This document shows positions 1 to 62,095 of a DNA stretch of 62,095 bases, one piece after another. The notes beneath the pieces were generated by a model. It did not search any database. It was not told the origin of the DNA and worked only from the letters and a program-made list of their open reading frames with translations. The translations under genes and the position numbers were made by a program. Location: positions 1 through 62,095 of the forward strand of contig JAPLME010000010.1 of NCBI GenBank assembly GCA_026387175.1. Direction: 5' to 3'. The DNA is from Candidatus Omnitrophota bacterium (GTDB lineage Bacteria; Omnitrophota; Gorgyraeia; 2-01-FULL-45-10). The first letter of the stretch is position 1; every line of letters begins with the position of its first letter.

Positions 1-1101
1 GCAGGGCTTGATAAGACAATTCTCTGGTATCAGACCCTCGGCAACCACGATCATTTCTGGATCGGTTCATTCCCTGTGGACGATGGCCCTAGAAAGGACC
101 TCCGACAGTCCTATATCAGTGACACTGTCTTAGCTATGGGAGATCCTCTCGTCAACCCTGCAAACATAACCAAATCTGATTATTATATGGGCATACTCGA
201 TGGCTCGACTCCTTACGGTGATATCAAATACGCCGGACCTGTCGCAGACTTCAAGAGCCCTCCGAAAGTTGTACCCGATCCGGAACGCAGGTCACTTTTG
301 AGAACGGAGTGGATGAAAGAATTTTTTACAACATCTTCTAATCCGATCGGTCACGGTTTCAACTTGACCGATGCTAACAAGGGCTTTGCCTGTTATAGCT
401 TCGTACCTAAGTCGACTATACCGATCAAGATTATCGTGCTCGACGATACCCAGAGGGAAGATGATGGTTCTGCCGATGTCCATGGGCATGGCTTTCTTGA
501 TCAGATGCGTTGGGACTGGCTTAAAAAAGAACTTGCGGATGGTGATATTGCCGGTCAGCTCATGATCATCGCTGCGCACATACCGATAGGCGTTGAAGTG
601 ACTGCACCTACGTCCGAGATGGGCTGGTGGACTGATCCTAAAAATGCTGTAACCCTGCCGGACCTGATCACTGAACTTCAAAGCCATCCGAATCTGATCA
701 TGTGGATCTCGGGACACCGTCATATCAATACCGTTAAAGCATTCATATCACCTGATCCAGCCAACGTTCCTGAAAAAGGCTTCTGGCAGGTTGAAACTTC
801 ATCGTTAAGAGATTTCCCTCAACAATTCCGGACTTTTGAGATCTACCTCAACAGCGACTATACAATTTCAATCGTTACGACCGACGTTGATCCGGCAGTT
901 AAAGACGGGTCGCTGGCTGCGACATCGCGTTCATATGCGCTTGCGGCAGAGCAGATAGTCGGTGCTGATATGTATGATTTTAATCCAACTAATGATCCAA
1001 CCATAAAACCAATGCCTACTGGTTCATACAATGCGGAGCTTATAAAACAATTGAGCCCTGAGATGCGGACAAAATTGGCAAAATTAAGTAGGTCGGAATG
1101 A
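1..1101 (+). CDS. Metallophosphoesterase, 5' end outside the window
   Basis: Calcineurin-like metallophosphoesterase. The frame is open from base 1, and the residues before the first possible start (GTG at 76) include LGNHDHFW, the GNHD metal-binding motif of the family, so the gene begins upstream of the window. Later motifs are AAHIPIG and GHRHINTV (the terminal GHxH metal ligand). The family makes a two-metal active site that hydrolyses phosphomonoesters or diesters. The overall form resembles the RPA4764-type family (TIGR03768), an assignment from memory. The last codons overlap the next gene by 4 bp (ATGA), so the two are translationally coupled and the pair probably acts together in the envelope. 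Substrate unknown. Confidence 0.85.
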   Translation, partial: AGLDKTILWYQTLGNHDHFWIGSFPVDDGPRKDLRQSYISDTVLAMGDPLVNPANITKSDYYMGILDGSTPYGDIKYAGPVADFKSPPKVVPDPERRSLLRTEWMKEFFTTSSNPIGHGFNLTDANKGFACYSFVPKSTIPIKIIVLDDTQREDDGSADVHGHGFLDQMRWDWLKKELADGDIAGQLMIIAAHIPIGVEVTAPTSEMGWWTDPKNAVTLPDLITELQSHPNLIMWISGHRHINTVKAFISPDPANVPEKGFWQVETSSLRDFPQQFRTFEIYLNSDYTISIVTTDVDPAVKDGSLAATSRSYALAAEQIVGADMYDFNPTNDPTIKPMPTGSYNAELIKQLSPEMRTKLAKLSRSE

Positions 1102-2123
1102 AAAAAATACTTACAGCGATAATCATTCCGGTGCTTTTGCTGAGTTTTATTCAACCTGCATTTGCTAAAGGGGGCCATTATAGGCCCGGCTTTGCGAATG
1201 TTCGCGACTTCGTGATACCTCCTCAGTTCAAGGGTTTCGCGGTGCTCGTATATAATCCATTCTACTGGAGCGGCGAATATATGGTCAATAATGGCAAGAA
1301 GCTCCAGCCGCTTAATGCAGATCGTTCGGTCACTATCAATAATACTATCACGGCAGATGTTACCGCGACAGCCGATATCAACGTTAAGATGTTCAGTTAC
1401 GATGTAAACCCTATGCTCTTCTATTGCTCAGACTTTAACATCTTAGGCGCCAAATATGCCGTTGGGATAGCCCCTTCATATAATTATGTTTACACGAAGA
1501 TAGACGCCGATCTAAACGGAACTCTTTCGATTAACGGAACGCCTGTAAAATCGGCAAGCGGCCACGTAAAAGTGGAAGATTCCGATTCAGGATTCGGCGA
1601 TTTGATGGTCCGCCCGCTAATGCTCGATTGGGGGAGCGACCGTTATGATATCGTCTTAGCGTATTCTTTTTATGCTCCTACCGGACATTACGCGGAAAAC
1701 AAACTGGCGAATGTAGGCCTGGGATATTGGAGCCATGATATATCTTTTGGAGGCCTGTACTATTTTAATAAAAAGGCGACAGCGGTTTTGTGCAATGCGA
1801 CGTATGAATTCAACACCAGGATGTCGGGACAGGATACATATCCCGGACAGAACTTGATCCTCGAATATGGCATAGACCAGTTCCTCAATAAGTGGCTCGA
1901 AGTTGCGGTAAGCGGTTCAAGCTATTTTCAGATGACTAATGATTTTGGCACCAGCGCACATAGCAAATCCAATCATGAAATGGTTCATTCCGTTGGCGGC
2001 GAAGTAGATATCTGGCTTATCCCGAATAGAGTCAGTATCGTAGGGCGGTACTTCTACCAATATTACGGGGAGAATGCCATGAAGGGCCAGGGCGCCAACG
2101 CTACGGTGAATATATTGTTTTAG
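1098..2123 (+). CDS. Outer-membrane transporter-like beta-barrel protein
   Basis: 341 residues with a clear signal peptide ending near QPAFA-KG. The rest is rich in alternating aromatic/polar strands and ends in a phenylalanine (NATVNILF), as outer-membrane barrels do. The pattern (RDFVIPPQFKG near the mature N-terminus, then GFGDLMVRP, then YSFYAPTGHY) fits the Phenol_MetA_deg/SphA-like outer-membrane transporter family; that match is by recognition and moderately certain. It overlaps the preceding phosphoesterase gene by 4 bp, so it is likely a barrel through which substrate or product of that enzyme passes, which is inference. No frame problem is seen. Confidence 0.7.
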   Translation: MKKILTAIIIPVLLLSFIQPAFAKGGHYRPGFANVRDFVIPPQFKGFAVLVYNPFYWSGEYMVNNGKKLQPLNADRSVTINNTITADVTATADINVKMFSYDVNPMLFYCSDFNILGAKYAVGIAPSYNYVYTKIDADLNGTLSINGTPVKSASGHVKVEDSDSGFGDLMVRPLMLDWGSDRYDIVLAYSFYAPTGHYAENKLANVGLGYWSHDISFGGLYYFNKKATAVLCNATYEFNTRMSGQDTYPGQNLILEYGIDQFLNKWLEVAVSGSSYFQMTNDFGTSAHSKSNHEMVHSVGGEVDIWLIPNRVSIVGRYFYQYYGENAMKGQGANATVNILF

Positions 2124-2144
2124 AGTGTCAAAGTGGGAGATGAT

Positions 2145-3989
2145 ATGACTAAAAGGGCACGAATTGGTTTTCTTAGATTAATATTTTGCGTTGCTTTTTT
2201 ACTCGGTGTTTTAATCGTTGACGCGATGGCCTGTTCGGAAGTTTTTATAGACAAGGGCGGTAAAGTCAAGATCTCGGCCCGCAACTTTGACTTCCCTGCC
2301 GGCAATGGTTTTATACGATACAGTCCCGCGGGTATAGATAGACAGGCCCAGTACGCACCCCAAGATTCTCATCCTCTGAAATGGACGAGCAAATACGCAT
2401 CTGTGACATTCAACGCTTCTCTTAATAAAACGAAATCATCAACCAATGGTGTATATGAAGCGGGTGTAGACGGCATTAATCAGGCTGGTCTAAAAATAGG
2501 CACTTATTTCCTGAGATCCTCAGTTTTTCCTAAAGATGGAATCAAGACAACCTTGGATATTGCTTCGCTGTCGCAGTATCTGCTGGATAATTTTAAGAGC
2601 GTCGACGAAGCCCTTGCTGATTTGGCCGGCGAGCGATACCGCATAACATTCACACCGACCGAATCGGTCGAGATCAAACTGCATCTGTTCCTCCACGACT
2701 CCACTGGACAATCGGCGATAGTCGAATTCATCGACGGCAAAATAAAGGTCACCAGGAACCCGGAGATTCCCGTGCTGACCAATGATACTTACGCCAAGTC
2801 GCTCGAACATCTCAAACTCTATAATGGTTTCGGTGGCGAGTTAGCCATCCCAGGTGACATTGAGTCGCTCAATCGTTTTGTTCGCGGTGTGTATTACTGG
2901 AAGAATCTACCCGTGCCCGCGGATATGACACAGGCGATTAATTATGGTTTCGCCGCCACTCAGCTTCTTACGGTACCTTCTGGGTTTACTCACGGTGGCA
3001 CGCAGTGGACGATCGTGACCGACATCGACAACAAGCAGATTTATTTCCGCACGGCGAATAATCCGACGATTGCCAGTATCGACCTGAACAAGCTGTCCGC
3101 CTCTGCTATTGTCTCCAGCGATATCGATCTGTTGCGGATAGACTTTGTGGGTGACGTTAGCAACATGTTCGATAAGATCAATGGACTGAATCTCGTGCCC
3201 GGTCAAAGTCTCGGCATCGCTTCAGTACCCAACCTGCGGGACATCGGCGGTTACAAAACCCGCAATGGCGCCATCGTGCGCAGAGGGCTTGTGTATCGCG
3301 CTAGTCAACTCAACCCGATTAGTCCGGATGACCTAAAGAAGATTGCCCGGCTGGGCCTCGTGGCCGACTATGACCTACGCACTGCCCAAGAGCGCAGCGC
3401 CAGCCCCGATGAGTCACTGCCCGGCGTTCAGAACGTTTGGCTGAACGTGCTAGCCGATGAGAAGCAGTCAGTGGCGGCACGAATCGAAGAGCTCTTACAC
3501 AACCCGAAGGAGGCGAACGTCGTCCTCGGCGGTGGCAAGGCCCAGGCCATGTCTGCCCAGGTTTATCGCGAACTCATTTCCCTGCCGAGCGCAAAGCAGG
3601 CGTACCGTCAACTGTTCGTTTCGCTCGGCAAACCGGACCAACTGCCCGCGCTCTTTCATTGCACGGCCGGCAAGGATAGAACCGGATGGGCCGCTGCCGC
3701 ACTACTAACATTGCTCGGCGTGCCGAAGGACAAGGTCATGGAGGATTACCTGCGCAGCAACGAGTACATTCTCCCCGCCTATCAGACAATGATCAATGCT
3801 TTTGTCGCGGCCGGTGGAAAGCGGGCGATTCCCATGGACGTCCTCAGTGTAAAGGCGGAATATCTCGATGCCGCGTTTGACGAAATTCAGAAAAAATACG
3901 GCACGATCGAGAACTACTTTTCCGAAGCGTTGGGTATAGATGCCGCCGGACAGAAAGCCCTACGAGATCTCTACCTTGAAAGGAAATAG
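2145..3989 (+). CDS. Secreted choloylglycine-hydrolase / tyrosine-phosphatase fusion
   Basis: Two enzyme domains in one exported chain. I start at ATG 2145, with GGGAGA just upstream, not at the in-frame GTG 2133. The signal peptide ends at DAMA, leaving Cys30 as the new N-terminus: this is how Ntn-hydrolases of the choloylglycine hydrolase/penicillin V acylase group expose their nucleophile. The SARNFDF motif that follows is the usual Arg/Asp pocket. From about residue 365 a Y_phosphatase3-type domain begins (NLRDIGGY, then DLRTAQER) and carries the P-loop HCTAGKDRTG near residue 508, with catalytic Cys and Arg intact. The C-terminal part is visibly richer in G+C than the first half, which suggests the phosphatase was acquired separately. 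Amide-bond and phosphate substrates are unknown. Confidence 0.85.
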   Translation: MTKRARIGFLRLIFCVAFLLGVLIVDAMACSEVFIDKGGKVKISARNFDFPAGNGFIRYSPAGIDRQAQYAPQDSHPLKWTSKYASVTFNASLNKTKSSTNGVYEAGVDGINQAGLKIGTYFLRSSVFPKDGIKTTLDIASLSQYLLDNFKSVDEALADLAGERYRITFTPTESVEIKLHLFLHDSTGQSAIVEFIDGKIKVTRNPEIPVLTNDTYAKSLEHLKLYNGFGGELAIPGDIESLNRFVRGVYYWKNLPVPADMTQAINYGFAATQLLTVPSGFTHGGTQWTIVTDIDNKQIYFRTANNPTIASIDLNKLSASAIVSSDIDLLRIDFVGDVSNMFDKINGLNLVPGQSLGIASVPNLRDIGGYKTRNGAIVRRGLVYRASQLNPISPDDLKKIARLGLVADYDLRTAQERSASPDESLPGVQNVWLNVLADEKQSVAARIEELLHNPKEANVVLGGGKAQAMSAQVYRELISLPSAKQAYRQLFVSLGKPDQLPALFHCTAGKDRTGWAAAALLTLLGVPKDKVMEDYLRSNEYILPAYQTMINAFVAAGGKRAIPMDVLSVKAEYLDAAFDEIQKKYGTIENYFSEALGIDAAGQKALRDLYLERK

Positions 3990-4175
3990 CGCTCTGTCCG
4001 CAATCATCCGGCAACGCTCTCAAAATAAAGTATAAATATCCATTTGTCCAGCTAAAGCCGGTGGACATTTTGTATCGGTTTGCGCTGTAAAGAGTTACGA
4101 CTTTTTGAGCCAAAAATGACCGGACAAAACGGACATTTTGGTGAGGAATAGACCTCTCTAAATAGCAAAATTCGC

Positions 4176-4203
4176 TTGTTTCTGCCAATGATTCGGCTAT
4201 AAT
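4176..4203 (+). promoter_or_regulatory. Sigma70-like promoter
   Basis: TTGTTT (4176-4181), a 16-base spacer and a perfect TATAAT (4198-4203). It would give a transcript with a leader of about 240 bases in front of the small membrane protein at 4451. Seen in the sequence; activity is inferred. Confidence 0.4.
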
Positions 4204-4267
4204 AGATACCTATATAAAGAGAGAGGTTTCCCCTCGGCTTATACGAGAGGGACCCCATCTCACTCAG

Positions 4268-4385
4268 TGACTGCATGGATTCGAAGCGAGGCCGCGCCGA
4301 GCGAATAGCGAGGAAAAGTGCTATGCGCGACAGCGGCCGAGCTGGCGACGGAGGCGAGCTCCGCGAGCCGAAGTCGCCGAATTCC
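4268..4385 (+). other. GC-rich, palindrome-rich leader block
   Basis: A block much richer in G+C than its surroundings, built of GCGAG/CGAGC motifs with several inverted repeats, for example GGCGAC (about 4343) pairing with GTCGCC (about 4374) around a GAGCTC core. It lies between the promoter at 4176 and the small ORF at 4451 and could be a structured RNA or a decayed repeat element. I do not recognise a known RNA family. Confidence 0.3.
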
Positions 4386-4450
4386 GTTAGCCAGCCCAAT
4401 TTTAATTTTTGGATTATGAATCTTCCATCCTTAATGTATAGGAGGTCCAA

Positions 4451-4606
4451 ATGCCATATGGTAAAGAGTTTGAAACTATGATCGGCTTACTTGAAAAAGT
4501 TGTCAAAAGATTGGATATACTTACAGGTATTAGCATTGCTTTGGTAATAATCGGCGTTACGGTAATAGTTGTTAAATCTGCAATTAATTTTATAAAGAAG
4601 AAATAA
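4451..4606 (+). CDS. Small single-span membrane protein (51 aa)
   Basis: A short frame supported by a full AGGAGG ribosome-binding site at 4440-4445, five bases before the ATG. The product has 51 residues: a charged amphipathic start (KEFETMIGLLEKVVKRLD), one hydrophobic helix (about residues 27-41, rich in Ile and Val) and a basic end (FIKKK). That is the layout of a single-pass inner-membrane peptide with its C-terminal lysines in the cytoplasm or a short holin-like peptide. No family recognised. It stands alone between the GC-rich leader and a REP-like palindrome, so it is probably transcribed by itself. Confidence 0.55.
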   Translation: MPYGKEFETMIGLLEKVVKRLDILTGISIALVIIGVTVIVVKSAINFIKKK

Positions 4607-4680
4607 CGAATAATGATCGTGGGGGCATAAGAATCGACCGGTGCAAAAAATATAACCGGATTAAAAGGGAAGTCGAAAAT

Positions 4681-4739
4681 GGGGCCATCCCACAAAGTGA
4701 CATCTTAGTATATAGGGTGTCCCCATGTAGGATGGCCCT
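4681..4739. repeat. REP-like palindromic element, copy 1
   Basis: GGGGCCATCC at 4681-4690 is the inverted complement of GGATGGCCC at 4730-4738. Inside it lies AGGGTGTCCCC (4714-4724), whose partner arm is decayed here. The same ends and inner motif recur at 34762-34830. The element sits directly against a truncated porin remnant, as if it had been inserted or had recombined there. Confidence 0.65.
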
Positions 4740-5055
4740 AATAGTTGCTTTGAACCATGCATCAGAGTTAACCGGGGTCAGTGTCGCAAAGACCGTATAC
4801 GAATCGGGCGCCTCCGCTAATAATGCCGCCTTTGTTGGCGAAGGCGGTTTGCAGTGCAAATATCAAGTTACCCGTGCTATTACGCTGAAGCTCGGCTATG
4901 AGGTGCTCTGGCTCTCGGGCGTCGCTACGGCACCCGGGCAGATATGCCAGACCTATATATTTAATAATCCGACCAGGGTGTATACACACGCCGTGAATTC
5001 CAATTCCAGCGTGCTTTTTCACGGAGCCACCGCGGGTTTGGACATTTCATTTTAG
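4717..5055 (+). pseudogene. C-terminal remnant of a beta-barrel porin (BBP7-like)
   Basis: The frame encodes only the last hundred or so residues of an outer-membrane barrel. Recognisable pieces are GGLQCKYQVTRAITLKLGYE, then VLWLSGVATAPGQI, and the terminal strand FHGATAGLDISF ending in Phe. These match my memory of the C-terminus of the putative porin-7 (BBP7) family of planctomycetes and relatives. There is no signal peptide, no ribosome-binding site and no N-terminal barrel; the frame begins inside the REP-like palindrome. I read it as a 5'-deleted gene. The next gene starts 16 bases after its stop. Confidence 0.5.
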
Positions 5056-5071
5056 AAAATTAAAAATTTCT

Positions 5072-8000
5072 ATGCGTAAATCAGTTTTTCTGTTTTTTAT
5101 TGCAATACTCTCTTGTAGTTCTCTATGTGCTCACCGCGCCTACGGCACAGATGACTGGTCATTCGCTGTTATAGGAGACACGCGGGACAATGACCCAACT
5201 CAAACAGGTGTGAGCCAATATCTGCCCATAATAGCTGCTAAAGCGGCTTCTTTAAATCCGACATCTGTATTCGTCAACGGCGATCTCGTAAACGGTGACA
5301 GCGCATTTTACCTCCAGCCCTACTCAATACAATTCAATTATTGGAAGACTGCTATGACATCGCTCGGCGCCATACCCATCTACACGGTGCGCGGTAATCA
5401 CGAAAACGAAGTGACCGATTTTTTGCCTACGAGCGAAACCTTAAAGGCTGCCTACTACACTGCCTTTGGGTCAACTACTCCCACGGTTGGGTCGCCTGTT
5501 CCCCAGAACGGCCCGAATGACGCGAATAGTAACGGTAATCAGACAGGATTTACCTGGAACCTTAGCAGCCAAAGCAGCCTTAATAAAAAATGGGTTCGCG
5601 TAATCGGAGTGGACCAATACTTTTATTATAATTCAACCGCGCAAGGCACCAGTCACTATTATCAGATAGACCAGGCATGGCTTAATCAACAACTTAAAGA
5701 GACGGCGCCCACGCGGTATACTTTCGTTATGGCTCATGAGCCGGCATATTATGTGGATCTGGAAAGCGGTGGGGGTACCAATCCCGAGGGCGACTTTTAT
5801 GGTACTACGAATCCGGACGGTTCTCCAAATGCGCAAGGAATAGCTGCTCGTGATGTATTCTGGAATTCTCTCGGCTCTAACGGCGTAAAGATGTATTTGT
5901 GTTGTCATGTGCACAATCTGCAGGTGGGGACAGCCAAGGATAGCAGTTTCCCCCAGAACACTATTTACCAGAACATGTCGGGTAATGGCGGCGCGCCGCT
6001 TGTTACAACGCCGGGTACGACGGATCCGGACTTAACAATGGTCTATCAGAATTTTTCGGATTACGGATTTGCCCTCTATACGGTAGCCAAAGATACCATC
6101 AGCATTGACTATTATTTATATGATTCCTCCAGCGATACGTGGAAACTCGGTTCTACTATTCCCGGCTCTCACTTGCCTATTATCTTAACCGCCGATCCAG
6201 TTAACACATGGACAGGCGGAGGGGGTGCGGATACCGACTGGGCGACCGTCGGAAATTGGGATGTCAACGCAGTGCCCGGCATAACAGATACGGCTGTATT
6301 TAACAACGGCCCCGGGAACGCAACAACAGTCACATTTGCGACGGCTCCTCCGCTTCCCACCAGCAACGCGGAGTTATTCATAGCAAGCGGCCCGGTTATC
6401 TTTGATTTGGCGGGCTTCACTTATAAAGCAACAAACACCTATATATCCGGCATCGAAAATACCACCTATCGTCCGAGCCTTGAAATAAAAGGAGCTCTTT
6501 CACGTTTTAACACGACCTTGCTGGACATGGACGGAGTTTCATCGTTTAAAGTAGATGCGGGTGCCTCTGCGACATGCGGCACAATTGCTATTAAAGGCGG
6601 AACCGCCACTCTGGAAGGCAACATAACCGCGACCACGACGACCATCGACGGTACAGAATATTTTACTACCCCTGTTCTTACAATAAATGGGAATGGCTTT
6701 AATACGACTTCACTTACCATGAACGGATATTCGGATTCATCGTTTATGGTGAATCCGGGCGTCACTGCTACTTGCGGTACTCTTACTGTTCAAGGCGGGA
6801 CTGCCACGGTGGGAGGAGGCGGCACTATAAATGTAACCAATCTTGATGTTGCCGGCGGCACTTTAGATATCCAAACGTTCAATCAGACCGCCACCAACGT
6901 CCAGATGACGAGCGGCGGTATCAGCGGTACAACCGGAAAACTAACCAGCCCGAATACGTTTGATATGCAGAGTGGCACCGTTTCTGCGATACTTGCCGGA
7001 GCCGGAGGGCTGAACAAAACCGGCGCAGGCGTTGTAACGCTCAACGCAGCCAACGAATATACGGGAGCCACGACAATTACCGGCGGCACGCTTACTGTCG
7101 GCAATGCCAGGGCCGTGAGCGTAGGAGCCGTTACGAACAGCGCCACGTTGAATCTTGACACGGCACCTCTCACGATAACAGGTAAGTATACGCAGAATGC
7201 CGGCTCAACGCTGGCGCTTACAGCGAACTCCGCTTCGGCAGGGAATTTTGGTTCTATGACCACTGCTGTCGTGCCGACACTCGATGCGGCCAGCAATGTC
7301 TATGTCAATATCGGTGGCTACATACCAAACGGCGCAACGATGACGATTGTGAATACAACCGGCGCGGGCATTGCAGGAAACGTCGCCCCCGGGACCATTA
7401 ACTCAAGCAATCCTTACGTGACATTCTCCGGCGCGATCTCCAACAATAATCTTGTCCTTACCGCGAATACTAATTTTAGCACAGCCACTTCCAGTTCTAA
7501 CGGTGCCGCCGTAGGTGCAGTTCTTTCCAATATCACTAACCCGTCCGCAGATATGACCACGGTTCTCAATGCGCTCACATTATCAACACCGGGTCAGGTC
7601 GCTTCTTCCGAAAATAGCATGACTCCTGCTACTGACGGTGCGACAACTCAAGCCTCGACAGCGATGCTCAATAATTTTGTCACTAATATGGAAACGCATC
7701 TTGAAAATGTGCGCACTACAGGAGGCGCTACCGGTATCGCGACAGGTGATGATTACCTTAACGGTATCGATATATGGGCGCAAGGGTTGGGGGACTACGC
7801 CCATCAGGGCCCCCGCGGCACAAGTAACGGTTACAACGCAACCTCATGGGGTATTTCGGGCGGTGCCGACAAGTCGCTCTGCAATGATTCGTTCCGTACC
7901 GGACTCGGCACCGGTTACGGCCAGACTTTTGTCCGCTCAAAGGACTTCTCGGGCAGGACCGATATAGATAGTATACCGGCTACCATATATTGCGATTATG

Positions 8001-8599
8001 AAAATAATACTCTTCCTTTTTATGTCGATGCCGCGTTTACGTTTATCTATAACCTTTATAATGGTTCCCGTCAGGTCACAGCCGGCATTATATCACGTAC
8101 TGCTAACGCAGATTATAACGGACAACAGTATTCGGGATATGTAGAAGGCGGTTACTCTTTCTTCTACAAAAATATCAGCTTGACACCGCTTGCCTCATTC
8201 CAATATATGCATCTACATACCGGTAGCTATACTGAATCAAATGCCGGTGCACTTGATCTAAGTGTTGTCTCTCAGGATTATGACATGGCCCAGACGGGGT
8301 TTGGTGCCAAAGTAGCATGCCCATTTGAAAATAAATGGGGGACACTCACACCCGATCTGCATTTCAAATGGCTATATGACTGGGTAGGCGATGCTCAGGC
8401 CTCGACGGCAAGTTTTGCGGGCGGCGGTTCAGCCTTCGGGACGAACGGCTTCTCTCCGGCGCAATCAGAGTGGGATTTCGGCGTCAGACTCGACTTTAAG
8501 ACAAAATACAATGTCACCCTCGGCTTAGACTATGACTTCATTTTCAAGGCAGACTACTATGAACATTACGGCACTCTGGATGTAAGGTATAGTTTCTAA
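5072..8599 (+). CDS. Autotransporter with metallophosphoesterase passenger
   Basis: 1175 residues in three parts. After a signal peptide (about residues 1-25) comes a calcineurin-like phosphoesterase, residues about 28-370, with FAVIGDTRDND, VNGDLVNGD, VRGNHENE, MAHEPAYY and the final CCHVHN, so all metal-ligand motifs are there. From about 375 a Gly/Thr/Asn-rich beta-helix passenger begins (NTWTGGGGADTDW), with an autotransporter-associated strand repeat near residue 650 (NKTGAGVVTLNAANEYTGAT). The last 270 residues form an autotransporter barrel ending in LDVRYSF, with the typical terminal Phe. This is type Va secretion that displays a phosphoesterase at the cell surface, perhaps for phosphate scavenging. 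It is a stand-alone gene followed by convergent genes. Confidence 0.9.
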   Translation: MRKSVFLFFIAILSCSSLCAHRAYGTDDWSFAVIGDTRDNDPTQTGVSQYLPIIAAKAASLNPTSVFVNGDLVNGDSAFYLQPYSIQFNYWKTAMTSLGAIPIYTVRGNHENEVTDFLPTSETLKAAYYTAFGSTTPTVGSPVPQNGPNDANSNGNQTGFTWNLSSQSSLNKKWVRVIGVDQYFYYNSTAQGTSHYYQIDQAWLNQQLKETAPTRYTFVMAHEPAYYVDLESGGGTNPEGDFYGTTNPDGSPNAQGIAARDVFWNSLGSNGVKMYLCCHVHNLQVGTAKDSSFPQNTIYQNMSGNGGAPLVTTPGTTDPDLTMVYQNFSDYGFALYTVAKDTISIDYYLYDSSSDTWKLGSTIPGSHLPIILTADPVNTWTGGGGADTDWATVGNWDVNAVPGITDTAVFNNGPGNATTVTFATAPPLPTSNAELFIASGPVIFDLAGFTYKATNTYISGIENTTYRPSLEIKGALSRFNTTLLDMDGVSSFKVDAGASATCGTIAIKGGTATLEGNITATTTTIDGTEYFTTPVLTINGNGFNTTSLTMNGYSDSSFMVNPGVTATCGTLTVQGGTATVGGGGTINVTNLDVAGGTLDIQTFNQTATNVQMTSGGISGTTGKLTSPNTFDMQSGTVSAILAGAGGLNKTGAGVVTLNAANEYTGATTITGGTLTVGNARAVSVGAVTNSATLNLDTAPLTITGKYTQNAGSTLALTANSASAGNFGSMTTAVVPTLDAASNVYVNIGGYIPNGATMTIVNTTGAGIAGNVAPGTINSSNPYVTFSGAISNNNLVLTANTNFSTATSSSNGAAVGAVLSNITNPSADMTTVLNALTLSTPGQVASSENSMTPATDGATTQASTAMLNNFVTNMETHLENVRTTGGATGIATGDDYLNGIDIWAQGLGDYAHQGPRGTSNGYNATSWGISGGADKSLCNDSFRTGLGTGYGQTFVRSKDFSGRTDIDSIPATIYCDYENNTLPFYVDAAFTFIYNLYNGSRQVTAGIISRTANADYNGQQYSGYVEGGYSFFYKNISLTPLASFQYMHLHTGSYTESNAGALDLSVVSQDYDMAQTGFGAKVACPFENKWGTLTPDLHFKWLYDWVGDAQASTASFAGGGSAFGTNGFSPAQSEWDFGVRLDFKTKYNVTLGLDYDFIFKADYYEHYGTLDVRYSF

Positions 8600-8692
8600 G
8601 GGAATAAGAGTTAAGCCGCCATAAAACAAGTTCTAACGTCCTTGAGCCAGCGACCCCACTAAAACGTTCGGCCTTAGTCCAAAAAAGCGTTT

Positions 8693-10075
8693 TCAAAGTT
8701 TACGACCTCTTCTTGGGTTAAGCTTTCTGACGCGCAATCTTTTTGCTCTTGAGACAGGCAGGAATAGATGCCGCTTCGTTTCCGCCACTATCACGCCATT
8801 TAGGGCAATGAGCGATACGAGGTTGGGAACAGCCATTAAAGCATTTGCGATATCCGCAAACGTCCATACGACCGGAAGGACTGTTATCGAACCGATCATT
8901 ACGCTTATTACCCATAACCAGCGGTAAGGCAGGATTGCCTTTATACCTAAGAGATATTCGATCGCTTTCTCCCCATAATAAGACCATCCGATAATAGTGG
9001 AAAATACAAATATCAAAAGCCCGATAGTCAGGATAGCCGGCCCTATTACCGGGATCTGCGAAAAAGCCTCCTTAGTTAATAATGCGGCATTCAGCCCTTT
9101 TGTCCATGCTCCGGAATTGACTACAACAAGGCCGGTCATCGCGCATATGACCACCGTATCCCAGAATGTGCCTGTGGATGAAACCAGCGCCTGCTGGATC
9201 GGGTTCTTCGTCCGCGCGGCAGCCGCGACTATCGGCGCGCTTCCGAGCCCCGACTCATTGGAGAATAACCCGCGGGCTATTCCATAACGTATGGCCTCGC
9301 GCATGCCGGCGCCGAGAAACCCTCCCACCGCTGCCTGGCCCGTAAAAGCGGAAGAAAATATCAGCGAGATAGTTTTCGGCAGTGAATTTAAATTCAAAAA
9401 TAATATAATAAGGCAGCCGATCACATAAAAGATGGCCATGAACGGGACCATCCATTCGCAGGCGCGGGAGATGGATTTTATCCCGCCTAGTATCACGAAT
9501 GCCGTTAAGACGGTCATGATTATACCGCTTATCCAGAGAGGTATCGATAATGTATCTTTAAGCAAGACGGCTACGGAATTGGCCTGCACCATGTTGCCGA
9601 TGCCGAAAGCCGCAATGGCGGTAAAACCGGCGAAAAGGATCCCCAGCCATTTCTGACGCATGCCTTTTTCAATCACATACATCGGTCCGCCGCAATATTC
9701 ACCGCGATCGTTTCTTATCCTGTATTTTATGGAGAGCACCGCCTCGGAAAATTTCGTAGCCATTCCGAAGACGCCGGTGAGCCACATCCACAATACGGCG
9801 CCGGGCCCGCCCAGAGCCACCGCAGAAGCGACGCCCACGATATTGCCCGTTCCGATCGTCGCGGCAAGCGCGGTCATCAGCGCGCCGAAATGGCTGATAT
9901 CTCCCTTAGCATGACTTTTTTTCGTGAAGGAGAGCTTGAGGGCTCTGCCTATAAACACCTGCATGAACTTAAGGCGGAATGTCAGGAAAAGGTGCGTCCC
10001 GAAGAGAAGGATGAGGAGCGGGGGTCCCCAGAGAAAACTGCTTATCTTCGATAGGATCGGTTCTATTGTATTGAT
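8693..10075 (-). CDS. Alanine/glycine:cation symporter (AGCS family)
   Basis: A sodium- or proton-coupled amino-acid symporter with about ten membrane spans; family marks are ATIGTGNIVGVA, GGPMYVIEKGM and SNESGLGSAPIVAAAA. The first ATG (at 9964) falls inside the first membrane span: the frame continues upstream with SSFLWGPPLLILL and FRLKF, which are the family's normal N-terminus. No ATG, GTG or TTG occurs between there and the in-frame stop, so I place the start provisionally at ATC 10075, three bases after a GGAGAG; an ATA at 10066 is another option. The gene follows the alanine-dehydrogenase-like gene by 13 bases, so coupled translation is likely. Role: alanine or glycine uptake. Confidence 0.88.
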   Translation of the reverse strand: MNTIEPILSKISSFLWGPPLLILLFGTHLFLTFRLKFMQVFIGRALKLSFTKKSHAKGDISHFGALMTALAATIGTGNIVGVASAVALGGPGAVLWMWLTGVFGMATKFSEAVLSIKYRIRNDRGEYCGGPMYVIEKGMRQKWLGILFAGFTAIAAFGIGNMVQANSVAVLLKDTLSIPLWISGIIMTVLTAFVILGGIKSISRACEWMVPFMAIFYVIGCLIILFLNLNSLPKTISLIFSSAFTGQAAVGGFLGAGMREAIRYGIARGLFSNESGLGSAPIVAAAARTKNPIQQALVSSTGTFWDTVVICAMTGLVVVNSGAWTKGLNAALLTKEAFSQIPVIGPAILTIGLLIFVFSTIIGWSYYGEKAIEYLLGIKAILPYRWLWVISVMIGSITVLPVVWTFADIANALMAVPNLVSLIALNGVIVAETKRHLFLPVSRAKRLRVRKLNPRRGRKL

Positions 10076-10088
10076 GGGCTCTCCGTTG

Positions 10089-11075
10089 TTAAGATTTAGG
10101 GATCAGGTCCATCCTTTTCCCGATACGGCGGCGGAGAGCGCCCCTGTAAACAAAATCCGCAACGGCCGCATCCTGTATAGCAAGCCCTGTCGAATCAAAG
10201 ACCGTTATCTCCTGGGGATTTATCCGGCCGCGTTTAGTCCCATTTATAATTTCGCCTATATCGGCGTAAATATCCTGTCTGGAAATCAGCTTCTTGCTGA
10301 GAGGCACATTTATCTCTCCGCTGTGGGAGGCCTGTTCCCATGAATCGATCACTATTTTAGCTTTTTTAAGGATTGCCGGATCAAGCTCCTCTTTTCCTTC
10401 CGCATCGGCGCCGATAGCGTTTATATGGCAGCCTTTTTTCAGCCACTCCAGCTTAACGATCGGCTTTCTTGAGGGGGTAGTGGTAATGACTATGTCGCTA
10501 GGCCTTACGCAATTTTCTATATCTTTTGCTACAGTGAACTTCAAGCCGGGTCTTTTCATATTCCGTACAAAACTCACGGCGTCGGAGCCGAGCTTACCCC
10601 ATACCCTGACTTCTTTTAAACGAACGACTTCCAGCAGCCCTTTTAATTGAGATTCTGCCTGCGCGCCGCAGCCGACCATTCCGGCAATTTTGGAATCTTT
10701 TCTGGCCAGGTATTTGGCGGCCACCGCGCCGGCGGCCCCTGTCCTTAAAGCAGTGGCATATGAACCGGCCATTATACATAATGGATATCCGTTACGCGGA
10801 TCGCTCAAGGTTATTATTGCCATTACCGTAGGAAGGTTGAATCTTTTGTTTCCGGGATGGACGTTGACCCACTTAAGGGCGCATGCGCCGGTCCGCTCTA
10901 TATATGCGGGCATCGCCCTGAAATCGCCGTTATGTCCGGCGAGGTGCAGATATATCTTGGCGGGCATTTGAGTCATGCCTTTTCCATATTCCCGGAAGGC
11001 CGATTCAACCGCCTTAATGGCGTCTTTAATGCCGATCACTTTTTTAACGTCTTTTTCCGACAGGATAAGAGTCAT
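10089..11075 (-). CDS. Ornithine cyclodeaminase / alanine dehydrogenase family enzyme
   Basis: 328 residues of the ornithine cyclodeaminase/mu-crystallin family. The N-terminal half holds the substrate site (FRAMPAY, then CALKWVNVHPGN, whose Lys is the usual catalytic residue) and TALRTGAAGAVAAKYLA; the NAD-binding part has MVGCGAQAESQLKGL; the end has VFDSTGLAIQD. Members are either ornithine cyclodeaminases or, as in some archaea, NAD-dependent alanine dehydrogenases. Because the next gene of the operon is an alanine/glycine symporter, alanine dehydrogenase is the better guess: imported alanine would be deaminated to pyruvate and ammonium. The family is certain, the exact substrate is not. 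Confidence 0.88.
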   Translation of the reverse strand: MTLILSEKDVKKVIGIKDAIKAVESAFREYGKGMTQMPAKIYLHLAGHNGDFRAMPAYIERTGACALKWVNVHPGNKRFNLPTVMAIITLSDPRNGYPLCIMAGSYATALRTGAAGAVAAKYLARKDSKIAGMVGCGAQAESQLKGLLEVVRLKEVRVWGKLGSDAVSFVRNMKRPGLKFTVAKDIENCVRPSDIVITTTPSRKPIVKLEWLKKGCHINAIGADAEGKEELDPAILKKAKIVIDSWEQASHSGEINVPLSKKLISRQDIYADIGEIINGTKRGRINPQEITVFDSTGLAIQDAAVADFVYRGALRRRIGKRMDLIPKS

Positions 11076-11105
11076 TGAGAGGATTATACCACTCCTCTTT
11101 CGGGT

Positions 11106-11134
11106 TTGCCAAAATTTTATATATGTGATATTAT
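11106..11134 (+). promoter_or_regulatory. Sigma70-like promoter of the homospermidine synthase gene
   Basis: TTGCCA (11106-11111), a 17-base spacer and TATTAT (11129-11134). The expected transcription start is near 11141, only a few bases before the ATG at 11144, and there is no Shine-Dalgarno sequence, so the mRNA would be almost leaderless. The divergent alanine operon starts just upstream. Confidence 0.45.
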
Positions 11135-11143
11135 TTTGTTGGG

Positions 11144-12592
11144 ATGATATTTAAAAATAAAGTTTTGATGATCGGATACGGATCAGTAGCACGCTGCGTT
11201 TTACCTATCCTCCTCAAGCATATCTCTATACCGTACAAAAATATTACAATAGTCGATTTTACAGATAAAAGGAAAGAGCTCTCGCGCTGGATTAAGCGCG
11301 GAATAAAATTCTTCCAGGAAAAAATCACCCCTCTTAATATTTCGCAAGTCCTATCGGAACATGTGTCTCCCGGCGGCATTATAATCGACTTATCGTGGAA
11401 TATAGATTGCGTTGAGATGCTTAGCTGGTGCCATGAGAACAAAGTTTTGTATATCAATACATCTGTAGAGCAATGGGATCCGTATGCCGATATTCACAGC
11501 AAAACCCCGTTTCAGAAATCTCTATATTACCGTCAGAAAGAAATACAGAAAGTAGCGTCCCGATGGAAGAGGCCTATGACGACGGCGATTTTGGACCATG
11601 GCGCGAACCCGGGGCTCATCTCTCATTTCACAAAAAAGGGCCTTGCCGATATAGCCCAAAAATTATTAGACGAAAATAATATTTCGCCGAAGATAAAACA
11701 CAGGATCAAGGAATGCCTTAAGGCAAAGATATTCTCTTATTTGGCGAGGGAGCTGAAGGTCAAGGTTATTCATATAAGTGAACACGACACGCAGATAACA
11801 AATATACCTAAAAGGCATAATGAATTTGTGGGGACATGGAGCATCGAAGGTCTAAGAGAGGAGGGGATCGCTCCCGCGGAAATGGGATGGGGGACCCACG
11901 AAACGGATATACCGTTATTCTCGACGTTTCCACCCTCGAATAGCAAAAATCAGATATTTCTGTCTCAGATGGGAATGAATACGTGGGTCCGGTCCTGGGT
12001 TCCCAGTGAAGAGATAATCGGGATGGTTATACGCCATGCGGAAGCGGCAAGTATTTCAGATCACCTTACCGTCAGAGAAAAAGGGAAGACGGTCTATTGC
12101 CCCACGGTGCATTATGCGTATATGCCGTGCAACGAAACGATAACATCTCTTTATGAGCTCAGGAGCAGAAATTATGATCTTCAGAAACAATTGAGGATCA
12201 TGAGCGATGAGATCATTGGAGGCGACGATATACTGGGAGCTCTTATCATGGGGCATCAGTATAACTCCTGGTGGACCGGAAGCGTACTCAGTATTCAAGA
12301 GTCGCGCAGGCTCATTCCTCATCAAAACGCGACAACGATACAGGTAGCTATAGGGGCAGTATCAGCGGTTATGTGGATGCTGGAAAATCCGCAAAAAGGG
12401 ATCTGTATGCCGGATGATCTTCCATATGAGTACATTCTTAACATAGCGCGCCCGTATCTGGGAAAATTTGTGTCAACTCCTTCAGACTGGACACCGCTTA
12501 AAAATTATCAGATCTTCTTTAAGGAAAACCCCAATCTATGCCTTGACAGAAAGAACGTATGGTCTTTTAAGAATTTCTTGTTTTGTGATTAG
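11144..12592 (+). CDS. hss: Homospermidine synthase
   Basis: 482 residues, the normal length of bacterial homospermidine synthase. The NAD-binding fold at the N-terminus reads VLMIGYGSVARCVLPILLKH, followed by IIDLSWNID and INTSVEQWDPY, then LDHGANPGLISHFTK and WGTHETDIP, all hallmarks of this saccharopine-dehydrogenase-like enzyme. It joins two putrescine molecules, or putrescine with spermidine, into homospermidine with NAD as bound redox cofactor, in the cytoplasm. The gene stands alone behind its own promoter. No other polyamine gene is in view. The start at 11144 gives a sensible N-terminus; a second ATG at 11168 would remove only eight residues. Confidence 0.93.
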   Translation: MIFKNKVLMIGYGSVARCVLPILLKHISIPYKNITIVDFTDKRKELSRWIKRGIKFFQEKITPLNISQVLSEHVSPGGIIIDLSWNIDCVEMLSWCHENKVLYINTSVEQWDPYADIHSKTPFQKSLYYRQKEIQKVASRWKRPMTTAILDHGANPGLISHFTKKGLADIAQKLLDENNISPKIKHRIKECLKAKIFSYLARELKVKVIHISEHDTQITNIPKRHNEFVGTWSIEGLREEGIAPAEMGWGTHETDIPLFSTFPPSNSKNQIFLSQMGMNTWVRSWVPSEEIIGMVIRHAEAASISDHLTVREKGKTVYCPTVHYAYMPCNETITSLYELRSRNYDLQKQLRIMSDEIIGGDDILGALIMGHQYNSWWTGSVLSIQESRRLIPHQNATTIQVAIGAVSAVMWMLENPQKGICMPDDLPYEYILNIARPYLGKFVSTPSDWTPLKNYQIFFKENPNLCLDRKNVWSFKNFLFCD

Positions 12593-12652
12593 CTTTTATT
12601 GCTGTTTTTGGCGATCGGTAACGCGGTATTGACAATGAGGAAAGGTGGCGCA

Positions 12653-13318
12653 ATGAAGAAGATCATAGTTTTAGTTTTAGCATGTTTAGTTGTAATGCCG
12701 TATTTTGCTAAAGCCGAAGAGGCCAAGCCCATCCAGCTGGCGGTATTCAATCCTGTCCAACTCGTTCCTGAGCAGGAATCCATTAAAGGAGCGCGTCTTA
12801 GTTTATTTTACACAGTTAATAAAGATGTAACCGGATTGAGCCTTGTATGGCTAGGCGTGAACAGGGCTACGAACGATGCGTCCGGTGTTGAGATCGGCCT
12901 TGGGAACTGGGTTGAGGGCGCTGCCTGTGGCGGGCAAATTGGCATAGTCAATCATACCGGAAAACGTTTTGTCGGTATGCAATACGGCATGGCCAATGTT
13001 GTGGAAGGCGATTTTACCGGCTTACAGTGGGGACTTGTAAATTGGGCAGAGGGATTCATGCACGGCATACAAGCCGGTGTCGTAAATATCTCAAAGGGCC
13101 AGTCTTCAGGCATAGAGCTGGGCGTAGTAAATTATAATACAGCCTCGATGCGGGGTTTCCAGGGAGGGTTTGTTAATTATGCCGGGGAGATGCACGGGTT
13201 TCAACTGGGGCTTGTTAATTACACGAAATCTCTCGACGGGCTTCAGGTAGGTCTCGGCAACTATAACGGTAATAAGAAACCAATGGAATTCATGGTTATT
13301 GCTAACTGGGCGTTTTAA
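12653..13318 (+). CDS. Exported protein with LA_2272-type surface repeats
   Basis: I choose ATG 12653 because AAAGGTGG lies just upstream and because it gives a clean signal peptide ending at AKA-EE; an in-frame start at 12599 would add 18 unlikely residues. The mature part, from about residue 80 on, is a series of about eight units of roughly 16-20 residues with the pattern G-x-Q-x-G-x-V-N, for example GIQAGVVNISKG, GFQGGFVNYAGE, GLQVGLGNYNG. This is the glycine/asparagine repeat I know from Leptospira LA_2272-like surface proteins; it probably folds as a regular beta-solenoid or small barrel in the outer membrane. It ends in NWAF. Function unknown. Confidence 0.7.
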   Translation: MKKIIVLVLACLVVMPYFAKAEEAKPIQLAVFNPVQLVPEQESIKGARLSLFYTVNKDVTGLSLVWLGVNRATNDASGVEIGLGNWVEGAACGGQIGIVNHTGKRFVGMQYGMANVVEGDFTGLQWGLVNWAEGFMHGIQAGVVNISKGQSSGIELGVVNYNTASMRGFQGGFVNYAGEMHGFQLGLVNYTKSLDGLQVGLGNYNGNKKPMEFMVIANWAF

Positions 13319-13352
13319 ATGATATAAGAGACATAGATGAGAGCACTTGTAA

Positions 13353-13479
13353 AAATGGTTACCAAGGTCAGCTATTTCTTACCTGTATAGTCAGAAGTAT
13401 TGAATTTGTAAAATAAGCACTAGGCAGTGTTTTAATACAACGACGTTCCATTCTTCATAGAAGAAGGAACGTCGTTGTA
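13353..13479 (+). promoter_or_regulatory. Nitrogen-island leader motif, copy A
   Basis: Four parts in order. Stem AAATGGTT (13353-13360) with AGCTATTT (13370-13377) around the loop ACCAAGGTC. Box TTACCTGTAT (13379-13388). Small hairpin CACT/AGTG (13418-13429). Long hairpin 13436-13479, containing GACGTTCC and GGAACGTC. The same order recurs at 16735 and 20575. It precedes the truncated porin gene. Confidence 0.5.
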
Positions 13480-13483
13480 TTTA
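13436..13483 (+). terminator. Terminator-like hairpin of leader A
   Basis: A nearly perfect hairpin of twenty pairs: TACAACGACGTTCC (13436-13449) and TTCTTC (13451-13456) pair with GAAGAA (13460-13465) and GGAACGTCGTTGTA (13466-13479) across an ATA loop. The tail TTTAT is only weakly T-rich. It ends either the upstream gene or, as attenuator, the leader transcript. Confidence 0.6.
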
Positions 13484-13513
13484 TAATAGTTAGGACAGGA
13501 AGGAGGATCCAAT

Positions 13514-14653
13514 ATGAAAATGATCAAATTCGTTATTATCGCGGTCTGTTGCGTGCTTGCGATAACATTCACCAATACATTACTGCACGCTGATGAAAAT
13601 GCGCCGCTGATGAACGCTTTGGATGAGATAGGACTGGCCGAACCATTGAACAAGGCAGGAATCAATATCTACGGCTATGCTGAAGGCGGTTGGTTTTATG
13701 ATGCCACTTCGCCTCATAAAGGATCGGGCCCAACCTTCATCGGATATAACAACTTCAAAAGCGATATCACTCTTGATAAAGTAAGTTTGAATGTCGAACG
13801 CACGGTCGATCCAACAAAAAAACAGTTTGACGTGGGCGGCCGTATAGAAGGTATCTTTGGCGCGGATGCCGCGTTCATCCACTCGAATGGTATGTGGGAT
13901 ATTCAAACGGGTCACAACCAATGGGACCTTCTCCAGGCCTATGTGGATGCGGCTCTCCCTTATATACCGGTACGGCTCCGATTCGGTAAATGGATCGAGC
14001 TCGCCGGTTTCGAGCAATTCAGCGCAAATATTTACGGAGCTTTCGGTGATCCGGCCAGGGCGCTATATTCTTATAGTTACCAGTTCCTCTATGCTGAGCC
14101 GGGCACTCAGACCGGTCTTCTGGCCACCTACGTGCTGAATCCGCAATGGACGTTTGACGTTGGTACCACTTTAGGTTGGAACCAATCACTTCGCGATGCC
14201 AATCATGCTCTCGATTTCCTGGGCCGCGCGACTTTTACGCCCAGCGATAGGACTACCGTTATTTTCACGATGACGGAAGGCCCGGAGTTCCCGATCGGCG
14301 TCGGACACAATCTGTCTCCCGGTGATAACGCCAACTGGTGGACTGCCCTGGACTTAGTTATCACCCAGAAGATCAATGACAAATTGAGCCTCGGCCTGGG
14401 CACTGACTATGTTGAGACTCCGAAGATCCCCGGATTACAGGATAAGGCCAAACAATGGGGAGGTGTTGCCGGCTATGCCAGTTACGCGCTTGATCCGCAT
14501 CTTACCCTGAATACCCGCCTGGAATGGTATAAAGATGCGGCTGGCGGTTTCTCCACCGGTGCGCCTGTCGGTGCCAATTATTACGAAATAACGGAGGGAT
14601 TAGCTATCAAACCGTTCCCGAATGACAAAAACCTCAATTTCATTGACTTTTGA
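13514..14653 (+). CDS. Beta-barrel porin (BBP2-like), C-terminally truncated paralogue
   Basis: 379 residues with a signal peptide ending near LHA-DE and a well-placed AGGAGG at 13501-13506. It is a close paralogue of the 433-residue porin at 19249: long stretches such as INIYGYAEGGWFYDA, NNFKSDITLDKVSLNVERT and LAGFEQFSANIYGAF are shared almost unchanged. The general form is that of the OmpL-like porin family BBP2. After KPFPNDKNL the two sequences part: this copy ends with NFIDF and stops, while the other has the final two strands and a terminal LITF. It also lacks a short linker near residue 30. A barrel without its last strand pair may not assemble, so this may be a decaying copy, though it still has a leader and ribosome-binding site. 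Confidence 0.75.
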   Translation: MKMIKFVIIAVCCVLAITFTNTLLHADENAPLMNALDEIGLAEPLNKAGINIYGYAEGGWFYDATSPHKGSGPTFIGYNNFKSDITLDKVSLNVERTVDPTKKQFDVGGRIEGIFGADAAFIHSNGMWDIQTGHNQWDLLQAYVDAALPYIPVRLRFGKWIELAGFEQFSANIYGAFGDPARALYSYSYQFLYAEPGTQTGLLATYVLNPQWTFDVGTTLGWNQSLRDANHALDFLGRATFTPSDRTTVIFTMTEGPEFPIGVGHNLSPGDNANWWTALDLVITQKINDKLSLGLGTDYVETPKIPGLQDKAKQWGGVAGYASYALDPHLTLNTRLEWYKDAAGGFSTGAPVGANYYEITEGLAIKPFPNDKNLNFIDF

Positions 14654-14673
14654 TATATTAGGTATAATATATC
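14643..14673 (+). promoter_or_regulatory. Promoter with palindromic operator
   Basis: A perfect TATAAT (14663-14668) with TTGACT 14 bases upstream (shorter than the usual 17) lies inside the perfect palindrome GATATATTA (14652-14660) and TAATATATC (14665-14673). The palindrome is a likely repressor site. The hairpin at 14678 follows at once, so transcripts starting here would meet a terminator before reaching the permease gene at 14730. Confidence 0.35.
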
Positions 14674-14677
14674 AACA

Positions 14678-14707
14678 AAGCCTCTGCTATGTAAGCAGAG
14701 GCTTTTT
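14678..14707 (+). terminator. Rho-independent terminator
   Basis: AAGCCTCTGCT (14678-14688) pairs perfectly with AGCAGAGGCTT (14694-14704) across a five-base loop and runs into TTTTT. It ends the truncated porin transcript, or attenuates the next gene. Confidence 0.85.
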
Positions 14708-14729
14708 AATAAAGTAGAGTACCAAAATT

Positions 14730-16721
14730 ATGTCTAATAGATTAAGGGATAAGATAAACAGGATCAAGTGTTTTGTGTTGGGCAGAGCCTGTGACATAAA
14801 AGACCCGCGGCTCTTCCACAGGCTTTCCCTGATCGCCTTTTTTGCATGGATCGGCCTCGGCGCTGACGGATTGTCTTCCTCATGTTACGGTCCGGAAGAA
14901 GCTTTTCTTGCGCTTCAAGGCCATATATTCCTGGGTATATTTGTAGCAATCGGCACGGCGTTGACCATTTTGATAATAGCCGCAAGCTACAGTCAGATAG
15001 TCGAGCTCTTCCCCGGGGGAGGCGGAGGATATCTCGTCGCGAGTAAGCTTCTTTCTCCGCAGCTCGGCATGATATCCGGCTGCGCCCTTCTGATAGATTA
15101 CGTATTGACGATCACCCTTTCCATATCAAGCGGCGCCGACGCGATATTCAGTTTTCTGCCGCCAAGTTGGATCATCTATAAACTTCCTTTTGCCGTATGC
15201 GGCCTTCTTCTTCTGATAGTATTAAACCTGAAGGGCGTTAAAGAATCCGTTCTACCCCTTGTGCCCATATTTCTCACCTTCATTATCGCCCATGTCTTTG
15301 CCATTTTATACGGATTTTTCACTCACCTCATGGATTTCGGAGCCCTTGCCCAATCCACCAGGGCCGACATCGGACAGACATATTCTCAATTAGGCACGAT
15401 GGGTATAGTCCTGCTGATAATGCGTTCATACAGCATGGGAGCCGGAACGTACACAGGTATAGAAGCGGTCAGTAACGGTGTGCCTATTTTGCGGGAGCCG
15501 CAGGTGAAGACCGCGAAAAAGACGATGTTCTATATGGCAATTTCTCTTGCTTTCATGGCATTCGGCCTTATGGTCAATTACCTTCTCTACAGGGTACAGC
15601 ATGTGCCCGGCAAGACCCTCAATGCCGTTTTAATGGGAAGCGTAACTGCCGGATGGGATCCCCATATCGGCGGCACATTCGTTCTCATCACGCTTTTATC
15701 TGAGGGCATTCTGCTTTTTGTGGCCGCGCAGACAGGTTTTCTGGACGGGCCCCGTGTTCTGGCGAACATGTCGGCCGACCGCTGGTTTCCGTTCCAGTTC
15801 GCGCTTTTAAGCGAACGCTTTGTGATCAAGCATGGAATAGTCCTGATGGGTTTAGCCTCGCTTACCCTGATGATATTCAGCCGCGGCTCTGTCAAGTTCC
15901 TCGTCGTCCTGTATAGCATAAACGTCTTTATAACATTCTGTCTTTCTCAGGCCGGCATGGTTCGTCATTGGTGGAAAAGCCGGTTCGGCCCGGACCCATG
16001 GAGGAGAAGGCTTGCCGTGAACGGTATAGGCCTGATATTGACGGTATTTATTCTTGTTATGGTCATCGTGATCAAGTTCGGCGAGGGCGGATGGATAACG
16101 CTTATCATGACAGGATCATTGGTAGCCGTCGCGGCGGGCGTGAAAAGATATTATCGCAGGACGCAGAAAATATTGAAAAGGCTTGATAAGCTTGTATATA
16201 CGGTCGAGGCATACCAGGAAAAAAGTTCGGATGTCAAACAGAGCGTTCCAGGTTTTGATGAGACTTCGAAGACGGCGGTTATACTGGTCAATGGATTCAA
16301 CGGCATGGGGCTGCATACATTATTCAGCGTAGTGAGGCTCTTCGGCGATACGTTTAAGAATTTTGTGTTTATGGAGGCGGGGATAATAGACGCGGGCAGC
16401 TTTAAGGGAACCGACGCGATAGATGCCCTGAAGGAGAAGATCAGCGTCGATCTGTCGCGATATGAAAATTATATGCGCGAGCAGGGATTTTTTGCGACGA
16501 CATATTCCGCGATAGGTCCGCATGTCATAGACGAGATATCCACGATGGCGCGCAAGGTCTACGAGAAATATCCGAACTGTATATTTTTCGGCGGACAGAT
16601 AGTTTTCGATGAGGAAAGCTATCTGGACAAATTCCTGTATAATCATGTGACCTTTGCGGTGCAGAAAAGATTGCATCAAGAGGGTATGCCTTTTATGGTA
16701 ATGCCGATACAGGCCGGTTAA
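14730..16721 (+). CDS. APC-superfamily permease, KimA-like (probable K+ importer)
   Basis: 663 residues. The first 465 or so form an APC-fold transporter with about twelve spans; landmarks are GADGLSSSCYGPEEAF in the first span (the GADGLSS signature of the KimA/YdaO-type group), ELFPGGGGGYLVA in the third region and GAGTYTGIEAVSNGVPILREP. The remaining 190 residues are a soluble cytoplasmic domain (from VILVNGFNGMG on) as in KimA, where it helps regulate transport. Known members import potassium by proton symport; older annotation calls them amino-acid permeases, and I cannot tell substrate from sequence alone. The start has no strong ribosome-binding site. It sits in the nitrogen island but has its own upstream terminator. 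Confidence 0.75.
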   Translation: MSNRLRDKINRIKCFVLGRACDIKDPRLFHRLSLIAFFAWIGLGADGLSSSCYGPEEAFLALQGHIFLGIFVAIGTALTILIIAASYSQIVELFPGGGGGYLVASKLLSPQLGMISGCALLIDYVLTITLSISSGADAIFSFLPPSWIIYKLPFAVCGLLLLIVLNLKGVKESVLPLVPIFLTFIIAHVFAILYGFFTHLMDFGALAQSTRADIGQTYSQLGTMGIVLLIMRSYSMGAGTYTGIEAVSNGVPILREPQVKTAKKTMFYMAISLAFMAFGLMVNYLLYRVQHVPGKTLNAVLMGSVTAGWDPHIGGTFVLITLLSEGILLFVAAQTGFLDGPRVLANMSADRWFPFQFALLSERFVIKHGIVLMGLASLTLMIFSRGSVKFLVVLYSINVFITFCLSQAGMVRHWWKSRFGPDPWRRRLAVNGIGLILTVFILVMVIVIKFGEGGWITLIMTGSLVAVAAGVKRYYRRTQKILKRLDKLVYTVEAYQEKSSDVKQSVPGFDETSKTAVILVNGFNGMGLHTLFSVVRLFGDTFKNFVFMEAGIIDAGSFKGTDAIDALKEKISVDLSRYENYMREQGFFATTYSAIGPHVIDEISTMARKVYEKYPNCIFFGGQIVFDEESYLDKFLYNHVTFAVQKRLHQEGMPFMVMPIQAG

Positions 16722-16734
16722 CTGTGCTTAAGAT

Positions 16735-16842
16735 AAAGGTTACCAGGATCAACCTTTTTTTACTTGTATTAATGTAGGCTCGCATAGCTGCGAAAAGAGA
16801 CATAGGCGTTCCAAGATGATAAGGAACGCCGTTTTTATTTTT
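16735..16842 (+). promoter_or_regulatory. Nitrogen-island leader motif, copy B
   Basis: Stem AAAGGTT (16735-16741) with AACCTTT (16751-16757) around the loop ACCAGGATC. Box TTACTTGTAT (16760-16769). Small hairpin CGCA/TGCG (16781-16792). Terminator hairpin GGCGTTCC/GGAACGCC (16805-16830) with a T-rich tail. Compared with copy A the stem bases change but pairing is kept. It precedes the APC-P-II fusion gene by about 110 bases. Confidence 0.5.
16805..16842 (+). terminator. Terminator hairpin of leader B
   Basis: GGCGTTCC (16805-16812) and GGAACGCC (16823-16830) form an eight-pair stem with a ten-base loop, followed by GTTTTTATTTTT. This is a classical rho-independent terminator between the KimA-like gene and the fusion gene. 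Confidence 0.8.
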
Positions 16843-16951
16843 CAATCAGATGTAAGACTGTGGCGTCATTTTATCCACGATGGATGGAATGGCGCTTTTT
16901 AATTTTTATCGGCTGAATGTGTAAGTAAATATGAACGAGGAGGGCCTGAAC

Positions 16952-18829
16952 ATGTATGAAAAAGGAATGATAGAGGTAAGTCCGGTAAAGCCCAAGCTTG
17001 GGCTATTGGGCGCGACTATGAATGCTATGGCGCTGATCGCGCCCGGCGCTTTTTTGTGGATCAGCTACCAGCTGCAAGCCGCTGCTACCGCTCCGAACGG
17101 AACATCCGTGGCAAATGATACGTGGGCGGGTATAGTCGTAGCGCTGATCGTAGCGTTTCTTACAGCTCTTTCATATGCCCAGCTCGCAAAGATATATCCT
17201 GAAGCCGGATTCGCTAGCTGTTGTTATTTCGCTGAAAGAGCTTTCCTGGATGGAGAAGGCGAAAATAAGAGATTTACTACACCACATTCATTAGCCCGCA
17301 TCGCGAAGCTTGTTACAGGATGGGCAGCCCACCTCTTCTACTGGGTATATCCCGGGATCATGGTCGCTATGATGGCCACTATGATAGGGTACATCTATAC
17401 ACAGTTTACAGGACACACGTTATCAAGCGTAAACCTGGTTATCATAGGAACCGTCTTTGCGGCTGTAATAGGCTACATTGCTTTCCGTGGAATAACGGGG
17501 TCAACCGTTACCTCTATCTGGATAAATATAATTCAGCTTGTGACATTAGTTATATTCAGCGGCCTGGCTATCGGCTATCGTATCTTGAATCCACAGCATG
17601 CCTCTCAATGGTCTTTCGGCGGAACCTGGGATGTGGTGCGTCCGCATACTTTTGAAGGGGTCCTGATCCAGTCTACTCTGGCTATCCTTATATTGGTCGG
17701 ATTTGAAAGTTGCACTTCTCTGGCCGCTGAGACCAAGGAGCCCGAGACCACAATTCCTAAAGCGATCATACTCTCTTTGATCATTCAGGGGCTCTTCGCG
17801 TATCTGTTAGAGTATTTCGCGGCGGGTTTTATGATCAGTGACAAATTGGCGGGCACAGCTTCCGGGACGGCGGTTAACGGAATAGCTGCCGCGGCGGCAT
17901 CAGGTGCGCCAATCGGCGACCTTACGAAGCTTATAGGCGATAGCATGCTCGGAGGTATAGGATTTGGCCTGATGATCACTATGGCAGTCACCGTAGCCAT
18001 CGCTATAATAGGTACTACGTTGAGCTGCATGAATACGGCCGTTCGCGTGACCTGCGGCATGGCGGAGCACAGAGAGCTGCCTAACTTCTTAAGTTTTATA
18101 CACGGCGAATTTATTACACCGCACATGGCGATCGTAGTGCTGGTTATAGTCTCCTCTATAATAGCGGCTGTCGGGGTGCAATCGGTTGTAGGGCTGATAG
18201 GCATAACGCTTGCCTCGAACCTGGGCACATTCGTGCTTTATGGGCTCACTTGTTTTTGGACAATAGTCGCCTTTAAGAGAAGGGCGGACTTTAACATTTT
18301 GAAGCACGGGATCATCCCGGTTTTAGGCATCATAACCAACGTGATCATGACCGTAGCGATAATTTATCTGTATATAATAGGTAATGCCGACGCGAAGGCA
18401 GAAGCGAAGATATGTTTTATCATAGCAGGCGCATGGGCCGTCATAAGTCTTGCATATATCGGTATAACCACGTTCAGGAAGACTAATACTTTAAAGATGG
18501 TCTCGGCTATGATACGCCCTGAATCGCTCGGCATATTAGTTGAAATCTTAAAGGAAGAAGAGATGGTAGAGGGTATGACGGTAACAAAGGTAAAGGGGTT
18601 CGGCAAGCAAAAAGGCCAGACAGGTAACGGCCCTCAAACCGACAGGATCTCTTTCATACCAAAGGTAAGAGTCGATGTAGTTGTCAGGGAATGGGACGTC
18701 CCTCATATTATGGCCGTTATACGGGACGCTACGAATACCGGTCAGGCAGGGGACGGAAAGATATTTGTTCTTGACGCGACAGAGGCTATGCGTGTCCGAA
18801 CAGGAGAGAAAGGCATCTGCGCCGTATAG
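16952..18829 (+). CDS. APC amino-acid permease fused to a P-II signalling domain
   Basis: I start at ATG 16952, seven bases after GAGGAGGG, not at the in-frame ATG 16931. Residues 1 to about 490 are an APC amino-acid/polyamine/amine permease (GLLGATMNAMALIAPGAFLW, then AKIYPEAGFASCCYF, then GFESCTSLAAETKEPETTIP). From about residue 515 to the end is a complete P-II domain: SAMIRPESLGILVEIL, GKQKGQTG, and the ATP-binding [20 protein letters not shown] with RTGEKG. The T-loop (GQTGNGPQTDRISFIPK) has no tyrosine, so control by uridylylation is excluded and any control must be by ATP/ADP/2-oxoglutarate binding. P-II normally plugs Amt from outside the chain; here the regulator is covalently attached. 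A free P-II gene follows 33 bases on. Confidence 0.92.
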   Translation: MYEKGMIEVSPVKPKLGLLGATMNAMALIAPGAFLWISYQLQAAATAPNGTSVANDTWAGIVVALIVAFLTALSYAQLAKIYPEAGFASCCYFAERAFLDGEGENKRFTTPHSLARIAKLVTGWAAHLFYWVYPGIMVAMMATMIGYIYTQFTGHTLSSVNLVIIGTVFAAVIGYIAFRGITGSTVTSIWINIIQLVTLVIFSGLAIGYRILNPQHASQWSFGGTWDVVRPHTFEGVLIQSTLAILILVGFESCTSLAAETKEPETTIPKAIILSLIIQGLFAYLLEYFAAGFMISDKLAGTASGTAVNGIAAAAASGAPIGDLTKLIGDSMLGGIGFGLMITMAVTVAIAIIGTTLSCMNTAVRVTCGMAEHRELPNFLSFIHGEFITPHMAIVVLVIVSSIIAAVGVQSVVGLIGITLASNLGTFVLYGLTCFWTIVAFKRRADFNILKHGIIPVLGIITNVIMTVAIIYLYIIGNADAKAEAKICFIIAGAWAVISLAYIGITTFRKTNTLKMVSAMIRPESLGILVEILKEEEMVEGMTVTKVKGFGKQKGQTGNGPQTDRISFIPKVRVDVVVREWDVPHIMAVIRDATNTGQAGDGKIFVLDATEAMRVRTGEKGICAV

Positions 18830-18862
18830 TAATAGAAAAATATTTTTAACGGGGGTATTAAT

Positions 18863-19201
18863 ATGAAAAAAATAGAAGTGATTATTCGCCCGACTAAAGT
18901 CGGCGATGTGTGCACTGCTCTGGATCGGGCGGGCCATCCCGGTATCATGATTACCGAGATCGAAGGCCATGGAAAACAGAAGGGTATAGAGCAAAAGGTG
19001 CGGGGCAAAACATACAAAGTGGATTTAATCACCAAGGCGCGGATAGAGATTGTGGTTAAGGATGGAGATGTCGATAATATAGTTAAAGCTGTCCGTGAAG
19101 CCGCTTTTACGGGTGAAGTTGGAGATGGGAAGATATTTATCTATCCGGTAGCAGATGCCGTGAGAATACGCACCGCTGAAAGAGGAGATATTGCGGTATA
19201 G
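18863..19201 (+). CDS. P-II family nitrogen regulator
   Basis: 112 residues, the standard P-II length. Seen: IEVIIRPTKVGDVCTAL at the start, GHGKQKG before the T-loop, the B-loop TGEVGDGKIFIYPV, and RTAERGDIAV at the end. In the T-loop, position 46 is Val but position 51 is Tyr (VRGKTYKVDL), the residue that is uridylylated in enteric GlnB. P-II proteins are trimers that bind ATP or ADP and 2-oxoglutarate and control transporters and glutamine synthetase. Position right after the APC-P-II fusion suggests that it may act on that permease, or even form mixed trimers with its fused domain. Confidence 0.93.
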   Translation: MKKIEVIIRPTKVGDVCTALDRAGHPGIMITEIEGHGKQKGIEQKVRGKTYKVDLITKARIEIVVKDGDVDNIVKAVREAAFTGEVGDGKIFIYPVADAVRIRTAERGDIAV

Positions 19202-19217
19202 TTAAACATGCTATAAT
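19191..19217 (+). promoter_or_regulatory. Extended -10 promoter before the porin gene
   Basis: TG-C-TATAAT (TATAAT at 19212-19217) with a weak TTGCGG 15 bases upstream. It overlaps the end of the P-II gene and would allow the porin to be made separately from the permease operon. Confidence 0.45.
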
Positions 19218-19248
19218 GTGCTCGTTATAAAATAAAGGAGGATGGAGC

Positions 19249-20550
19249 ATGAACCTGTTAACAAGGGGACCGTTGAAAAATTTTAAATTCATTGTTGCCG
19301 TAGCTTGCTGCGCGCTCGCGGTAATATTTACAAACACATTACTGTATGCTGATGAAAATGCACCGGCAGTTACATCCACACCGGCGGATGGACCGTCACT
19401 TGCGCCGTTGATGAGCGCTTTGGACAAGATAGGATTGGCCGAGCCCTTGAACAAGGCGGGGATCAATATCTACGGCTATGCTGAAGGCGGTTGGTTTTAT
19501 GATGCCACATCACCCCGTAAAGGAGTCGGTCCGACTTTCATCGGATATAACAACTTCAAAAGCGATATCACTCTTGACAAGGTAAGTTTAAATGTCGAAC
19601 GCACGGTCGATCCGACAAAAAAACAGTTTGATCTGGGCGGCCGCATAGAGGGTATATTTGGTGCGGATGCCGCTTTCATCCACTCGAATGGTATGTGGGA
19701 CACCCAAACGGGTCACAACCAATGGGACCTTCTCCAGGCCTATGTGGATGCGGCACTTCCTTATATACCTGTGAAACTGCGTGTCGGTAAATGGATTGAG
19801 CTAGCCGGTTTCGAGCAATTCAGTGCTAATATCTACGGGGCTTTCGGTGATCCTATGAGGGCGCTCTATTCCTATAGTTACCAGTTCTTATACGCCGAGC
19901 CCGGAACGCAGACGGGCGCTTTTGCTACCTATGTGCTGAACCCTCAATGGACATTTGATGCCGGCTTCACGCTTGGATGGAACCAGTCTATTCGTGATTC
20001 TAACCAGGCTATTGACTTTCTAGGCCGTGCGACATGGACACCCAGCGATAAGACTTCCGTTATTTTCGTGATGACAGAAGGCCCGGAATTCCCGATCGCT
20101 GTTGGGCACAATATACCTCCAGGTGACCACAAAGACTATTGGACCGCCTTGGACTTGGTTGTCACTCAGAAGATCGATGACAAATTGAGCCTTGGCTTGG
20201 GCACTGACTATGTTGAGACTCCGAAAATCCCAGGCTTACAAGATAAGGCCAAGCAGTGGGGCGGTGTAGCTGGTTATGCTAGCTATGCGATCGATCCCCA
20301 TTTTACGCTGAACACCCGGCTTGAGTGGTATAAAGACGCCGCTCAGGGTTTTTCCACCGGTGCGCCTGTTGGCGCCAATTACTATGAGGTTACAGGCGGT
20401 GTGGCCATAAAACCGTTCCCGAATGACAAGAATCTATCCCACTTGCTCTTCCGTCCGGAAATTCGCTACGACCACTCTGACCGGTCGGTCTTTAGTACCG
20501 GCGAACGCGATCAGTTGACATTCAGCACGGACGCTCTCATCACTTTCTAG
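19249..20550 (+). CDS. Beta-barrel porin (BBP2-like), full-length paralogue
   Basis: 433 residues. AAAGGAGG at 19234-19241 fixes the start. A signal peptide of about 40 residues ends near LYA-DE, followed by a Pro/Ala-rich linker (APAVTSTPADGPSLAP), a plug-like helix (MSALDKIGLAEPLNKAG), then barrel strands to the terminal FSTDALITF. It shares most of its length with the truncated copy at 13514 and probably represents the parent form. I assign BBP2/OmpL-like porin by general appearance. Being encoded between a P-II gene and the Amt operon, it likely serves as outer-membrane entry pore for ammonium or amino compounds, which is inference from position. Confidence 0.8.
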   Translation: MNLLTRGPLKNFKFIVAVACCALAVIFTNTLLYADENAPAVTSTPADGPSLAPLMSALDKIGLAEPLNKAGINIYGYAEGGWFYDATSPRKGVGPTFIGYNNFKSDITLDKVSLNVERTVDPTKKQFDLGGRIEGIFGADAAFIHSNGMWDTQTGHNQWDLLQAYVDAALPYIPVKLRVGKWIELAGFEQFSANIYGAFGDPMRALYSYSYQFLYAEPGTQTGAFATYVLNPQWTFDAGFTLGWNQSIRDSNQAIDFLGRATWTPSDKTSVIFVMTEGPEFPIAVGHNIPPGDHKDYWTALDLVVTQKIDDKLSLGLGTDYVETPKIPGLQDKAKQWGGVAGYASYAIDPHFTLNTRLEWYKDAAQGFSTGAPVGANYYEVTGGVAIKPFPNDKNLSHLLFRPEIRYDHSDRSVFSTGERDQLTFSTDALITF

Positions 20551-20574
20551 CGGGGTGCTGAGAAAGAAAATTTA

Positions 20575-20705
20575 TAAAAAAGTTACCAAATTTAACCATT
20601 TTTTACTTGTATACTTAAAAGCATTGGATTTGTAAAACAAACACCGTGTAGTGTTTAAAACAATGACGTTCCATTCTTCCATGAAGAAGGAACGTCATTT
20701 TATTT
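20575..20705 (+). promoter_or_regulatory. Nitrogen-island leader motif, copy C
   Basis: A-rich arm plus GTT (20582-20584), loop ACCAAATTT (20585-20593), AAC (20594-20596) and a T-rich arm; box TTACTTGTAT (20603-20612); small hairpin AAACAC/GTGTTT (20639-20656) with loop CGTGTA; long hairpin 20662-20699 containing GACGTTCC/GGAACGTC. It resembles copy A over most of its length and precedes the HTH-amt-glnK-glnA genes. Confidence 0.5.
20662..20705 (+). terminator. Terminator-like hairpin of leader C
   Basis: AATGACGTTCC (20662-20672) with TTCTTC (20674-20679) pairs with GAAGAA (20683-20688) and GGAACGTCATT (20689-20699), followed by TTATTTAT. It could end the porin transcript or attenuate the amt operon. 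Confidence 0.65.
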
Positions 20706-20727
20706 ATGGTATCTAGGACAAGGGAAT

Positions 20728-20907
20728 ATGGTAAATAATGAGCTTATAGAAAAGGTCAGGTTGTTCAAGGAGCAAAATGGATACACTCTTCATGAGTTGT
20801 CCAGGAAGATCGATATACAGGTGCCGACGCTGCAGAGGTGGCTGAAAACGGGCCATATAAATAAAGTGTATGCGGATGTTGTAAAGGAGCGTTTGGGAAT
20901 AAAATAA
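20728..20907 (+). CDS. Small helix-turn-helix protein (59 aa)
   Basis: A 59-residue frame between leader C and amt, with AAGGG a few bases before its ATG. The sequence IEKVRLFKEQNGYTLHELSR, then KIDIQVPTLQRWLKTG, is a helix-turn-helix of the XRE/homeodomain-like kind: a turn before the recognition helix (VPTLQRWL) and a basic C-terminus (KERLGIK). It has no other domain, so it would act as a dimer on a palindrome or assist another regulator. Lying in front of amt and beside the box TTACTTGTA (found inverted at 20953-20961), it may control this operon; that is a guess. Confidence 0.6.
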   Translation: MVNNELIEKVRLFKEQNGYTLHELSRKIDIQVPTLQRWLKTGHINKVYADVVKERLGIK

Positions 20908-20993
20908 TTTATATTTTTAAAAGGGTATTTGTTGTTTATTTTTTCCCATTTGTACAAGTAATTGTTTAACTAAAAAGAAAGGGAAGGGGCAAG

Positions 20994-22229
20994 ATGATTA
21001 ATTCAGGAGATACAGCGTGGATCTTGATGTCAACAGCACTTGTGATGCTGATGACGGCGCCCGGCCTGGCCTTTTTTTACGGCGGCCTGGTAAGAAGAAA
21101 AAATGTTTTGGCTACAATGATGCAGTCGTTCTTTGTACTATGCTTAATAAGCATTCAATGGATACTATGGGGGTATAGCCTATCTTTCGGGCCCGATAAG
21201 GGACATTTGATAGGAAGCCTGGCATGGTGCGGACTTAAAGGTGTTACCATGATACCCAATCCCGATTACTCGTCAACTATACCGCATTTACTTTTTATGG
21301 TGTACCAGATGATGTTCGCGGTAATTACTCCAGGACTAATAACGGGCGCGTTCGCGGAAAGAATGAAGTTTTCAGCCTACGCTATCTTTACTCTGTTATG
21401 GGCAACTTTGGTTTACGATCCTATCTGTCATTGGGTATGGGGTGCAGGCGGATGGTTAAGAAATATGGGTGCGCTTGATTTCGCCGGCGGCACAGTAGTC
21501 CACGTATCATCAGGTATAGCCGCACTGGTCTGCGCGCTCTATCTCGGCAAAAGACGAGGCTACGGTAAGGAACCAATGCCGCCGCATAACCTTCCTCTGA
21601 CAATTCTTGGAGCGTCTTTGCTCTGGTTCGGATGGTTTGGGTTTAACGCGGGATCTGCCCTTGGTTCCACTGAATTGGCTGTCTGGGCATTCATCGCTAC
21701 TAATACCGCTGCAGCCGCAGCCGCGCTGACATGGATGTTTATAGAGTGGAAGGTGACCGGCAAACCGACGATTCTAGGCGGAGCGACCGGCGCGGTCGCG
21801 GGATTAGTTGCAATAACTCCAGCCTCAGGATTTGTTTCTCCGCTATCCGCGATACTCATAGGAATAGCGGTAGGCTTTGTTTGTTATACCGCCGTAGCGG
21901 TAATTAAATTGAAACTCGCATACGACGATAGTTTGGACGCGTTCGGTGTCCACGGCGTAGGCGGGACGCTCGGGGCTCTTTTAACCGGCTTCTTTGCTCA
22001 GAAACTTATCAATCCTGCCGGAAATAACGGATTATTCTTTGGAAATCCCGGGCAGCTTGGGATTCAGTTTATAGGAGTTGCAGCTACAGCGGTGTACTCA
22101 ATAGTAGTTACTTTTATATTGTTAAAAGTCGTTGATGCTATTGTTGGCCTAAGGGTTCCGGATGAAGAAGAGGTAATTGGGCTCGATATCACTCAGCACG
22201 AAGAGAGCGCATATACATTACTAGATTAA
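20994..22229 (+). CDS. amt: Ammonium transporter Amt
   Basis: 411 residues with eleven hydrophobic spans, the normal Amt/MEP size. Recognisable are MTAPGLAFFYGGLVRRKN, then ITGAFAERMKF, DFAGGTVVHVSSGIAAL (the His of the central twin-His pore is in GGTVVH) and DAFGVHGVGGTLGAL (second pore His). It forms a trimeric inner-membrane ammonium channel. RBS: GGGAAGGGG before the ATG. The adjoining glnK gene is the universal genetic partner: GlnK plugs Amt when cell nitrogen is high. The order HTH, amt, glnK, glnA forms one operon. Confidence 0.97.
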   Translation: MINSGDTAWILMSTALVMLMTAPGLAFFYGGLVRRKNVLATMMQSFFVLCLISIQWILWGYSLSFGPDKGHLIGSLAWCGLKGVTMIPNPDYSSTIPHLLFMVYQMMFAVITPGLITGAFAERMKFSAYAIFTLLWATLVYDPICHWVWGAGGWLRNMGALDFAGGTVVHVSSGIAALVCALYLGKRRGYGKEPMPPHNLPLTILGASLLWFGWFGFNAGSALGSTELAVWAFIATNTAAAAAALTWMFIEWKVTGKPTILGGATGAVAGLVAITPASGFVSPLSAILIGIAVGFVCYTAVAVIKLKLAYDDSLDAFGVHGVGGTLGALLTGFFAQKLINPAGNNGLFFGNPGQLGIQFIGVAATAVYSIVVTFILLKVVDAIVGLRVPDEEEVIGLDITQHEESAYTLLD

Positions 22230-22241
22230 GGAGGAGATACA

Positions 22242-22583
22242 ATGAAGCTTATTACGGCAATTATACAACCGCATAAACTGGAGGATGTCCTGAAAGAATT
22301 GGATAAAGCAGAGATCTATTTGAAGACTGTGAGCAACGTGCTTGGCTGCGGCAGACAAAAAGGGATAACGCAAGTTTATCGCGGCAGAAAAGAGACTGGC
22401 GGGCTACTCAAAAAGATCCGGTTGGAGATCGCCGTTAATGAAGCCTTCGTCAAACCTACCATAGACGCCATAATGAAGGGTGCCAAGACCGGCAATATCG
22501 GCGATGGTAAAATTTTCGTTCTCGATCTTCATGAATGTATAAGGATACGAACCGGCGAGAAAGCCGATGTCGCGATCGGTTAA
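22242..22583 (+). CDS. glnK: P-II protein GlnK
   Basis: 113 residues, 12 bases after amt with GGAGG in between. Start [15 protein letters not shown], then [15 protein letters not shown]-loop [15 protein letters not shown]-terminus [11 protein letters not shown]. In the T-loop Tyr46 is present but position 51 is Glu ([13 protein letters not shown]), so the enteric uridylylation site is missing; the GLLKK ending is like archaeal-type GlnK. Predicted job: block Amt when 2-oxoglutarate is low and possibly act on the glutamine synthetase encoded next. Confidence 0.95.
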
Positions 22584-22599
22584 CAAAAGGAGGCAGCAA

Positions 22600-24102
22600 A
22601 TGGCAAAGAAAAAAGCGACGGTTGAGATCAAGACCAAAAATCCGCTTGTGAATGGCTCATTCGATGAGAAGGCCGCAAGGGATGTTCTCAAATTGATCAA
22701 AGAAAAAAACATTCAGATAATAGATCTGAAGTTCAATGACCTACCGGGCCTGTGGCAGCACTTTTCTATACCTGCAAGGGAAATGCTGGATATGGATGAT
22801 ATTACGAGATCCATCTGGGTTGATGGTATCGGCTTCGATGGCTCTTCGATAAGAGGCTTTCAGAAGATACAGGAATCGGATATGATATTAATACCGGATC
22901 CGGATACTGCCGTGGTCGATCCGGTATGCGAAGTCCCAACATTAAGCATCATATGCGATATCTATGATCCGCTTACCAGGAAGGCCTATTCGCGCGATCC
23001 GAGATATATAGCCAAAAAGGCGGAGAAATATCTGAAGTCGACAGGGATAGCCGATACGATTTACTTCGGCCCTGAGGCTGAGTTCTTCATCTTCAACGAT
23101 GTCCGGTTCGACCAGACTGAGAATTCCGGCTACTACTTTATCGATTCTCAAGAGGCCGATTGGAATACGGGCAGGGTAGAGAATCCTAACCTTGGATATA
23201 AGATACGCTTCAAGGAAGGGTATTTCCCGGTTCCGCCGCACGATTCCATTCAGGACCTGAGAAGCAGGATCATCCTGAAGATGATAGAATCAGGCATTAA
23301 CGTCGAAGTCCACCATCATGAAGTCGCAACCGCCGGCCAATGTGAAATTGACATGAAGTTTGATACACTTCTGAAGATGGGCGACAACCTCCTTCTCTAT
23401 AAGTATATAATTAAAAATATGGCGAAGAAGAATAATATGGTCGCGACCTTTATGCCAAAGCCTCTATTCGCGGATAATGGATCCGGCATGCATTGCCATC
23501 AGAGCCTCTGGAAGAACGGCACAAACCTCTTTTATGATAAGAACGGTTATGCGCTGCTCAGCCAGATGGCGAAATATTACATAGGAGGCTTACTTAAGCA
23601 CGCCAATAGCTTGATGGCCTTCTGTGCGCCAACCACCAATTCTTACAAGAGGCTGGTACCGGGTTACGAAGCTCCTGTAAACCTTGTCTATTCAGCAAGA
23701 AACCGCTCGGCGGCCGTAAGAATACCTATGTATTCCGACAGTCCTAAATCGAAGAGGATAGAGTTTCGTCCACCTGACCCGGCCTGTAACGGCTATCTGG
23801 CGTTTAGCGCCATGCTAATGGCTGGACTAGACGGCATACAAAACAAGATCGATCCCGGACATCCGACGGATACCGATCTCTTCGACTTGAGCGAAGAAGA
23901 GCTCTCGAAGATACCGACAGTGCCTTCATCTCTAAGACGCGCTGTCGATGCTCTTGAAGCCGACCACGAATATCTATTAAAAGGCGGCGTCTTCACCAAG
24001 GATGTCATCGACGTATGGCTTGAATTTAAGAGGAAGAGAGAGATAGACCCTGTAAGGATGAGGCCGCATCCGTACGAATTCTATCTCTATTTTGATATCT
24101 AA
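22600..24102 (+). CDS. glnA: Glutamine synthetase, type I
   Basis: I use ATG 22600, behind a strong AAAGGAGG (22586-22593); an earlier in-frame ATG at 22567 overlaps glnK and lacks a site. 500 residues: a basic N-terminal tail, then [55 protein letters not shown] and [19 protein letters not shown], all type I catalytic motifs. It makes glutamine from glutamate, ammonium and ATP. At the adenylylation loop, enterics have NLYDLP; here it reads DLFDLS, so the modified Tyr is Phe and adenylylation control is absent. Last gene of the amt operon, followed by strong terminators. Confidence 0.97.
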
Positions 24103-24150
24103 AATAAGCGATCAGTAGATTCAAGTATAGTTAGCCACTCCAGTAATATT

Positions 24151-24218
24151 CTTCTCCCTATATAATGGGAGAAGCTAAAAAGCCTGTGATCGGTATCGCC
24201 GGTCATAGGCTTTTTAGC
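24151..24218 (+). terminator. Tandem terminator hairpins after glnA
   Basis: CTTCTCCC/GGGAGAAG (24151-24174) is followed by a long stem from GCTAAAAAGCCT (24174-24185) with AGGCTTTTTAGC (24207-24218). The second hairpin carries A-runs and T-runs on both sides, so it could work in both directions. Confidence 0.8.
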
Positions 24219-24268
24219 TATTCTTATATCATCCTGACGGAGCAGGGCACAATAATATTAAAAATGTC

Positions 24269-24313
24269 TTGACAAATTCGTTTAAATATCGTATTATTCA
24301 GATAATACGATAT
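24269..24313 (+). promoter_or_regulatory. Promoter and operator of the sulfur operon
   Basis: TTGACA (24269-24274), exactly 17 bases, TATTAT (24292-24297). A perfect palindrome ATATCGTATTA (24286-24296) and TAATACGATAT (24303-24313) covers the -10 box and ends beside the ribosome-binding site of the repressor gene. This is a textbook autorepressed ArsR-family promoter. Confidence 0.85.
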
Positions 24314-24326
24314 AAGGAGATATGCT

Positions 24327-24593
24327 ATGATCTCAGATTACAGGAAAGAGAGCGCGATCTTAAAAGCGCTGGCCCATCCGATACGCCTCAGGATGGTCGA
24401 AGGTTTGATGCATAATGAGTGTAATGTAAATAAAATCGTAAAAGCTTTAAAGATCCCCCAATCCACAGCTTCGCAGCATCTGGCGCTTCTTAAGGCCAGA
24501 GGAATAGTTGAGATGAGAAAAAAAGGCGTTAAGACGTGTTATCGTGTTCTTGATAGCAAGATATCCGAACTGGTAAAAATATTAGGCAAATAG
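24327..24593 (+). CDS. ArsR-family repressor of the sulfur operon
   Basis: 88 residues, a winged helix-turn-helix: ILKALAHPIRLRMVEGL (dimer and first helices), IPQSTASQHLALLKARG (recognition helix), then the wing (EMRKKGVKTCYRVL). Two cysteines stand out, Cys32 in HNECNVNKI at the ArsR metal-site position and Cys71 in the wing. There is no second Cys in the ECxC metal motif, so a thiol or persulfide switch like that of BigR/SqrR is more likely than metal sensing, although the Cys spacing is different from those proteins. AAGGAGA precedes the start. It very likely binds the palindrome at 24286-24313 and is released by reactive sulfur. Confidence 0.88.
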   Translation: MISDYRKESAILKALAHPIRLRMVEGLMHNECNVNKIVKALKIPQSTASQHLALLKARGIVEMRKKGVKTCYRVLDSKISELVKILGK

Positions 24594-24609
24594 GAGATAG
24601 AGGTGAATT

Positions 24610-26220
24610 ATGAGCATTGCGAGAGCGAAAGCATATTATACTGATAGAAACGGCCCTAAGAAACTGAACTGCGCCCAGGCGGTCATAGCGGCGTTCAGGG
24701 AAAAGTTCGGTTTAGATGAGAACGCCGTTCATTTATTTGAATCTTTCGGCAGCGGCAGGGCTCCGGAAGGCGAATGCGGGGCTTTATGTGCCGCAAAATT
24801 TATTTTAAACGAAAGCCATCGGGATAAATTGGAAGAATGCCGAGACATGTTCGTGTCTAAAGCGGGTTCCGCCAAATGCAAAGAGATCAGGCAGCTCAAG
24901 AGGCTTCCGTGCATCGGTTGTGTCGAAACGGTGGCGGGTTTTCTTGACAGGGTTGAGCATAATAAAGCGGGGGTGAAAGCTGTGAAAAAAATATTTAATG
25001 TGAAACAGTTCATCGCCGGCAGCTGTTACTCTTATATATTGAGTTCTCAGGGCGAGGCGTTGATCATAGACGCGCATATAAGTCTGGGAGATGAATATCG
25101 CGAGTATTTAAATAAAAACACCCTGCAGTTAAAATATATCATTGATACGCATACACATGCGGATCATTTTTCCCTGGCGGCCATATTAAAAAAAGAGCTT
25201 AAAGCCACGGTCATAATGCATGAAAAGGCTGTTTCCAGCGTCGCTGACCGCAGGGTCAGGCATAATGACGAAATAGATTTAGGCAATGTACGGCTAAAGG
25301 TCCTGTATGCGCCCGGCCATACCGATGATACTATAAATATTTACGCCGAAGGCAGGCTGTTTACCGGGGACGTGCTTCTTATCGGCAGTGTCGGCAGGAC
25401 GGACTTCCAGAACGGTTCTCCCGAGTCCATGTTCGATACACTGCAGATGCTGAAAGCCTTTCCGGCCGAAACCATAGTGTTTCCCGGGCACGATTATCAT
25501 GAAGTAAGGTCTTCGGTCATCGCTAAAGAAAAAGAAACGAACCCGTTCTTAAAGGAATCCGATAAGGATGTTTTTATTAACAATATGAGGTCAAAGGTGA
25601 TGCCAAGGCCCTTTAATATAGATAATATCATACGGGTAAATCAGAAGGCCCAGGCAGTCGCGTTAGAGATGATCTCTCCAAAAGCGGCGTATGATCTGAT
25701 CTCTAAAGACCCTACGGTAAAATTACTGGATGTCCGGTCAGCCTTGGAATTTAATGAAATGCATATAAAAGATTCGGTCAATATCCCCATCGATATGATA
25801 AGCGCAAAATTAAATGAAATTGGCCGGCCCGGGCAATCCTATATAGTCCTTTGCCGCACTGGAAACAGATCGCCTATGGCAGCGGATATGCTGATACAAT
25901 CCGGCTTATCTTCGGTAAGGGTAATGGATGGCGGTATCACCAAATGGCAGAAAGATAAGCTTGCGGTTATTAAAGGAGCGGGCGGCATATCTTTGGAGCG
26001 CCAGGTAAGGATCGGCGCCGGAAGCCTGGTTTTAACGGGAATACTGCTTTCCGTTCTGGTCAACCCATGGTTCCTGGCTATTTCGCTATTCGTAGCCTGC
26101 GGGCTTATTTACGCTGGGCTGACCGACAATTGCATGATGGGTATGTTGCTTATGAAACTGCCTTATAATAAAAAATTGTATAAAGCAAAAGTCGGCGGAG
26201 GGACGTGTTCAGTTAGCTGA
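24610..26220 (+). CDS. Four-domain sulfur protein: C_GCAxxG_C_C, MBL, rhodanese, DUF2892
   Basis: 536 residues, four domains. Residues 1-115: a C_GCAxxG_C_C redox-type domain (LNCAQAVIAAF, GECGALCAAKF, CIGCVETV). Residues about 125-345: metallo-beta-lactamase fold of the persulfide dioxygenase/glyoxalase II group (DTHTHADHFS, APGHTDDT, FTGDVLLIGSVGRTDF, FPGHDYH). Residues about 360-455: rhodanese with active-site Cys in VLCRTGNRSPMAA. Residues about 460-536: DUF2892 two-helix membrane anchor (NPWFLAISLFVACGLIYAGL), as in YgaP. Together it would take persulfide sulfur, oxidise it and hand it on, at the inner face of the membrane. Downstream of its ArsR repressor by 16 bases. Confidence 0.9.
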   Translation: MSIARAKAYYTDRNGPKKLNCAQAVIAAFREKFGLDENAVHLFESFGSGRAPEGECGALCAAKFILNESHRDKLEECRDMFVSKAGSAKCKEIRQLKRLPCIGCVETVAGFLDRVEHNKAGVKAVKKIFNVKQFIAGSCYSYILSSQGEALIIDAHISLGDEYREYLNKNTLQLKYIIDTHTHADHFSLAAILKKELKATVIMHEKAVSSVADRRVRHNDEIDLGNVRLKVLYAPGHTDDTINIYAEGRLFTGDVLLIGSVGRTDFQNGSPESMFDTLQMLKAFPAETIVFPGHDYHEVRSSVIAKEKETNPFLKESDKDVFINNMRSKVMPRPFNIDNIIRVNQKAQAVALEMISPKAAYDLISKDPTVKLLDVRSALEFNEMHIKDSVNIPIDMISAKLNEIGRPGQSYIVLCRTGNRSPMAADMLIQSGLSSVRVMDGGITKWQKDKLAVIKGAGGISLERQVRIGAGSLVLTGILLSVLVNPWFLAISLFVACGLIYAGLTDNCMMGMLLMKLPYNKKLYKAKVGGGTCSVS

Positions 26221-26226
26221 TAATAT

Positions 26227-27069
26227 ATGAGCATTCTGGTATTTACTATACTTATTTGGCTGGGCTCTATCGCAGCCGGATTCTTAGGATCGCTCACCGG
26301 CCTGGGCGGCGGTATAGTTATCGTGCCTCTGCTTACGATAGTTTTTGGGGTGGATATCAGATATGCTATCGGTGCGTCGCTTGTTTCAGTGATCGCGACT
26401 TCATCCGGCGCCGCCGCGGCATATGTTAAGGAAGGTTTCAGCAATATACGCATAGGTATGTTTCTCGAGATCGCCACCACTGTCGGAGCCCTGGTCGGAG
26501 CGTTCCTTGCTTTGAGGCTGCCCACCCCGATAATCGCCGTTATTTTCGGCCTTGTGCTCTTGCATTCCGCATACGTATCGAGCCGGCCCAGGAATGAAAA
26601 TCTGTGCCTCGATAGGCCGGATCCCTTAGCGACTATTTTAAAGATGAACGGCACCTATCCTACCCCCGAGGGGCTTGAAGCGTACAACGTATGCTCGGTC
26701 CCATCAGGTTTTAGTTTCATGTTCATAGCGGGCATTGCGTCGGGGTTGCTTGGCATAGGCTCGGGCACGGTCAAGGTGCTGGCCATGGATCAGGCGATGC
26801 GCCTTCCGTTCAAAGTCTCCACCGCCACAAGCAATTTTATGATAGGCGTTACCGCCGCGGCGAGCGCGGGCATATATCTTAACAAAGGTTATATAGACCC
26901 GGGCCTGACTATGCCGGTCATGCTGGGTGTTCTTCTCGGCTCATCTCTGGGCGCGCGCCATCTCTTCGGCGCGGAGACTAAAAAGCTACGGGCGATCTTC
27001 GGTGTAGTCATCTTCATATTAGCCATAGAGATGATCTATTCCGGATTGAAAGGCGGGCTTCTAAAATGA
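26227..27069 (+). CDS. TauE/SafE-family anion exporter
   Basis: 280 residues, about eight membrane spans in two repeats. Family marks are GSLTGLGGGIVIVPLL in the first repeat and ASGLLGIGSGTVKVLAM with STATSNFMIG in the second. TauE/SafE proteins export sulfite, sulfoacetate or related organosulfur anions. Six bases after the persulfide/rhodanese gene and overlapping the next gene by 4 bp, so it probably removes the sulfite made by the upstream dioxygenase domain. No Shine-Dalgarno is visible, consistent with coupled translation. Confidence 0.92.
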   Translation: MSILVFTILIWLGSIAAGFLGSLTGLGGGIVIVPLLTIVFGVDIRYAIGASLVSVIATSSGAAAAYVKEGFSNIRIGMFLEIATTVGALVGAFLALRLPTPIIAVIFGLVLLHSAYVSSRPRNENLCLDRPDPLATILKMNGTYPTPEGLEAYNVCSVPSGFSFMFIAGIASGLLGIGSGTVKVLAMDQAMRLPFKVSTATSNFMIGVTAAASAGIYLNKGYIDPGLTMPVMLGVLLGSSLGARHLFGAETKKLRAIFGVVIFILAIEMIYSGLKGGLLK

Positions 27070-27449
27070 GCAAAACCGGACAAGGACTGCCAAATCACGA
27101 AATGGAGATCTTCATCGGCAATCTCTTGAGGACCGGCGTTATTCTCGCGGCGGCAACGGTATTTCTCGGGGGTATGATTTATTTGGTATGCCACGGATTC
27201 ACGACAGCCGACTACCGGGTTTTTCAGCATGAGCCTTCTTATTTATGCAGTATCCGGGGAATAATAGGAAATGCGTTTTCGTTTCATGGGCGAGGGCTGA
27301 TCCAGTTAGGCCTGCTCTTATTAATAGCAACGCCCATAACGCGGGTCGCGTTATCGATCTATATATTTGCGCGTAAACGGGACACCCTTTATGTCATCAT
27401 CACTTTAATTGTATTTTCCATCTTAATGTACAGCCTTTTGGGCAGGTAG
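27066..27449 (+). CDS. DUF1634 membrane protein
   Basis: 127 residues with three hydrophobic segments; pattern LLRTGVILAAATVFLGGMIY near the start and GLLLLIATPITRVALSIYIF in the middle, which fits DUF1634. This family is regularly encoded next to TauE/SafE exporters, and here it overlaps that gene by 4 bp (ATGA). It is probably an accessory subunit of the exporter. Last gene of the sulfur operon. Confidence 0.85.
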   Translation: MSKTGQGLPNHEMEIFIGNLLRTGVILAAATVFLGGMIYLVCHGFTTADYRVFQHEPSYLCSIRGIIGNAFSFHGRGLIQLGLLLLIATPITRVALSIYIFARKRDTLYVIITLIVFSILMYSLLGR

Positions 27450-27548
27450 AGAATTGGAAAAAAGTCATAAGGAAACAGAATACCCCAATTAATTAATTCT
27501 AAAATATGATATATTATTAAATGTAAGAGTTATTCTGAAAGGACCGGG

Positions 27549-28568
27549 ATGAAAGGCGTTGTAAAAATAATATGTTTTATTATACTTTTCTTTTCTCTAT
27601 TTTTATGCGATATGGCATTTGCCAGCGATTTCCTGTTCTATAAAGAATTAAACCTTATAGGCGGATATTCGCGAAAAAACGGCTGGGTGGGTAAAACGCA
27701 GGAGTTATCGAATTCGGCCGGATTTGAACATTACGCGAAATTTTCCAGCGACTACGGGGATTACCTGACGACAGACCTGCAGGTCCGCGGCGCTTATGAC
27801 GCCAACCAGAGATTCAGTGACGCCGTGTCGTGCGAGATCCATAATGCCTGGGCGGAATACAGGGTAAATAACGGCCTTAAAATAAAGGGCGGCCATTTCG
27901 AGCCGGCGTTCGGACTCGAACAGGTGATCGACGCGCACAGCACCATTCTCCAGACTTTAGTGATGGAGGATATAGGTTATACGAAGGACTGGGGCGTAGA
28001 GTTACGAGGGTCGCTGTCCGGATTTGATTATTGGGTAGCCTTACAGCTTGGCTCGGGGATGAGCATACGGAGAATAGACTCAAGCTATCTCGTTTCGGCC
28101 CGAGTTGGAACGCCGGCAGGCAGGGAATTTCAATACGGCATCTCGGCTCTATGCGGAAATGTGCTGGACACGGAAGGCATGTCGACGTTTCCCAAGAACC
28201 ATCTTCTGTCCGATAAAGTGATCTTGAAAGAGCGGATAGGTTTCGATTGCCTGTATAATTGGAACTCGTTCGTTTTGAAGGGGGAGACCGCTTTCGGAGT
28301 AAACGATAATAGTAATGTGATCGGATATCTGGTCGAAACCGATTATACGCCGCCCAGGGCGCAGAACTGGGAATTTGAAACGCAGTTCCAATCATTTGTC
28401 AATGATCTGGGCTCGAGCCGGACGGATAATTCAACATTAAGCGTTGGTCTATCATATAAATTAAGCCAAGCGATCACGCTTCGCGCCGCGTTCATGCATG
28501 ACCTTAACCAGTATCACCAAGAAAGGGACACCGAATTTCTGGTGCAATTCTATTATTATGGAAAATAA
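27549..28568 (+). CDS. Outer-membrane beta-barrel protein of unknown role
   Basis: 339 residues, a signal peptide ending near AFA-SD and AAAGGA six bases before the ATG. The mature protein is a series of amphipathic strands with porin-like features (FSSDYGDYLTTDLQVRG, NAWAEYRVNNGLKIKGGHFE, AFGLEQVIDAHS) and ends in FLVQFYYYGK. The region with a short loop of conserved Glu/Gly resembles phosphate-selective-type porins, but I do not assign it. It is the first gene of a coupled five-gene operon with a lipoprotein and an ABC transporter. Confidence 0.65.
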   Translation: MKGVVKIICFIILFFSLFLCDMAFASDFLFYKELNLIGGYSRKNGWVGKTQELSNSAGFEHYAKFSSDYGDYLTTDLQVRGAYDANQRFSDAVSCEIHNAWAEYRVNNGLKIKGGHFEPAFGLEQVIDAHSTILQTLVMEDIGYTKDWGVELRGSLSGFDYWVALQLGSGMSIRRIDSSYLVSARVGTPAGREFQYGISALCGNVLDTEGMSTFPKNHLLSDKVILKERIGFDCLYNWNSFVLKGETAFGVNDNSNVIGYLVETDYTPPRAQNWEFETQFQSFVNDLGSSRTDNSTLSVGLSYKLSQAITLRAAFMHDLNQYHQERDTEFLVQFYYYGK

Positions 28569-29190
28569 AACGCAAACTGTAATACTGGCGATCTTTGTTG
28601 CTGTTTCGATACTATCTTTCGGTTGCGGCGCGGCCTTCGCGGCTGTCGGCTGTGAGCTGAACGATCCGGACAGGGACATCCAGAAGATATTTCCGCAATC
28701 GACCGGTTATAAGACCTCGTATTTCACTATACAGGAAGCCGGGGGAGAAAAGCTTAAGAAAGAGGTGGAGGAGAAGCTGAAAGATGTTTTCGATCCGCTG
28801 TATGAAAGCCTGGACGTCCCGTATTCATACTACACCATCCTTAAAGGAAAAGACGTTATAGGATACGTGCATGGGGTAAACCAGAAAGGCATCTACGGAG
28901 CGATACAGATAATCCTCGCTACCGATCCCGAAGGCAAGATCATCGCTTTTTATTACCAGAAGATATCTTCTCCCGAAGCGTCGAAGTTCAGGTATAAATC
29001 TTTCACAGATAAGTTCATCGGTCTTACGCTGGCCGATTTTTACCATTCCGATAATCCGGCCGGAAAAGTGGCGGACATAAAAGATCCGTCCGAAAAAAAT
29101 CATGGCGATTTTAAAGCGACCATCAGGGGCACGAAGAAGAACCTTATTCTGCTCGATACGTTCATTTTGAAGGGAGGTAAATCGATATGA
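28558..29190 (+). CDS. Exported FMN-binding-like domain protein
   Basis: I start at ATG 28558, which overlaps the preceding gene by 11 bp and gives a signal peptide ending near AFAA. The mature part of about 180 residues has the fold pattern of FMN-binding domains of the RnfG/NosR kind (GYVHGVNQKGIYGAIQIILA, then DPEGKIIAFYYQKISSPE). The Ser/Thr-Gly-Ala-Thr flavinylation motif is not there, so covalent flavin is unlikely. Its place in the operon before a lipoprotein and an ABC transporter suggests a periplasmic redox or binding role. Family assignment is tentative. Confidence 0.5.
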   Translation: MENKTQTVILAIFVAVSILSFGCGAAFAAVGCELNDPDRDIQKIFPQSTGYKTSYFTIQEAGGEKLKKEVEEKLKDVFDPLYESLDVPYSYYTILKGKDVIGYVHGVNQKGIYGAIQIILATDPEGKIIAFYYQKISSPEASKFRYKSFTDKFIGLTLADFYHSDNPAGKVADIKDPSEKNHGDFKATIRGTKKNLILLDTFILKGGKSI

Positions 29191-29555
29191 AAATGCGAGA
29201 TCTCTTCATAGTGCTTATAATGCTTGCCTGCGCCGTTATGTTTTCGGGGTGCGGGCATATCGAAACATATGGGGAGCGTATCTCTAACCGGAATAGCATC
29301 CCTATAAAAGATATCGTTTCGCACCCGGAACAATATGTGGGCAAGACGGTAACAGTAAAAGGAAAAATAGCTCTAGAATGTGATACGGGATGCTGGTTTA
29401 ATATTAAGGACGGCGCCGCCGTCATATATACCGATATACAACCATACGGATTCGCTATTCCGCAAAAAGTCGGTCACAGCGCTATGGTTGAGGGAACAGT
29501 CTCTGTGGAAAAAGGAAAGTTGACGCTGACCGGAAAGGCGGTGGAGATACGGTGA
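29187..29555 (+). CDS. OB-fold-like lipoprotein
   Basis: 122 residues; AGGGAGG lies ten bases upstream and the start overlaps the previous stop (ATGA). A lipobox MFSGC-G puts Cys22 at the membrane. The rest reads like the small OB-fold domain used in periplasmic nucleic-acid-like or metal-related proteins (DUF4920-like): VGKTVTVKGKIALECDTGCW, then MVEGTVSVEKGKLTLTGKAV. Two Cys flank an Asp-Thr-Gly (CDTGC), a possible metal or disulfide site. Function unknown; fourth-gene neighbours suggest that it works with the ABC transporter. Confidence 0.65.
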   Translation: MKMRDLFIVLIMLACAVMFSGCGHIETYGERISNRNSIPIKDIVSHPEQYVGKTVTVKGKIALECDTGCWFNIKDGAAVIYTDIQPYGFAIPQKVGHSAMVEGTVSVEKGKLTLTGKAVEIR

Positions 29556-30736
29556 ATCTCTTCTCGGTAGCTTTAAAGAATCTGACTAGAAAAATGGTCC
29601 GCACGATATTGACGATCGGCGGTGTGGCGATAGCCATAGCGGTCCTTGTGAGTTTATGGGGATTCGATACCGGGTATCAGAGGTCGCTCAATACGGATAT
29701 CGATAAGATGGGGTATCAGCTGCTGGTGACGGCAAAGGGCTGCCCCTATGAGGCGGCGACGTTAATGCTGCAGGGCGGCGGGGGCCTGCGGTATATGGAC
29801 GATGCCGTATACCAGAAGATCGTCGATGATCCGCGGATCGACAAGATAACGCCCCAGCTCGTCGCGACGGCTTATGACGCCGCAAGGCAGCAAGGCAGAG
29901 GCGGGGTATCATTGTATATGGGTATTGGAAAATCATATCTCGATCTCAAGCCGTGGACCAAGTTTAGGCTTGGGAAATGGTTTTCAAGCGAAGACGCGGA
30001 TGAGGTCATCATGGGATATGAGGTTGCCGAATATGAACAGCGCGCTCCGGGAGACAAGATCTTTATACCCGGAAGGAACGAAGTGCTTACCGTAGTCGGA
30101 ATTTTTGAGAGGAACGGAACGCAGGACGATGGCATAATATTCCTGCCGCTAAAAACCACACAGAGGATCTTTGAGCTTCCCGGAAAGCTTACCGGCATAG
30201 GTATAAAATTGAAGGACATGAGAGAGCTGTCCAAATTCGAGGAAGACCTGTATAACGTGCCGGGGATACAGATCATCAGTCTAGCCCAGGTCAAAGGGAC
30301 GATCCTGAATCTTGTCTCGTCGGCTAAGGCGATGACAAATTCGGTCGCCATGATAGCCGTTATAATCGCCGTTATAGGAGTGGTGAATACTATATTGATG
30401 TCCGTCTTCGAGCGCACCAGCGAGATAGGCGTGATGAAGGCTATAGGGGCTTCCCGGATGGACATCTTCAAGATTATATGGGTGGAGACGACGCTAATCT
30501 GTTTCTTCGGCGGCCTGTTAGGAAATGTTGTCGCCCTTTTGGGCGGCAAGACCATTGAATATATACTGAAACAGGTATTGCCGTACGCCCCTAAGGGCCA
30601 TCTCGTCATTATCACTCCGCACATATTACTGCTTTCATTTTTTGGGGCCATTATAATGGGATTTATCGCCGGTCTCTATCCTGCCTTCAGGGCCGCTTCG
30701 ATGAAACCCATAGAAGCCATCCGGAAGGGAGAGTGA
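29552..30736 (+). CDS. ABC transporter permease, MacB/FtsX type
   Basis: 394 residues starting with GTG, which overlaps the lipoprotein stop. N-terminal span, then a long periplasmic domain (residues about 45-275, MacB-like), then three C-terminal spans with the FtsX signature ERTSEIGVMKAIGASRMDIF and the end LYPAFRAASMKPIEAIRKGE. Type VII ABC permeases of this form move lipoproteins or peptides or transmit force across the inner membrane; they do not pump substrates through the membrane. Its ATPase is encoded directly after. Confidence 0.9.
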   Translation: MNLFSVALKNLTRKMVRTILTIGGVAIAIAVLVSLWGFDTGYQRSLNTDIDKMGYQLLVTAKGCPYEAATLMLQGGGGLRYMDDAVYQKIVDDPRIDKITPQLVATAYDAARQQGRGGVSLYMGIGKSYLDLKPWTKFRLGKWFSSEDADEVIMGYEVAEYEQRAPGDKIFIPGRNEVLTVVGIFERNGTQDDGIIFLPLKTTQRIFELPGKLTGIGIKLKDMRELSKFEEDLYNVPGIQIISLAQVKGTILNLVSSAKAMTNSVAMIAVIIAVIGVVNTILMSVFERTSEIGVMKAIGASRMDIFKIIWVETTLICFFGGLLGNVVALLGGKTIEYILKQVLPYAPKGHLVIITPHILLLSFFGAIIMGFIAGLYPAFRAASMKPIEAIRKGE

Positions 30737-30739
30737 CGT

Positions 30740-31432
30740 ATGAAGAAGACCATGATCAAGGCTTCCGGTTTAACCAAAGTTTATATACGCGGCACCGAAG
30801 AGGTCTACGCGGTCAACAGTATCAATCTGGAGATAAATGACGGAGACTTTATAGCCCTGATGGGCCCGTCGGGCTCAGGCAAGACGACCCTGCTTGACCT
30901 TATAGGCTGCCTGGATAATGTCTCTTCTGGCAGGCTCGAAGTCTTTGGCAAAGACGTGTCGAAGGTAAAAGAGAATAGCTTGGTCGGCCTGAGGCGTGGC
31001 CATATAGGGTTTATATTCCAGGAATTCCTGCTCATACCGAGTCTTACGGCTATCGAGAATGTAGAGCTTTCCCTTTATTTCGCGAGGCGTCCTCAGGACC
31101 GGAAGAAACTGCTGCAATTATTCGAGAAGGTCGGGCTCGCTCACCGCGTTGATCATCTGCCTAAGGAGATGTCCGGAGGGGAGAGGCAAAGGACGGCGAT
31201 CGCAAGGGCGCTGGCCGTCTCTCCGAAATTCCTTATTGCGGATGAACCGACAGGGAACCTCGATACCAGAAGCTCCCAGGAGATCTTCGATATTTTTAAA
31301 AAGATAAACAAGGAAGAGGGGCTGACGATAATTTTAGCTACCCACAATCCTAAGCTCGGCTCTCAGGCTGACCGTATAATTTATCTGAAAGACGGAAAGA
31401 TAGTTTCAAAAGAAGAGTCAAGTTTATATTAA
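30740..31432 (+). CDS. ABC transporter ATPase, LolD/MacB type
   Basis: 230 residues. Walker A GPSGSGKTTLLDLIG, Q-loop region FIFQEFLLIPSLTA, signature MSGGERQRTAIARAL, Walker B LIADEPTGNLD and switch ATHNPKLG are all intact. GGAGAG six bases before the start. It powers the permease encoded just upstream, and the two would be a complete MacB/Lol-type exporter together with the exported proteins of this operon. Confidence 0.95.
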   Translation: MKKTMIKASGLTKVYIRGTEEVYAVNSINLEINDGDFIALMGPSGSGKTTLLDLIGCLDNVSSGRLEVFGKDVSKVKENSLVGLRRGHIGFIFQEFLLIPSLTAIENVELSLYFARRPQDRKKLLQLFEKVGLAHRVDHLPKEMSGGERQRTAIARALAVSPKFLIADEPTGNLDTRSSQEIFDIFKKINKEEGLTIILATHNPKLGSQADRIIYLKDGKIVSKEESSLY

Positions 31433-31443
31433 AATAGGATACT

Positions 31444-31466
31444 CGCCTCTTAAGGGCAGGCGTTTT
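31444..31466 (+). terminator. Weak terminator after the ABC operon
   Basis: CGCCT (31444-31448) pairs with AGGCG (31458-31462), followed by TTTT. Short stem, modest strength. Confidence 0.4.
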
Positions 31467-31497
31467 GACTTGGAGAAATATCTCTGAAGGGCCTATA

Positions 31498-33123
31498 GTG
31501 ACGAAACGATCTACGCGAGAACGATTTAAGCAGTTTCTTTCATGGGGTGCTATTCTTGCCGTAGTAATCATTGTAAGCATTATTAAGCTTCATTTGTTTG
31601 AAATGCCTCTTGAGCGCGATGAAGGGGAATACGCATATATAGCGCAGCTTCTTATGCATGGCGAGCCTTTATATCTAAATGCTTACACCATGAAGCTGCC
31701 GGCTATATATTTTGTTTACGCCGCCTTTATGTCGCTATTCGGGCAGAGCCCCTACGGTATCCATATGGGGCTCGTCCTGATAACCGCAGTTACGATAATC
31801 CTCGTTTTCCTTCTGACAAAGCGTTTGCTTGGCGCATATGCCGGAGTTATAGCAGGCACTGCATTTGCTTTGCTGACGCTTGGAAAGTATGCCCTGGCTT
31901 TTAACATAGAGCACCTGATCATACTATTAGTCCTTGCCGGATCTCTTATACTGCTTTACGCCATCGACCGTGGCGGTGGTTTCTTATTGAGCGGACTGAT
32001 TTTCGGGTTGGCCTTCATCGCGAAACAGCACGCAGTATTTTTTATACTATTCGGTGTTTTTTACATATTCTGGACCCATATAATGGTTCGGCCGATACGG
32101 ATGCTTGCCGCTTTAAAAAGAATAGGCCTCTTTTTTACAGGCGCCGCATTACCATTCATATTTGTATGCTTTTATATTTATGCCACAGGCGCTTTCAATG
32201 CCTTCCGGTTCTGGGTCTTCGAATACGCGGCCAAGTACTGCTCATTCATGACATTGTCCGACGGAATAAAGTCGTTTTTATATGTGGCGGATAAGATCGT
32301 AGGATCTTCGCCTATCGTATGGATTATCTCAGGGGTAGGATTAATTGCTGGGGTATGGAGCAGGCTGGACCGAGATAAAATAGTTTTTATCACTGGATTC
32401 TCCATATTTTCATTTCTTGCCGTAACTCCCGGTCTATACTTCCGCCACCATTATTTTATCCTCATCTTTCCCGTTGTAGCGATATTCGCAGGCATTGCCG
32501 CACGATATACGGGCCAATTCTTATCAACCAAGGGCATCTTCCTGCCTACGCGGAATATAATACTGGCGGCTATGCTTATTCTCTTCTTTAGCCTTTCGAT
32601 ATTTCAGCAGAAGCGCTTTCTTTTTCAACTGAATCCTGTAGAAGCATGCCGCGATATCTACAACAGATCACCCTTTGCGGAATCGGTCGAGATCTCCCGG
32701 TATATAGAAGCCAACTCCGGCAAAGAAGCCCGTGTTCTCGTATTGGGCTCGGAACCCCAAATCTACTTTTATCTGCATAGGCCTGCTCCTGTAAAATATA
32801 TTTATATGTATCCTCTCTTAGAGAGTACGCCGTATGCCTTAAATATGCAGAAAAAATTCATAGAGGAGGCAGAGTCGTCCAAATCCGAATACGTAATTTG
32901 TGTTAATATAGATACATCCTGGTTCAATGGATATGTGAGCCCGAACCTGGCCAAGCCCTTATTCGATTGGGTCAATGCTTATCCGAGAAAATATTATGAC
33001 GTCGTCGGAGTTGCTGACATAATTTCACGTAATGAGAGCATATATTGTTGGGGCGATAAGGCCAAAGAATACAAGCTTAAGTCCGATAAATACATCGTAA
33101 TATTTAAAAGAAAGATCTCGTAA
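31498..33123 (+). CDS. GT-C membrane glycosyltransferase (GT39/ArnT-like)
   Basis: 541 residues from GTG 31498, which has GAAGGG six bases upstream; a TTG at 31465 lacks this. The first 400 residues are about ten membrane spans. Just after the first span lies LERDEGEYAYIAQLLMHG, with the Asp-Glu pair that is the catalytic/lipid-phosphate site of GT39 (protein O-mannosyltransferase) and ArnT enzymes, followed by NAYTMKLPAIYFV. The C-terminal soluble part (LVLGSEPQIYFYLHR) faces the periplasm. It transfers a sugar from a polyprenyl-phosphate carrier to a protein or lipid. Confidence 0.85.
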   Translation: MTKRSTRERFKQFLSWGAILAVVIIVSIIKLHLFEMPLERDEGEYAYIAQLLMHGEPLYLNAYTMKLPAIYFVYAAFMSLFGQSPYGIHMGLVLITAVTIILVFLLTKRLLGAYAGVIAGTAFALLTLGKYALAFNIEHLIILLVLAGSLILLYAIDRGGGFLLSGLIFGLAFIAKQHAVFFILFGVFYIFWTHIMVRPIRMLAALKRIGLFFTGAALPFIFVCFYIYATGAFNAFRFWVFEYAAKYCSFMTLSDGIKSFLYVADKIVGSSPIVWIISGVGLIAGVWSRLDRDKIVFITGFSIFSFLAVTPGLYFRHHYFILIFPVVAIFAGIAARYTGQFLSTKGIFLPTRNIILAAMLILFFSLSIFQQKRFLFQLNPVEACRDIYNRSPFAESVEISRYIEANSGKEARVLVLGSEPQIYFYLHRPAPVKYIYMYPLLESTPYALNMQKKFIEEAESSKSEYVICVNIDTSWFNGYVSPNLAKPLFDWVNAYPRKYYDVVGVADIISRNESIYCWGDKAKEYKLKSDKYIVIFKRKIS

Positions 33124-33140
33124 CCTACGAGGGATTAATA

Positions 33141-34736
33141 TTGACCTCATCTGGCAGGGAGCCTTTAGGAGAGTTGTTTTTGGGCGGTGCGCGCCCTTAC
33201 CTTTTAATCATACTCATAGGCCTTTTGCTATATTCGTCCGCCGCTTTTTTTGGCTTCAGCTATCTGGACGACAACATTCTCATTCTGGAAAATCATGAAT
33301 TTATCAGTAAGCTTTCTAATATAGCCGAAGCATTTAAGCAGGATGTATTTCATGTGCTGCATGAGTACGACGCGGCCTACAGGCCCCTACTGACAGTCTC
33401 CTTTATAATTGATACGCAACTCGATAAATTTTTTGGCCTTGGGTATCACTTCACCAACATTATCCTTCATCTGATAGGATCATGCCTGGTATTTCTACTG
33501 TTCTTAAAATTGAAATACAGCAGATCCCTGGCATTTTCCTTCGCGCTTATCTTCACGGTCCATCCGGTTCTTACCGAAACCGTGGCATGGATACCCGGGA
33601 GGAATGATTCCCTGCTGGGGATCTTCGTGCTTGCGAGCTTCATATATCTTCTGGAATTTCTGGAGCGGGGGAAGTGGGCCTACTATACAGGGCACATCTT
33701 GTTTTTTGTACTGGCGCTATTTACCAAGGAGACCGCGCCGGCTCTTCTCGTAGTAGCTCTATTTTATTATTCATTTGTTTTCAAGGGAGTATTGCTTTCT
33801 CGAAAACAAAAAAAGCTGTTTATCGGATGGCTCTTCTCACTGGCTTTTTGGCTAATACTCCGTGGTTACGCGCTGTCGTACAATCCGGTAAAATTATCGT
33901 TTGTTACGCTCTTGCGGGACCTGGCGCTCGGGGCTCCAGCCTTTTTTGTGTATATCGGCAAAGTGATCATGCCTTTTGACCTATCAATAATTCCGACGAT
34001 TGAAGATTCGGCCGTGATCTATGGAATCGCGGCTGTTTTAATAATTACCTTAGGCTTATATTTTTCAAAAAAGAAACGATATGGTTTCATACTGATAGGG
34101 CTAGTATGGTTTTTATCATTTTTGACCCCGACCTTTATCCGTCCCGTCCCAGGCGCTTCTACGATATTCCTTGAATCCAGGATATATCTACCCATACTTG
34201 GCATATTCATCATTCTGGGGGAGATCGACGCGGTAAAGAGCATTACCTTTAAGAATATAAGGGCTCTATTAGCGGTGATGGTCATTACGGGATCATTATT
34301 TTGCATAAGCATAAATTACTCGAGCCGTTTTCAAAATGCGCTTGAGTTCTGGGAGTACGCGGTGAAGAGATCACCTCATTCGGCATTGGCCCAAGCCAGC
34401 CTGGGCTGGGTTTATGACATGCAGCTGAGGTATGATGAAGCCGAGACGAGATTTAAAAAGGCTCTGGCATTAAATCCGTACCAGAGATACGCACATAATA
34501 GTTTGGGCTTGATTTATGAACGTAAGGGACTGCTGGAAAAGGCGGAAGCGGAATATATTATGGAGATAGAAAATACGCCGTATTACAACGGCTCCCGCAT
34601 AAATCTGGCAAATCTTTATTTTAGACAGGGTAAGGAGGAGAAGGCTGCGGCGCTGTGGAAGGAGGCCCTACGGGCAAATCCTGAAGATATGTATGTTAGG
34701 AATATGCTAAAAGCATGTTATGACCGGCACCACTAA
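33141..34736 (+). CDS. TMTC-like mannosyltransferase with TPR tail
   Basis: 531 residues from TTG 33141, seven bases after GAGGG. N-terminal span followed by FSYLDDNILILENHEF, YRPLLTVSF and HPVLTETVAWIPGRNDSLLG, which are the typical stretches of TMTC-type GT-C proteins. About ten spans to residue 400, then at least three tetratricopeptide units (ALAQASLGWVYDMQLRYDEA, AHNSLGLIYERKGLLEKAEA, NLANLYFRQGKEEKAAALW). Its eukaryotic relatives O-mannosylate secreted proteins and the TPRs bind the acceptor. It follows the GT39-like gene by 17 bases, so the two probably act in one pathway. Confidence 0.85.
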   Translation: MTSSGREPLGELFLGGARPYLLIILIGLLLYSSAAFFGFSYLDDNILILENHEFISKLSNIAEAFKQDVFHVLHEYDAAYRPLLTVSFIIDTQLDKFFGLGYHFTNIILHLIGSCLVFLLFLKLKYSRSLAFSFALIFTVHPVLTETVAWIPGRNDSLLGIFVLASFIYLLEFLERGKWAYYTGHILFFVLALFTKETAPALLVVALFYYSFVFKGVLLSRKQKKLFIGWLFSLAFWLILRGYALSYNPVKLSFVTLLRDLALGAPAFFVYIGKVIMPFDLSIIPTIEDSAVIYGIAAVLIITLGLYFSKKKRYGFILIGLVWFLSFLTPTFIRPVPGASTIFLESRIYLPILGIFIILGEIDAVKSITFKNIRALLAVMVITGSLFCISINYSSRFQNALEFWEYAVKRSPHSALAQASLGWVYDMQLRYDEAETRFKKALALNPYQRYAHNSLGLIYERKGLLEKAEAEYIMEIENTPYYNGSRINLANLYFRQGKEEKAAALWKEALRANPEDMYVRNMLKACYDRHH

Positions 34737-34761
34737 CGACTAACGTCACTAAACGACTAAC

Positions 34762-34830
34762 GGGGCCATCCTGTAAAGGGACACCCTGTAATCCTGAATC
34801 TAGAAGGGTGTCCCCAAATAGGATGGCCCC
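34762..34830. repeat. REP-like palindromic element, copy 2
   Basis: GGGGCCATCC (34762-34771) and GGATGGCCCC (34821-34830) are perfect inverted ends; inside, AGGGACACCCT (34777-34787) pairs with AGGGTGTCCCC (34805-34815). The whole can fold as one long double-stem hairpin. It shares both motif pairs with the element at 4681, which is more decayed. Flanked on the left by a direct repeat CGACTAACG. Confidence 0.75.
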
Positions 34831-34860
34831 GCAATGCGAACTGTGATAGAATGATTCGAT

Positions 34861-36156
34861 ATGAAAAACACCAATTTACCGAAACTGGCCATAGTCGGAA
34901 GGCCAAATGTCGGGAAATCCTCTTTTTTTAACAGGATCGTTGGCGCCAGAAAAGCCATAGTAGAATCTTCCTCCGGCACCACGCGCGACAGGATCTATGC
35001 TGATATCAAGTGGAAAGGAAAGGCCTTTACGCTTATCGATATGGCCGGATTCGAGGATACCGCCCAGGGCGATATGCCCGAGCTTGTATTGAAACAGCTT
35101 CGTAAGGGTATAGAAGAAGCGGATATTATACTCTTCATCACCGATGGCATCGCCGGCATAACGCCCCTGGACAGGGAACTTTCATCTATGCTCAGGAAGA
35201 CGTCGAAGAAGATATATCTTGCAGTGAACAAGATCGATAGGGAATGCGACGCCGGTAACGCGCTCGATTTTTTTGAACTGGGGCTTGGCGAGCCTTACGC
35301 TATTTCGGCTATGCACGACAAAGGCATCGATAGGTTATGTGATGATCTTGTAAAAAATATGGAGAAATCCGTAGCGCCGGACGATCTTCAGGGCATAAAG
35401 GTCGCTATCGTCGGCCGGCCGAATGTAGGGAAATCCTCCTATTTAAACGCTCTACTTAGCGAAGAGAGAGTTATCGTCCATTCAGTCGCTGGCACTACGA
35501 GAGATGCCATAGATACCAACTTTAAGTATAAAGACAGGGACTATATTCTGATAGATACGGCAGGCATAAGGCATAATCCGAAGATAAACAGAGCGGCAGA
35601 TTTCTACGGAGGAGTCCGCTCGGAAGAGGCTATAAAACGCTCGGATGTAGCGGTAATGTTGATTGACGGTTATGAAGGGCTCATGAAGGATGACGCGCGT
35701 ATAATAGATTTATGTCTTACAGAGGGCAAGGGCCTTGTTATAGCTGTAAATAAGTGGGACCTTGTAAAAGATACCGAGATGTCGAAATATAACGACAGGC
35801 TTATAGAGGGAATGAGTGCCATCAGGAATATTCCGGTTATATTTATATCCGCGAAGACGGGGAGGAACGTTAATCCCAGCCTTGATATGATATTGTCGGT
35901 TTATGAGAAATCTAGAATGACCATTCCGCCCGATAAGTTGGCGGAAACACTAAAATTATTGAACAACACGCCCCAGATAAGCGGCAAAAGAATAAAGTTT
36001 AAATGCCTGGTCCAAGAGGGTATTAGACCCCCGGGATTTATTTTAGGTATAAATACCGCCGTATCTTTAAATGATACCATGCAAAGATTTATCGAGAACT
36101 TTATCAGAAAAGTGTATGATTTTAAAGGTATTCCTATAAGAATACGATATCGGTAG
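34861..36156 (+). CDS. der: Ribosome-assembly GTPase Der (EngA)
   Basis: 431 residues, the usual length. Two G domains in tandem: first GRPNVGKSSFFNRIVG with TTRDRI, LIDMAGFED and NKID; second GRPNVGKSSYLNALLS with TTRDAIDT, LIDTAGI and NKWDLVK. A C-terminal KH-like domain ends in GIPIRIRYR. Der is needed for 50S subunit assembly. The first domain's DxxG reads DMAGF. No Shine-Dalgarno is seen; a TAGAAT box nine bases before the ATG suggests a nearly leaderless transcript. A core gene, which anchors the window to a chromosome. Confidence 0.97.
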   Translation: MKNTNLPKLAIVGRPNVGKSSFFNRIVGARKAIVESSSGTTRDRIYADIKWKGKAFTLIDMAGFEDTAQGDMPELVLKQLRKGIEEADIILFITDGIAGITPLDRELSSMLRKTSKKIYLAVNKIDRECDAGNALDFFELGLGEPYAISAMHDKGIDRLCDDLVKNMEKSVAPDDLQGIKVAIVGRPNVGKSSYLNALLSEERVIVHSVAGTTRDAIDTNFKYKDRDYILIDTAGIRHNPKINRAADFYGGVRSEEAIKRSDVAVMLIDGYEGLMKDDARIIDLCLTEGKGLVIAVNKWDLVKDTEMSKYNDRLIEGMSAIRNIPVIFISAKTGRNVNPSLDMILSVYEKSRMTIPPDKLAETLKLLNNTPQISGKRIKFKCLVQEGIRPPGFILGINTAVSLNDTMQRFIENFIRKVYDFKGIPIRIRYR

Positions 36157-36196
36157 AGGGCGTATGTTAAGATATAAAAAAGTTGTATATTTTCTA

Positions 36197-36235
36197 TTGA
36201 CACCATTATATATATATGATATAGTTATAGTGTCA
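36197..36235 (+). promoter_or_regulatory. Promoter of the giant repeat gene, flanked by inverted repeat
   Basis: TTGACA (36197-36202), exactly 17 bases, TATAGT (36220-36225). Overlapping it, TGACAC (36198-36203) is matched by its inverted complement GTGTCA (36230-36235) on the other side, which could be a regulator site framing the promoter. The leader to the ATG at 36302 is about 70 bases and holds an A+T-rich run. Confidence 0.7.
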
Positions 36236-36301
36236 TCGGGAAATTTTTTTTTCGTCACATAGTTTCAGTATTAAAAAAGTATTTAATAAGGTTAAACTAA
36301 G

Positions 36302-39300
36302 ATGATAGAATACTACGGCAATAAAAAACTCTGGATGAAAGCGATCGCCGTTCTCTTAGTGGTGTCGTTCGTTTGGTACGACATAGCCTGGGCCGGCGAT
36401 CTCTTTTATTATAATATAGCTCCTAAGTCTCCAGTTGTTCCCGTTAAGAATCTTGTCGATGTTACGAATTATGATCTGCTCTCCAACAATAAAAGCAAAT
36501 CCATTGTTCCGGGCCTGCTTCCTACAAACCAGGAAAAAGAAGAGTCCAACAAATTTGCTCCTGCCTATATCCAGGACCAGGAAGAGAAGCACGAAGGTAT
36601 AATCCGCCAGAAACAGGATACAGAAGATCTTTTATCAAATATCGACCAGGACCTCAAAAATAAAATTAATAAGCCGGGAGAAGACGATCTGGAGCTGAAG
36701 AAGAAGAGATCCAACCCTGAGGGAAAGAATGCCGGCGGTATTTACTATACCCTCGAGGACTATAATAGCGCGGGAAGGCCGGGCCAGATCAACGTCTATA
36801 AATACGCCGGGGATGATGCCAGGCACGGTAAGCTTCTCGAGATCGTTTCATATGATTTAAGCAAGCTTGACACCAATCCGTTTACCTCAGCCGCAAAAGA
36901 GATAAAGACGGATAGCGGCGATTCTTTCATGGGCTCCTACACGAAAGTAGGGGCGATGACGAGCCTTATCGACAGCATGATAATATCGCGCACCGTTTAT
37001 GCGGGCAATAAGAGTGAAGAGCGTATTGATTATATTTTATCCGCTTATGACGAGAAGAATGTCGCGAATGAAGTTACGATCTACGATTACAATCATGTGG
37101 CCGGGCCCAGCCTGGATGAGACGAGGACCTACAATATCACCGCTTCCCAGAACGACTATTCTACCTCGGATTGGAAAAATAACCTCACGGAAGATAAGCT
37201 GACCCGCCTAACTGTTTATACAGGCACTGACAAGAAAGAAAATATCTCATATTCGATAGATACCTTTCTTATTGACGAGGATGGTAAGAATACGCCGCAT
37301 CAGATCGTCATCTATGACCGCAATAAAAATCCAGGAGAAGCGCTCGACGAGGTCAGGACCTATGAAATAGACGGTTTCTCTATCGGGGACCTCAGAGATA
37401 AGACTGAATCGTCGCTTAAGGAGATGAATCTTGAGGATCCGTCGAAACTTGTCAGCGTCTCTGTGTATCAGGGGGAAAAGGATAAAGAGAAGATCGCGTA
37501 TATACTGTCGGACTATTTTGACGATACTCAGAGCGGCCTGGGATACAGGCCCTGGACAAGGACCGACTATACTTATGACGGCAAAAAGCTTACAAAGACC
37601 GAAGCATATGATATTTCGGATACAGGGGATAGCACCTCGCGTGGAACCGGGAAGCTCAATGAGACGGTATTTTATACCGGCGAGGCTAATCATGAGCGCA
37701 TGAGCTATAGCTACACTCTCTATGACGCCAATAATGCTCCGCAGCTGCGCATAGATCATGATTATGACGGTCGCACCCTGCGGTCCACAAAGACTTACGC
37801 GATAGCCGGCCTCTCGCTTGACAGCACGACATCGCTTCAAGATGAGAGCATATACTCAGGGAAAGCCGGCCGGGAGCAGATCTCGAGAGCCCTGAGCTAT
37901 TATCCCGACGGCAAGATCCTTAAGGAAACGCTCTACACTTACAATGAGAACACACGGGGCATATCCTATGTTTCTCACATAGCGGAGAAGACCTACGACG
38001 ATAAGGGTATGGTAGTAGAACGGATCGAGACAGAGAAAGACCTGAATTATACCCGTTACGATATAGCCGCCGAAGATGCGAATGGCAATATCCGGCATGA
38101 AAATATAAAGACCTATTCTCTCTTTCAGGGTGTCGAACGGCTTGACCGGGAAGAGGATGTCAATTATTCCGGATATAAAGCTAAGCTCCGCGCAGGTTTT
38201 GAAGCGAGAACTACGTACGCTATCGATGAGACAACAGGTGAGCGTACCGAGATTCTCTATCAGGAGGTCACCAACGAACTCTTTAATCCCAAGGGTAACG
38301 TTATCCGTCAGACGATAGAGAGTTATACAATCGAACACGGAGAACACATACACGATTATACTAAGAAAGTTGAGAACCGCCAGTTTGACTATTACAATAA
38401 CGTGCTAGTTCGGATAGAGGAAGTTCGGAAGGCGAGCGGGGCGCTAGTCTATTACAGCATAACCGAGAATACCTATGATAACCTGCTTGCCGCGAAGCGC
38501 GGAAACGCATCGAAGACTGCTATTAGTAAATACAGCGCGATCGTCACCGATGCGCAGCACAAGTCACACGATATTACAAATCTTATCAGTGAAGATTTGA
38601 TTGTTACAACGCAATTTGACAGCCGGGGTTTTGCTGTAAAGCAGGAAAACACAACTTATCTGGTTACTCAGGACGCTTTCGGACCGGTCGAGAAGCTTGT
38701 CACAAAGCGTTATATAGAGAATCTCGATATTGACGATCGGGGGGATGCGCATTCACAGCATATCACTGTCTATCAGACTGACGCGACAGGCCTTGAGAGC
38801 TCCCTGGAATTTCTTAACTATCAGGAACTGACCAATAGGAAATTCGACTCCCAGCACAATGTGATTAATCAGATGATAGCCACTTATAGTGATGAAGCGG
38901 CTACAGATGTTCGCGATGTACAGGAGGTGCGGTCGATCGGGTTCTATTCCTCAGGCGTTGCGATGAGGCAGGTAGTAGCTATGTATACCGATAAAGACAA
39001 GACATCGCTTGTTGATATCAAGGTAACCGTAAATAGCAATGTATCGTCTCTTGAAGGAAACGTGGGGACGAGCATTATTACGAGTTACGCAAACGCTACG
39101 ATCGCTGACAATGGCACCGGCGATATAATCTACACCGATCCTATCGATGTTCAGACAGTTGAGACTACTTCATTTGACGCGCGGGGCAATGCGCTGGAAC
39201 AGTCCATCACGAAAGAATATTACGATAACGGTATTCTGAAGTTCTCCGAAGCAGAGAAGATCTCCAATTTCTCGTATGATTTTCATGACCGAGTGGCGCG

Positions 39301-40216
39301 CAGCCAGACCCTATTTTATACGGACAAAGGTTTCAACGATTTTAGCTACCTCCAGGATGTCAAGTATCTCTCTTATGACAAGTACGGGAATGCCCTTGAG
39401 CAGACGATTGATACTTATACGACGTTGACGCCTGTTGCGGACGAGCTTATAAACCATAAGCGCATAGTCAATAATTACGATCTGCCTGATAAGGATGATC
39501 CGACTTATGTGAATGCTAAGATCGCGTGGCTGAAAGGAAACCCGACTAGCACAGAGACCTTCCGTTATATAAAACTCGAAGAGACCGAAACTAACCTTAT
39601 CGAGAGGACATTCACCACGACAGATCTCTTCGATAAACGCGGCAATGCTGTGAGGCAGACGAGCAGCACATACATTAAAGATCCCGCTACCGGTATCCTT
39701 CAGCTCCAAAAAGAGACCACCGTAGAGAATATAAACATCGATAACCGTGGCGACGCCGGTATTCAGCATATCACCACCAAGCAGCCCGATCCGTCCAACG
39801 CGAATGAACTCACCATAGTCACTTATCAGGTCATAACGAACCGCCACTTCGACGCAAGCCACAGCGTTGACAATCAGATGATATATACCTATACCGAGCC
39901 TATCGAGGCGGGCGGAACCTTATTAGATGTCCAGGAGATACGCTCTGAAGGCTTCCATTCATCCGGTACCACACTAAAACAGACCATAGTAACCTATGCC
40001 TCTGACGCCGATGGAAATATTAGTATAACCGATGCCAAGGTAGTAGAGAACGACGTCAAAAGTATAACTCCGCAAGGATACGTGGGGAAGACTAAGATCA
40101 CGCGTTATAGCGCGGCTACAATAGCCGATACCGGCACAGGTGCGATAAGCTTAATACCCGCCGACTCAACACATCCAGCTTTGATATTCGCGGTAATGCC
40201 ACGGCCCAAGAGATAA
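36302..40216 (+). CDS. Giant secreted YD-repeat protein, segment 1 (N-terminus)
   Basis: First of eight segments of one gene. A signal peptide ends near DIAWA-GD. Residues 45-155 are Lys/Glu-rich and probably coiled coil (QEKEESNKFAPAYIQDQEEK). Then repeats of two kinds: to about 38350, units with VYxGxxxxExIxYxLS (TVYAGNKSEERIDYILSAYD, then SVYQGEKDKEKIAYILSDY); after that, about 1-kb super-repeats made of units with YD/FD-x-x-G-N-A-x-x-Q-T. Few Cys and no enzyme domain seen. True coding in this frame ends at the 141-bp repeat (40165); the residues after it, up to the stop, are out of frame. Export to the surface and an adhesive or structural role are inferred from signal peptide and repeats. 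Confidence 0.85.
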   Translation: MIEYYGNKKLWMKAIAVLLVVSFVWYDIAWAGDLFYYNIAPKSPVVPVKNLVDVTNYDLLSNNKSKSIVPGLLPTNQEKEESNKFAPAYIQDQEEKHEGIIRQKQDTEDLLSNIDQDLKNKINKPGEDDLELKKKRSNPEGKNAGGIYYTLEDYNSAGRPGQINVYKYAGDDARHGKLLEIVSYDLSKLDTNPFTSAAKEIKTDSGDSFMGSYTKVGAMTSLIDSMIISRTVYAGNKSEERIDYILSAYDEKNVANEVTIYDYNHVAGPSLDETRTYNITASQNDYSTSDWKNNLTEDKLTRLTVYTGTDKKENISYSIDTFLIDEDGKNTPHQIVIYDRNKNPGEALDEVRTYEIDGFSIGDLRDKTESSLKEMNLEDPSKLVSVSVYQGEKDKEKIAYILSDYFDDTQSGLGYRPWTRTDYTYDGKKLTKTEAYDISDTGDSTSRGTGKLNETVFYTGEANHERMSYSYTLYDANNAPQLRIDHDYDGRTLRSTKTYAIAGLSLDSTTSLQDESIYSGKAGREQISRALSYYPDGKILKETLYTYNENTRGISYVSHIAEKTYDDKGMVVERIETEKDLNYTRYDIAAEDANGNIRHENIKTYSLFQGVERLDREEDVNYSGYKAKLRAGFEARTTYAIDETTGERTEILYQEVTNELFNPKGNVIRQTIESYTIEHGEHIHDYTKKVENRQFDYYNNVLVRIEEVRKASGALVYYSITENTYDNLLAAKRGNASKTAISKYSAIVTDAQHKSHDITNLISEDLIVTTQFDSRGFAVKQENTTYLVTQDAFGPVEKLVTKRYIENLDIDDRGDAHSQHITVYQTDATGLESSLEFLNYQELTNRKFDSQHNVINQMIATYSDEAATDVRDVQEVRSIGFYSSGVAMRQVVAMYTDKDKTSLVDIKVTVNSNVSSLEGNVGTSIITSYANATIADNGTGDIIYTDPIDVQTVETTSFDARGNALEQSITKEYYDNGILKFSEAEKISNFSYDFHDRVARSQTLFYTDKGFNDFSYLQDVKYLSYDKYGNALEQTIDTYTTLTPVADELINHKRIVNNYDLPDKDDPTYVNAKIAWLKGNPTSTETFRYIKLEETETNLIERTFTTTDLFDKRGNAVRQTSSTYIKDPATGILQLQKETTVENINIDNRGDAGIQHITTKQPDPSNANELTIVTYQVITNRHFDASHSVDNQMIYTYTEPIEAGGTLLDVQEIRSEGFHSSGTTLKQTIVTYASDADGNISITDAKVVENDVKSITPQGYVGKTKITRYSAATIADTGTGAISLIPADSTHPALIFAVMPRPKR
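40025..40165 (+). repeat. Perfect 141-bp repeat, pair 1
   Basis: Identical to 41029-41169, base for base, with different bases on both sides. The first copy ends at the break between segments 1 and 2, the second at the break between segments 2 and 3. Confidence 0.9.
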
Positions 40217-41190
40217 TAAAGAGTTGGTATGATAGCGGTGTCTTAAAGTTTTCCGAAGCCCAAAAGATCACCAACGAGCCCTATGACTTCTACGATAGAG
40301 CTTCGAAGACCTATATCCTTAATTATAAGGATTATGCGGATGGGGTGATGGCGGACCTCTCTCAGCTTCAGGTCATCACCTATGGAACATATGACACTTT
40401 CGGCAATTCAACTAGCCAGGTGATAGATTCCTATTCATCCGCCACTCCTGACCCTACTAAGCTGATTGACCATAAGATAATAACTAATGATTACACAGTA
40501 CGTGACGCGAACGGAGTAATAGATCAAGCCGCCACCGATATAGCCAGAAGGCACGGTAACGCCTACATGAGTACAGTGGATAGATACACTTCGCTTGAAG
40601 CAACACCCGAGAGCCTTATCGAAGAGACCATAACCAAGACAAATCTCTTCGATAACCGCGGCAATGCCGTGAAGCAAACGAGCGAAACATTTGTTAAAGA
40701 TCCTTCTACCGGTATACTTCAGCTCCAAAAAGAGACCACCGTAGAGAATATAAATATCGACAACCGCGGTGACGCTGGCTTACAGCATATCACTATTAAG
40801 CAGCCTGATCCTGCCAACGCCGGTGAGTTAACAATAGTCACCTATCAGGAGATAACGAACAGACATTTTGACGCAAGCCACAATGTTGATAACCAGATGG
40901 TCTATACCTATACAGAGTCAGGCGGAGTGCTCTTGGATGTTCAGGAAATACGCTCGGAAGGCTTCACCTCATCGGGAACCGCGCAAAAACAGACCATAGC
41001 CACCTATTCCGATGCCGCGAAGACCAGCATAACCGATGCCAAGGTAGTAGAGAACGACGTCAAAAGTATAACTCCGCAAGGATACGTGGGGAAGACTAAG
41101 ATCACGCGTTATAGCGCGGCTACAATAGCCGATACCGGCACAGGTGCGATAAGCTTAATACCCGCCGACGATAACAAAGAGTTGGTATGA
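40171..41190 (+). CDS. Giant repeat protein, segment 2
   Basis: Same protein, next reading frame. The first in-frame residues, TSSFDIRGNATAQEIIKSWY, continue the super-repeat that segment 1 left at IPAD, so only about ten to thirteen bases seem to be missing at the join. The segment holds one super-repeat (DNRGNAVKQTSETFV, NIDNRGDAGLQHITI, VQEIRSEGFTSSGTAQKQ) and again loses frame right after IPAD at 41169. The open frame contains an ATG at 40345, but nothing suggests a real start there. Confidence 0.7.
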   Translation, partial: TSSFDIRGNATAQEIIKSWYDSGVLKFSEAQKITNEPYDFYDRASKTYILNYKDYADGVMADLSQLQVITYGTYDTFGNSTSQVIDSYSSATPDPTKLIDHKIITNDYTVRDANGVIDQAATDIARRHGNAYMSTVDRYTSLEATPESLIEETITKTNLFDNRGNAVKQTSETFVKDPSTGILQLQKETTVENINIDNRGDAGLQHITIKQPDPANAGELTIVTYQEITNRHFDASHNVDNQMVYTYTESGGVLLDVQEIRSEGFTSSGTAQKQTIATYSDAAKTSITDAKVVENDVKSITPQGYVGKTKITRYSAATIADTGTGAISLIPADDNKELV

Positions 41191-43192
41191 TAACGGAGTC
41201 GAAAAGTTCTCGGAAGCCCAGAAGATCACAAACGCCCCTTACGACTTCTACGACAGAGCCACACAGACGAGTATTCTAAATTATAAGGATGAGGCTAAAT
41301 CTGAGCTCTCGCAGCTCCAGGTCATTACCTACCAGAAGTACGACAAGTTCGGAAACGCCGAGAACCAGGTCATAGACTCTTATTCATCCGTCGATCCCGC
41401 CAATGGCAATCCCATCGCCGACAGCCTGATCGACCATAAGGTTATAACTAACACTTATACAGACGACCTCGCCAGAAGGCGCGGCAATGCGACCGTTACG
41501 ACTGTGATACGGTATAAGGCATTTGAAGAGACTGAGTCTAATCTCATAGAGAGGACCATAACCACCACAGATTCCTTCGATACCCACGGCAATGCCGTCC
41601 AGCAGACCAGCAAGACCTACGTCCTGGACTCCGCCTCAGGCGAGATGAAGCTCCAGAAGTCCACCCTGGTAGAGAACATAAACATCAATAACCACGGCGA
41701 CGCGGCCACGCAGCATATAACGACCAGCCAGACCGATAGTACCGTGGTCACATACCAGGTGATAGAGAACCACAGCTACGACCCGAACCATAATGCCACG
41801 AGCCAGGAGATCCTGACCTACACCCAGGAAGGCGGCACTCTTCTTGACGTCCAGGAGATACGTTCTATGGGCTTCACATCCTCAGGCGTCGCCAGCCAGC
41901 AGAACATAATCACCTATTCCGATGCCGCGAAGACCGATATAATTGATGTGAAGGTGGTGGAGAATAAAAATATAGACAGCCTGGGGCACGTGGGCGACTC
42001 CGTAGTCACGCGTTACAGTTCGGCTTCCATAGATCCGGCCACCGGGGTGATAACTCCCGCTAACGCCATAGATCTCCAGGCCATCCATACCGAGAAAAAC
42101 GACTTCGACCTCCGCGGCAACGCTTTAATCCAGACGATAACAAAGAGCTGGTATGATAACGGAGTCTTAAAGTTCTCCGAGGCTCAAGTTATCAAAAACG
42201 CCCCCTACGACCTACATGACAGAGCCACACAGACGAGCATCTATAACTATAAAGATGAAGCCATGACGGACTTCTCGCAAGTCCAGGTCATCACCTACGG
42301 CGCATATGATAAATTCGGCAATTCAGTAGCCCAGACCATCAACTCCTATTCCGATGCTAATAAGACCGAACTGATCGACCACAAAGTGATAGAGAACAAC
42401 TTTACGGTATATGACGCCAGCGGAGCGATAGACCAGGCCGCCACAGATAAAGCCGAAAGGCGCGGCAACGCCCGCTTAAGCACGGTGAAGAGATACACTT
42501 CTACTACCGAAGACAACACTACTCTTATAGAAAAGACCATGACGGCCACAGATTCCTTCGATGACAGAGGTAACGCCCTTATACAGACCAGCATACAGAC
42601 CAGCGAAACATACGTCTTAGACTCTGAGGGCAAGCTTAAACTCCAGAAGTCCACAACGGTAGAGAATATAGGTATAGATAACCGCGGGGATGCCGGCTTG
42701 CAGCATATCACTACCAGTGAGACTGATAGCACCGGCACCCGGGAGTCCCTCGAAGTGACCAGCTATCAGGTCATAGAGAACCGCTCCTTTGACCCGAGCC
42801 ATAATGTCACCAACCAGAGGATCATTACTTACACCGATGCTACCAAGAGTGAATTGAAGGATGTCCAGGAGATACGTTCGGAAGGTTTTACCTCATCGGG
42901 AACCGCTGGCGAACAGATCATCGCCACCTATGCCACCTATGTTGAGTCGACCAAGACCGTATCCGACTTCATTGAGGCTAAAGTGATTACCAATAATGAC
43001 ATTAGTCTTCGGGGTAATGTGGGCAAGAGCACCATCACCACCTATTCCGCGGCTACACTGGAGAGCGGTAACGGCAACATAGTTCTATCGGATGTCTCCG
43101 CTGTCACAAAACAAACGATCATAACCACAAGATTCGACTTAAGAGGCAACTCAGGACATCACCAAAGAGGCCTACATCGAAGGAGCCTATAA
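41171..43192 (+). CDS. Giant repeat protein, segment 3
   Basis: Two more super-repeats (THGNAVQQTSKTYV, then DDRGNALIQTSIQTSETYV), each with the same inner order: GNA-Q-T, NIDNRGDA-QHIT, TYQVIENRSFD, VQEIRSEGFTSSGTA, VGKSxITxYSAAT, FDLRGN, SWYDNG. The segment enters at TITKSWYDNG, so one or more units' worth (about 60 bases: the FDLRGNALIQ part) is absent at its beginning. It leaves frame at RFDLRGNS (43152). Confidence 0.7.
   Translation: MTKSWYDNGVEKFSEAQKITNAPYDFYDRATQTSILNYKDEAKSELSQLQVITYQKYDKFGNAENQVIDSYSSVDPANGNPIADSLIDHKVITNTYTDDLARRRGNATVTTVIRYKAFEETESNLIERTITTTDSFDTHGNAVQQTSKTYVLDSASGEMKLQKSTLVENININNHGDAATQHITTSQTDSTVVTYQVIENHSYDPNHNATSQEILTYTQEGGTLLDVQEIRSMGFTSSGVASQQNIITYSDAAKTDIIDVKVVENKNIDSLGHVGDSVVTRYSSASIDPATGVITPANAIDLQAIHTEKNDFDLRGNALIQTITKSWYDNGVLKFSEAQVIKNAPYDLHDRATQTSIYNYKDEAMTDFSQVQVITYGAYDKFGNSVAQTINSYSDANKTELIDHKVIENNFTVYDASGAIDQAATDKAERRGNARLSTVKRYTSTTEDNTTLIEKTMTATDSFDDRGNALIQTSIQTSETYVLDSEGKLKLQKSTTVENIGIDNRGDAGLQHITTSETDSTGTRESLEVTSYQVIENRSFDPSHNVTNQRIITYTDATKSELKDVQEIRSEGFTSSGTAGEQIIATYATYVESTKTVSDFIEAKVITNNDISLRGNVGKSTITTYSAATLESGNGNIVLSDVSAVTKQTIITTRFDLRGNSGHHQRGLHRRSL
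43012..43152 (+). repeat. Perfect 141-bp repeat, pair 2
   Basis: Identical to 44009-44149. Both copies end at a frame break (after GGCAACTC). A second identical block of 123 bases follows in each case (43155-43277 and 44150-44272), with AG between the blocks in the first copy and nothing in the second. Confidence 0.9.
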
Positions 43193-44192
43193 AGTAGCCG
43201 AAAAACAACACATCGAGAATTCAGGATATGACTTCCATGACAGGGTGGCCACTTCCAAGATCACAAACTATGATTCCGCTGATCCGGCCGTGACCGTTAA
43301 CTATAATAAGCCCTCTGACGCTGCCAAGATTATAGATACCCAGGACATTAACTACCTTAACTACGACCGTTACGGCAACGCCTGGAACCAGAACATCCTC
43401 ACCACCTCCGAAGAAATCGACGGTACTAAGACCTATATCTATAAGACCATAGCAAATACCTATGATAACAAGATAGCCCAGATGAAAGGCAACTCCAAGA
43501 CTTCCGAAACCATCAAGTATTCCGGTACCGCCGTCATTGAAACTAACCTGATAGAGAAGACTGTTACCACCACCGACAAATACGATCTAAAGGGTAACGC
43601 TGAAGACCAGACGACCGAGACTTCTGTTTATAACAGCTCCCACGAACCCATTCTCCAGAAAGTGGTAACGGTCCATAACGAAAATATCGACGCCCGCGGT
43701 GACGCTCATATGCAGTATATCACCACAAGCGAGACCGATAAGGACGGGCTTAACCCCGAAGTTACCAGCTACCAGGTCATAGAGAACCGCGCTTTTGATT
43801 TAAGCCATAACGTCAAGAACCAGAAGATTGTCACCTACACCGATGCCGCCAAGACTGAATTAAAGGACGTCCAGGAGATACGCTCGGCGTGCTTCACCTC
43901 CTCAGGCACCGCCATTGAGCAGAGCATCGCCACCTATTCCGCTTTGACCATGACCGCCTCCGACTTCATAGAGGCCAAGTATATCTTCAATGAAACAGTC
44001 GGCTCCCAGGGTAATGTGGGCAAGAGCACCATCACCACCTATTCCGCGGCTACACTGGAGAGCGGTAACGGCAACATAGTTCTATCGGATGTCTCCGCTG
44101 TCACAAAACAAACGATCATAACCACAAGATTCGACTTAAGAGGCAACTCGACATCACCAAAGAGGCCTACATCGAAGGAGCCTATAAAGTAG
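43155..44192 (+). CDS. Giant repeat protein, segment 4
   Basis: Enters at DITKEAYIEGAYKVAEKQHI, in frame 0, directly after the break at 43152-43154 (two bases AG between). One super-repeat: YDFHDRVATSKITNYDS, GNAWNQNILTTSEE, DLKGNAEDQTTETSV, ARGDAHMQYITTSE, VQEIRSACFTSSGTA. Leaves frame again at RFDLRGNS (44149), at the same residue position as segment 3. Confidence 0.7.
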   Translation, partial: DITKEAYIEGAYKVAEKQHIENSGYDFHDRVATSKITNYDSADPAVTVNYNKPSDAAKIIDTQDINYLNYDRYGNAWNQNILTTSEEIDGTKTYIYKTIANTYDNKIAQMKGNSKTSETIKYSGTAVIETNLIEKTVTTTDKYDLKGNAEDQTTETSVYNSSHEPILQKVVTVHNENIDARGDAHMQYITTSETDKDGLNPEVTSYQVIENRAFDLSHNVKNQKIVTYTDAAKTELKDVQEIRSACFTSSGTAIEQSIATYSALTMTASDFIEAKYIFNETVGSQGNVGKSTITTYSAATLESGNGNIVLSDVSAVTKQTIITTRFDLRGNSTSPKRPTSKEPIK

Positions 44193-47100
44193 CCGAAAAA
44201 CAACACATCGAGAATTCAGGATATGACTTCCATGACAGGGTGGCCACTTCCAAGATCACAAACTATGATTCCACTAAGTCCACGATCACCACCAACGGTC
44301 CTGAAATCGATACTCAGGCCATCAGCTATCTTGAATACGACCGTTACGGCAACGCTCTGCACCAGACTATACTTACCACCGCCGCATCGGACGGCCAGAA
44401 AACCTTCAAGGACATAGTGAATACCTATGATAATAAGAAAGCCCAGATGAAGGGGAATGCAACGACTTCCACGACTATGAAGTATTCCGGCGATACAGCC
44501 GATGGCGCTAAGCTGATCGAGAAGACTTTCACCACCACTGAGTTATACGACAATAAGGGCAATGCCATTGATCAGAAGACCGAGACATTCGTAAGAGACG
44601 CCCAGGGTAATATGCTCCCACAGAAGATAATAACTACCCATAACGAGAGCATAGATGCCAGAGGCGACGCTCATATCCAAAAGATCACCACAAGCGAGAC
44701 CGATGAGAACGGCAAGGATCCCCAGGTCACCAGCTACCAGGTGATAGAGAACCGCTTATTTGACATCAATCACAATGCCGAAAACCAAAGGATCATTACT
44801 TACTCCGATGATAGTGCGACTAAGGTGTTGAAAGACATTCAAGAGATCCGCGCTACTGCGGGCTTCACCTATTCAGGGACCGCTAATGTACAGTTTATAG
44901 TCACCTATGCCGCATTGGCCATGACCGCATCCGACTTCATCGAGGCTAAGATGATCACCAACAATAACGTTGATTCCCAGGGCAATGTGGGCAAGAGCAC
45001 CATCGTGCGTTATGGCTCAGCCACTATAGCCGATAATTTGGAAGGCACAATTACGGTTGTCTCCATTAGTGCTGTTGATCGTCAAACTATCACAACCGCG
45101 CCAACCTCTTTTGATAACCGAGGCAATGCAAAAGAGCAAAAGATGGTCAATGAGACATATCAAGCGGCAATATCCGATTTTGTATTTGGCTCGGCCCAGA
45201 TAGTGACCAACAACAGTTTTAATATCCATGATAGAGCGGAAAGCTCTCGCATCAAAAATTATAGCGACGTCGCATGTACAAATTTCGTTGATATGCAGGA
45301 TGTGGTATATCAGTATGATCGTTCCGGCAATACCATTCACCAGGACATAGTCCGATATGCCGATAAAGATAGCATAAGGACAATTGAAAAGAAGGCTATC
45401 GAAAATATCTATCAGAAAGGTTCTATCGAGGCAAGCCAGTCGACTATTATCGTGAAGAATGCCGATGGTGTTATAGTTGAACAGCAGAGAATCAATTACA
45501 CTAAGTATGATATTTATGGAAATTCAACTTCTCAGGAGATCGCGCGATACGGCTACGATGCTGATGGAAAAGAAATTCTTCTCGACTTTAAGATATCGGA
45601 GAACACCTATACCTCAGATATCGGTAGACTGAAAGGGCTCGCTGACAGCGCAAAAATCTGGACCTATGATAAGCGCGATGGAACCTGCATAGAAAGCCAG
45701 GAAGTTGTCTACCGCGCATATGATGTTTCCGGTAATGTGACCAAGCAAGAAGTGACGCGTTATGCGGATAAAGAGATGACAACCATCCTCGACTATAAGG
45801 AGATCGCCAACACTTACGATGACCAATCCGGCATCTGGAGATCCAAAGGTTGGGCGAATACGTCGACCATACTTACTTACACAGATAGGGGCGGAATTTT
45901 TGTAAGCGGCCAGCAAGTAACCTACACACGTTACAGTGATTGGGGGAATGCCGAACTTCAGACCGTTAAAAAATATGGGACATATGATGCCTCGACAAAG
46001 ACGCTAGGCAATCTTATTGACAAGAAAATTATTGAGAACACATATAGTGATGAGAACCTAAGCCGGATCGGAAGATCAATAGTTACGCTCTATAGCGCCG
46101 AGAATGAATTTGTCGAAAAACAGGATGTCTCTTACGCCTCCTATGACGACTGGGGCAATGTTCTCAGCCAGAGCATGATCAGAAAAGACATCAACGATAA
46201 GGTCCTGGATGTAAAAGATACGATAAATACTTATGTGGGTATCAATGTTAACAGGGGATGGATAAGCAATGCTTCAGTGACAACGAAGACCGCCGTTGAC
46301 GGTGAGGTAACCGAAAACCAGGTGGTCAACTACACTAAATATGACAACTGGGGTAACGCGCTAAAACAAGATATAACGCGAAAGACAGGGGCGGATTCCG
46401 CGGCGCAAGTTCTTGATATTAAATACCTCACATCGGTCTATTCCGGAGTTAATGCGTTAAAGGCCCAAGCAGATTCAACGGATATTTGCCGGAGGGCCCC
46501 GGATGGCACGACTTTTGTTGACAGACAATTCGTCATATATCAGGAATATGATTTCTGGGGCAATGCTACTTCGCAGAACATTACAAAATATGCCAAAGAA
46601 GGCGAGGTTACAGCGGATGATATTATCGACTATAAAGAGATACAGAATGAATATTCGCTCACGGGACACAATAGGGGATTAGCATCTAAATCCGATGTGA
46701 CAACGTATGACAAGGCCGATCTCCTAACGCGGACATTCGAAGAGCACCAGTTCGTTGAGACATCCAGCTATGATAACTGGGGTAACGCTTTGCACCAGAC
46801 AGTGACCGCCATGAACAAAGACAAAGTAGTATTGAGCGTTAAAGATATCAACACCGAATACCTCGACGTCTTAAGAGGCCTTGCTAAAACCACCAACGTA
46901 GTAACTTATGACAAGATCGCTACCGATTCGACAAGGGTAGTCACAGAGCACCAGGTGGTGACAGTGGACTCTAAGGTTGACTACGACGACTGGGGTAACG
47001 CCACACTCCAGACGGTCAAGGCCTACGCCAACGCCACTTTAGATACGCTTATCTCGGTTAAGACCATCACGACCACATATACCGGGGTGAACGCCTTAAA

Positions 47101-47455
47101 GAGCCTGGCCGCTACCACAGACGTTGTCACAACTGCCGCCAACGGCGCCTTCGAAGAGCACCAGTTCGTCACAGCCACTAACTACGACGCATGGGGTAAT
47201 GCCAAGAACCAGAACGTCAAGGCATACTCCAACCCCGACAAAGCCATGCTCAAAGACAATCTCATCTCGATCAAGGATATCGAGACCATATACCTTGACA
47301 GTATAAGAGGCCTTGCCGGTACCACGAATGTTACCACCAGAGCCGCTGACGGCACCACATTCGAGGAGCATCAGATAGTAGAGGCCTCCAACTACGACGC
47401 ATGGGGTAACGCCGCCGACCAGACTGTAACAGCTAAGGATCAACGCATGGGGTAA
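44150..47455 (+). CDS. Giant repeat protein, segment 5
   Basis: Enters at DITKEAYIEGAYKVAEKQHI, identical to segment 4 for 123 bases. It finishes the last 1-kb super-repeat by about 45100 and passes into the short-unit region: units of 68-80 residues with YD-x-W-G-N-A-x-x-Q-x-V near the start and RGLA-x-T-T-x-V-x-T-Y, then EHQ, near the end. It is broken at 47442-47443, where 46 bases are duplicated in tandem (46 is not a multiple of three). Confidence 0.75.
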   Translation, partial: DITKEAYIEGAYKVAEKQHIENSGYDFHDRVATSKITNYDSTKSTITTNGPEIDTQAISYLEYDRYGNALHQTILTTAASDGQKTFKDIVNTYDNKKAQMKGNATTSTTMKYSGDTADGAKLIEKTFTTTELYDNKGNAIDQKTETFVRDAQGNMLPQKIITTHNESIDARGDAHIQKITTSETDENGKDPQVTSYQVIENRLFDINHNAENQRIITYSDDSATKVLKDIQEIRATAGFTYSGTANVQFIVTYAALAMTASDFIEAKMITNNNVDSQGNVGKSTIVRYGSATIADNLEGTITVVSISAVDRQTITTAPTSFDNRGNAKEQKMVNETYQAAISDFVFGSAQIVTNNSFNIHDRAESSRIKNYSDVACTNFVDMQDVVYQYDRSGNTIHQDIVRYADKDSIRTIEKKAIENIYQKGSIEASQSTIIVKNADGVIVEQQRINYTKYDIYGNSTSQEIARYGYDADGKEILLDFKISENTYTSDIGRLKGLADSAKIWTYDKRDGTCIESQEVVYRAYDVSGNVTKQEVTRYADKEMTTILDYKEIANTYDDQSGIWRSKGWANTSTILTYTDRGGIFVSGQQVTYTRYSDWGNAELQTVKKYGTYDASTKTLGNLIDKKIIENTYSDENLSRIGRSIVTLYSAENEFVEKQDVSYASYDDWGNVLSQSMIRKDINDKVLDVKDTINTYVGINVNRGWISNASVTTKTAVDGEVTENQVVNYTKYDNWGNALKQDITRKTGADSAAQVLDIKYLTSVYSGVNALKAQADSTDICRRAPDGTTFVDRQFVIYQEYDFWGNATSQNITKYAKEGEVTADDIIDYKEIQNEYSLTGHNRGLASKSDVTTYDKADLLTRTFEEHQFVETSSYDNWGNALHQTVTAMNKDKVVLSVKDINTEYLDVLRGLAKTTNVVTYDKIATDSTRVVTEHQVVTVDSKVDYDDWGNATLQTVKAYANATLDTLISVKTITTTYTGVNALKSLAATTDVVTTAANGAFEEHQFVTATNYDAWGNAKNQNVKAYSNPDKAMLKDNLISIKDIETIYLDSIRGLAGTTNVTTRAADGTTFEEHQIVEASNYDAWGNAADQTVTAKDQRMG
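47303..47442 (+). repeat. Perfect 140-bp repeat, pair 3
   Basis: Identical to 47541-47680. The first copy ends where the 46-base tandem duplication starts; the second ends where bases are missing (47681). Confidence 0.85.
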
Positions 47456-47682
47456 CGCCGCCGACCAGACTGTAACAGCTAAGGATCAGAACAACGCCAC
47501 CTTAAGCATAAAGACGATCCATACCACATACCTCGACGTCATAAGAGGCCTTGCCGGTACCACGAATGTTACCACCAGAGCCGCTGACGGCACCACATTC
47601 GAGGAGCATCAGATAGTAGAGGCCTCCAACTACGACGCATGGGGTAACGCCGCCGACCAGACTGTAACAGCTAAGGATCAGG
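47445..47682 (+). CDS. Giant repeat protein, segment 6
   Basis: A short piece of about 79 codons, one repeat unit (WGNAADQTVTAKDQNNATLS, then DVIRGLAGTTNVTTRAADGT). It lies between the 46-bp tandem duplication and the next break at 47681, where about 26 bases of the unit are missing between AAGGATCAG and GATCCATACC. Confidence 0.6.
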
Positions 47683-50600
47683 ATCCATACCACATACCTC
47701 GACGTCATAAGAGGCCTTGCCGGTACCACGAATGTTACCACAACGGCCGCCAACGGCGACTTCGAAGAACACCAGTTCGTTGAGACATCCAGCTATGATA
47801 ACTGGGGTAACGCTTTGCACCAGACAGTGACCGCCATGAACAAAGACAAAGTAGTATTGAGCGTTAAAGATATCAACACCGAATACCTCGACGTCATAAG
47901 AGGCCTTGCCGGACTCACCAATGTCGTCACTTATGATAAAGTCGCCACCGATCTGACCCGGGTAGTAACAGAGCACCAGGTGGTGACGGTAGCCTCTAAA
48001 GTTGACTACGATGACTGGGGCAACGCCACGCTCCAGACAGTCAAAGCCTACGCTAACGCCACTTTAGATACGCTTCTCTCGATCAAGACCATCAGGACCA
48101 CATATGCCGGGGCCAACGCCTTAAAGGCCCAGGCCTCCACCACCGATGTTGTCACAACATCCGCTGACGGTGTCACCTTCGAAGAGCACCAGTTTGTTGA
48201 GACATCCAGCTATGATAACTGGGGTAACGCGCTTCACCAGACAGTGACCGCCATGAACAAAGACAAAGTAGTATTGAGCGTCAAAGATATCAACACCGAA
48301 TACCTCGACGTCTTAAGAGGCCTTGCTAAAACCACAGACGTTATCACCTATGCTGATAGCACTAAGACGATCTTCGCCGAGCACCAGGTAGTGGAAGCCT
48401 CCAACTACGATGATTGGGGTAACGCCAAGAACCAAATAGTTAGAGGGTACTCCGACGGCACTAAATCCGATGACAAGCTCTTTTCAATCAAGAATATCGA
48501 GATCACATATCTCAATTCCTTGAAAGGCTTGGCTGGCACCACTGACGTTACCACAACGGCCGTTGGTGCTGTTGGCGTTGAGCGCCAGGTAGTAACAGTC
48601 GCGAGTGAACAGGATTACGATGCCTGGGGTAACGCTCTGGTTCAGACCGTAGAAGCCTATTTTGGAGGCACTAGAGACCAGAATATGCTTCTCTCGGTTA
48701 AACATATAAGTACCACATACATTGATGCCGTAAGAGGCCTGGCTGGTGTCACAGATGTCATTACCAATCGCGACCTCACAAGCACAGCCTCAGTTGAGCA
48801 TCAGGTAGTAACGGTCGCAAGCAAGGAAGGCTACGACGACTGGGGCAACGCTCTGGTTCAGACCGTAGAAGCCTATTCTGACAATACGAGAAACGAGACT
48901 GCGCTCCTCTCGGCAAAAAATATAACAAATACATATAATCCCATAGTAAGCGCGTTGCGAGGCTTTGCCGATACCACCGATGTTGTCACGAAGACCGCTA
49001 AAGACGGAGCCTTTGCAGAGCATCAGTTCGTCACAACATCCGGTTATGATCTATGGGGCAACGCCACGAACCAGACCGTTAAGGCATACTCTGACGCTTC
49101 TAAGGATCAGGGCAAGCTCCTCTCAGTTAAATATATCAACACCGAATATCTGGATGTATTAAGAGGAATTGCGAAAATCACCGATGTCACCACTTACGCC
49201 GATATTGCTAAGACCATATTCGCCGAACATCAGATAGTGACAGTAGCGGGTATTGAGGGCTACGATATGTGGGGCAACGCGACTTCACAGATAGTAACAG
49301 CAAAGAACGAATCGGGCGATACCCTAAGCGTAAAAGAGATAAAAACCACCTATCTTGACACCTTAAGGGGCCTGGTCGCCACAACCGATGTCACCACCTA
49401 TGACAAAGCCGATCTCCTGACACGGACCTTCGCCGAACATCAGATAGTGACAGTCGTGGATAAAGACGGCAATGTAACCAGTACAGGTGAAGACGGTTAC
49501 GACTCCTGGGGTAACGCGCTGTATCAGATAGTGACCACCAAGAATGGCTCCGGAGACGTATTGAGCTTTAAAACTGTCAATAACACCTATACCGACAACG
49601 TCTTAAGGTTAAGGGGCCTCGTTACTACCACAGACGTCACCACATACGCCGATATCGCTAAAACTATATTCGCTGAGCACCAGTTCGTAACAACCGCCAG
49701 CTACGACGACTGGGGTAATGCCAAGAACCAGACCGTTAAGGCATACTCCGATATCACTTTGAATACGCTCCTCTCAATCAAAAACATAGAGACCGTATAT
49801 TTCGACGAAAATGTAGCACTATCTTCCAAAGCGAATGCAATACGGGGTCTTGCCTCCACCACAGACGTTACCACATGGGATAAAGATCATGTTTTTGCCG
49901 AGCATCAGTTTGTAACGACAACAAGCTATGACGGCTGGGGTAACGCGCTCACGCAGACCGTTGAGGCATACTCTAGCGCTGACATCCCGAGAGACCCGCT
50001 CAAACTCCTCTCGGTTAAAGTGATAGAGAATAAATATGTTCGCTCCGCCACACCTTCCGACCTCGAGAAGGTAAATGCTATCCGGGGTCTTACTATCACC
50101 ATAGACGTCACCACCTATGCCGATATCGCCAAGACCATATTCGCCGAGCACCAGTTCGTTGAGACATCCACATATGACGACTGGGGGAACGCCACTTTAC
50201 AGACCGTCAAGGCATACTCCGCCGCCGATAAGACCGATCCCGCGACCAAGCTCCTATCGATCAAGACGATCGAGACTAGCTATGTAGACACTATAAGAGG
50301 CCTCTCAGGCACTACCAAGGTCACCACTAAAGCCGCTGACGGCTCATTCGAGGAGTATCAGGTAGTAATAGTTGCAAGCGCCGCTGACTACGACGATTGG
50401 GGTAATGCGTTAAGACAGACAGCTAAAGCATACTCCGATGCTACTATGAATACGCTCCTCTCAATCAAGAATATAACGAACACATATACCAAGAACCCAT
50501 TAAGAGGTCTGGCCGATACCACCGATGTTATTACAATGGCCGCTGATGGCGTTACATTCGCCGAGCACCAGTTCGTTGAAACATCCAAATATGACGATTG

Positions 50601-52656
50601 GGGTAACGCTCTTAATCAAACAGTTAAAGCCTATGCCAACTCTGATATCACTAGACCCGTTGATAAGCTCCTCTCGGTTAAAGGTATAACTAACACATAT
50701 TCCGGAGTAAATGCGGTTCTAGGTCGTGCCGATACTACTGAAGTTATTACCTATGCCGATATCGAGAAGAAGATATTCGCTGAGCGCCAACTTGTCATAA
50801 CATCTGACTATGATGACTGGGGTAACGCGACTGCTCAAACCATAAAAGCAAAAGATGAGCAAGGCGCCGTTCTAAGCATTAAAGCTATTACTACACAGTA
50901 CATCGACCCATTGAGAGGCCTCGCGGGAGTAACTGACATAACTACTTATAATGCGGACTATAACTTTGAGGAACACCAAGTATCAACAGTCACAAACGTC
51001 AGTGACTACGACGCCTGGGGCAACGCCATGGCTCAGACTGTAAGAGCATACTCCGATGCTACCCTGAATACGCTCCTCTCAATCAAGAATGTAACGAACA
51101 CATATACCAAGAACCCATTAAGAGGCCTTGCCGATACCACCGATGTTATTACAAAGGCCGCTAACGGCGACTTTGCCGAACATCAGTTTGTAACGACAAC
51201 AAGCTATGACGACTGGGGCAATGCGCTCATACAGACCGTTGAGGCATACTCTAGCGCTGATATCCCGAGAGACCCGCTCAAGCTCCTCTCGGTTAAAGCG
51301 ATAGAGAATAAATATGTTCTCTCCGCCACACCTTCCGACCTCGAGAAGGTAAATACTATCCGGGGTCTCGCCGGCACCACAGATGTCATCACTTACGCCG
51401 ATGCCGCCAAGACCATATTCGCCGAGCACCAGTTCGTCACAACATCCAGTTATGACGCCTTGGGTAACGCCACAGCTCAGACGGTGGCGGCATATAGTGA
51501 TCGTACTACTAACTTAACAAAGCTTCTAAACACTAAAAATATTATCACCACATATCTCGATCAGGTCAAAGGTACTGTGGGGAATACAAATGCCGCAACT
51601 TATGATAAAAATGCTAATTTTGTTGAACACCAAATCGTTGAAGTAGCAGATTATGATGCTTTCAATAACGCCGTAACTCAGACGGTGACCGCTATGGATG
51701 AATCCGAAACCGTGTTAAGTGTCAAGACGATAACGAACAAGTATTCCGAAGATAATGCTCTGGCCTTAAGGGGTCTCGCTATCGCCACAGATGTCACCAC
51801 TTACGCCGATGCTGCCAAGACGATCTTCGCTGAGCACCAGTTCGTTGAGACATCCACATATGACGACTGGGGTAACGCGACTTTACAGACAGTCAGGGCA
51901 TACTCAGGCGCCGATAAGGCCGCTCAGGCGACCAAGCTTCTATCGATCAAGACGATCGAGACCAGCTATATAGACACTATAAGAGGCCTCTCAGGCACTA
52001 CCAAAGTCACCACTAAAGCCGCTGACGGCATCACATTCGAGGAGTATCAGGTAGTTACCGCCATGGATAAGGACGGCCATGCGGCTACTAAAGCCAGTGA
52101 CGCTTATGACGTCTGGGGTAACGCGCTCTACCAGTCGGTAAACGCCTACTCCGATACCCCGGAGAATAACGGCAGTCTCTTATCAGTCAAATCCATAGCT
52201 AATACATATACCAATGGCCGAGACGCCATCAGAGGCCTTGCCCATACTACCGATGTCATCACTAGAGCAGCTGACAATACCTTCACCGAACACCAGTTCG
52301 TAACGACCACAAGTTACGACGCATGGGGTAACGCGCTCACACAGACCGTTGAGGCCTACTCCGATAGTACTAGAGACCCGCTCAAGCTCCTCTCGGTTAA
52401 AGCGATAGTTAATAAATATGTTACCTCCGCCACACCTTCCGACCTCGAGAAGGTGAATGCTATCCGGGGTCTTACCATAACCACAGACGTCACCACCTAT
52501 GCCGATATCGCCAAGACCATATTCGCCGAACACCAGTTCGTTGAGACATCCACATATGACGACTGGGGTAATGCGACTTTACAGACAGTTACCGCGAAGA
52601 ACGCTTCCGGAACAGTCTTAAGCGTAAAGACGATCGAGACTGACGATCGAGACTAG
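47683..52656 (+). CDS. Giant repeat protein, segment 7
   Basis: About 1,650 codons of the short-unit array with no internal break: more than twenty units of roughly 205-245 bases. Typical unit: SYDDWGNALHQTVTAMNK, DxVLSVKDINTEYLDVLRGL, AKTTDVITYADSTKTIFAEHQ. The alternation of an IKxIxNTY strand, the RGLA turn and the EHQ strand is constant. The frame has no real start; it simply continues segment 6. It ends at a stop created by the 13-base tandem duplication GACGATCGAGACT at 52629-52654. Confidence 0.8.
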   Translation: MHTTYLDVIRGLAGTTNVTTTAANGDFEEHQFVETSSYDNWGNALHQTVTAMNKDKVVLSVKDINTEYLDVIRGLAGLTNVVTYDKVATDLTRVVTEHQVVTVASKVDYDDWGNATLQTVKAYANATLDTLLSIKTIRTTYAGANALKAQASTTDVVTTSADGVTFEEHQFVETSSYDNWGNALHQTVTAMNKDKVVLSVKDINTEYLDVLRGLAKTTDVITYADSTKTIFAEHQVVEASNYDDWGNAKNQIVRGYSDGTKSDDKLFSIKNIEITYLNSLKGLAGTTDVTTTAVGAVGVERQVVTVASEQDYDAWGNALVQTVEAYFGGTRDQNMLLSVKHISTTYIDAVRGLAGVTDVITNRDLTSTASVEHQVVTVASKEGYDDWGNALVQTVEAYSDNTRNETALLSAKNITNTYNPIVSALRGFADTTDVVTKTAKDGAFAEHQFVTTSGYDLWGNATNQTVKAYSDASKDQGKLLSVKYINTEYLDVLRGIAKITDVTTYADIAKTIFAEHQIVTVAGIEGYDMWGNATSQIVTAKNESGDTLSVKEIKTTYLDTLRGLVATTDVTTYDKADLLTRTFAEHQIVTVVDKDGNVTSTGEDGYDSWGNALYQIVTTKNGSGDVLSFKTVNNTYTDNVLRLRGLVTTTDVTTYADIAKTIFAEHQFVTTASYDDWGNAKNQTVKAYSDITLNTLLSIKNIETVYFDENVALSSKANAIRGLASTTDVTTWDKDHVFAEHQFVTTTSYDGWGNALTQTVEAYSSADIPRDPLKLLSVKVIENKYVRSATPSDLEKVNAIRGLTITIDVTTYADIAKTIFAEHQFVETSTYDDWGNATLQTVKAYSAADKTDPATKLLSIKTIETSYVDTIRGLSGTTKVTTKAADGSFEEYQVVIVASAADYDDWGNALRQTAKAYSDATMNTLLSIKNITNTYTKNPLRGLADTTDVITMAADGVTFAEHQFVETSKYDDWGNALNQTVKAYANSDITRPVDKLLSVKGITNTYSGVNAVLGRADTTEVITYADIEKKIFAERQLVITSDYDDWGNATAQTIKAKDEQGAVLSIKAITTQYIDPLRGLAGVTDITTYNADYNFEEHQVSTVTNVSDYDAWGNAMAQTVRAYSDATLNTLLSIKNVTNTYTKNPLRGLADTTDVITKAANGDFAEHQFVTTTSYDDWGNALIQTVEAYSSADIPRDPLKLLSVKAIENKYVLSATPSDLEKVNTIRGLAGTTDVITYADAAKTIFAEHQFVTTSSYDALGNATAQTVAAYSDRTTNLTKLLNTKNIITTYLDQVKGTVGNTNAATYDKNANFVEHQIVEVADYDAFNNAVTQTVTAMDESETVLSVKTITNKYSEDNALALRGLAIATDVTTYADAAKTIFAEHQFVETSTYDDWGNATLQTVRAYSGADKAAQATKLLSIKTIETSYIDTIRGLSGTTKVTTKAADGITFEEYQVVTAMDKDGHAATKASDAYDVWGNALYQSVNAYSDTPENNGSLLSVKSIANTYTNGRDAIRGLAHTTDVITRAADNTFTEHQFVTTTSYDAWGNALTQTVEAYSDSTRDPLKLLSVKAIVNKYVTSATPSDLEKVNAIRGLTITTDVTTYADIAKTIFAEHQFVETSTYDDWGNATLQTVTAKNASGTVLSVKTIETDDRD
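52501..52641 (+). repeat. Perfect 141-bp repeat, pair 4
   Basis: Identical to 53162-53302. The first copy ends at the 13-base tandem duplication that breaks segment 7; the second ends at an in-frame jump where part of the usual unit (AGCTATGTAGAC and following) is absent. Confidence 0.9.
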
Positions 52657-55600
52657 CTATGTAGACACTATAAGAGGCCTCTCAGGCACTACCAAGGTCA
52701 CCACTAAAGCCGCTGACGGCTCATTCGAGGAGTATCAGGTAGTTACCGCCATGGATAAGGACGGCCATGCGGCTACTAAAGCCAAAGACGCTTATGACGC
52801 CTGGGGTAACGCGCTCTACCAGAAGGTAGAGGCCTATTCCGATACCCCGGAAAATAATGGCAATCTCTTATCAGTCAAATCCATAGCTAACACATACGCG
52901 GGAGTCAACGCATTGCTCGGTCGCACCAATACCACCGATGTCATCACAACTGCCTCTGACGGCACCTTCGCCGAGCACCAGTTCGTGACGACAACAAGCT
53001 ATGACAACCTGGGTAACGCCATAAACCAGACCGTTGAGGCCTACTCCGATACCACTAGAAACCCGGCTAGCCTCCTCTCATTTAAGGACATAACCAACAC
53101 ATATGACAACAAGATCTACGCCATAAGAGGCCTTGCCACTAAGACCGACGTCACCACCTACGCCGATATCGCCAAGACCATATTCGCCGAACACCAGTTC
53201 GTTGAGACATCCACATATGACGACTGGGGTAATGCGACTTTACAGACAGTTACCGCGAAGAACGCTTCCGGAACAGTCTTAAGCGTAAAGACGATCGAGA
53301 CTACTACCAAGGTCACCACTAAAGCCGCTGACGGCTCATTCGAGGAGTATCAGGTAATCGAGACATCCAGCTACGACAACTGGGGTAACGCGACTTCGCA
53401 GACGGTTACGGCCATGAACAAAGACGACGTTGTGTTGAGTGTCAAGGTCATAAACACCACTTATCTTAACGTCTTAAGAGGCCTCGCCGGCATAACCGAT
53501 GTCGTCACCTATGACAAGGCCGATCCCTTGACACGGACATTTGTCGAACACCAGATAGTGAAAACCGCCAGCTACGACGACTGGGGCAATGCCACCGAAC
53601 AGACAGTTGCGGCATACTTCGATGCTTCTGAAGCCGATGATAAGCTCCTCTCGATCAAAGGTATAACAAACACATATTCCGGAGTATATGCCCTGCGCGG
53701 CCTATCCGATACCACCGATGTTACCACCTACGCCGATATCAATAAGAAGATATTCGTCGAACATCAGCTTGTAGCGACATCCAGCTACGACGCCTGGGGT
53801 AATGCGACTTCGCAGACAGTGACGGCCAAGGACGGATTCGGGACCGTCTTAAGCGTCAAAACGATCGTCACCAGCTACGTTGATCCCATAAAAGGCTACG
53901 CCGCTATCGGTGATGTAACGATATGGAGCCCAAGCAGCACAACTAACGCTGACGGGAGCATTACGACATCTAATATCTTTGTCGATCAGCAGGTTGTCCA
54001 CTATGTGAAGTATGACGACTGGAGTAACTCTACTGAGCAGACAGTTGAAACGTTTGACAAAGACCATAAACTTTTAGGGTCAAAAGATATTACGATCGAG
54101 TACAATACCGATTCCGCTCGTTATAACAGGCAGGCCGACCTGATGAGGACTAAGAATTACACTGCCGATCATACGCTATTCCGTGAAGAGATAGTTGAAT
54201 ATACGCCCTATCAGGCACCCGATGGCACAACCGTTAATGCTTATGACATATGGGGTAATTCACTACATCAGACCATCACCCGCAAAGATGAAACAGGCGC
54301 GGTTCTTGATAAAAAGGATATTATCAGCACATATTCAGGCGTCAATGTGTTGAGGTCTCTGGCCGACACGTCCTCGATAAAGAACTTTACCCCGGACGGT
54401 ATTACGCTTCTGAGAGAACAATTCGTCGATTACCGAAGTTATGATGCCGATGGAAATATCACGGAAGAGAAAGAGTATGACTCTTATGGAAATGCGCTTC
54501 ATCAACGGATAACTGAGTATGATGGCTCCCATGTCATGATCGGATATAAGGAGATCGCAAACGTTTATGCTGTCGCTTCGTGGGCGCTTCGGGGATGGGC
54601 TTCACATTCCGATATTAACTCATATACGGATTCTTCAAAAGAGAAATTATTTATCGAATATCAATCGGTCGATTACAAACCTTATCAGGCACCCGATGGC
54701 ACAATCATTGATGCCTATGATGCTTATGGCAATGTTCAGAGCCAGAGCACTACTCTTTATCGATATAATCTCGACGGCGCGCTGGTGGTGGTTAACTATA
54801 AAGAGATGGTGAATAAGTATGATGAACCGACTGGTTCATGGGCCGCGAAAGGATGGGCCGTTACATCCATCATTACCGCATACAAAGATGTTGATAAGAC
54901 GCTGTTCATCAATGAACAGGAAGTCAAATACATCGCCTATAACACGTACGGTGATGCCCTTGAGCAGCATATCACTACCACTATTAAGGATGAGGCAGGC
55001 AATCGTTTTGTTTCAGGTTATATGGAAACATTCAGTAGAGAGTTTGATCAAAATCATAATGTGACAAACCAGAAGATCATTAACTACCAGCCCCTAGATA
55101 ATACCGGCGGACAAAAAGTTATAATTGATATCCAGGAGATAAGGACGCGTCTTTATGATGCGCATAATAATGCTCTTGAGCAGGTGGTAGCTTCTTATGG
55201 CAAGCTAAGCGAGGTCACTAATGAGGTAGATACGACAAGCTTACTCGATTGTAAATACATTACGACTGAGGCGGTCGATCGTTGGGGTAATGCCCTGAAG
55301 AGTGTAACGGAAAAATACCTGGCCGCCACATTGGATGCCAATGGCAAGATCTCCTATTCAGACTTCTCAAATGCTCAAATAACGGTTGCGGGTGAAGTGA
55401 AGGACGGCGTTCTTTTGGCCGGCCCTTATGATGGCCGCTATTATGACGAACAGAATAATGCCAGAATTCTCACAACGTATGAATGGTTTAAGGACCTTGA
55501 TCCAGATAAATATACGCTTTCAATGCTTGATCAGGGTGGCGATGCAAATGGCGCCGGTCAAAAGAAGGTCACTTATAACATTAATTATGACATATCGAAC

Positions 55601-58600
55601 CGGATAAAATTATCCACAGTTATTGCCTATAATTCCAGCCGAGAATTCGTCGACACCCAGATCATCACCTATGGCAACTATGACAAGTTCGATAACTGCC
55701 TTAGCCAGACCATAAATACCTATAACGATATATCTATTACCAATAATAGCTCCATTGAGTCCAAAACGCTAGCCCTTGTAGAGCATAAGACGATCGAGAG
55801 CAAATATTCAGGCCAGGTGGAGGGCGCGGATACTGTAACCATAACAGCGGTGGGGGGCCAGACCTCCTATATTTTCGATAAGTATTCTCTTGAAGGTAAG
55901 GCCTGCAATATCTTTATAAACGGTGACTCCACTACGGATTATACAGTAACCACAAATAGCGATGGCAAGAGCGTTATAACCTTTACCAGTGCCCTGATAG
56001 CGGGTTCTTCCATAGAAGTGAGAGTTAACGACGGCATTGTCAGTGGCGAGGTAGCGGCAAGGCGCGGCAACGCTGTAACTACCACAGTAATGCGCTACAA
56101 GACTATTCCTGCCGATGAAACTGACCTATCGAATCTTATCGAAAAACAGGTAGTTACCACCGACCTTATCGACCGTCAGGGTAACGTGCTTAAGCAGACC
56201 AGCGAGACTTATGTGATGGATAGTACCCTGCAACCCGCAGCGACCGAGCCATCCCTAGCCCGCCGGACGATTAGCGAGAACTTCGACATCGATAACAGAG
56301 GCGACGCCGGCATCCAGCATATACAGTCATGGAAGACTGATAATACCGGCATTCCTGTGGCCTCCAGTTACCAGGTCATCACCAACCGTGTATTTGACGG
56401 AGATCATAATGTTAAGAACCAGAAGGTGCTTAACTATCTTTACAGTGACGATGCCGGTACCATAAAGTACCTATCCGATGTCCAGGAAATACGGACGACC
56501 TATGATAGTCACAACAACGTCCATCAGCAGATTATCGCGTCTTATAGTAAGGCCGATGAACTTGGAAATGCGGTAATAGACAGCTTCCTTGACTGCAAGG
56601 TTATAATAAATGAAGAACCCGACCAGTATGGTAACTTTAAAAAAGTCACCTCCAAGAAGTATCTTAGCGCCGCATTAAATGCTGATGGCACTATCACCTA
56701 CGCAGGCTTTTCTAATGCCCAGGTAATCGTCACGTCGAGCTTCGATGAACGCGGCAACGCTCTTAATCAGACGACTTATGAATGCTTTAAAGACTTTGAT
56801 TCCCTGAAGGAGACATCATATAGCATAGAAAAGCTTGAAGCCGGAGCCACGGATCCTGAAAACACCTATGATGTCGGCCAGAAACGCGTGATCGTAAACG
56901 ATAAATTTGACATATGGGACCATACCAAACTGTCAACTATCACCTCCTACAATTCCAGGAGAGAATTCGTCGATAAACAGATAATTACCTATGTTGACTA
57001 TGATAGATTCGATAACTGCCTTAATCAGATTATAGATACTTATAATGATAAATCCATTACCAATGATAGCTCTGTTGATTCCAAAAAGGCGGCCCTTGTC
57101 GAGCATAAGACTATAGTGAACGATTATTCAAGCAAGGTAGAGGGTGTAGATGTCGTAACCATCACCGCTATAGATGGTGTTTACACGTTCAGTAAATACT
57201 CGCTTGTGGGCAAGACCTACGATATCTACATAAACGGCGAGCTTAAAACCAAAGGTGTCGGTTATGACTATACTGTAGATGAATCCACCGGTGTTATTAC
57301 CTTCACCAATGTTCCAGCGGCAGGATCCTCCATAGAAGTGAGGGTCGTTGAAGGCCCCATGGAAGGCCAGATCGCCGCAAGGCGCGGCAACGCCGTATTC
57401 ACCACAGTAATGCGCTACAGGACTTCCGTAGAGGCGCCTGAGAACCTTATCGAAAAACAGGAAGTCACCACCAACCTTATCGATCACCACGGTAACGTGC
57501 TTAAACAAACCAGCGAGACGTCGGTCATCGATGATACTACAGATCTTCCTATAGATCAGAGACCTCTTATTCTTGCCCGCCGGACGATTAGCGAGAGCTT
57601 CGACATCGATAATAGAGGCGACGCCGGCATTCAGCATGTACAGTCATGTAAGGCCAATAGCGCAGGCGAGTTTATGGCCGTCAGCTACCAGGTCATCACC
57701 AACCGCGTATTTGACGGAGATCATAATGTAAAGAACCAGAAGATCCTTAACTATCTTTACAGAGGTAACGATATTAGCTCCGAGAAGTATCTCTCTGATG
57801 TCCAGGAGATCAGGACGATCTCAAGCGATGTTCATGGTAACGCTCGCGAGCAGATTATCGCGTCTTATAGTAAGGCCGATGAACTTGGAAATGCGGTAAT
57901 GGGCAGCTTCCTTGACTGCAAGGTGATAATCAATGAAGAACCCGACAAGTATGATAACTTTGGAAAAGTCACCTCCAGGAAGTATCTTAGCGCCACATTG
58001 AATGACAAAGGCACGATCACCCCAGAAAACTTCTCTAGCGCTCAGATAATCGTCACAACGAAATTCGACGAACGCGGCAACGCGCTTGAACAGACGACTT
58101 ATGAGTGCTTTAAAGACGCAGGCGCGTATAGCATAGCAAAGCTTGATGCCGGCGCCGCGGATCCTGATAATAACCCCTATGATGTCGGCCAGAAACGTGT
58201 GATCAAGAACTATACTTATGACATATGGGACCACACTAAGTTATCCACTATCATATCCTACAATTCCAGGAGAGAATTCGTTGACACCCAGATAATCACC
58301 TACATCAATTATGACAGGTTCGATAACTGTCTTAATCAGACCATAGATACCTACAATGATATCTCTATCACTAATGATAGTTCTATTGATTCCAAGAAGG
58401 CGGCCCTTGTCGAGCATAAGACTATAGTGAACGATTATTCAAGCAAGGTGGAGGGTGTAGATGTCGTAACCGTCACCGCCAAAGACGGTATATATACCTT
58501 TAGCAAATATTTGATCGGTGACAAGGTCTATGAGGTATATGTAAACGGGGATAAGGTGAATTGTGATATAAACAAAGTCACCGGCATCATGACCTTCGAA

Positions 58601-61600
58601 ACAGCCCCGATAGCGGGCTCTTCCATAGAAGTGAGTGTTGATGAAGGCCTCATGGAAGGCCAGATCGCCGCAAGAAGAGGAAATGCCGTCACTACTACTG
58701 TAACTCGATACAGAGGTACCGGAGAGACCACCGATTGGAAGCTTCTCGAAATTAATGCGAACCTTATCGAACAGCAGGTAGTCACTACCAATCTTATCGA
58801 CCGCCACGGTAACGTGCTTAAACAGACCAGCGAGACGTCGGTTGTCGATGACACTATAGATCTTCCTATGGATCAGAGACCTCTTGTTCTCGCCCGCCGG
58901 ACGATTAGCGAGAGCTTCGACATCGATAGTAGGGGCGATGCCGGCATCCAGCATGTACAGTTGTGGAAGACCAATAGTACCGGCACTCTTGTGGCCTCCA
59001 GCTACCAGGTCATCACCAATCGTTTATTTGACGGAGATCATAACGTTAGGAATCAGAAGGTGCTTAACTATATCTACACTAATGATGCCGGCACCGATAA
59101 GTATCTCTCCGATGTCCAGGAGATCAGGACTATCTCAAGCGATGTCCATGGTAACGCTCACGAGCAGATTATTGCGTCCTATGGCCAGGCTGATGGACTG
59201 GGTAACGCCGTAATAGACAGCTTCCTTGACTGCAAGGTGATAGTTAATGAAGACAGGGACCAGTGGGGTAATGCGAGTATTACAACCATAAGAAAATATT
59301 CCGCGGCAAAGATTGACATCAGCGGCAATATTAAACCTTCCGATTTTGTAAATGCCCAGGTTATAATCGCCGGGACTTTTGACGCCACCACCGGCGCGAT
59401 AAATAGTAAGGGCGCTTATGACGAACGCGGTAACGCGCTTAAGCAGACGACTTATGAATGCTTTAAAGACTTTGATTTGTTGAAGGAGACATCATATAGC
59501 ATAGCAAAGCTTGAAGTCGGCAATGTAAATGATAATCCTTATGATGTAGGCAGAAAGCGCGTGATCACGAACGATCCTTATGACAAATTAGACAGAGTAG
59601 TGGAATCTACTGTAATCTCCTACAATTCCAAAAGAGAGTTCCTGGATACCCAGAAGATATCCTACAAAGAATATGATAAGTTCGATAACTGCCTTAGCCA
59701 GATCGTCTATACCTATAAAAGCGCTACCGAGTTTACAGCGGCTAACCTGATCGAATACAAGACTATAGTGAGCAAATATTCAGGCCAGGTGGAGGGTGCG
59801 GATGTTGTAACCATTACAGCGGCGGGAGGGCAGGCCACCTACATCTTTAATAAATATTCTTTCACCGGCAAGACCTACGAGATCTACGTAAATGGCGAGC
59901 TTAAGATCGAAGGTACCGATTACACTATAAAGAACAATGAAGCCACAAGCGATATAACTTTCCTCGCCCAGTCCATCCCCATAGCGGGCGCTTCCATAGA
60001 AGTAAGGGTCAATGAAGGCCCCATGGACGGCCAGACAGCGGCGAGGCGCGGCAATGCCGTATCCACCACGATAAAGCGCTATACGACTTCCGATCCGTTA
60101 CCTGAGAACCTTATAGAAAAACAGGAGATCACCACAGACTTGATCGACCGCCAGGGTAATGTGCTAAGGCAGACTGCTAAAACTTATGTTGGCGACGACG
60201 GGAGCGAAAAGCTGGCGACGATCAGGGTTTCAGAGAATTTTGACATAGATTACCGGGGAGATGCCAAAATTCAAACAGCCATGACTATGACCACAAATAC
60301 CACCGGTGATCCCAATATCACTTTTGCTTCAGGGTACCAGGTTGTATTTAATAGGGCATTTGACAGTGATCATAATTCCAAGAACCAGAAAAAGCTTAGC
60401 TATATCTTCCTCGACGATGCGGGTCAGAAGATGATATTGACCGATATCCAGGAGGTACGCAACACATCATTTGACACCACAGGTAATGTGCGTGAGCAGT
60501 TTGTGGCTACCTACTCCGATATAGACGCAGCTACGGGGAACGTGGACGAATCGACACAGCTCGATTGCAAGAGAGTGCTTAACCCAGAATTTGATACAGC
60601 GGGAAATTCGCCTAAGACTACCATTTACATATATCAGAATTCATCTTTTGAGGGCGGTTCCATAAAGCCTAACGAGTCTTCGTATTCGAGCACGCGAGTA
60701 GTAATATCAGATAAATTTGACCGGCGCAGAAATACAGAAGACCAGACGGTCTACTTATTCTACGGAGTCATAAAGGATTCCAATGGAGATCTAAAGGATT
60801 ACAATGTCGAGAAGATCAATGCCGCCATGATCGTCTATAACGGATCAGCTCAGGATGACGCAGCTAAAGCCCAATTCTATAACGGCACAGGATTAAATAT
60901 AGATGATATTGGCGGTAAGGAATGGATGACCTGTACGGCCCCATATACAATTCATGACAGGCCCACAGTATCGACAACAATCAGTTATTCATCCGGCTAC
61001 CAATTCATACAGAGAGACGTGACCACATATGACGAATATGAGGAACGATACGGAAATATCAGTAAGATGACCATAGATACCTATGATGCTGAGGTAGGTG
61101 GTAATTTTGTAGAGCGGAAGCAGATCTCGAATACTTACGGTGGTGCGGTAGATATATTGGATGCCAATGGCAATACCACTGCCGGTGATGGTATATTTGC
61201 GGCGAAGCAGGGCGTCGCCACTCACACAACGACGGTCCGCTATCTTGCCCAGGGCATGGCCAAAGAGATAGATCGCCAGGAAGTCTCGACAAAGACGCTT
61301 AACTGGCGCGGCAATGTCATAGACCAGACAGTAACAAACTATGTCATAGATATCAGTGATAATACCGAGAAACTCATAGCAGAGCGCAAAATACATAACA
61401 GCGATATCTCAAATCGCGGCAATGTGGGGCATCAGGAGATCTGGTCTTATGGAACCGACAGCGACTGTGTTGAATTGAAGCTTCTCTCATACAGCATAAC
61501 TACTAATGAAGAGTTCGATTCCGATGGTAATATCCACTTCCGGCAGGTACGTGACTACACTGACGACACTATGGCCTCGCCTATAAGTGTCCAGGAGATA

Positions 61601-62095
61601 AGGAGCAGTCGGTTTAATATGAAGGGCAATGAAACAAGATCCGAAGCGGATACTTATCTCTACGATGCCGATGCCTTGACAAACAAGTATCTCTTCGATA
61701 ACCGCACTTTCAGCGAAAACGAATATGATGGGATACGCAGCGCGTTAAGCCATGCGATAATCACGAGTTATGCCGCGAAGACAGTGATCGCTGGTTCAGA
61801 CGTAGATAATATTAAGGCTGTCACCATGGATGACCTAGTTTGCCTGAAGAAGTCGGTTATTAATAACACCGCCTGGAGCCGTATGAGCCAGGCTACTACA
61901 CAAACGTTGAATAAATTCACTTACGATTCTCTCATAAATGATTTCAGATGGATTTCTGAAACGGCCAGTGCTTATGATTATGAGGTCCACAATTTTGTGA
62001 CCTATAATAAGAGCACTATCACCGTGGCGGCCGACCAGTATGACCAGGTATATAAAGAAAAGCCACCCACGGAAAAACTTATTATAAGTCGCGAG
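52655..62095 (+). CDS. Giant repeat protein, segment 8, runs off the window
   Basis: 3,147 codons without a stop, to the last base. To about 54000 it is still the short-unit array; 54000-55600 is a divergent stretch (DSYGNALHQRITEYDGSHVM). From 55640 to about 61000 come four super-repeats of 1.31-1.36 kb, each with REFVD-x-QIITY, a non-YD module of about 80 residues (FxKY, VNG, DYTV, ITF, AGSSIEVRV), GEVAARRGNAV, NRGDAGIQH and QEIRT. The final 1 kb (RGNVIDQTVTNYVID, YDYEVHNFVTYNKS) has degenerate units. No enzymatic or toxin domain is seen before the edge. Confidence 0.85.
55643..61000 (+). repeat. 1.3-kb coding super-repeats with embedded adhesin-like module
   Basis: The REF landmark is at 55643, 56963, 58274 and 59636 (periods 1320, 1311 and 1362). 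Each copy carries the module at about 55807-56055, 57133-57370, 58444-58670 and 59782-60030. Confidence 0.85.

Follow-up and report, generated by a model that had tools for sequence, protein, structure and literature searches.

Bacterial nitrogen control is usually ascribed to sigma54/NtrC, GlnR/TnrA or NtcA, and glutamine riboswitches are known for genes such as glnA and amt. A further layer is provided by leaders that are targets of ANTAR proteins, described for EutV and the eut genes of Enterococcus, NasR and nasF of Klebsiella, and AmiR and amiE of Pseudomonas (Ramesh et al. 2012, PMC3369931; NasR, PMC7496416). ANTAR leaders have also been listed before genes for P-II, ammonium transporters, and glutamate and glutamine synthesis; the linker of EutV targets is 5-12 nt long, and as of 2012 no GAF-ANTAR protein had been characterised (PMC3369931). 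In the Klebsiella nas system, the Ntr system (sigma54/NtrC) is combined with antitermination by NasR (PMC5424462).

The window analysed here, a stretch of 62,095 nt from a Candidatus Omnitrophota genome, contains three leaders at 13353-13479 (copy A), 16735-16842 (copy B) and 20575-20705 (copy C), which a sequence-only reading had already located in front of nitrogen genes. Much of that description holds: TTACYTGTAT occurs without mismatch at 13379, 16760 and 20603, hairpins of the GTTCC/GGAAC type lie downstream of the boxes, copies A and C are 78% identical over ~150 nt, and the genes that follow are, as named, a BBP2 porin, an AA_permease and P-II fusion, and HTH-amt-glnK-glnA (Table 1). 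We consider it quite likely, from the sequence comparisons described below, that the three leaders belong to a nitrogen regulon controlled by two gates, sigma-dependent initiation followed by GAF-ANTAR antitermination. As in Klebsiella nas, a nitrogen-regulated initiation gate would thus precede an ANTAR antitermination gate in the leader, but in Omnitrophota the first gate would depend on a small ECF-like sigma of the sigma70 family that reads -35 and -10 boxes of its own, and the target would be general ammonium assimilation rather than nitrate.

Table 1. Leader elements and genes of the window, with the sigma gene of the source genome
Feature	Position	Strand	Details
Copy A promoter-like element	13357..13388	+	GGTTACCA-N14-TTACCTGTAT; 1 mismatch in -10-like box
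Copy A P1 mini-hairpin	13415..13432	+	AAGCAC-TAGGCA-GTGTTT; hexaloop, G4, closing C:G; position 1 T, not A
Copy A intrinsic-terminator-like hairpin	13434..13481	+	AATACAACGACGTTCC/GGAACGTCGTTGTATT
Copy A weak P2	13437-13446	+	AC-AACGAC-GT; 2 bp only; within terminator 5' arm
Porin gene behind copy A	13514..14653	+	BBP2 family; C-terminus shorter than in the 19249 copy
Copy B promoter-like element	16738..16769	+	GGTTACCA-N14-TTACTTGTAT; exact
Copy B P1	16780..16793	+	TCGC-ATAGCT-GCGA; hexaloop, A1, G4, closing C:G
Copy B P2	16799..16810	+	GAC-ATAGGC-GTT; hexaloop, A1, G4, C:G; 3' side within terminator 5' arm
Copy B terminator	16805..16842	+	GGCGTTCC/GGAACGCC and T tract
Copy B second module	16856..16903	+	GAC-TGTGGC-GTC hexaloop hairpin overlapping terminator-like hairpin 16862-16896; T tract
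Fusion gene, amino-acid permease (APC) and P-II	16931..18829	+	Domain matches AA_permease and P-II
P-II protein gene, APC-P-II operon	18863..19201	+	Similar to relatives' P-II genes
Second porin gene, APC-P-II operon	19249..20550	+	Full length
Copy C promoter-like element	20581..20612	+	AGTTACCA-N14-TTACTTGTAT; core exact
Copy C P1	20639..20656	+	AAACAC-CGTGTA-GTGTTT; G4, closing C:G; position 1 C
Copy C terminator-like hairpin	20657..20704	+	AAAACAATGACGTTCC/GGAACGTCATTTTATT
Copy C P2	20659..20670	+	AAC-AATGAC-GTT; A1, G4, closing C:G
Small HTH protein gene	20728..20907	+	Next gene after copy C; 59 aa
amt, ammonium transporter	20994..22229	+	Homologues in relatives
glnK (P-II)	22242..22583	+	Homologues in relatives
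glnA, glutamine synthetase	22567..24102	+	Homologues in relatives
Small ECF-like sigma gene	G000:C7:122026-122541	minus	Two genes from ANTAR gene; one in source genome

The first half of the leaders: promoter-like DNA

The sequence-only reading had taken each leader for one RNA element, a nitrogen attenuator in which a first stem with the loop ACCARRNTY was under selection, its pairing kept while its bases differ between copies. A 7-bp stem 1 can form in both A and B, but over 103 sites in relatives it is no commoner than with permuted arms: the claimed register gives at least 4 pairs in 14 of them, and random exchange of arms among the sequences yields 12.7 ± 1.6, with 14 reached in 616 of 2000 permutations. 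Shuffling the spacer did give a small excess (14 versus 6.3), which was gone once the permuted arms preserved column composition, and stem 1 was rejected as a selected RNA structure. Its 3' arm lies in a spacer of constant length and no conservation, and that A and B both pair is chance agreement between two copies. We therefore give almost no credence to a single RNA element with a covarying stem 1.

What had been read as hairpin 1 and the box is instead a promoter-like DNA element, the reader of which is most likely a dedicated sigma factor. A motif search that permitted spacers of 8-22 nt found 169 matches to GTTACCA-N14-TTACTTGTA in 85 of 384 genomes of the phylum, with about 1-5 exact motifs per motif-bearing genome; the spacer is almost always 14 nt, control matches were few, and GTTACCA and TTACTTGTA make up the invariant part. 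The source genome has four sites at one mismatch or fewer and none at two mismatches; besides the three window copies, a leader (D) follows its sigma gene. At least 3 nt (median 14-18) separate the motif from the first RNA hairpin, which places it where a core promoter must be, and no conserved element was found upstream of it. A scan with the sigma-70 consensus called no promoter at the motif, and its totals were the same as those of shuffles.

By family score, the protein encoded near the single ANTAR gene is an ECF-type sigma70 factor. TIGR02937 is matched by 12 of 12 members (the first at 48.8 bits against a cut-off of 42.9), Pfam matches to Sigma70_r2 or _r4 are above cut-off in some, and the AlphaFold model, although of low confidence (pTM 0.42), retrieves mostly sigma factors in Foldseek (best E 1.5e-3). 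Like ECF sigma factors of the TIGR02937 superfamily, the protein has ~180 aa, sigma2 and sigma4 regions, and a gene near its presumed target, a conserved bipartite candidate promoter; it differs from them in its predicted nitrogen-assimilation regulon and in its neighbours, among which a Pfam scan found GAF-ANTAR, NadE or GS partners and no anti-sigma factor.

At 50 of the 59 sigma loci the motif lies within -18 to +93 nt of the sigma stop codon, at a median of 4.5 nt after it, compared with 26 of 789 other ORFs, and an exact motif is present in 58 of 62 genomes with a sigma match of at least 190 bits, a co-occurrence count that ignores phylogeny. Twenty loci chosen for a sigma gene without an exact motif mostly keep the core and the 14-nt spacer and have the end of the -10-like box altered; the variants of its last three letters are GTA and ATG, ATA or TTA. 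Motif-bearing genomes without a sigma match number at most 18, some of them outside the sigma sample, including one (G003) that does have a sigma; in a genome of the same genus that is 96% complete (G002), the motif and an ANTAR gene are present and the sigma is not detectable. We infer that the sigma factor recognises the bipartite promoter of its own locus. Alternatively, the motif may be bound by an activator or repressor, such as a Fis-type HTH_8 protein or another nitrogen regulator, with the housekeeping sigma reading the promoters. HTH_8 and AsnC-type regulators are indeed encoded in or beside the regulon, and the sigma link is based on genome position and co-occurrence. Nevertheless, the motif is no dyad but a pair of unlike boxes at a fixed 14-nt spacing, and it sits at the core-promoter position directly behind the sigma stop codon, which makes such a site unlikely.

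A sigma54 promoter is not indicated either: Sigma54_DBD was not found in the source genome, where controls were detected, and the motif is without the GG/GC spacing of a GG-N10-GC promoter. Several sigma-positive relatives have sigma54 as well, which rules out the small sigma as a phylum-wide replacement for it.

The second half: mini-hairpins at terminators

The small hairpin and terminator of the sequence-only reading are better described as an ANTAR-type antiterminator. As in known ANTAR-target leaders, there are two hexaloop mini-hairpins, P1 and P2, with a preference for A1 and G4 and a closing C:G, the second stands at the base of an intrinsic terminator, and the leaders precede nitrogen genes. 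The Omnitrophota leaders differ in their presumed GAF-ANTAR reader, in the specific conserved promoter ahead of most leaders studied, in the tandem terminator modules of some, and in linkers that fall into two classes of 3-12 and 16-28 nt, the second of which includes many leaders and exceeds the EutV range.

Two hairpins with G4 and a closing C:G occur in 78 of 108 leaders (0.7 ± 0.8 in shuffled sequences), and in 44 of 108 both loops have A1 as well (0.0 ± 0.2 shuffled). Enrichment of 4-bp pre-terminator hairpins peaks at a loop size of 6 (z 12.1; 70 of 99, against 20.6 ± 4.1 shuffled). G4 is found in 56 of 70 P1 loops, where position 1 is A in 38 and G in 21, and in 74 of 86 P2 loops, where it is A in 55 and G in 26. 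Because the hairpins were picked by pairing, covariation on the P1/P2 alignment leans towards structure, and the loop-size and shuffle tests were relied on instead. Of the 108 leaders, 107 have a terminator no more than 170 nt beyond the promoter motif, and P2 overlaps the terminator 5' arm in 86 of 107.

Within the window, copies B and C have two hexaloop hairpins of at least 3 bp, with a linker of about 5-6 nt, whereas A has them only if a 2-bp second hairpin is accepted. Copy B shows the full loop consensus (A1, G4, C:G); A and C have G4 and C:G with a P1 that lacks A1, and the U tracts behind them are interrupted. P2 at 16799-16810 runs into the terminator at 16805-16830 in B, as does P2 at 20659-20670 into 20657-20704 in C. 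By these marks copy B is a canonical ANTAR leader and A and C are divergent ones. The earlier reading had noticed neither this second mini-hairpin over the terminator 5' arm, weak in A, nor the second terminator module of copy B (16856-16896).

A covariance model built from the relatives' leaders alone was searched against the whole source genome. Its three best matches, all at E < 0.002 and the only significant ones, precede nitrogen genes (a GATase, GS-III and a second amt); the window copies scored 9.2 (C), 8.3 (B) and 6.7 bits (A), none of them significant. In relatives, leaders of the same kind stand before amt, glnK, glnA/GS-III, gltB, porin and APC-P-II genes.

The hairpins might also be plain terminators, at which either the transcripts before them or short non-coding RNAs end and read-through is not regulated. 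They do lie between genes, and in A and C only 25-35 nt separate the terminator from the next gene with no other obvious promoter, for which processing is also a possible account. Their close and regular placement, behind the motif and ahead of the start codons, the incorporation of P2 into the terminator 5' arm that established ANTAR leaders also show, and the occurrence of ANTAR-type leaders without the sigma motif before GS-III and amt make this explanation very improbable. Even less probable is a ligand-binding riboswitch, for glutamine for example, governing the terminators. The leader-terminator layout before glnA and amt would suit one, but no Rfam family reached its gathering score in the window and no nitrogen-compound riboswitch such as that for glutamine appeared even at E <= 5; the conserved RNA parts are two mini-hairpins of 3-6 bp joined by a poorly conserved linker, with no large conserved aptamer, and the source genome codes for an RNA-binding protein of the matching kind. 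Of the earlier proposal of a ligand- or protein-sensing nitrogen attenuator, the protein-sensing form is thus well supported and can be named as ANTAR, while the covarying stem 1 and the box were wrong as RNA evidence.

Two proposed serial gates

The source genome encodes exactly one ANTAR protein, of GAF-ANTAR architecture, which is the likely reader of the leaders; the ANTAR gene often lies 1-3 kb ahead of the first motif. With a sigma promoter followed by an RNA stop that ANTAR could open, the nitrogen genes appear to be controlled by two gates in series. At the first, the dedicated sigma would guide RNA polymerase to the -35 and -10 boxes of the bipartite motif, and transcription would start a few bases past the -10-like box. 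At the second, the nascent leader would form its intrinsic terminator by default, unless the GAF-ANTAR protein, switched through its GAF domain by a small-molecule or nitrogen signal, bound both hexaloop mini-hairpins. Binding would stop termination because the second hairpin uses the terminator 5' arm, and amt-glnK-glnA, APC-P-II and the porins would then be transcribed. The promoter-like motif with its constant spacer, the paired hairpins, the terminators, the gene context and the sigma-ANTAR-motif linkage are direct results of the computations; reading of the motif by the sigma, binding of the leaders by ANTAR, the start site and nitrogen status as the signal are what we infer from them.

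ANTAR nitrogen leaders were already known; what appears new is the dedicated sigma with its promoter. A search of the open-access literature returned nothing relevant on the combination of sigma, ANTAR and nitrogen, nor on nitrogen or sigma factors in Omnitrophota. With the sigma gene coupled to the GAF-ANTAR gene, one locus would govern the start of transcription as well as its elongation throughout the ammonium-assimilation regulon. Whether many Omnitrophota use a dedicated ECF-type nitrogen sigma in this way, in the role of sigma54/NtrC and coupled to a GAF-ANTAR antiterminator, seems to us evenly balanced.

A nearly uncultured phylum has thus yielded a compact circuit that is readable from its genomes, with a small sigma, its candidate promoter and an ANTAR leader in tight linkage. 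The gain is a promoter that can be tested for a new group of sigma factors, regulon prediction across many uncultured genomes, and a defined set of target RNAs for a GAF-ANTAR protein. If this interpretation is correct, the locus of ECF sigma and GAF-ANTAR protein would represent a previously undescribed organisation of global nitrogen control.

A promoter-like motif with constant spacing

The three leaders described in the sequence-only reading (copies A, B and C) are present at the positions it gave, and the genes downstream are those it named: a BBP2 porin after A, an APC-P-II fusion after B and HTH-amt-glnK-glnA after C. Its view of stem 1, the hairpin with loop ACCARRNTY, as a selected RNA structure did not hold. 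Fourteen stems form, against 12.7 ± 1.6 with arms permuted between sequences, and because permuted arms pair as often as the observed ones, stem 1 is not a selected RNA hairpin. Its proposed 3′ arm would fall inside the spacer of a bipartite motif. At up to three mismatches, the three-copy pattern was found in 12 of 146 related genomes, with zero matches in controls; every match had GTTACCA as its left box and TTACTTGTA or a close variant as its right one. A relaxed pattern, GTTACCA-N{8,22}-TTACYTGTA, gave 169 matches in 85 of 384 genomes of the phylum and few in controls; although spacers of 8-22 were permitted, nearly all were exactly 14. In a logo of 104 sites, information is confined to the two boxes and their edges (a T-rich stretch before TTACTTGTA and a weaker TGTAG ~5 nt downstream), with none mid-spacer or upstream of the motif. 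The motif fits a promoter with -35-like and -10-like elements: its two boxes are unlike and form no dyad, their spacing is constant, and the first RNA hairpin follows closely.

Nearly all named records bearing the motif are Candidatus Omnitrophota, in agreement with the phylum that the sequence-only reading gave for the relatives. In an Elusimicrobia UBA5214 locus (L181) the motif precedes amt, P-II and glnA, but the leader there is structured differently, and a MAG record labelled Proteobacteria (L171) has the motif, the sigma factor discussed below and two ANTAR-matching stretches; spread outside Omnitrophota and mislabelled bins are both possible.

Leader hairpins and terminator

Downstream of the motif, the leaders run in the order P1 mini-hairpin, P2 mini-hairpin, terminator; 107 of 108 leaders have a terminator no more than 170 nt from the motif. 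P1 is typically ACAC or GCAC/hexaloop/GTGT or GTGC and P2 GAAC or GAC/hexaloop/GTTC or GTC, and the terminator 5′ arm includes the 3′ side of P2. Among pre-terminator hairpins of at least 4 bp, a loop size of 6 is most strongly enriched, at 70/99 versus 20.6 ± 4.1 after shuffling, and 56 of those 70 carry G at loop position 4 (G4); P2 was detected in 86 of 107 leaders, 74 of them with G4. Both hexaloops, each with G4 and a closing C:G pair, occur in 78 of 108 leaders versus 0.7 ± 0.8 in dinucleotide shuffles, and in 44 versus 0.0 ± 0.2 when A1 is also required in both loops. P1-P2 linkers form two classes, 3-12 nt and 16-28 nt. The Omnitrophota leaders thus show the features published for ANTAR antiterminators (PMC3369931), including their loop and closing-pair preference (PMC7496416). 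The earlier proposal of a nitrogen attenuator is retained for this part of the leader; stem 1 and the box are promoter-like. Many leaders (L110, L104, L059 and other loci) carry tandem attenuators, with a second module, hexaloop GAC-NNNGGC-GTC plus another terminator-like hairpin, beyond the first terminator.

A covariance model trained on 22 relatives, which left out the own copies, gave no significant score to copies A, B or C. Position, family context and partial features suggest that A and C are also of ANTAR type. The porin genes at 13514-14653 and 19249-20550 are close duplicates; the former, at 379 aa against 433, is C-terminally shorter and ends in ..NLNFIDF. A strong terminator follows this gene, which is possibly truncated or decaying.

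Leaders and associated features
Feature	Location	Strand	Remarks
Copy A	13353-13479		P1 good except position 1; P2 just 2 bp
Copy B	16735-16842		canonical; P1 TCGC-ATAGCT-GCGA, P2 GAC-ATAGGC-GTT, linker ~5
Copy B, second module	16856-16903		downstream of first terminator
Copy C	20575-20705		G4 and C:G in P1 and P2
Leader D			upstream of class-I glutamine amidotransferase; covariance model match
Leader E			upstream of GS type III; covariance model match
Leader F			upstream of second amt; covariance model match
-35-like box embedded in sigma gene end	locus L143 5012-5026; own genome (G000) C7 ~122.0 kb	minus	
Class-I glutamine amidotransferase, Fis-type HTH protein	L143 3787-4856	minus	after sigma gene, ahead of GS type III

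A sigma factor gene linked to the motif

The own genome encodes a single ANTAR protein, a GAF-ANTAR of 265 aa. The ANTAR gene of many relatives shares its strand with the first motif and is 1-3 kb upstream of it, and the last gene before that motif encodes a ~180 aa product with sigma2/sigma4 signatures (12/12 members match TIGR02937). The own gene order is ANTAR-NadE-sigma, with the one sigma copy (C7:122026-122541) 2 kb from the ANTAR gene. The motif lies at -18 to +93 nt of the sigma stop codon at 50 of 59 loci (median 4.5), compared with 26 of 789 other long ORFs. The final sigma codons (..GYQN-stop, GGT TAC CAA AAT TGA) contain the -35-like box both in the own genome and in several family relatives. 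Genomes with a sigma score of at least 190 bits have the exact motif in 58 of 62 cases, those with lower scores in 9 of 42. Twenty loci chosen for sigma without the exact motif mostly have GTTACCA-N14-TTACTT with an altered end (ATG, ATA, TTA, others). By these counts, taken regardless of phylogeny, motif and sigma appear to diverge together, as expected if sigma reads the motif.

One exception is G002, which has motif and ANTAR without a sigma match and keeps a single motif copy, upstream of a porin. In G002 and G001, both of the own genome's genus, ANTAR and sigma54 occur with no detectable dedicated sigma; the sigma layer may have been gained and lost within one genus. No sigma54 domain was found in the own genome. 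Because some sigma-positive relatives carry sigma54 too, we do not claim its general replacement.

Regulon and proposed two-gate control

In relatives, the motif directly precedes genes for amt, glnK or P-II, glnA, GS type III, APC-P-II, BBP2 porin and an HTH_8 protein with gltB. The HTH_8 protein before gltB resembles the own Fis-type HTH. In L267 (G317:C45), three amt-glnK pairs stand in succession, with motif-plus-leader units ahead of two and extra motif sites around them, an arrangement suggestive of repeated duplication of the whole control-plus-gene cassette. Allowing one mismatch, the own genome has four motif sites, namely copies A, B and C plus D behind the sigma gene; allowing two adds no further site. 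The covariance model run on the complete own genome gave three matches with E < 0.002, namely D, E and F. Since E and F lack the sigma motif, the two gates, sigma-directed initiation and ANTAR antitermination, appear usable separately.

From the observed sequence anatomy, statistics and linkage, we infer sigma recognition of the motif, ANTAR binding, the start sites and the signal. Initiation at motif promoters would most likely be by sigma, and active GAF-ANTAR would then hold both mini-hairpins so that the terminator cannot form. Functionally, Klebsiella nas control is the nearest parallel: there, initiation is driven by the Ntr system and antitermination by NasR, an ANTAR protein (PMC5424462); unlike Klebsiella, the own genome has no detected sigma54 domain. 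ANTAR leaders ahead of nitrogen genes are already known (PMC3369931). The open-access literature searched yielded no account of a dedicated sigma paired with such leaders, of the motif promoter or of how Omnitrophota control nitrogen; what appears to be new is thus the joining of a dedicated sigma and its promoter to them. Because the controlled genes serve ammonium uptake and assimilation, the arrangement suggests activation under nitrogen scarcity.
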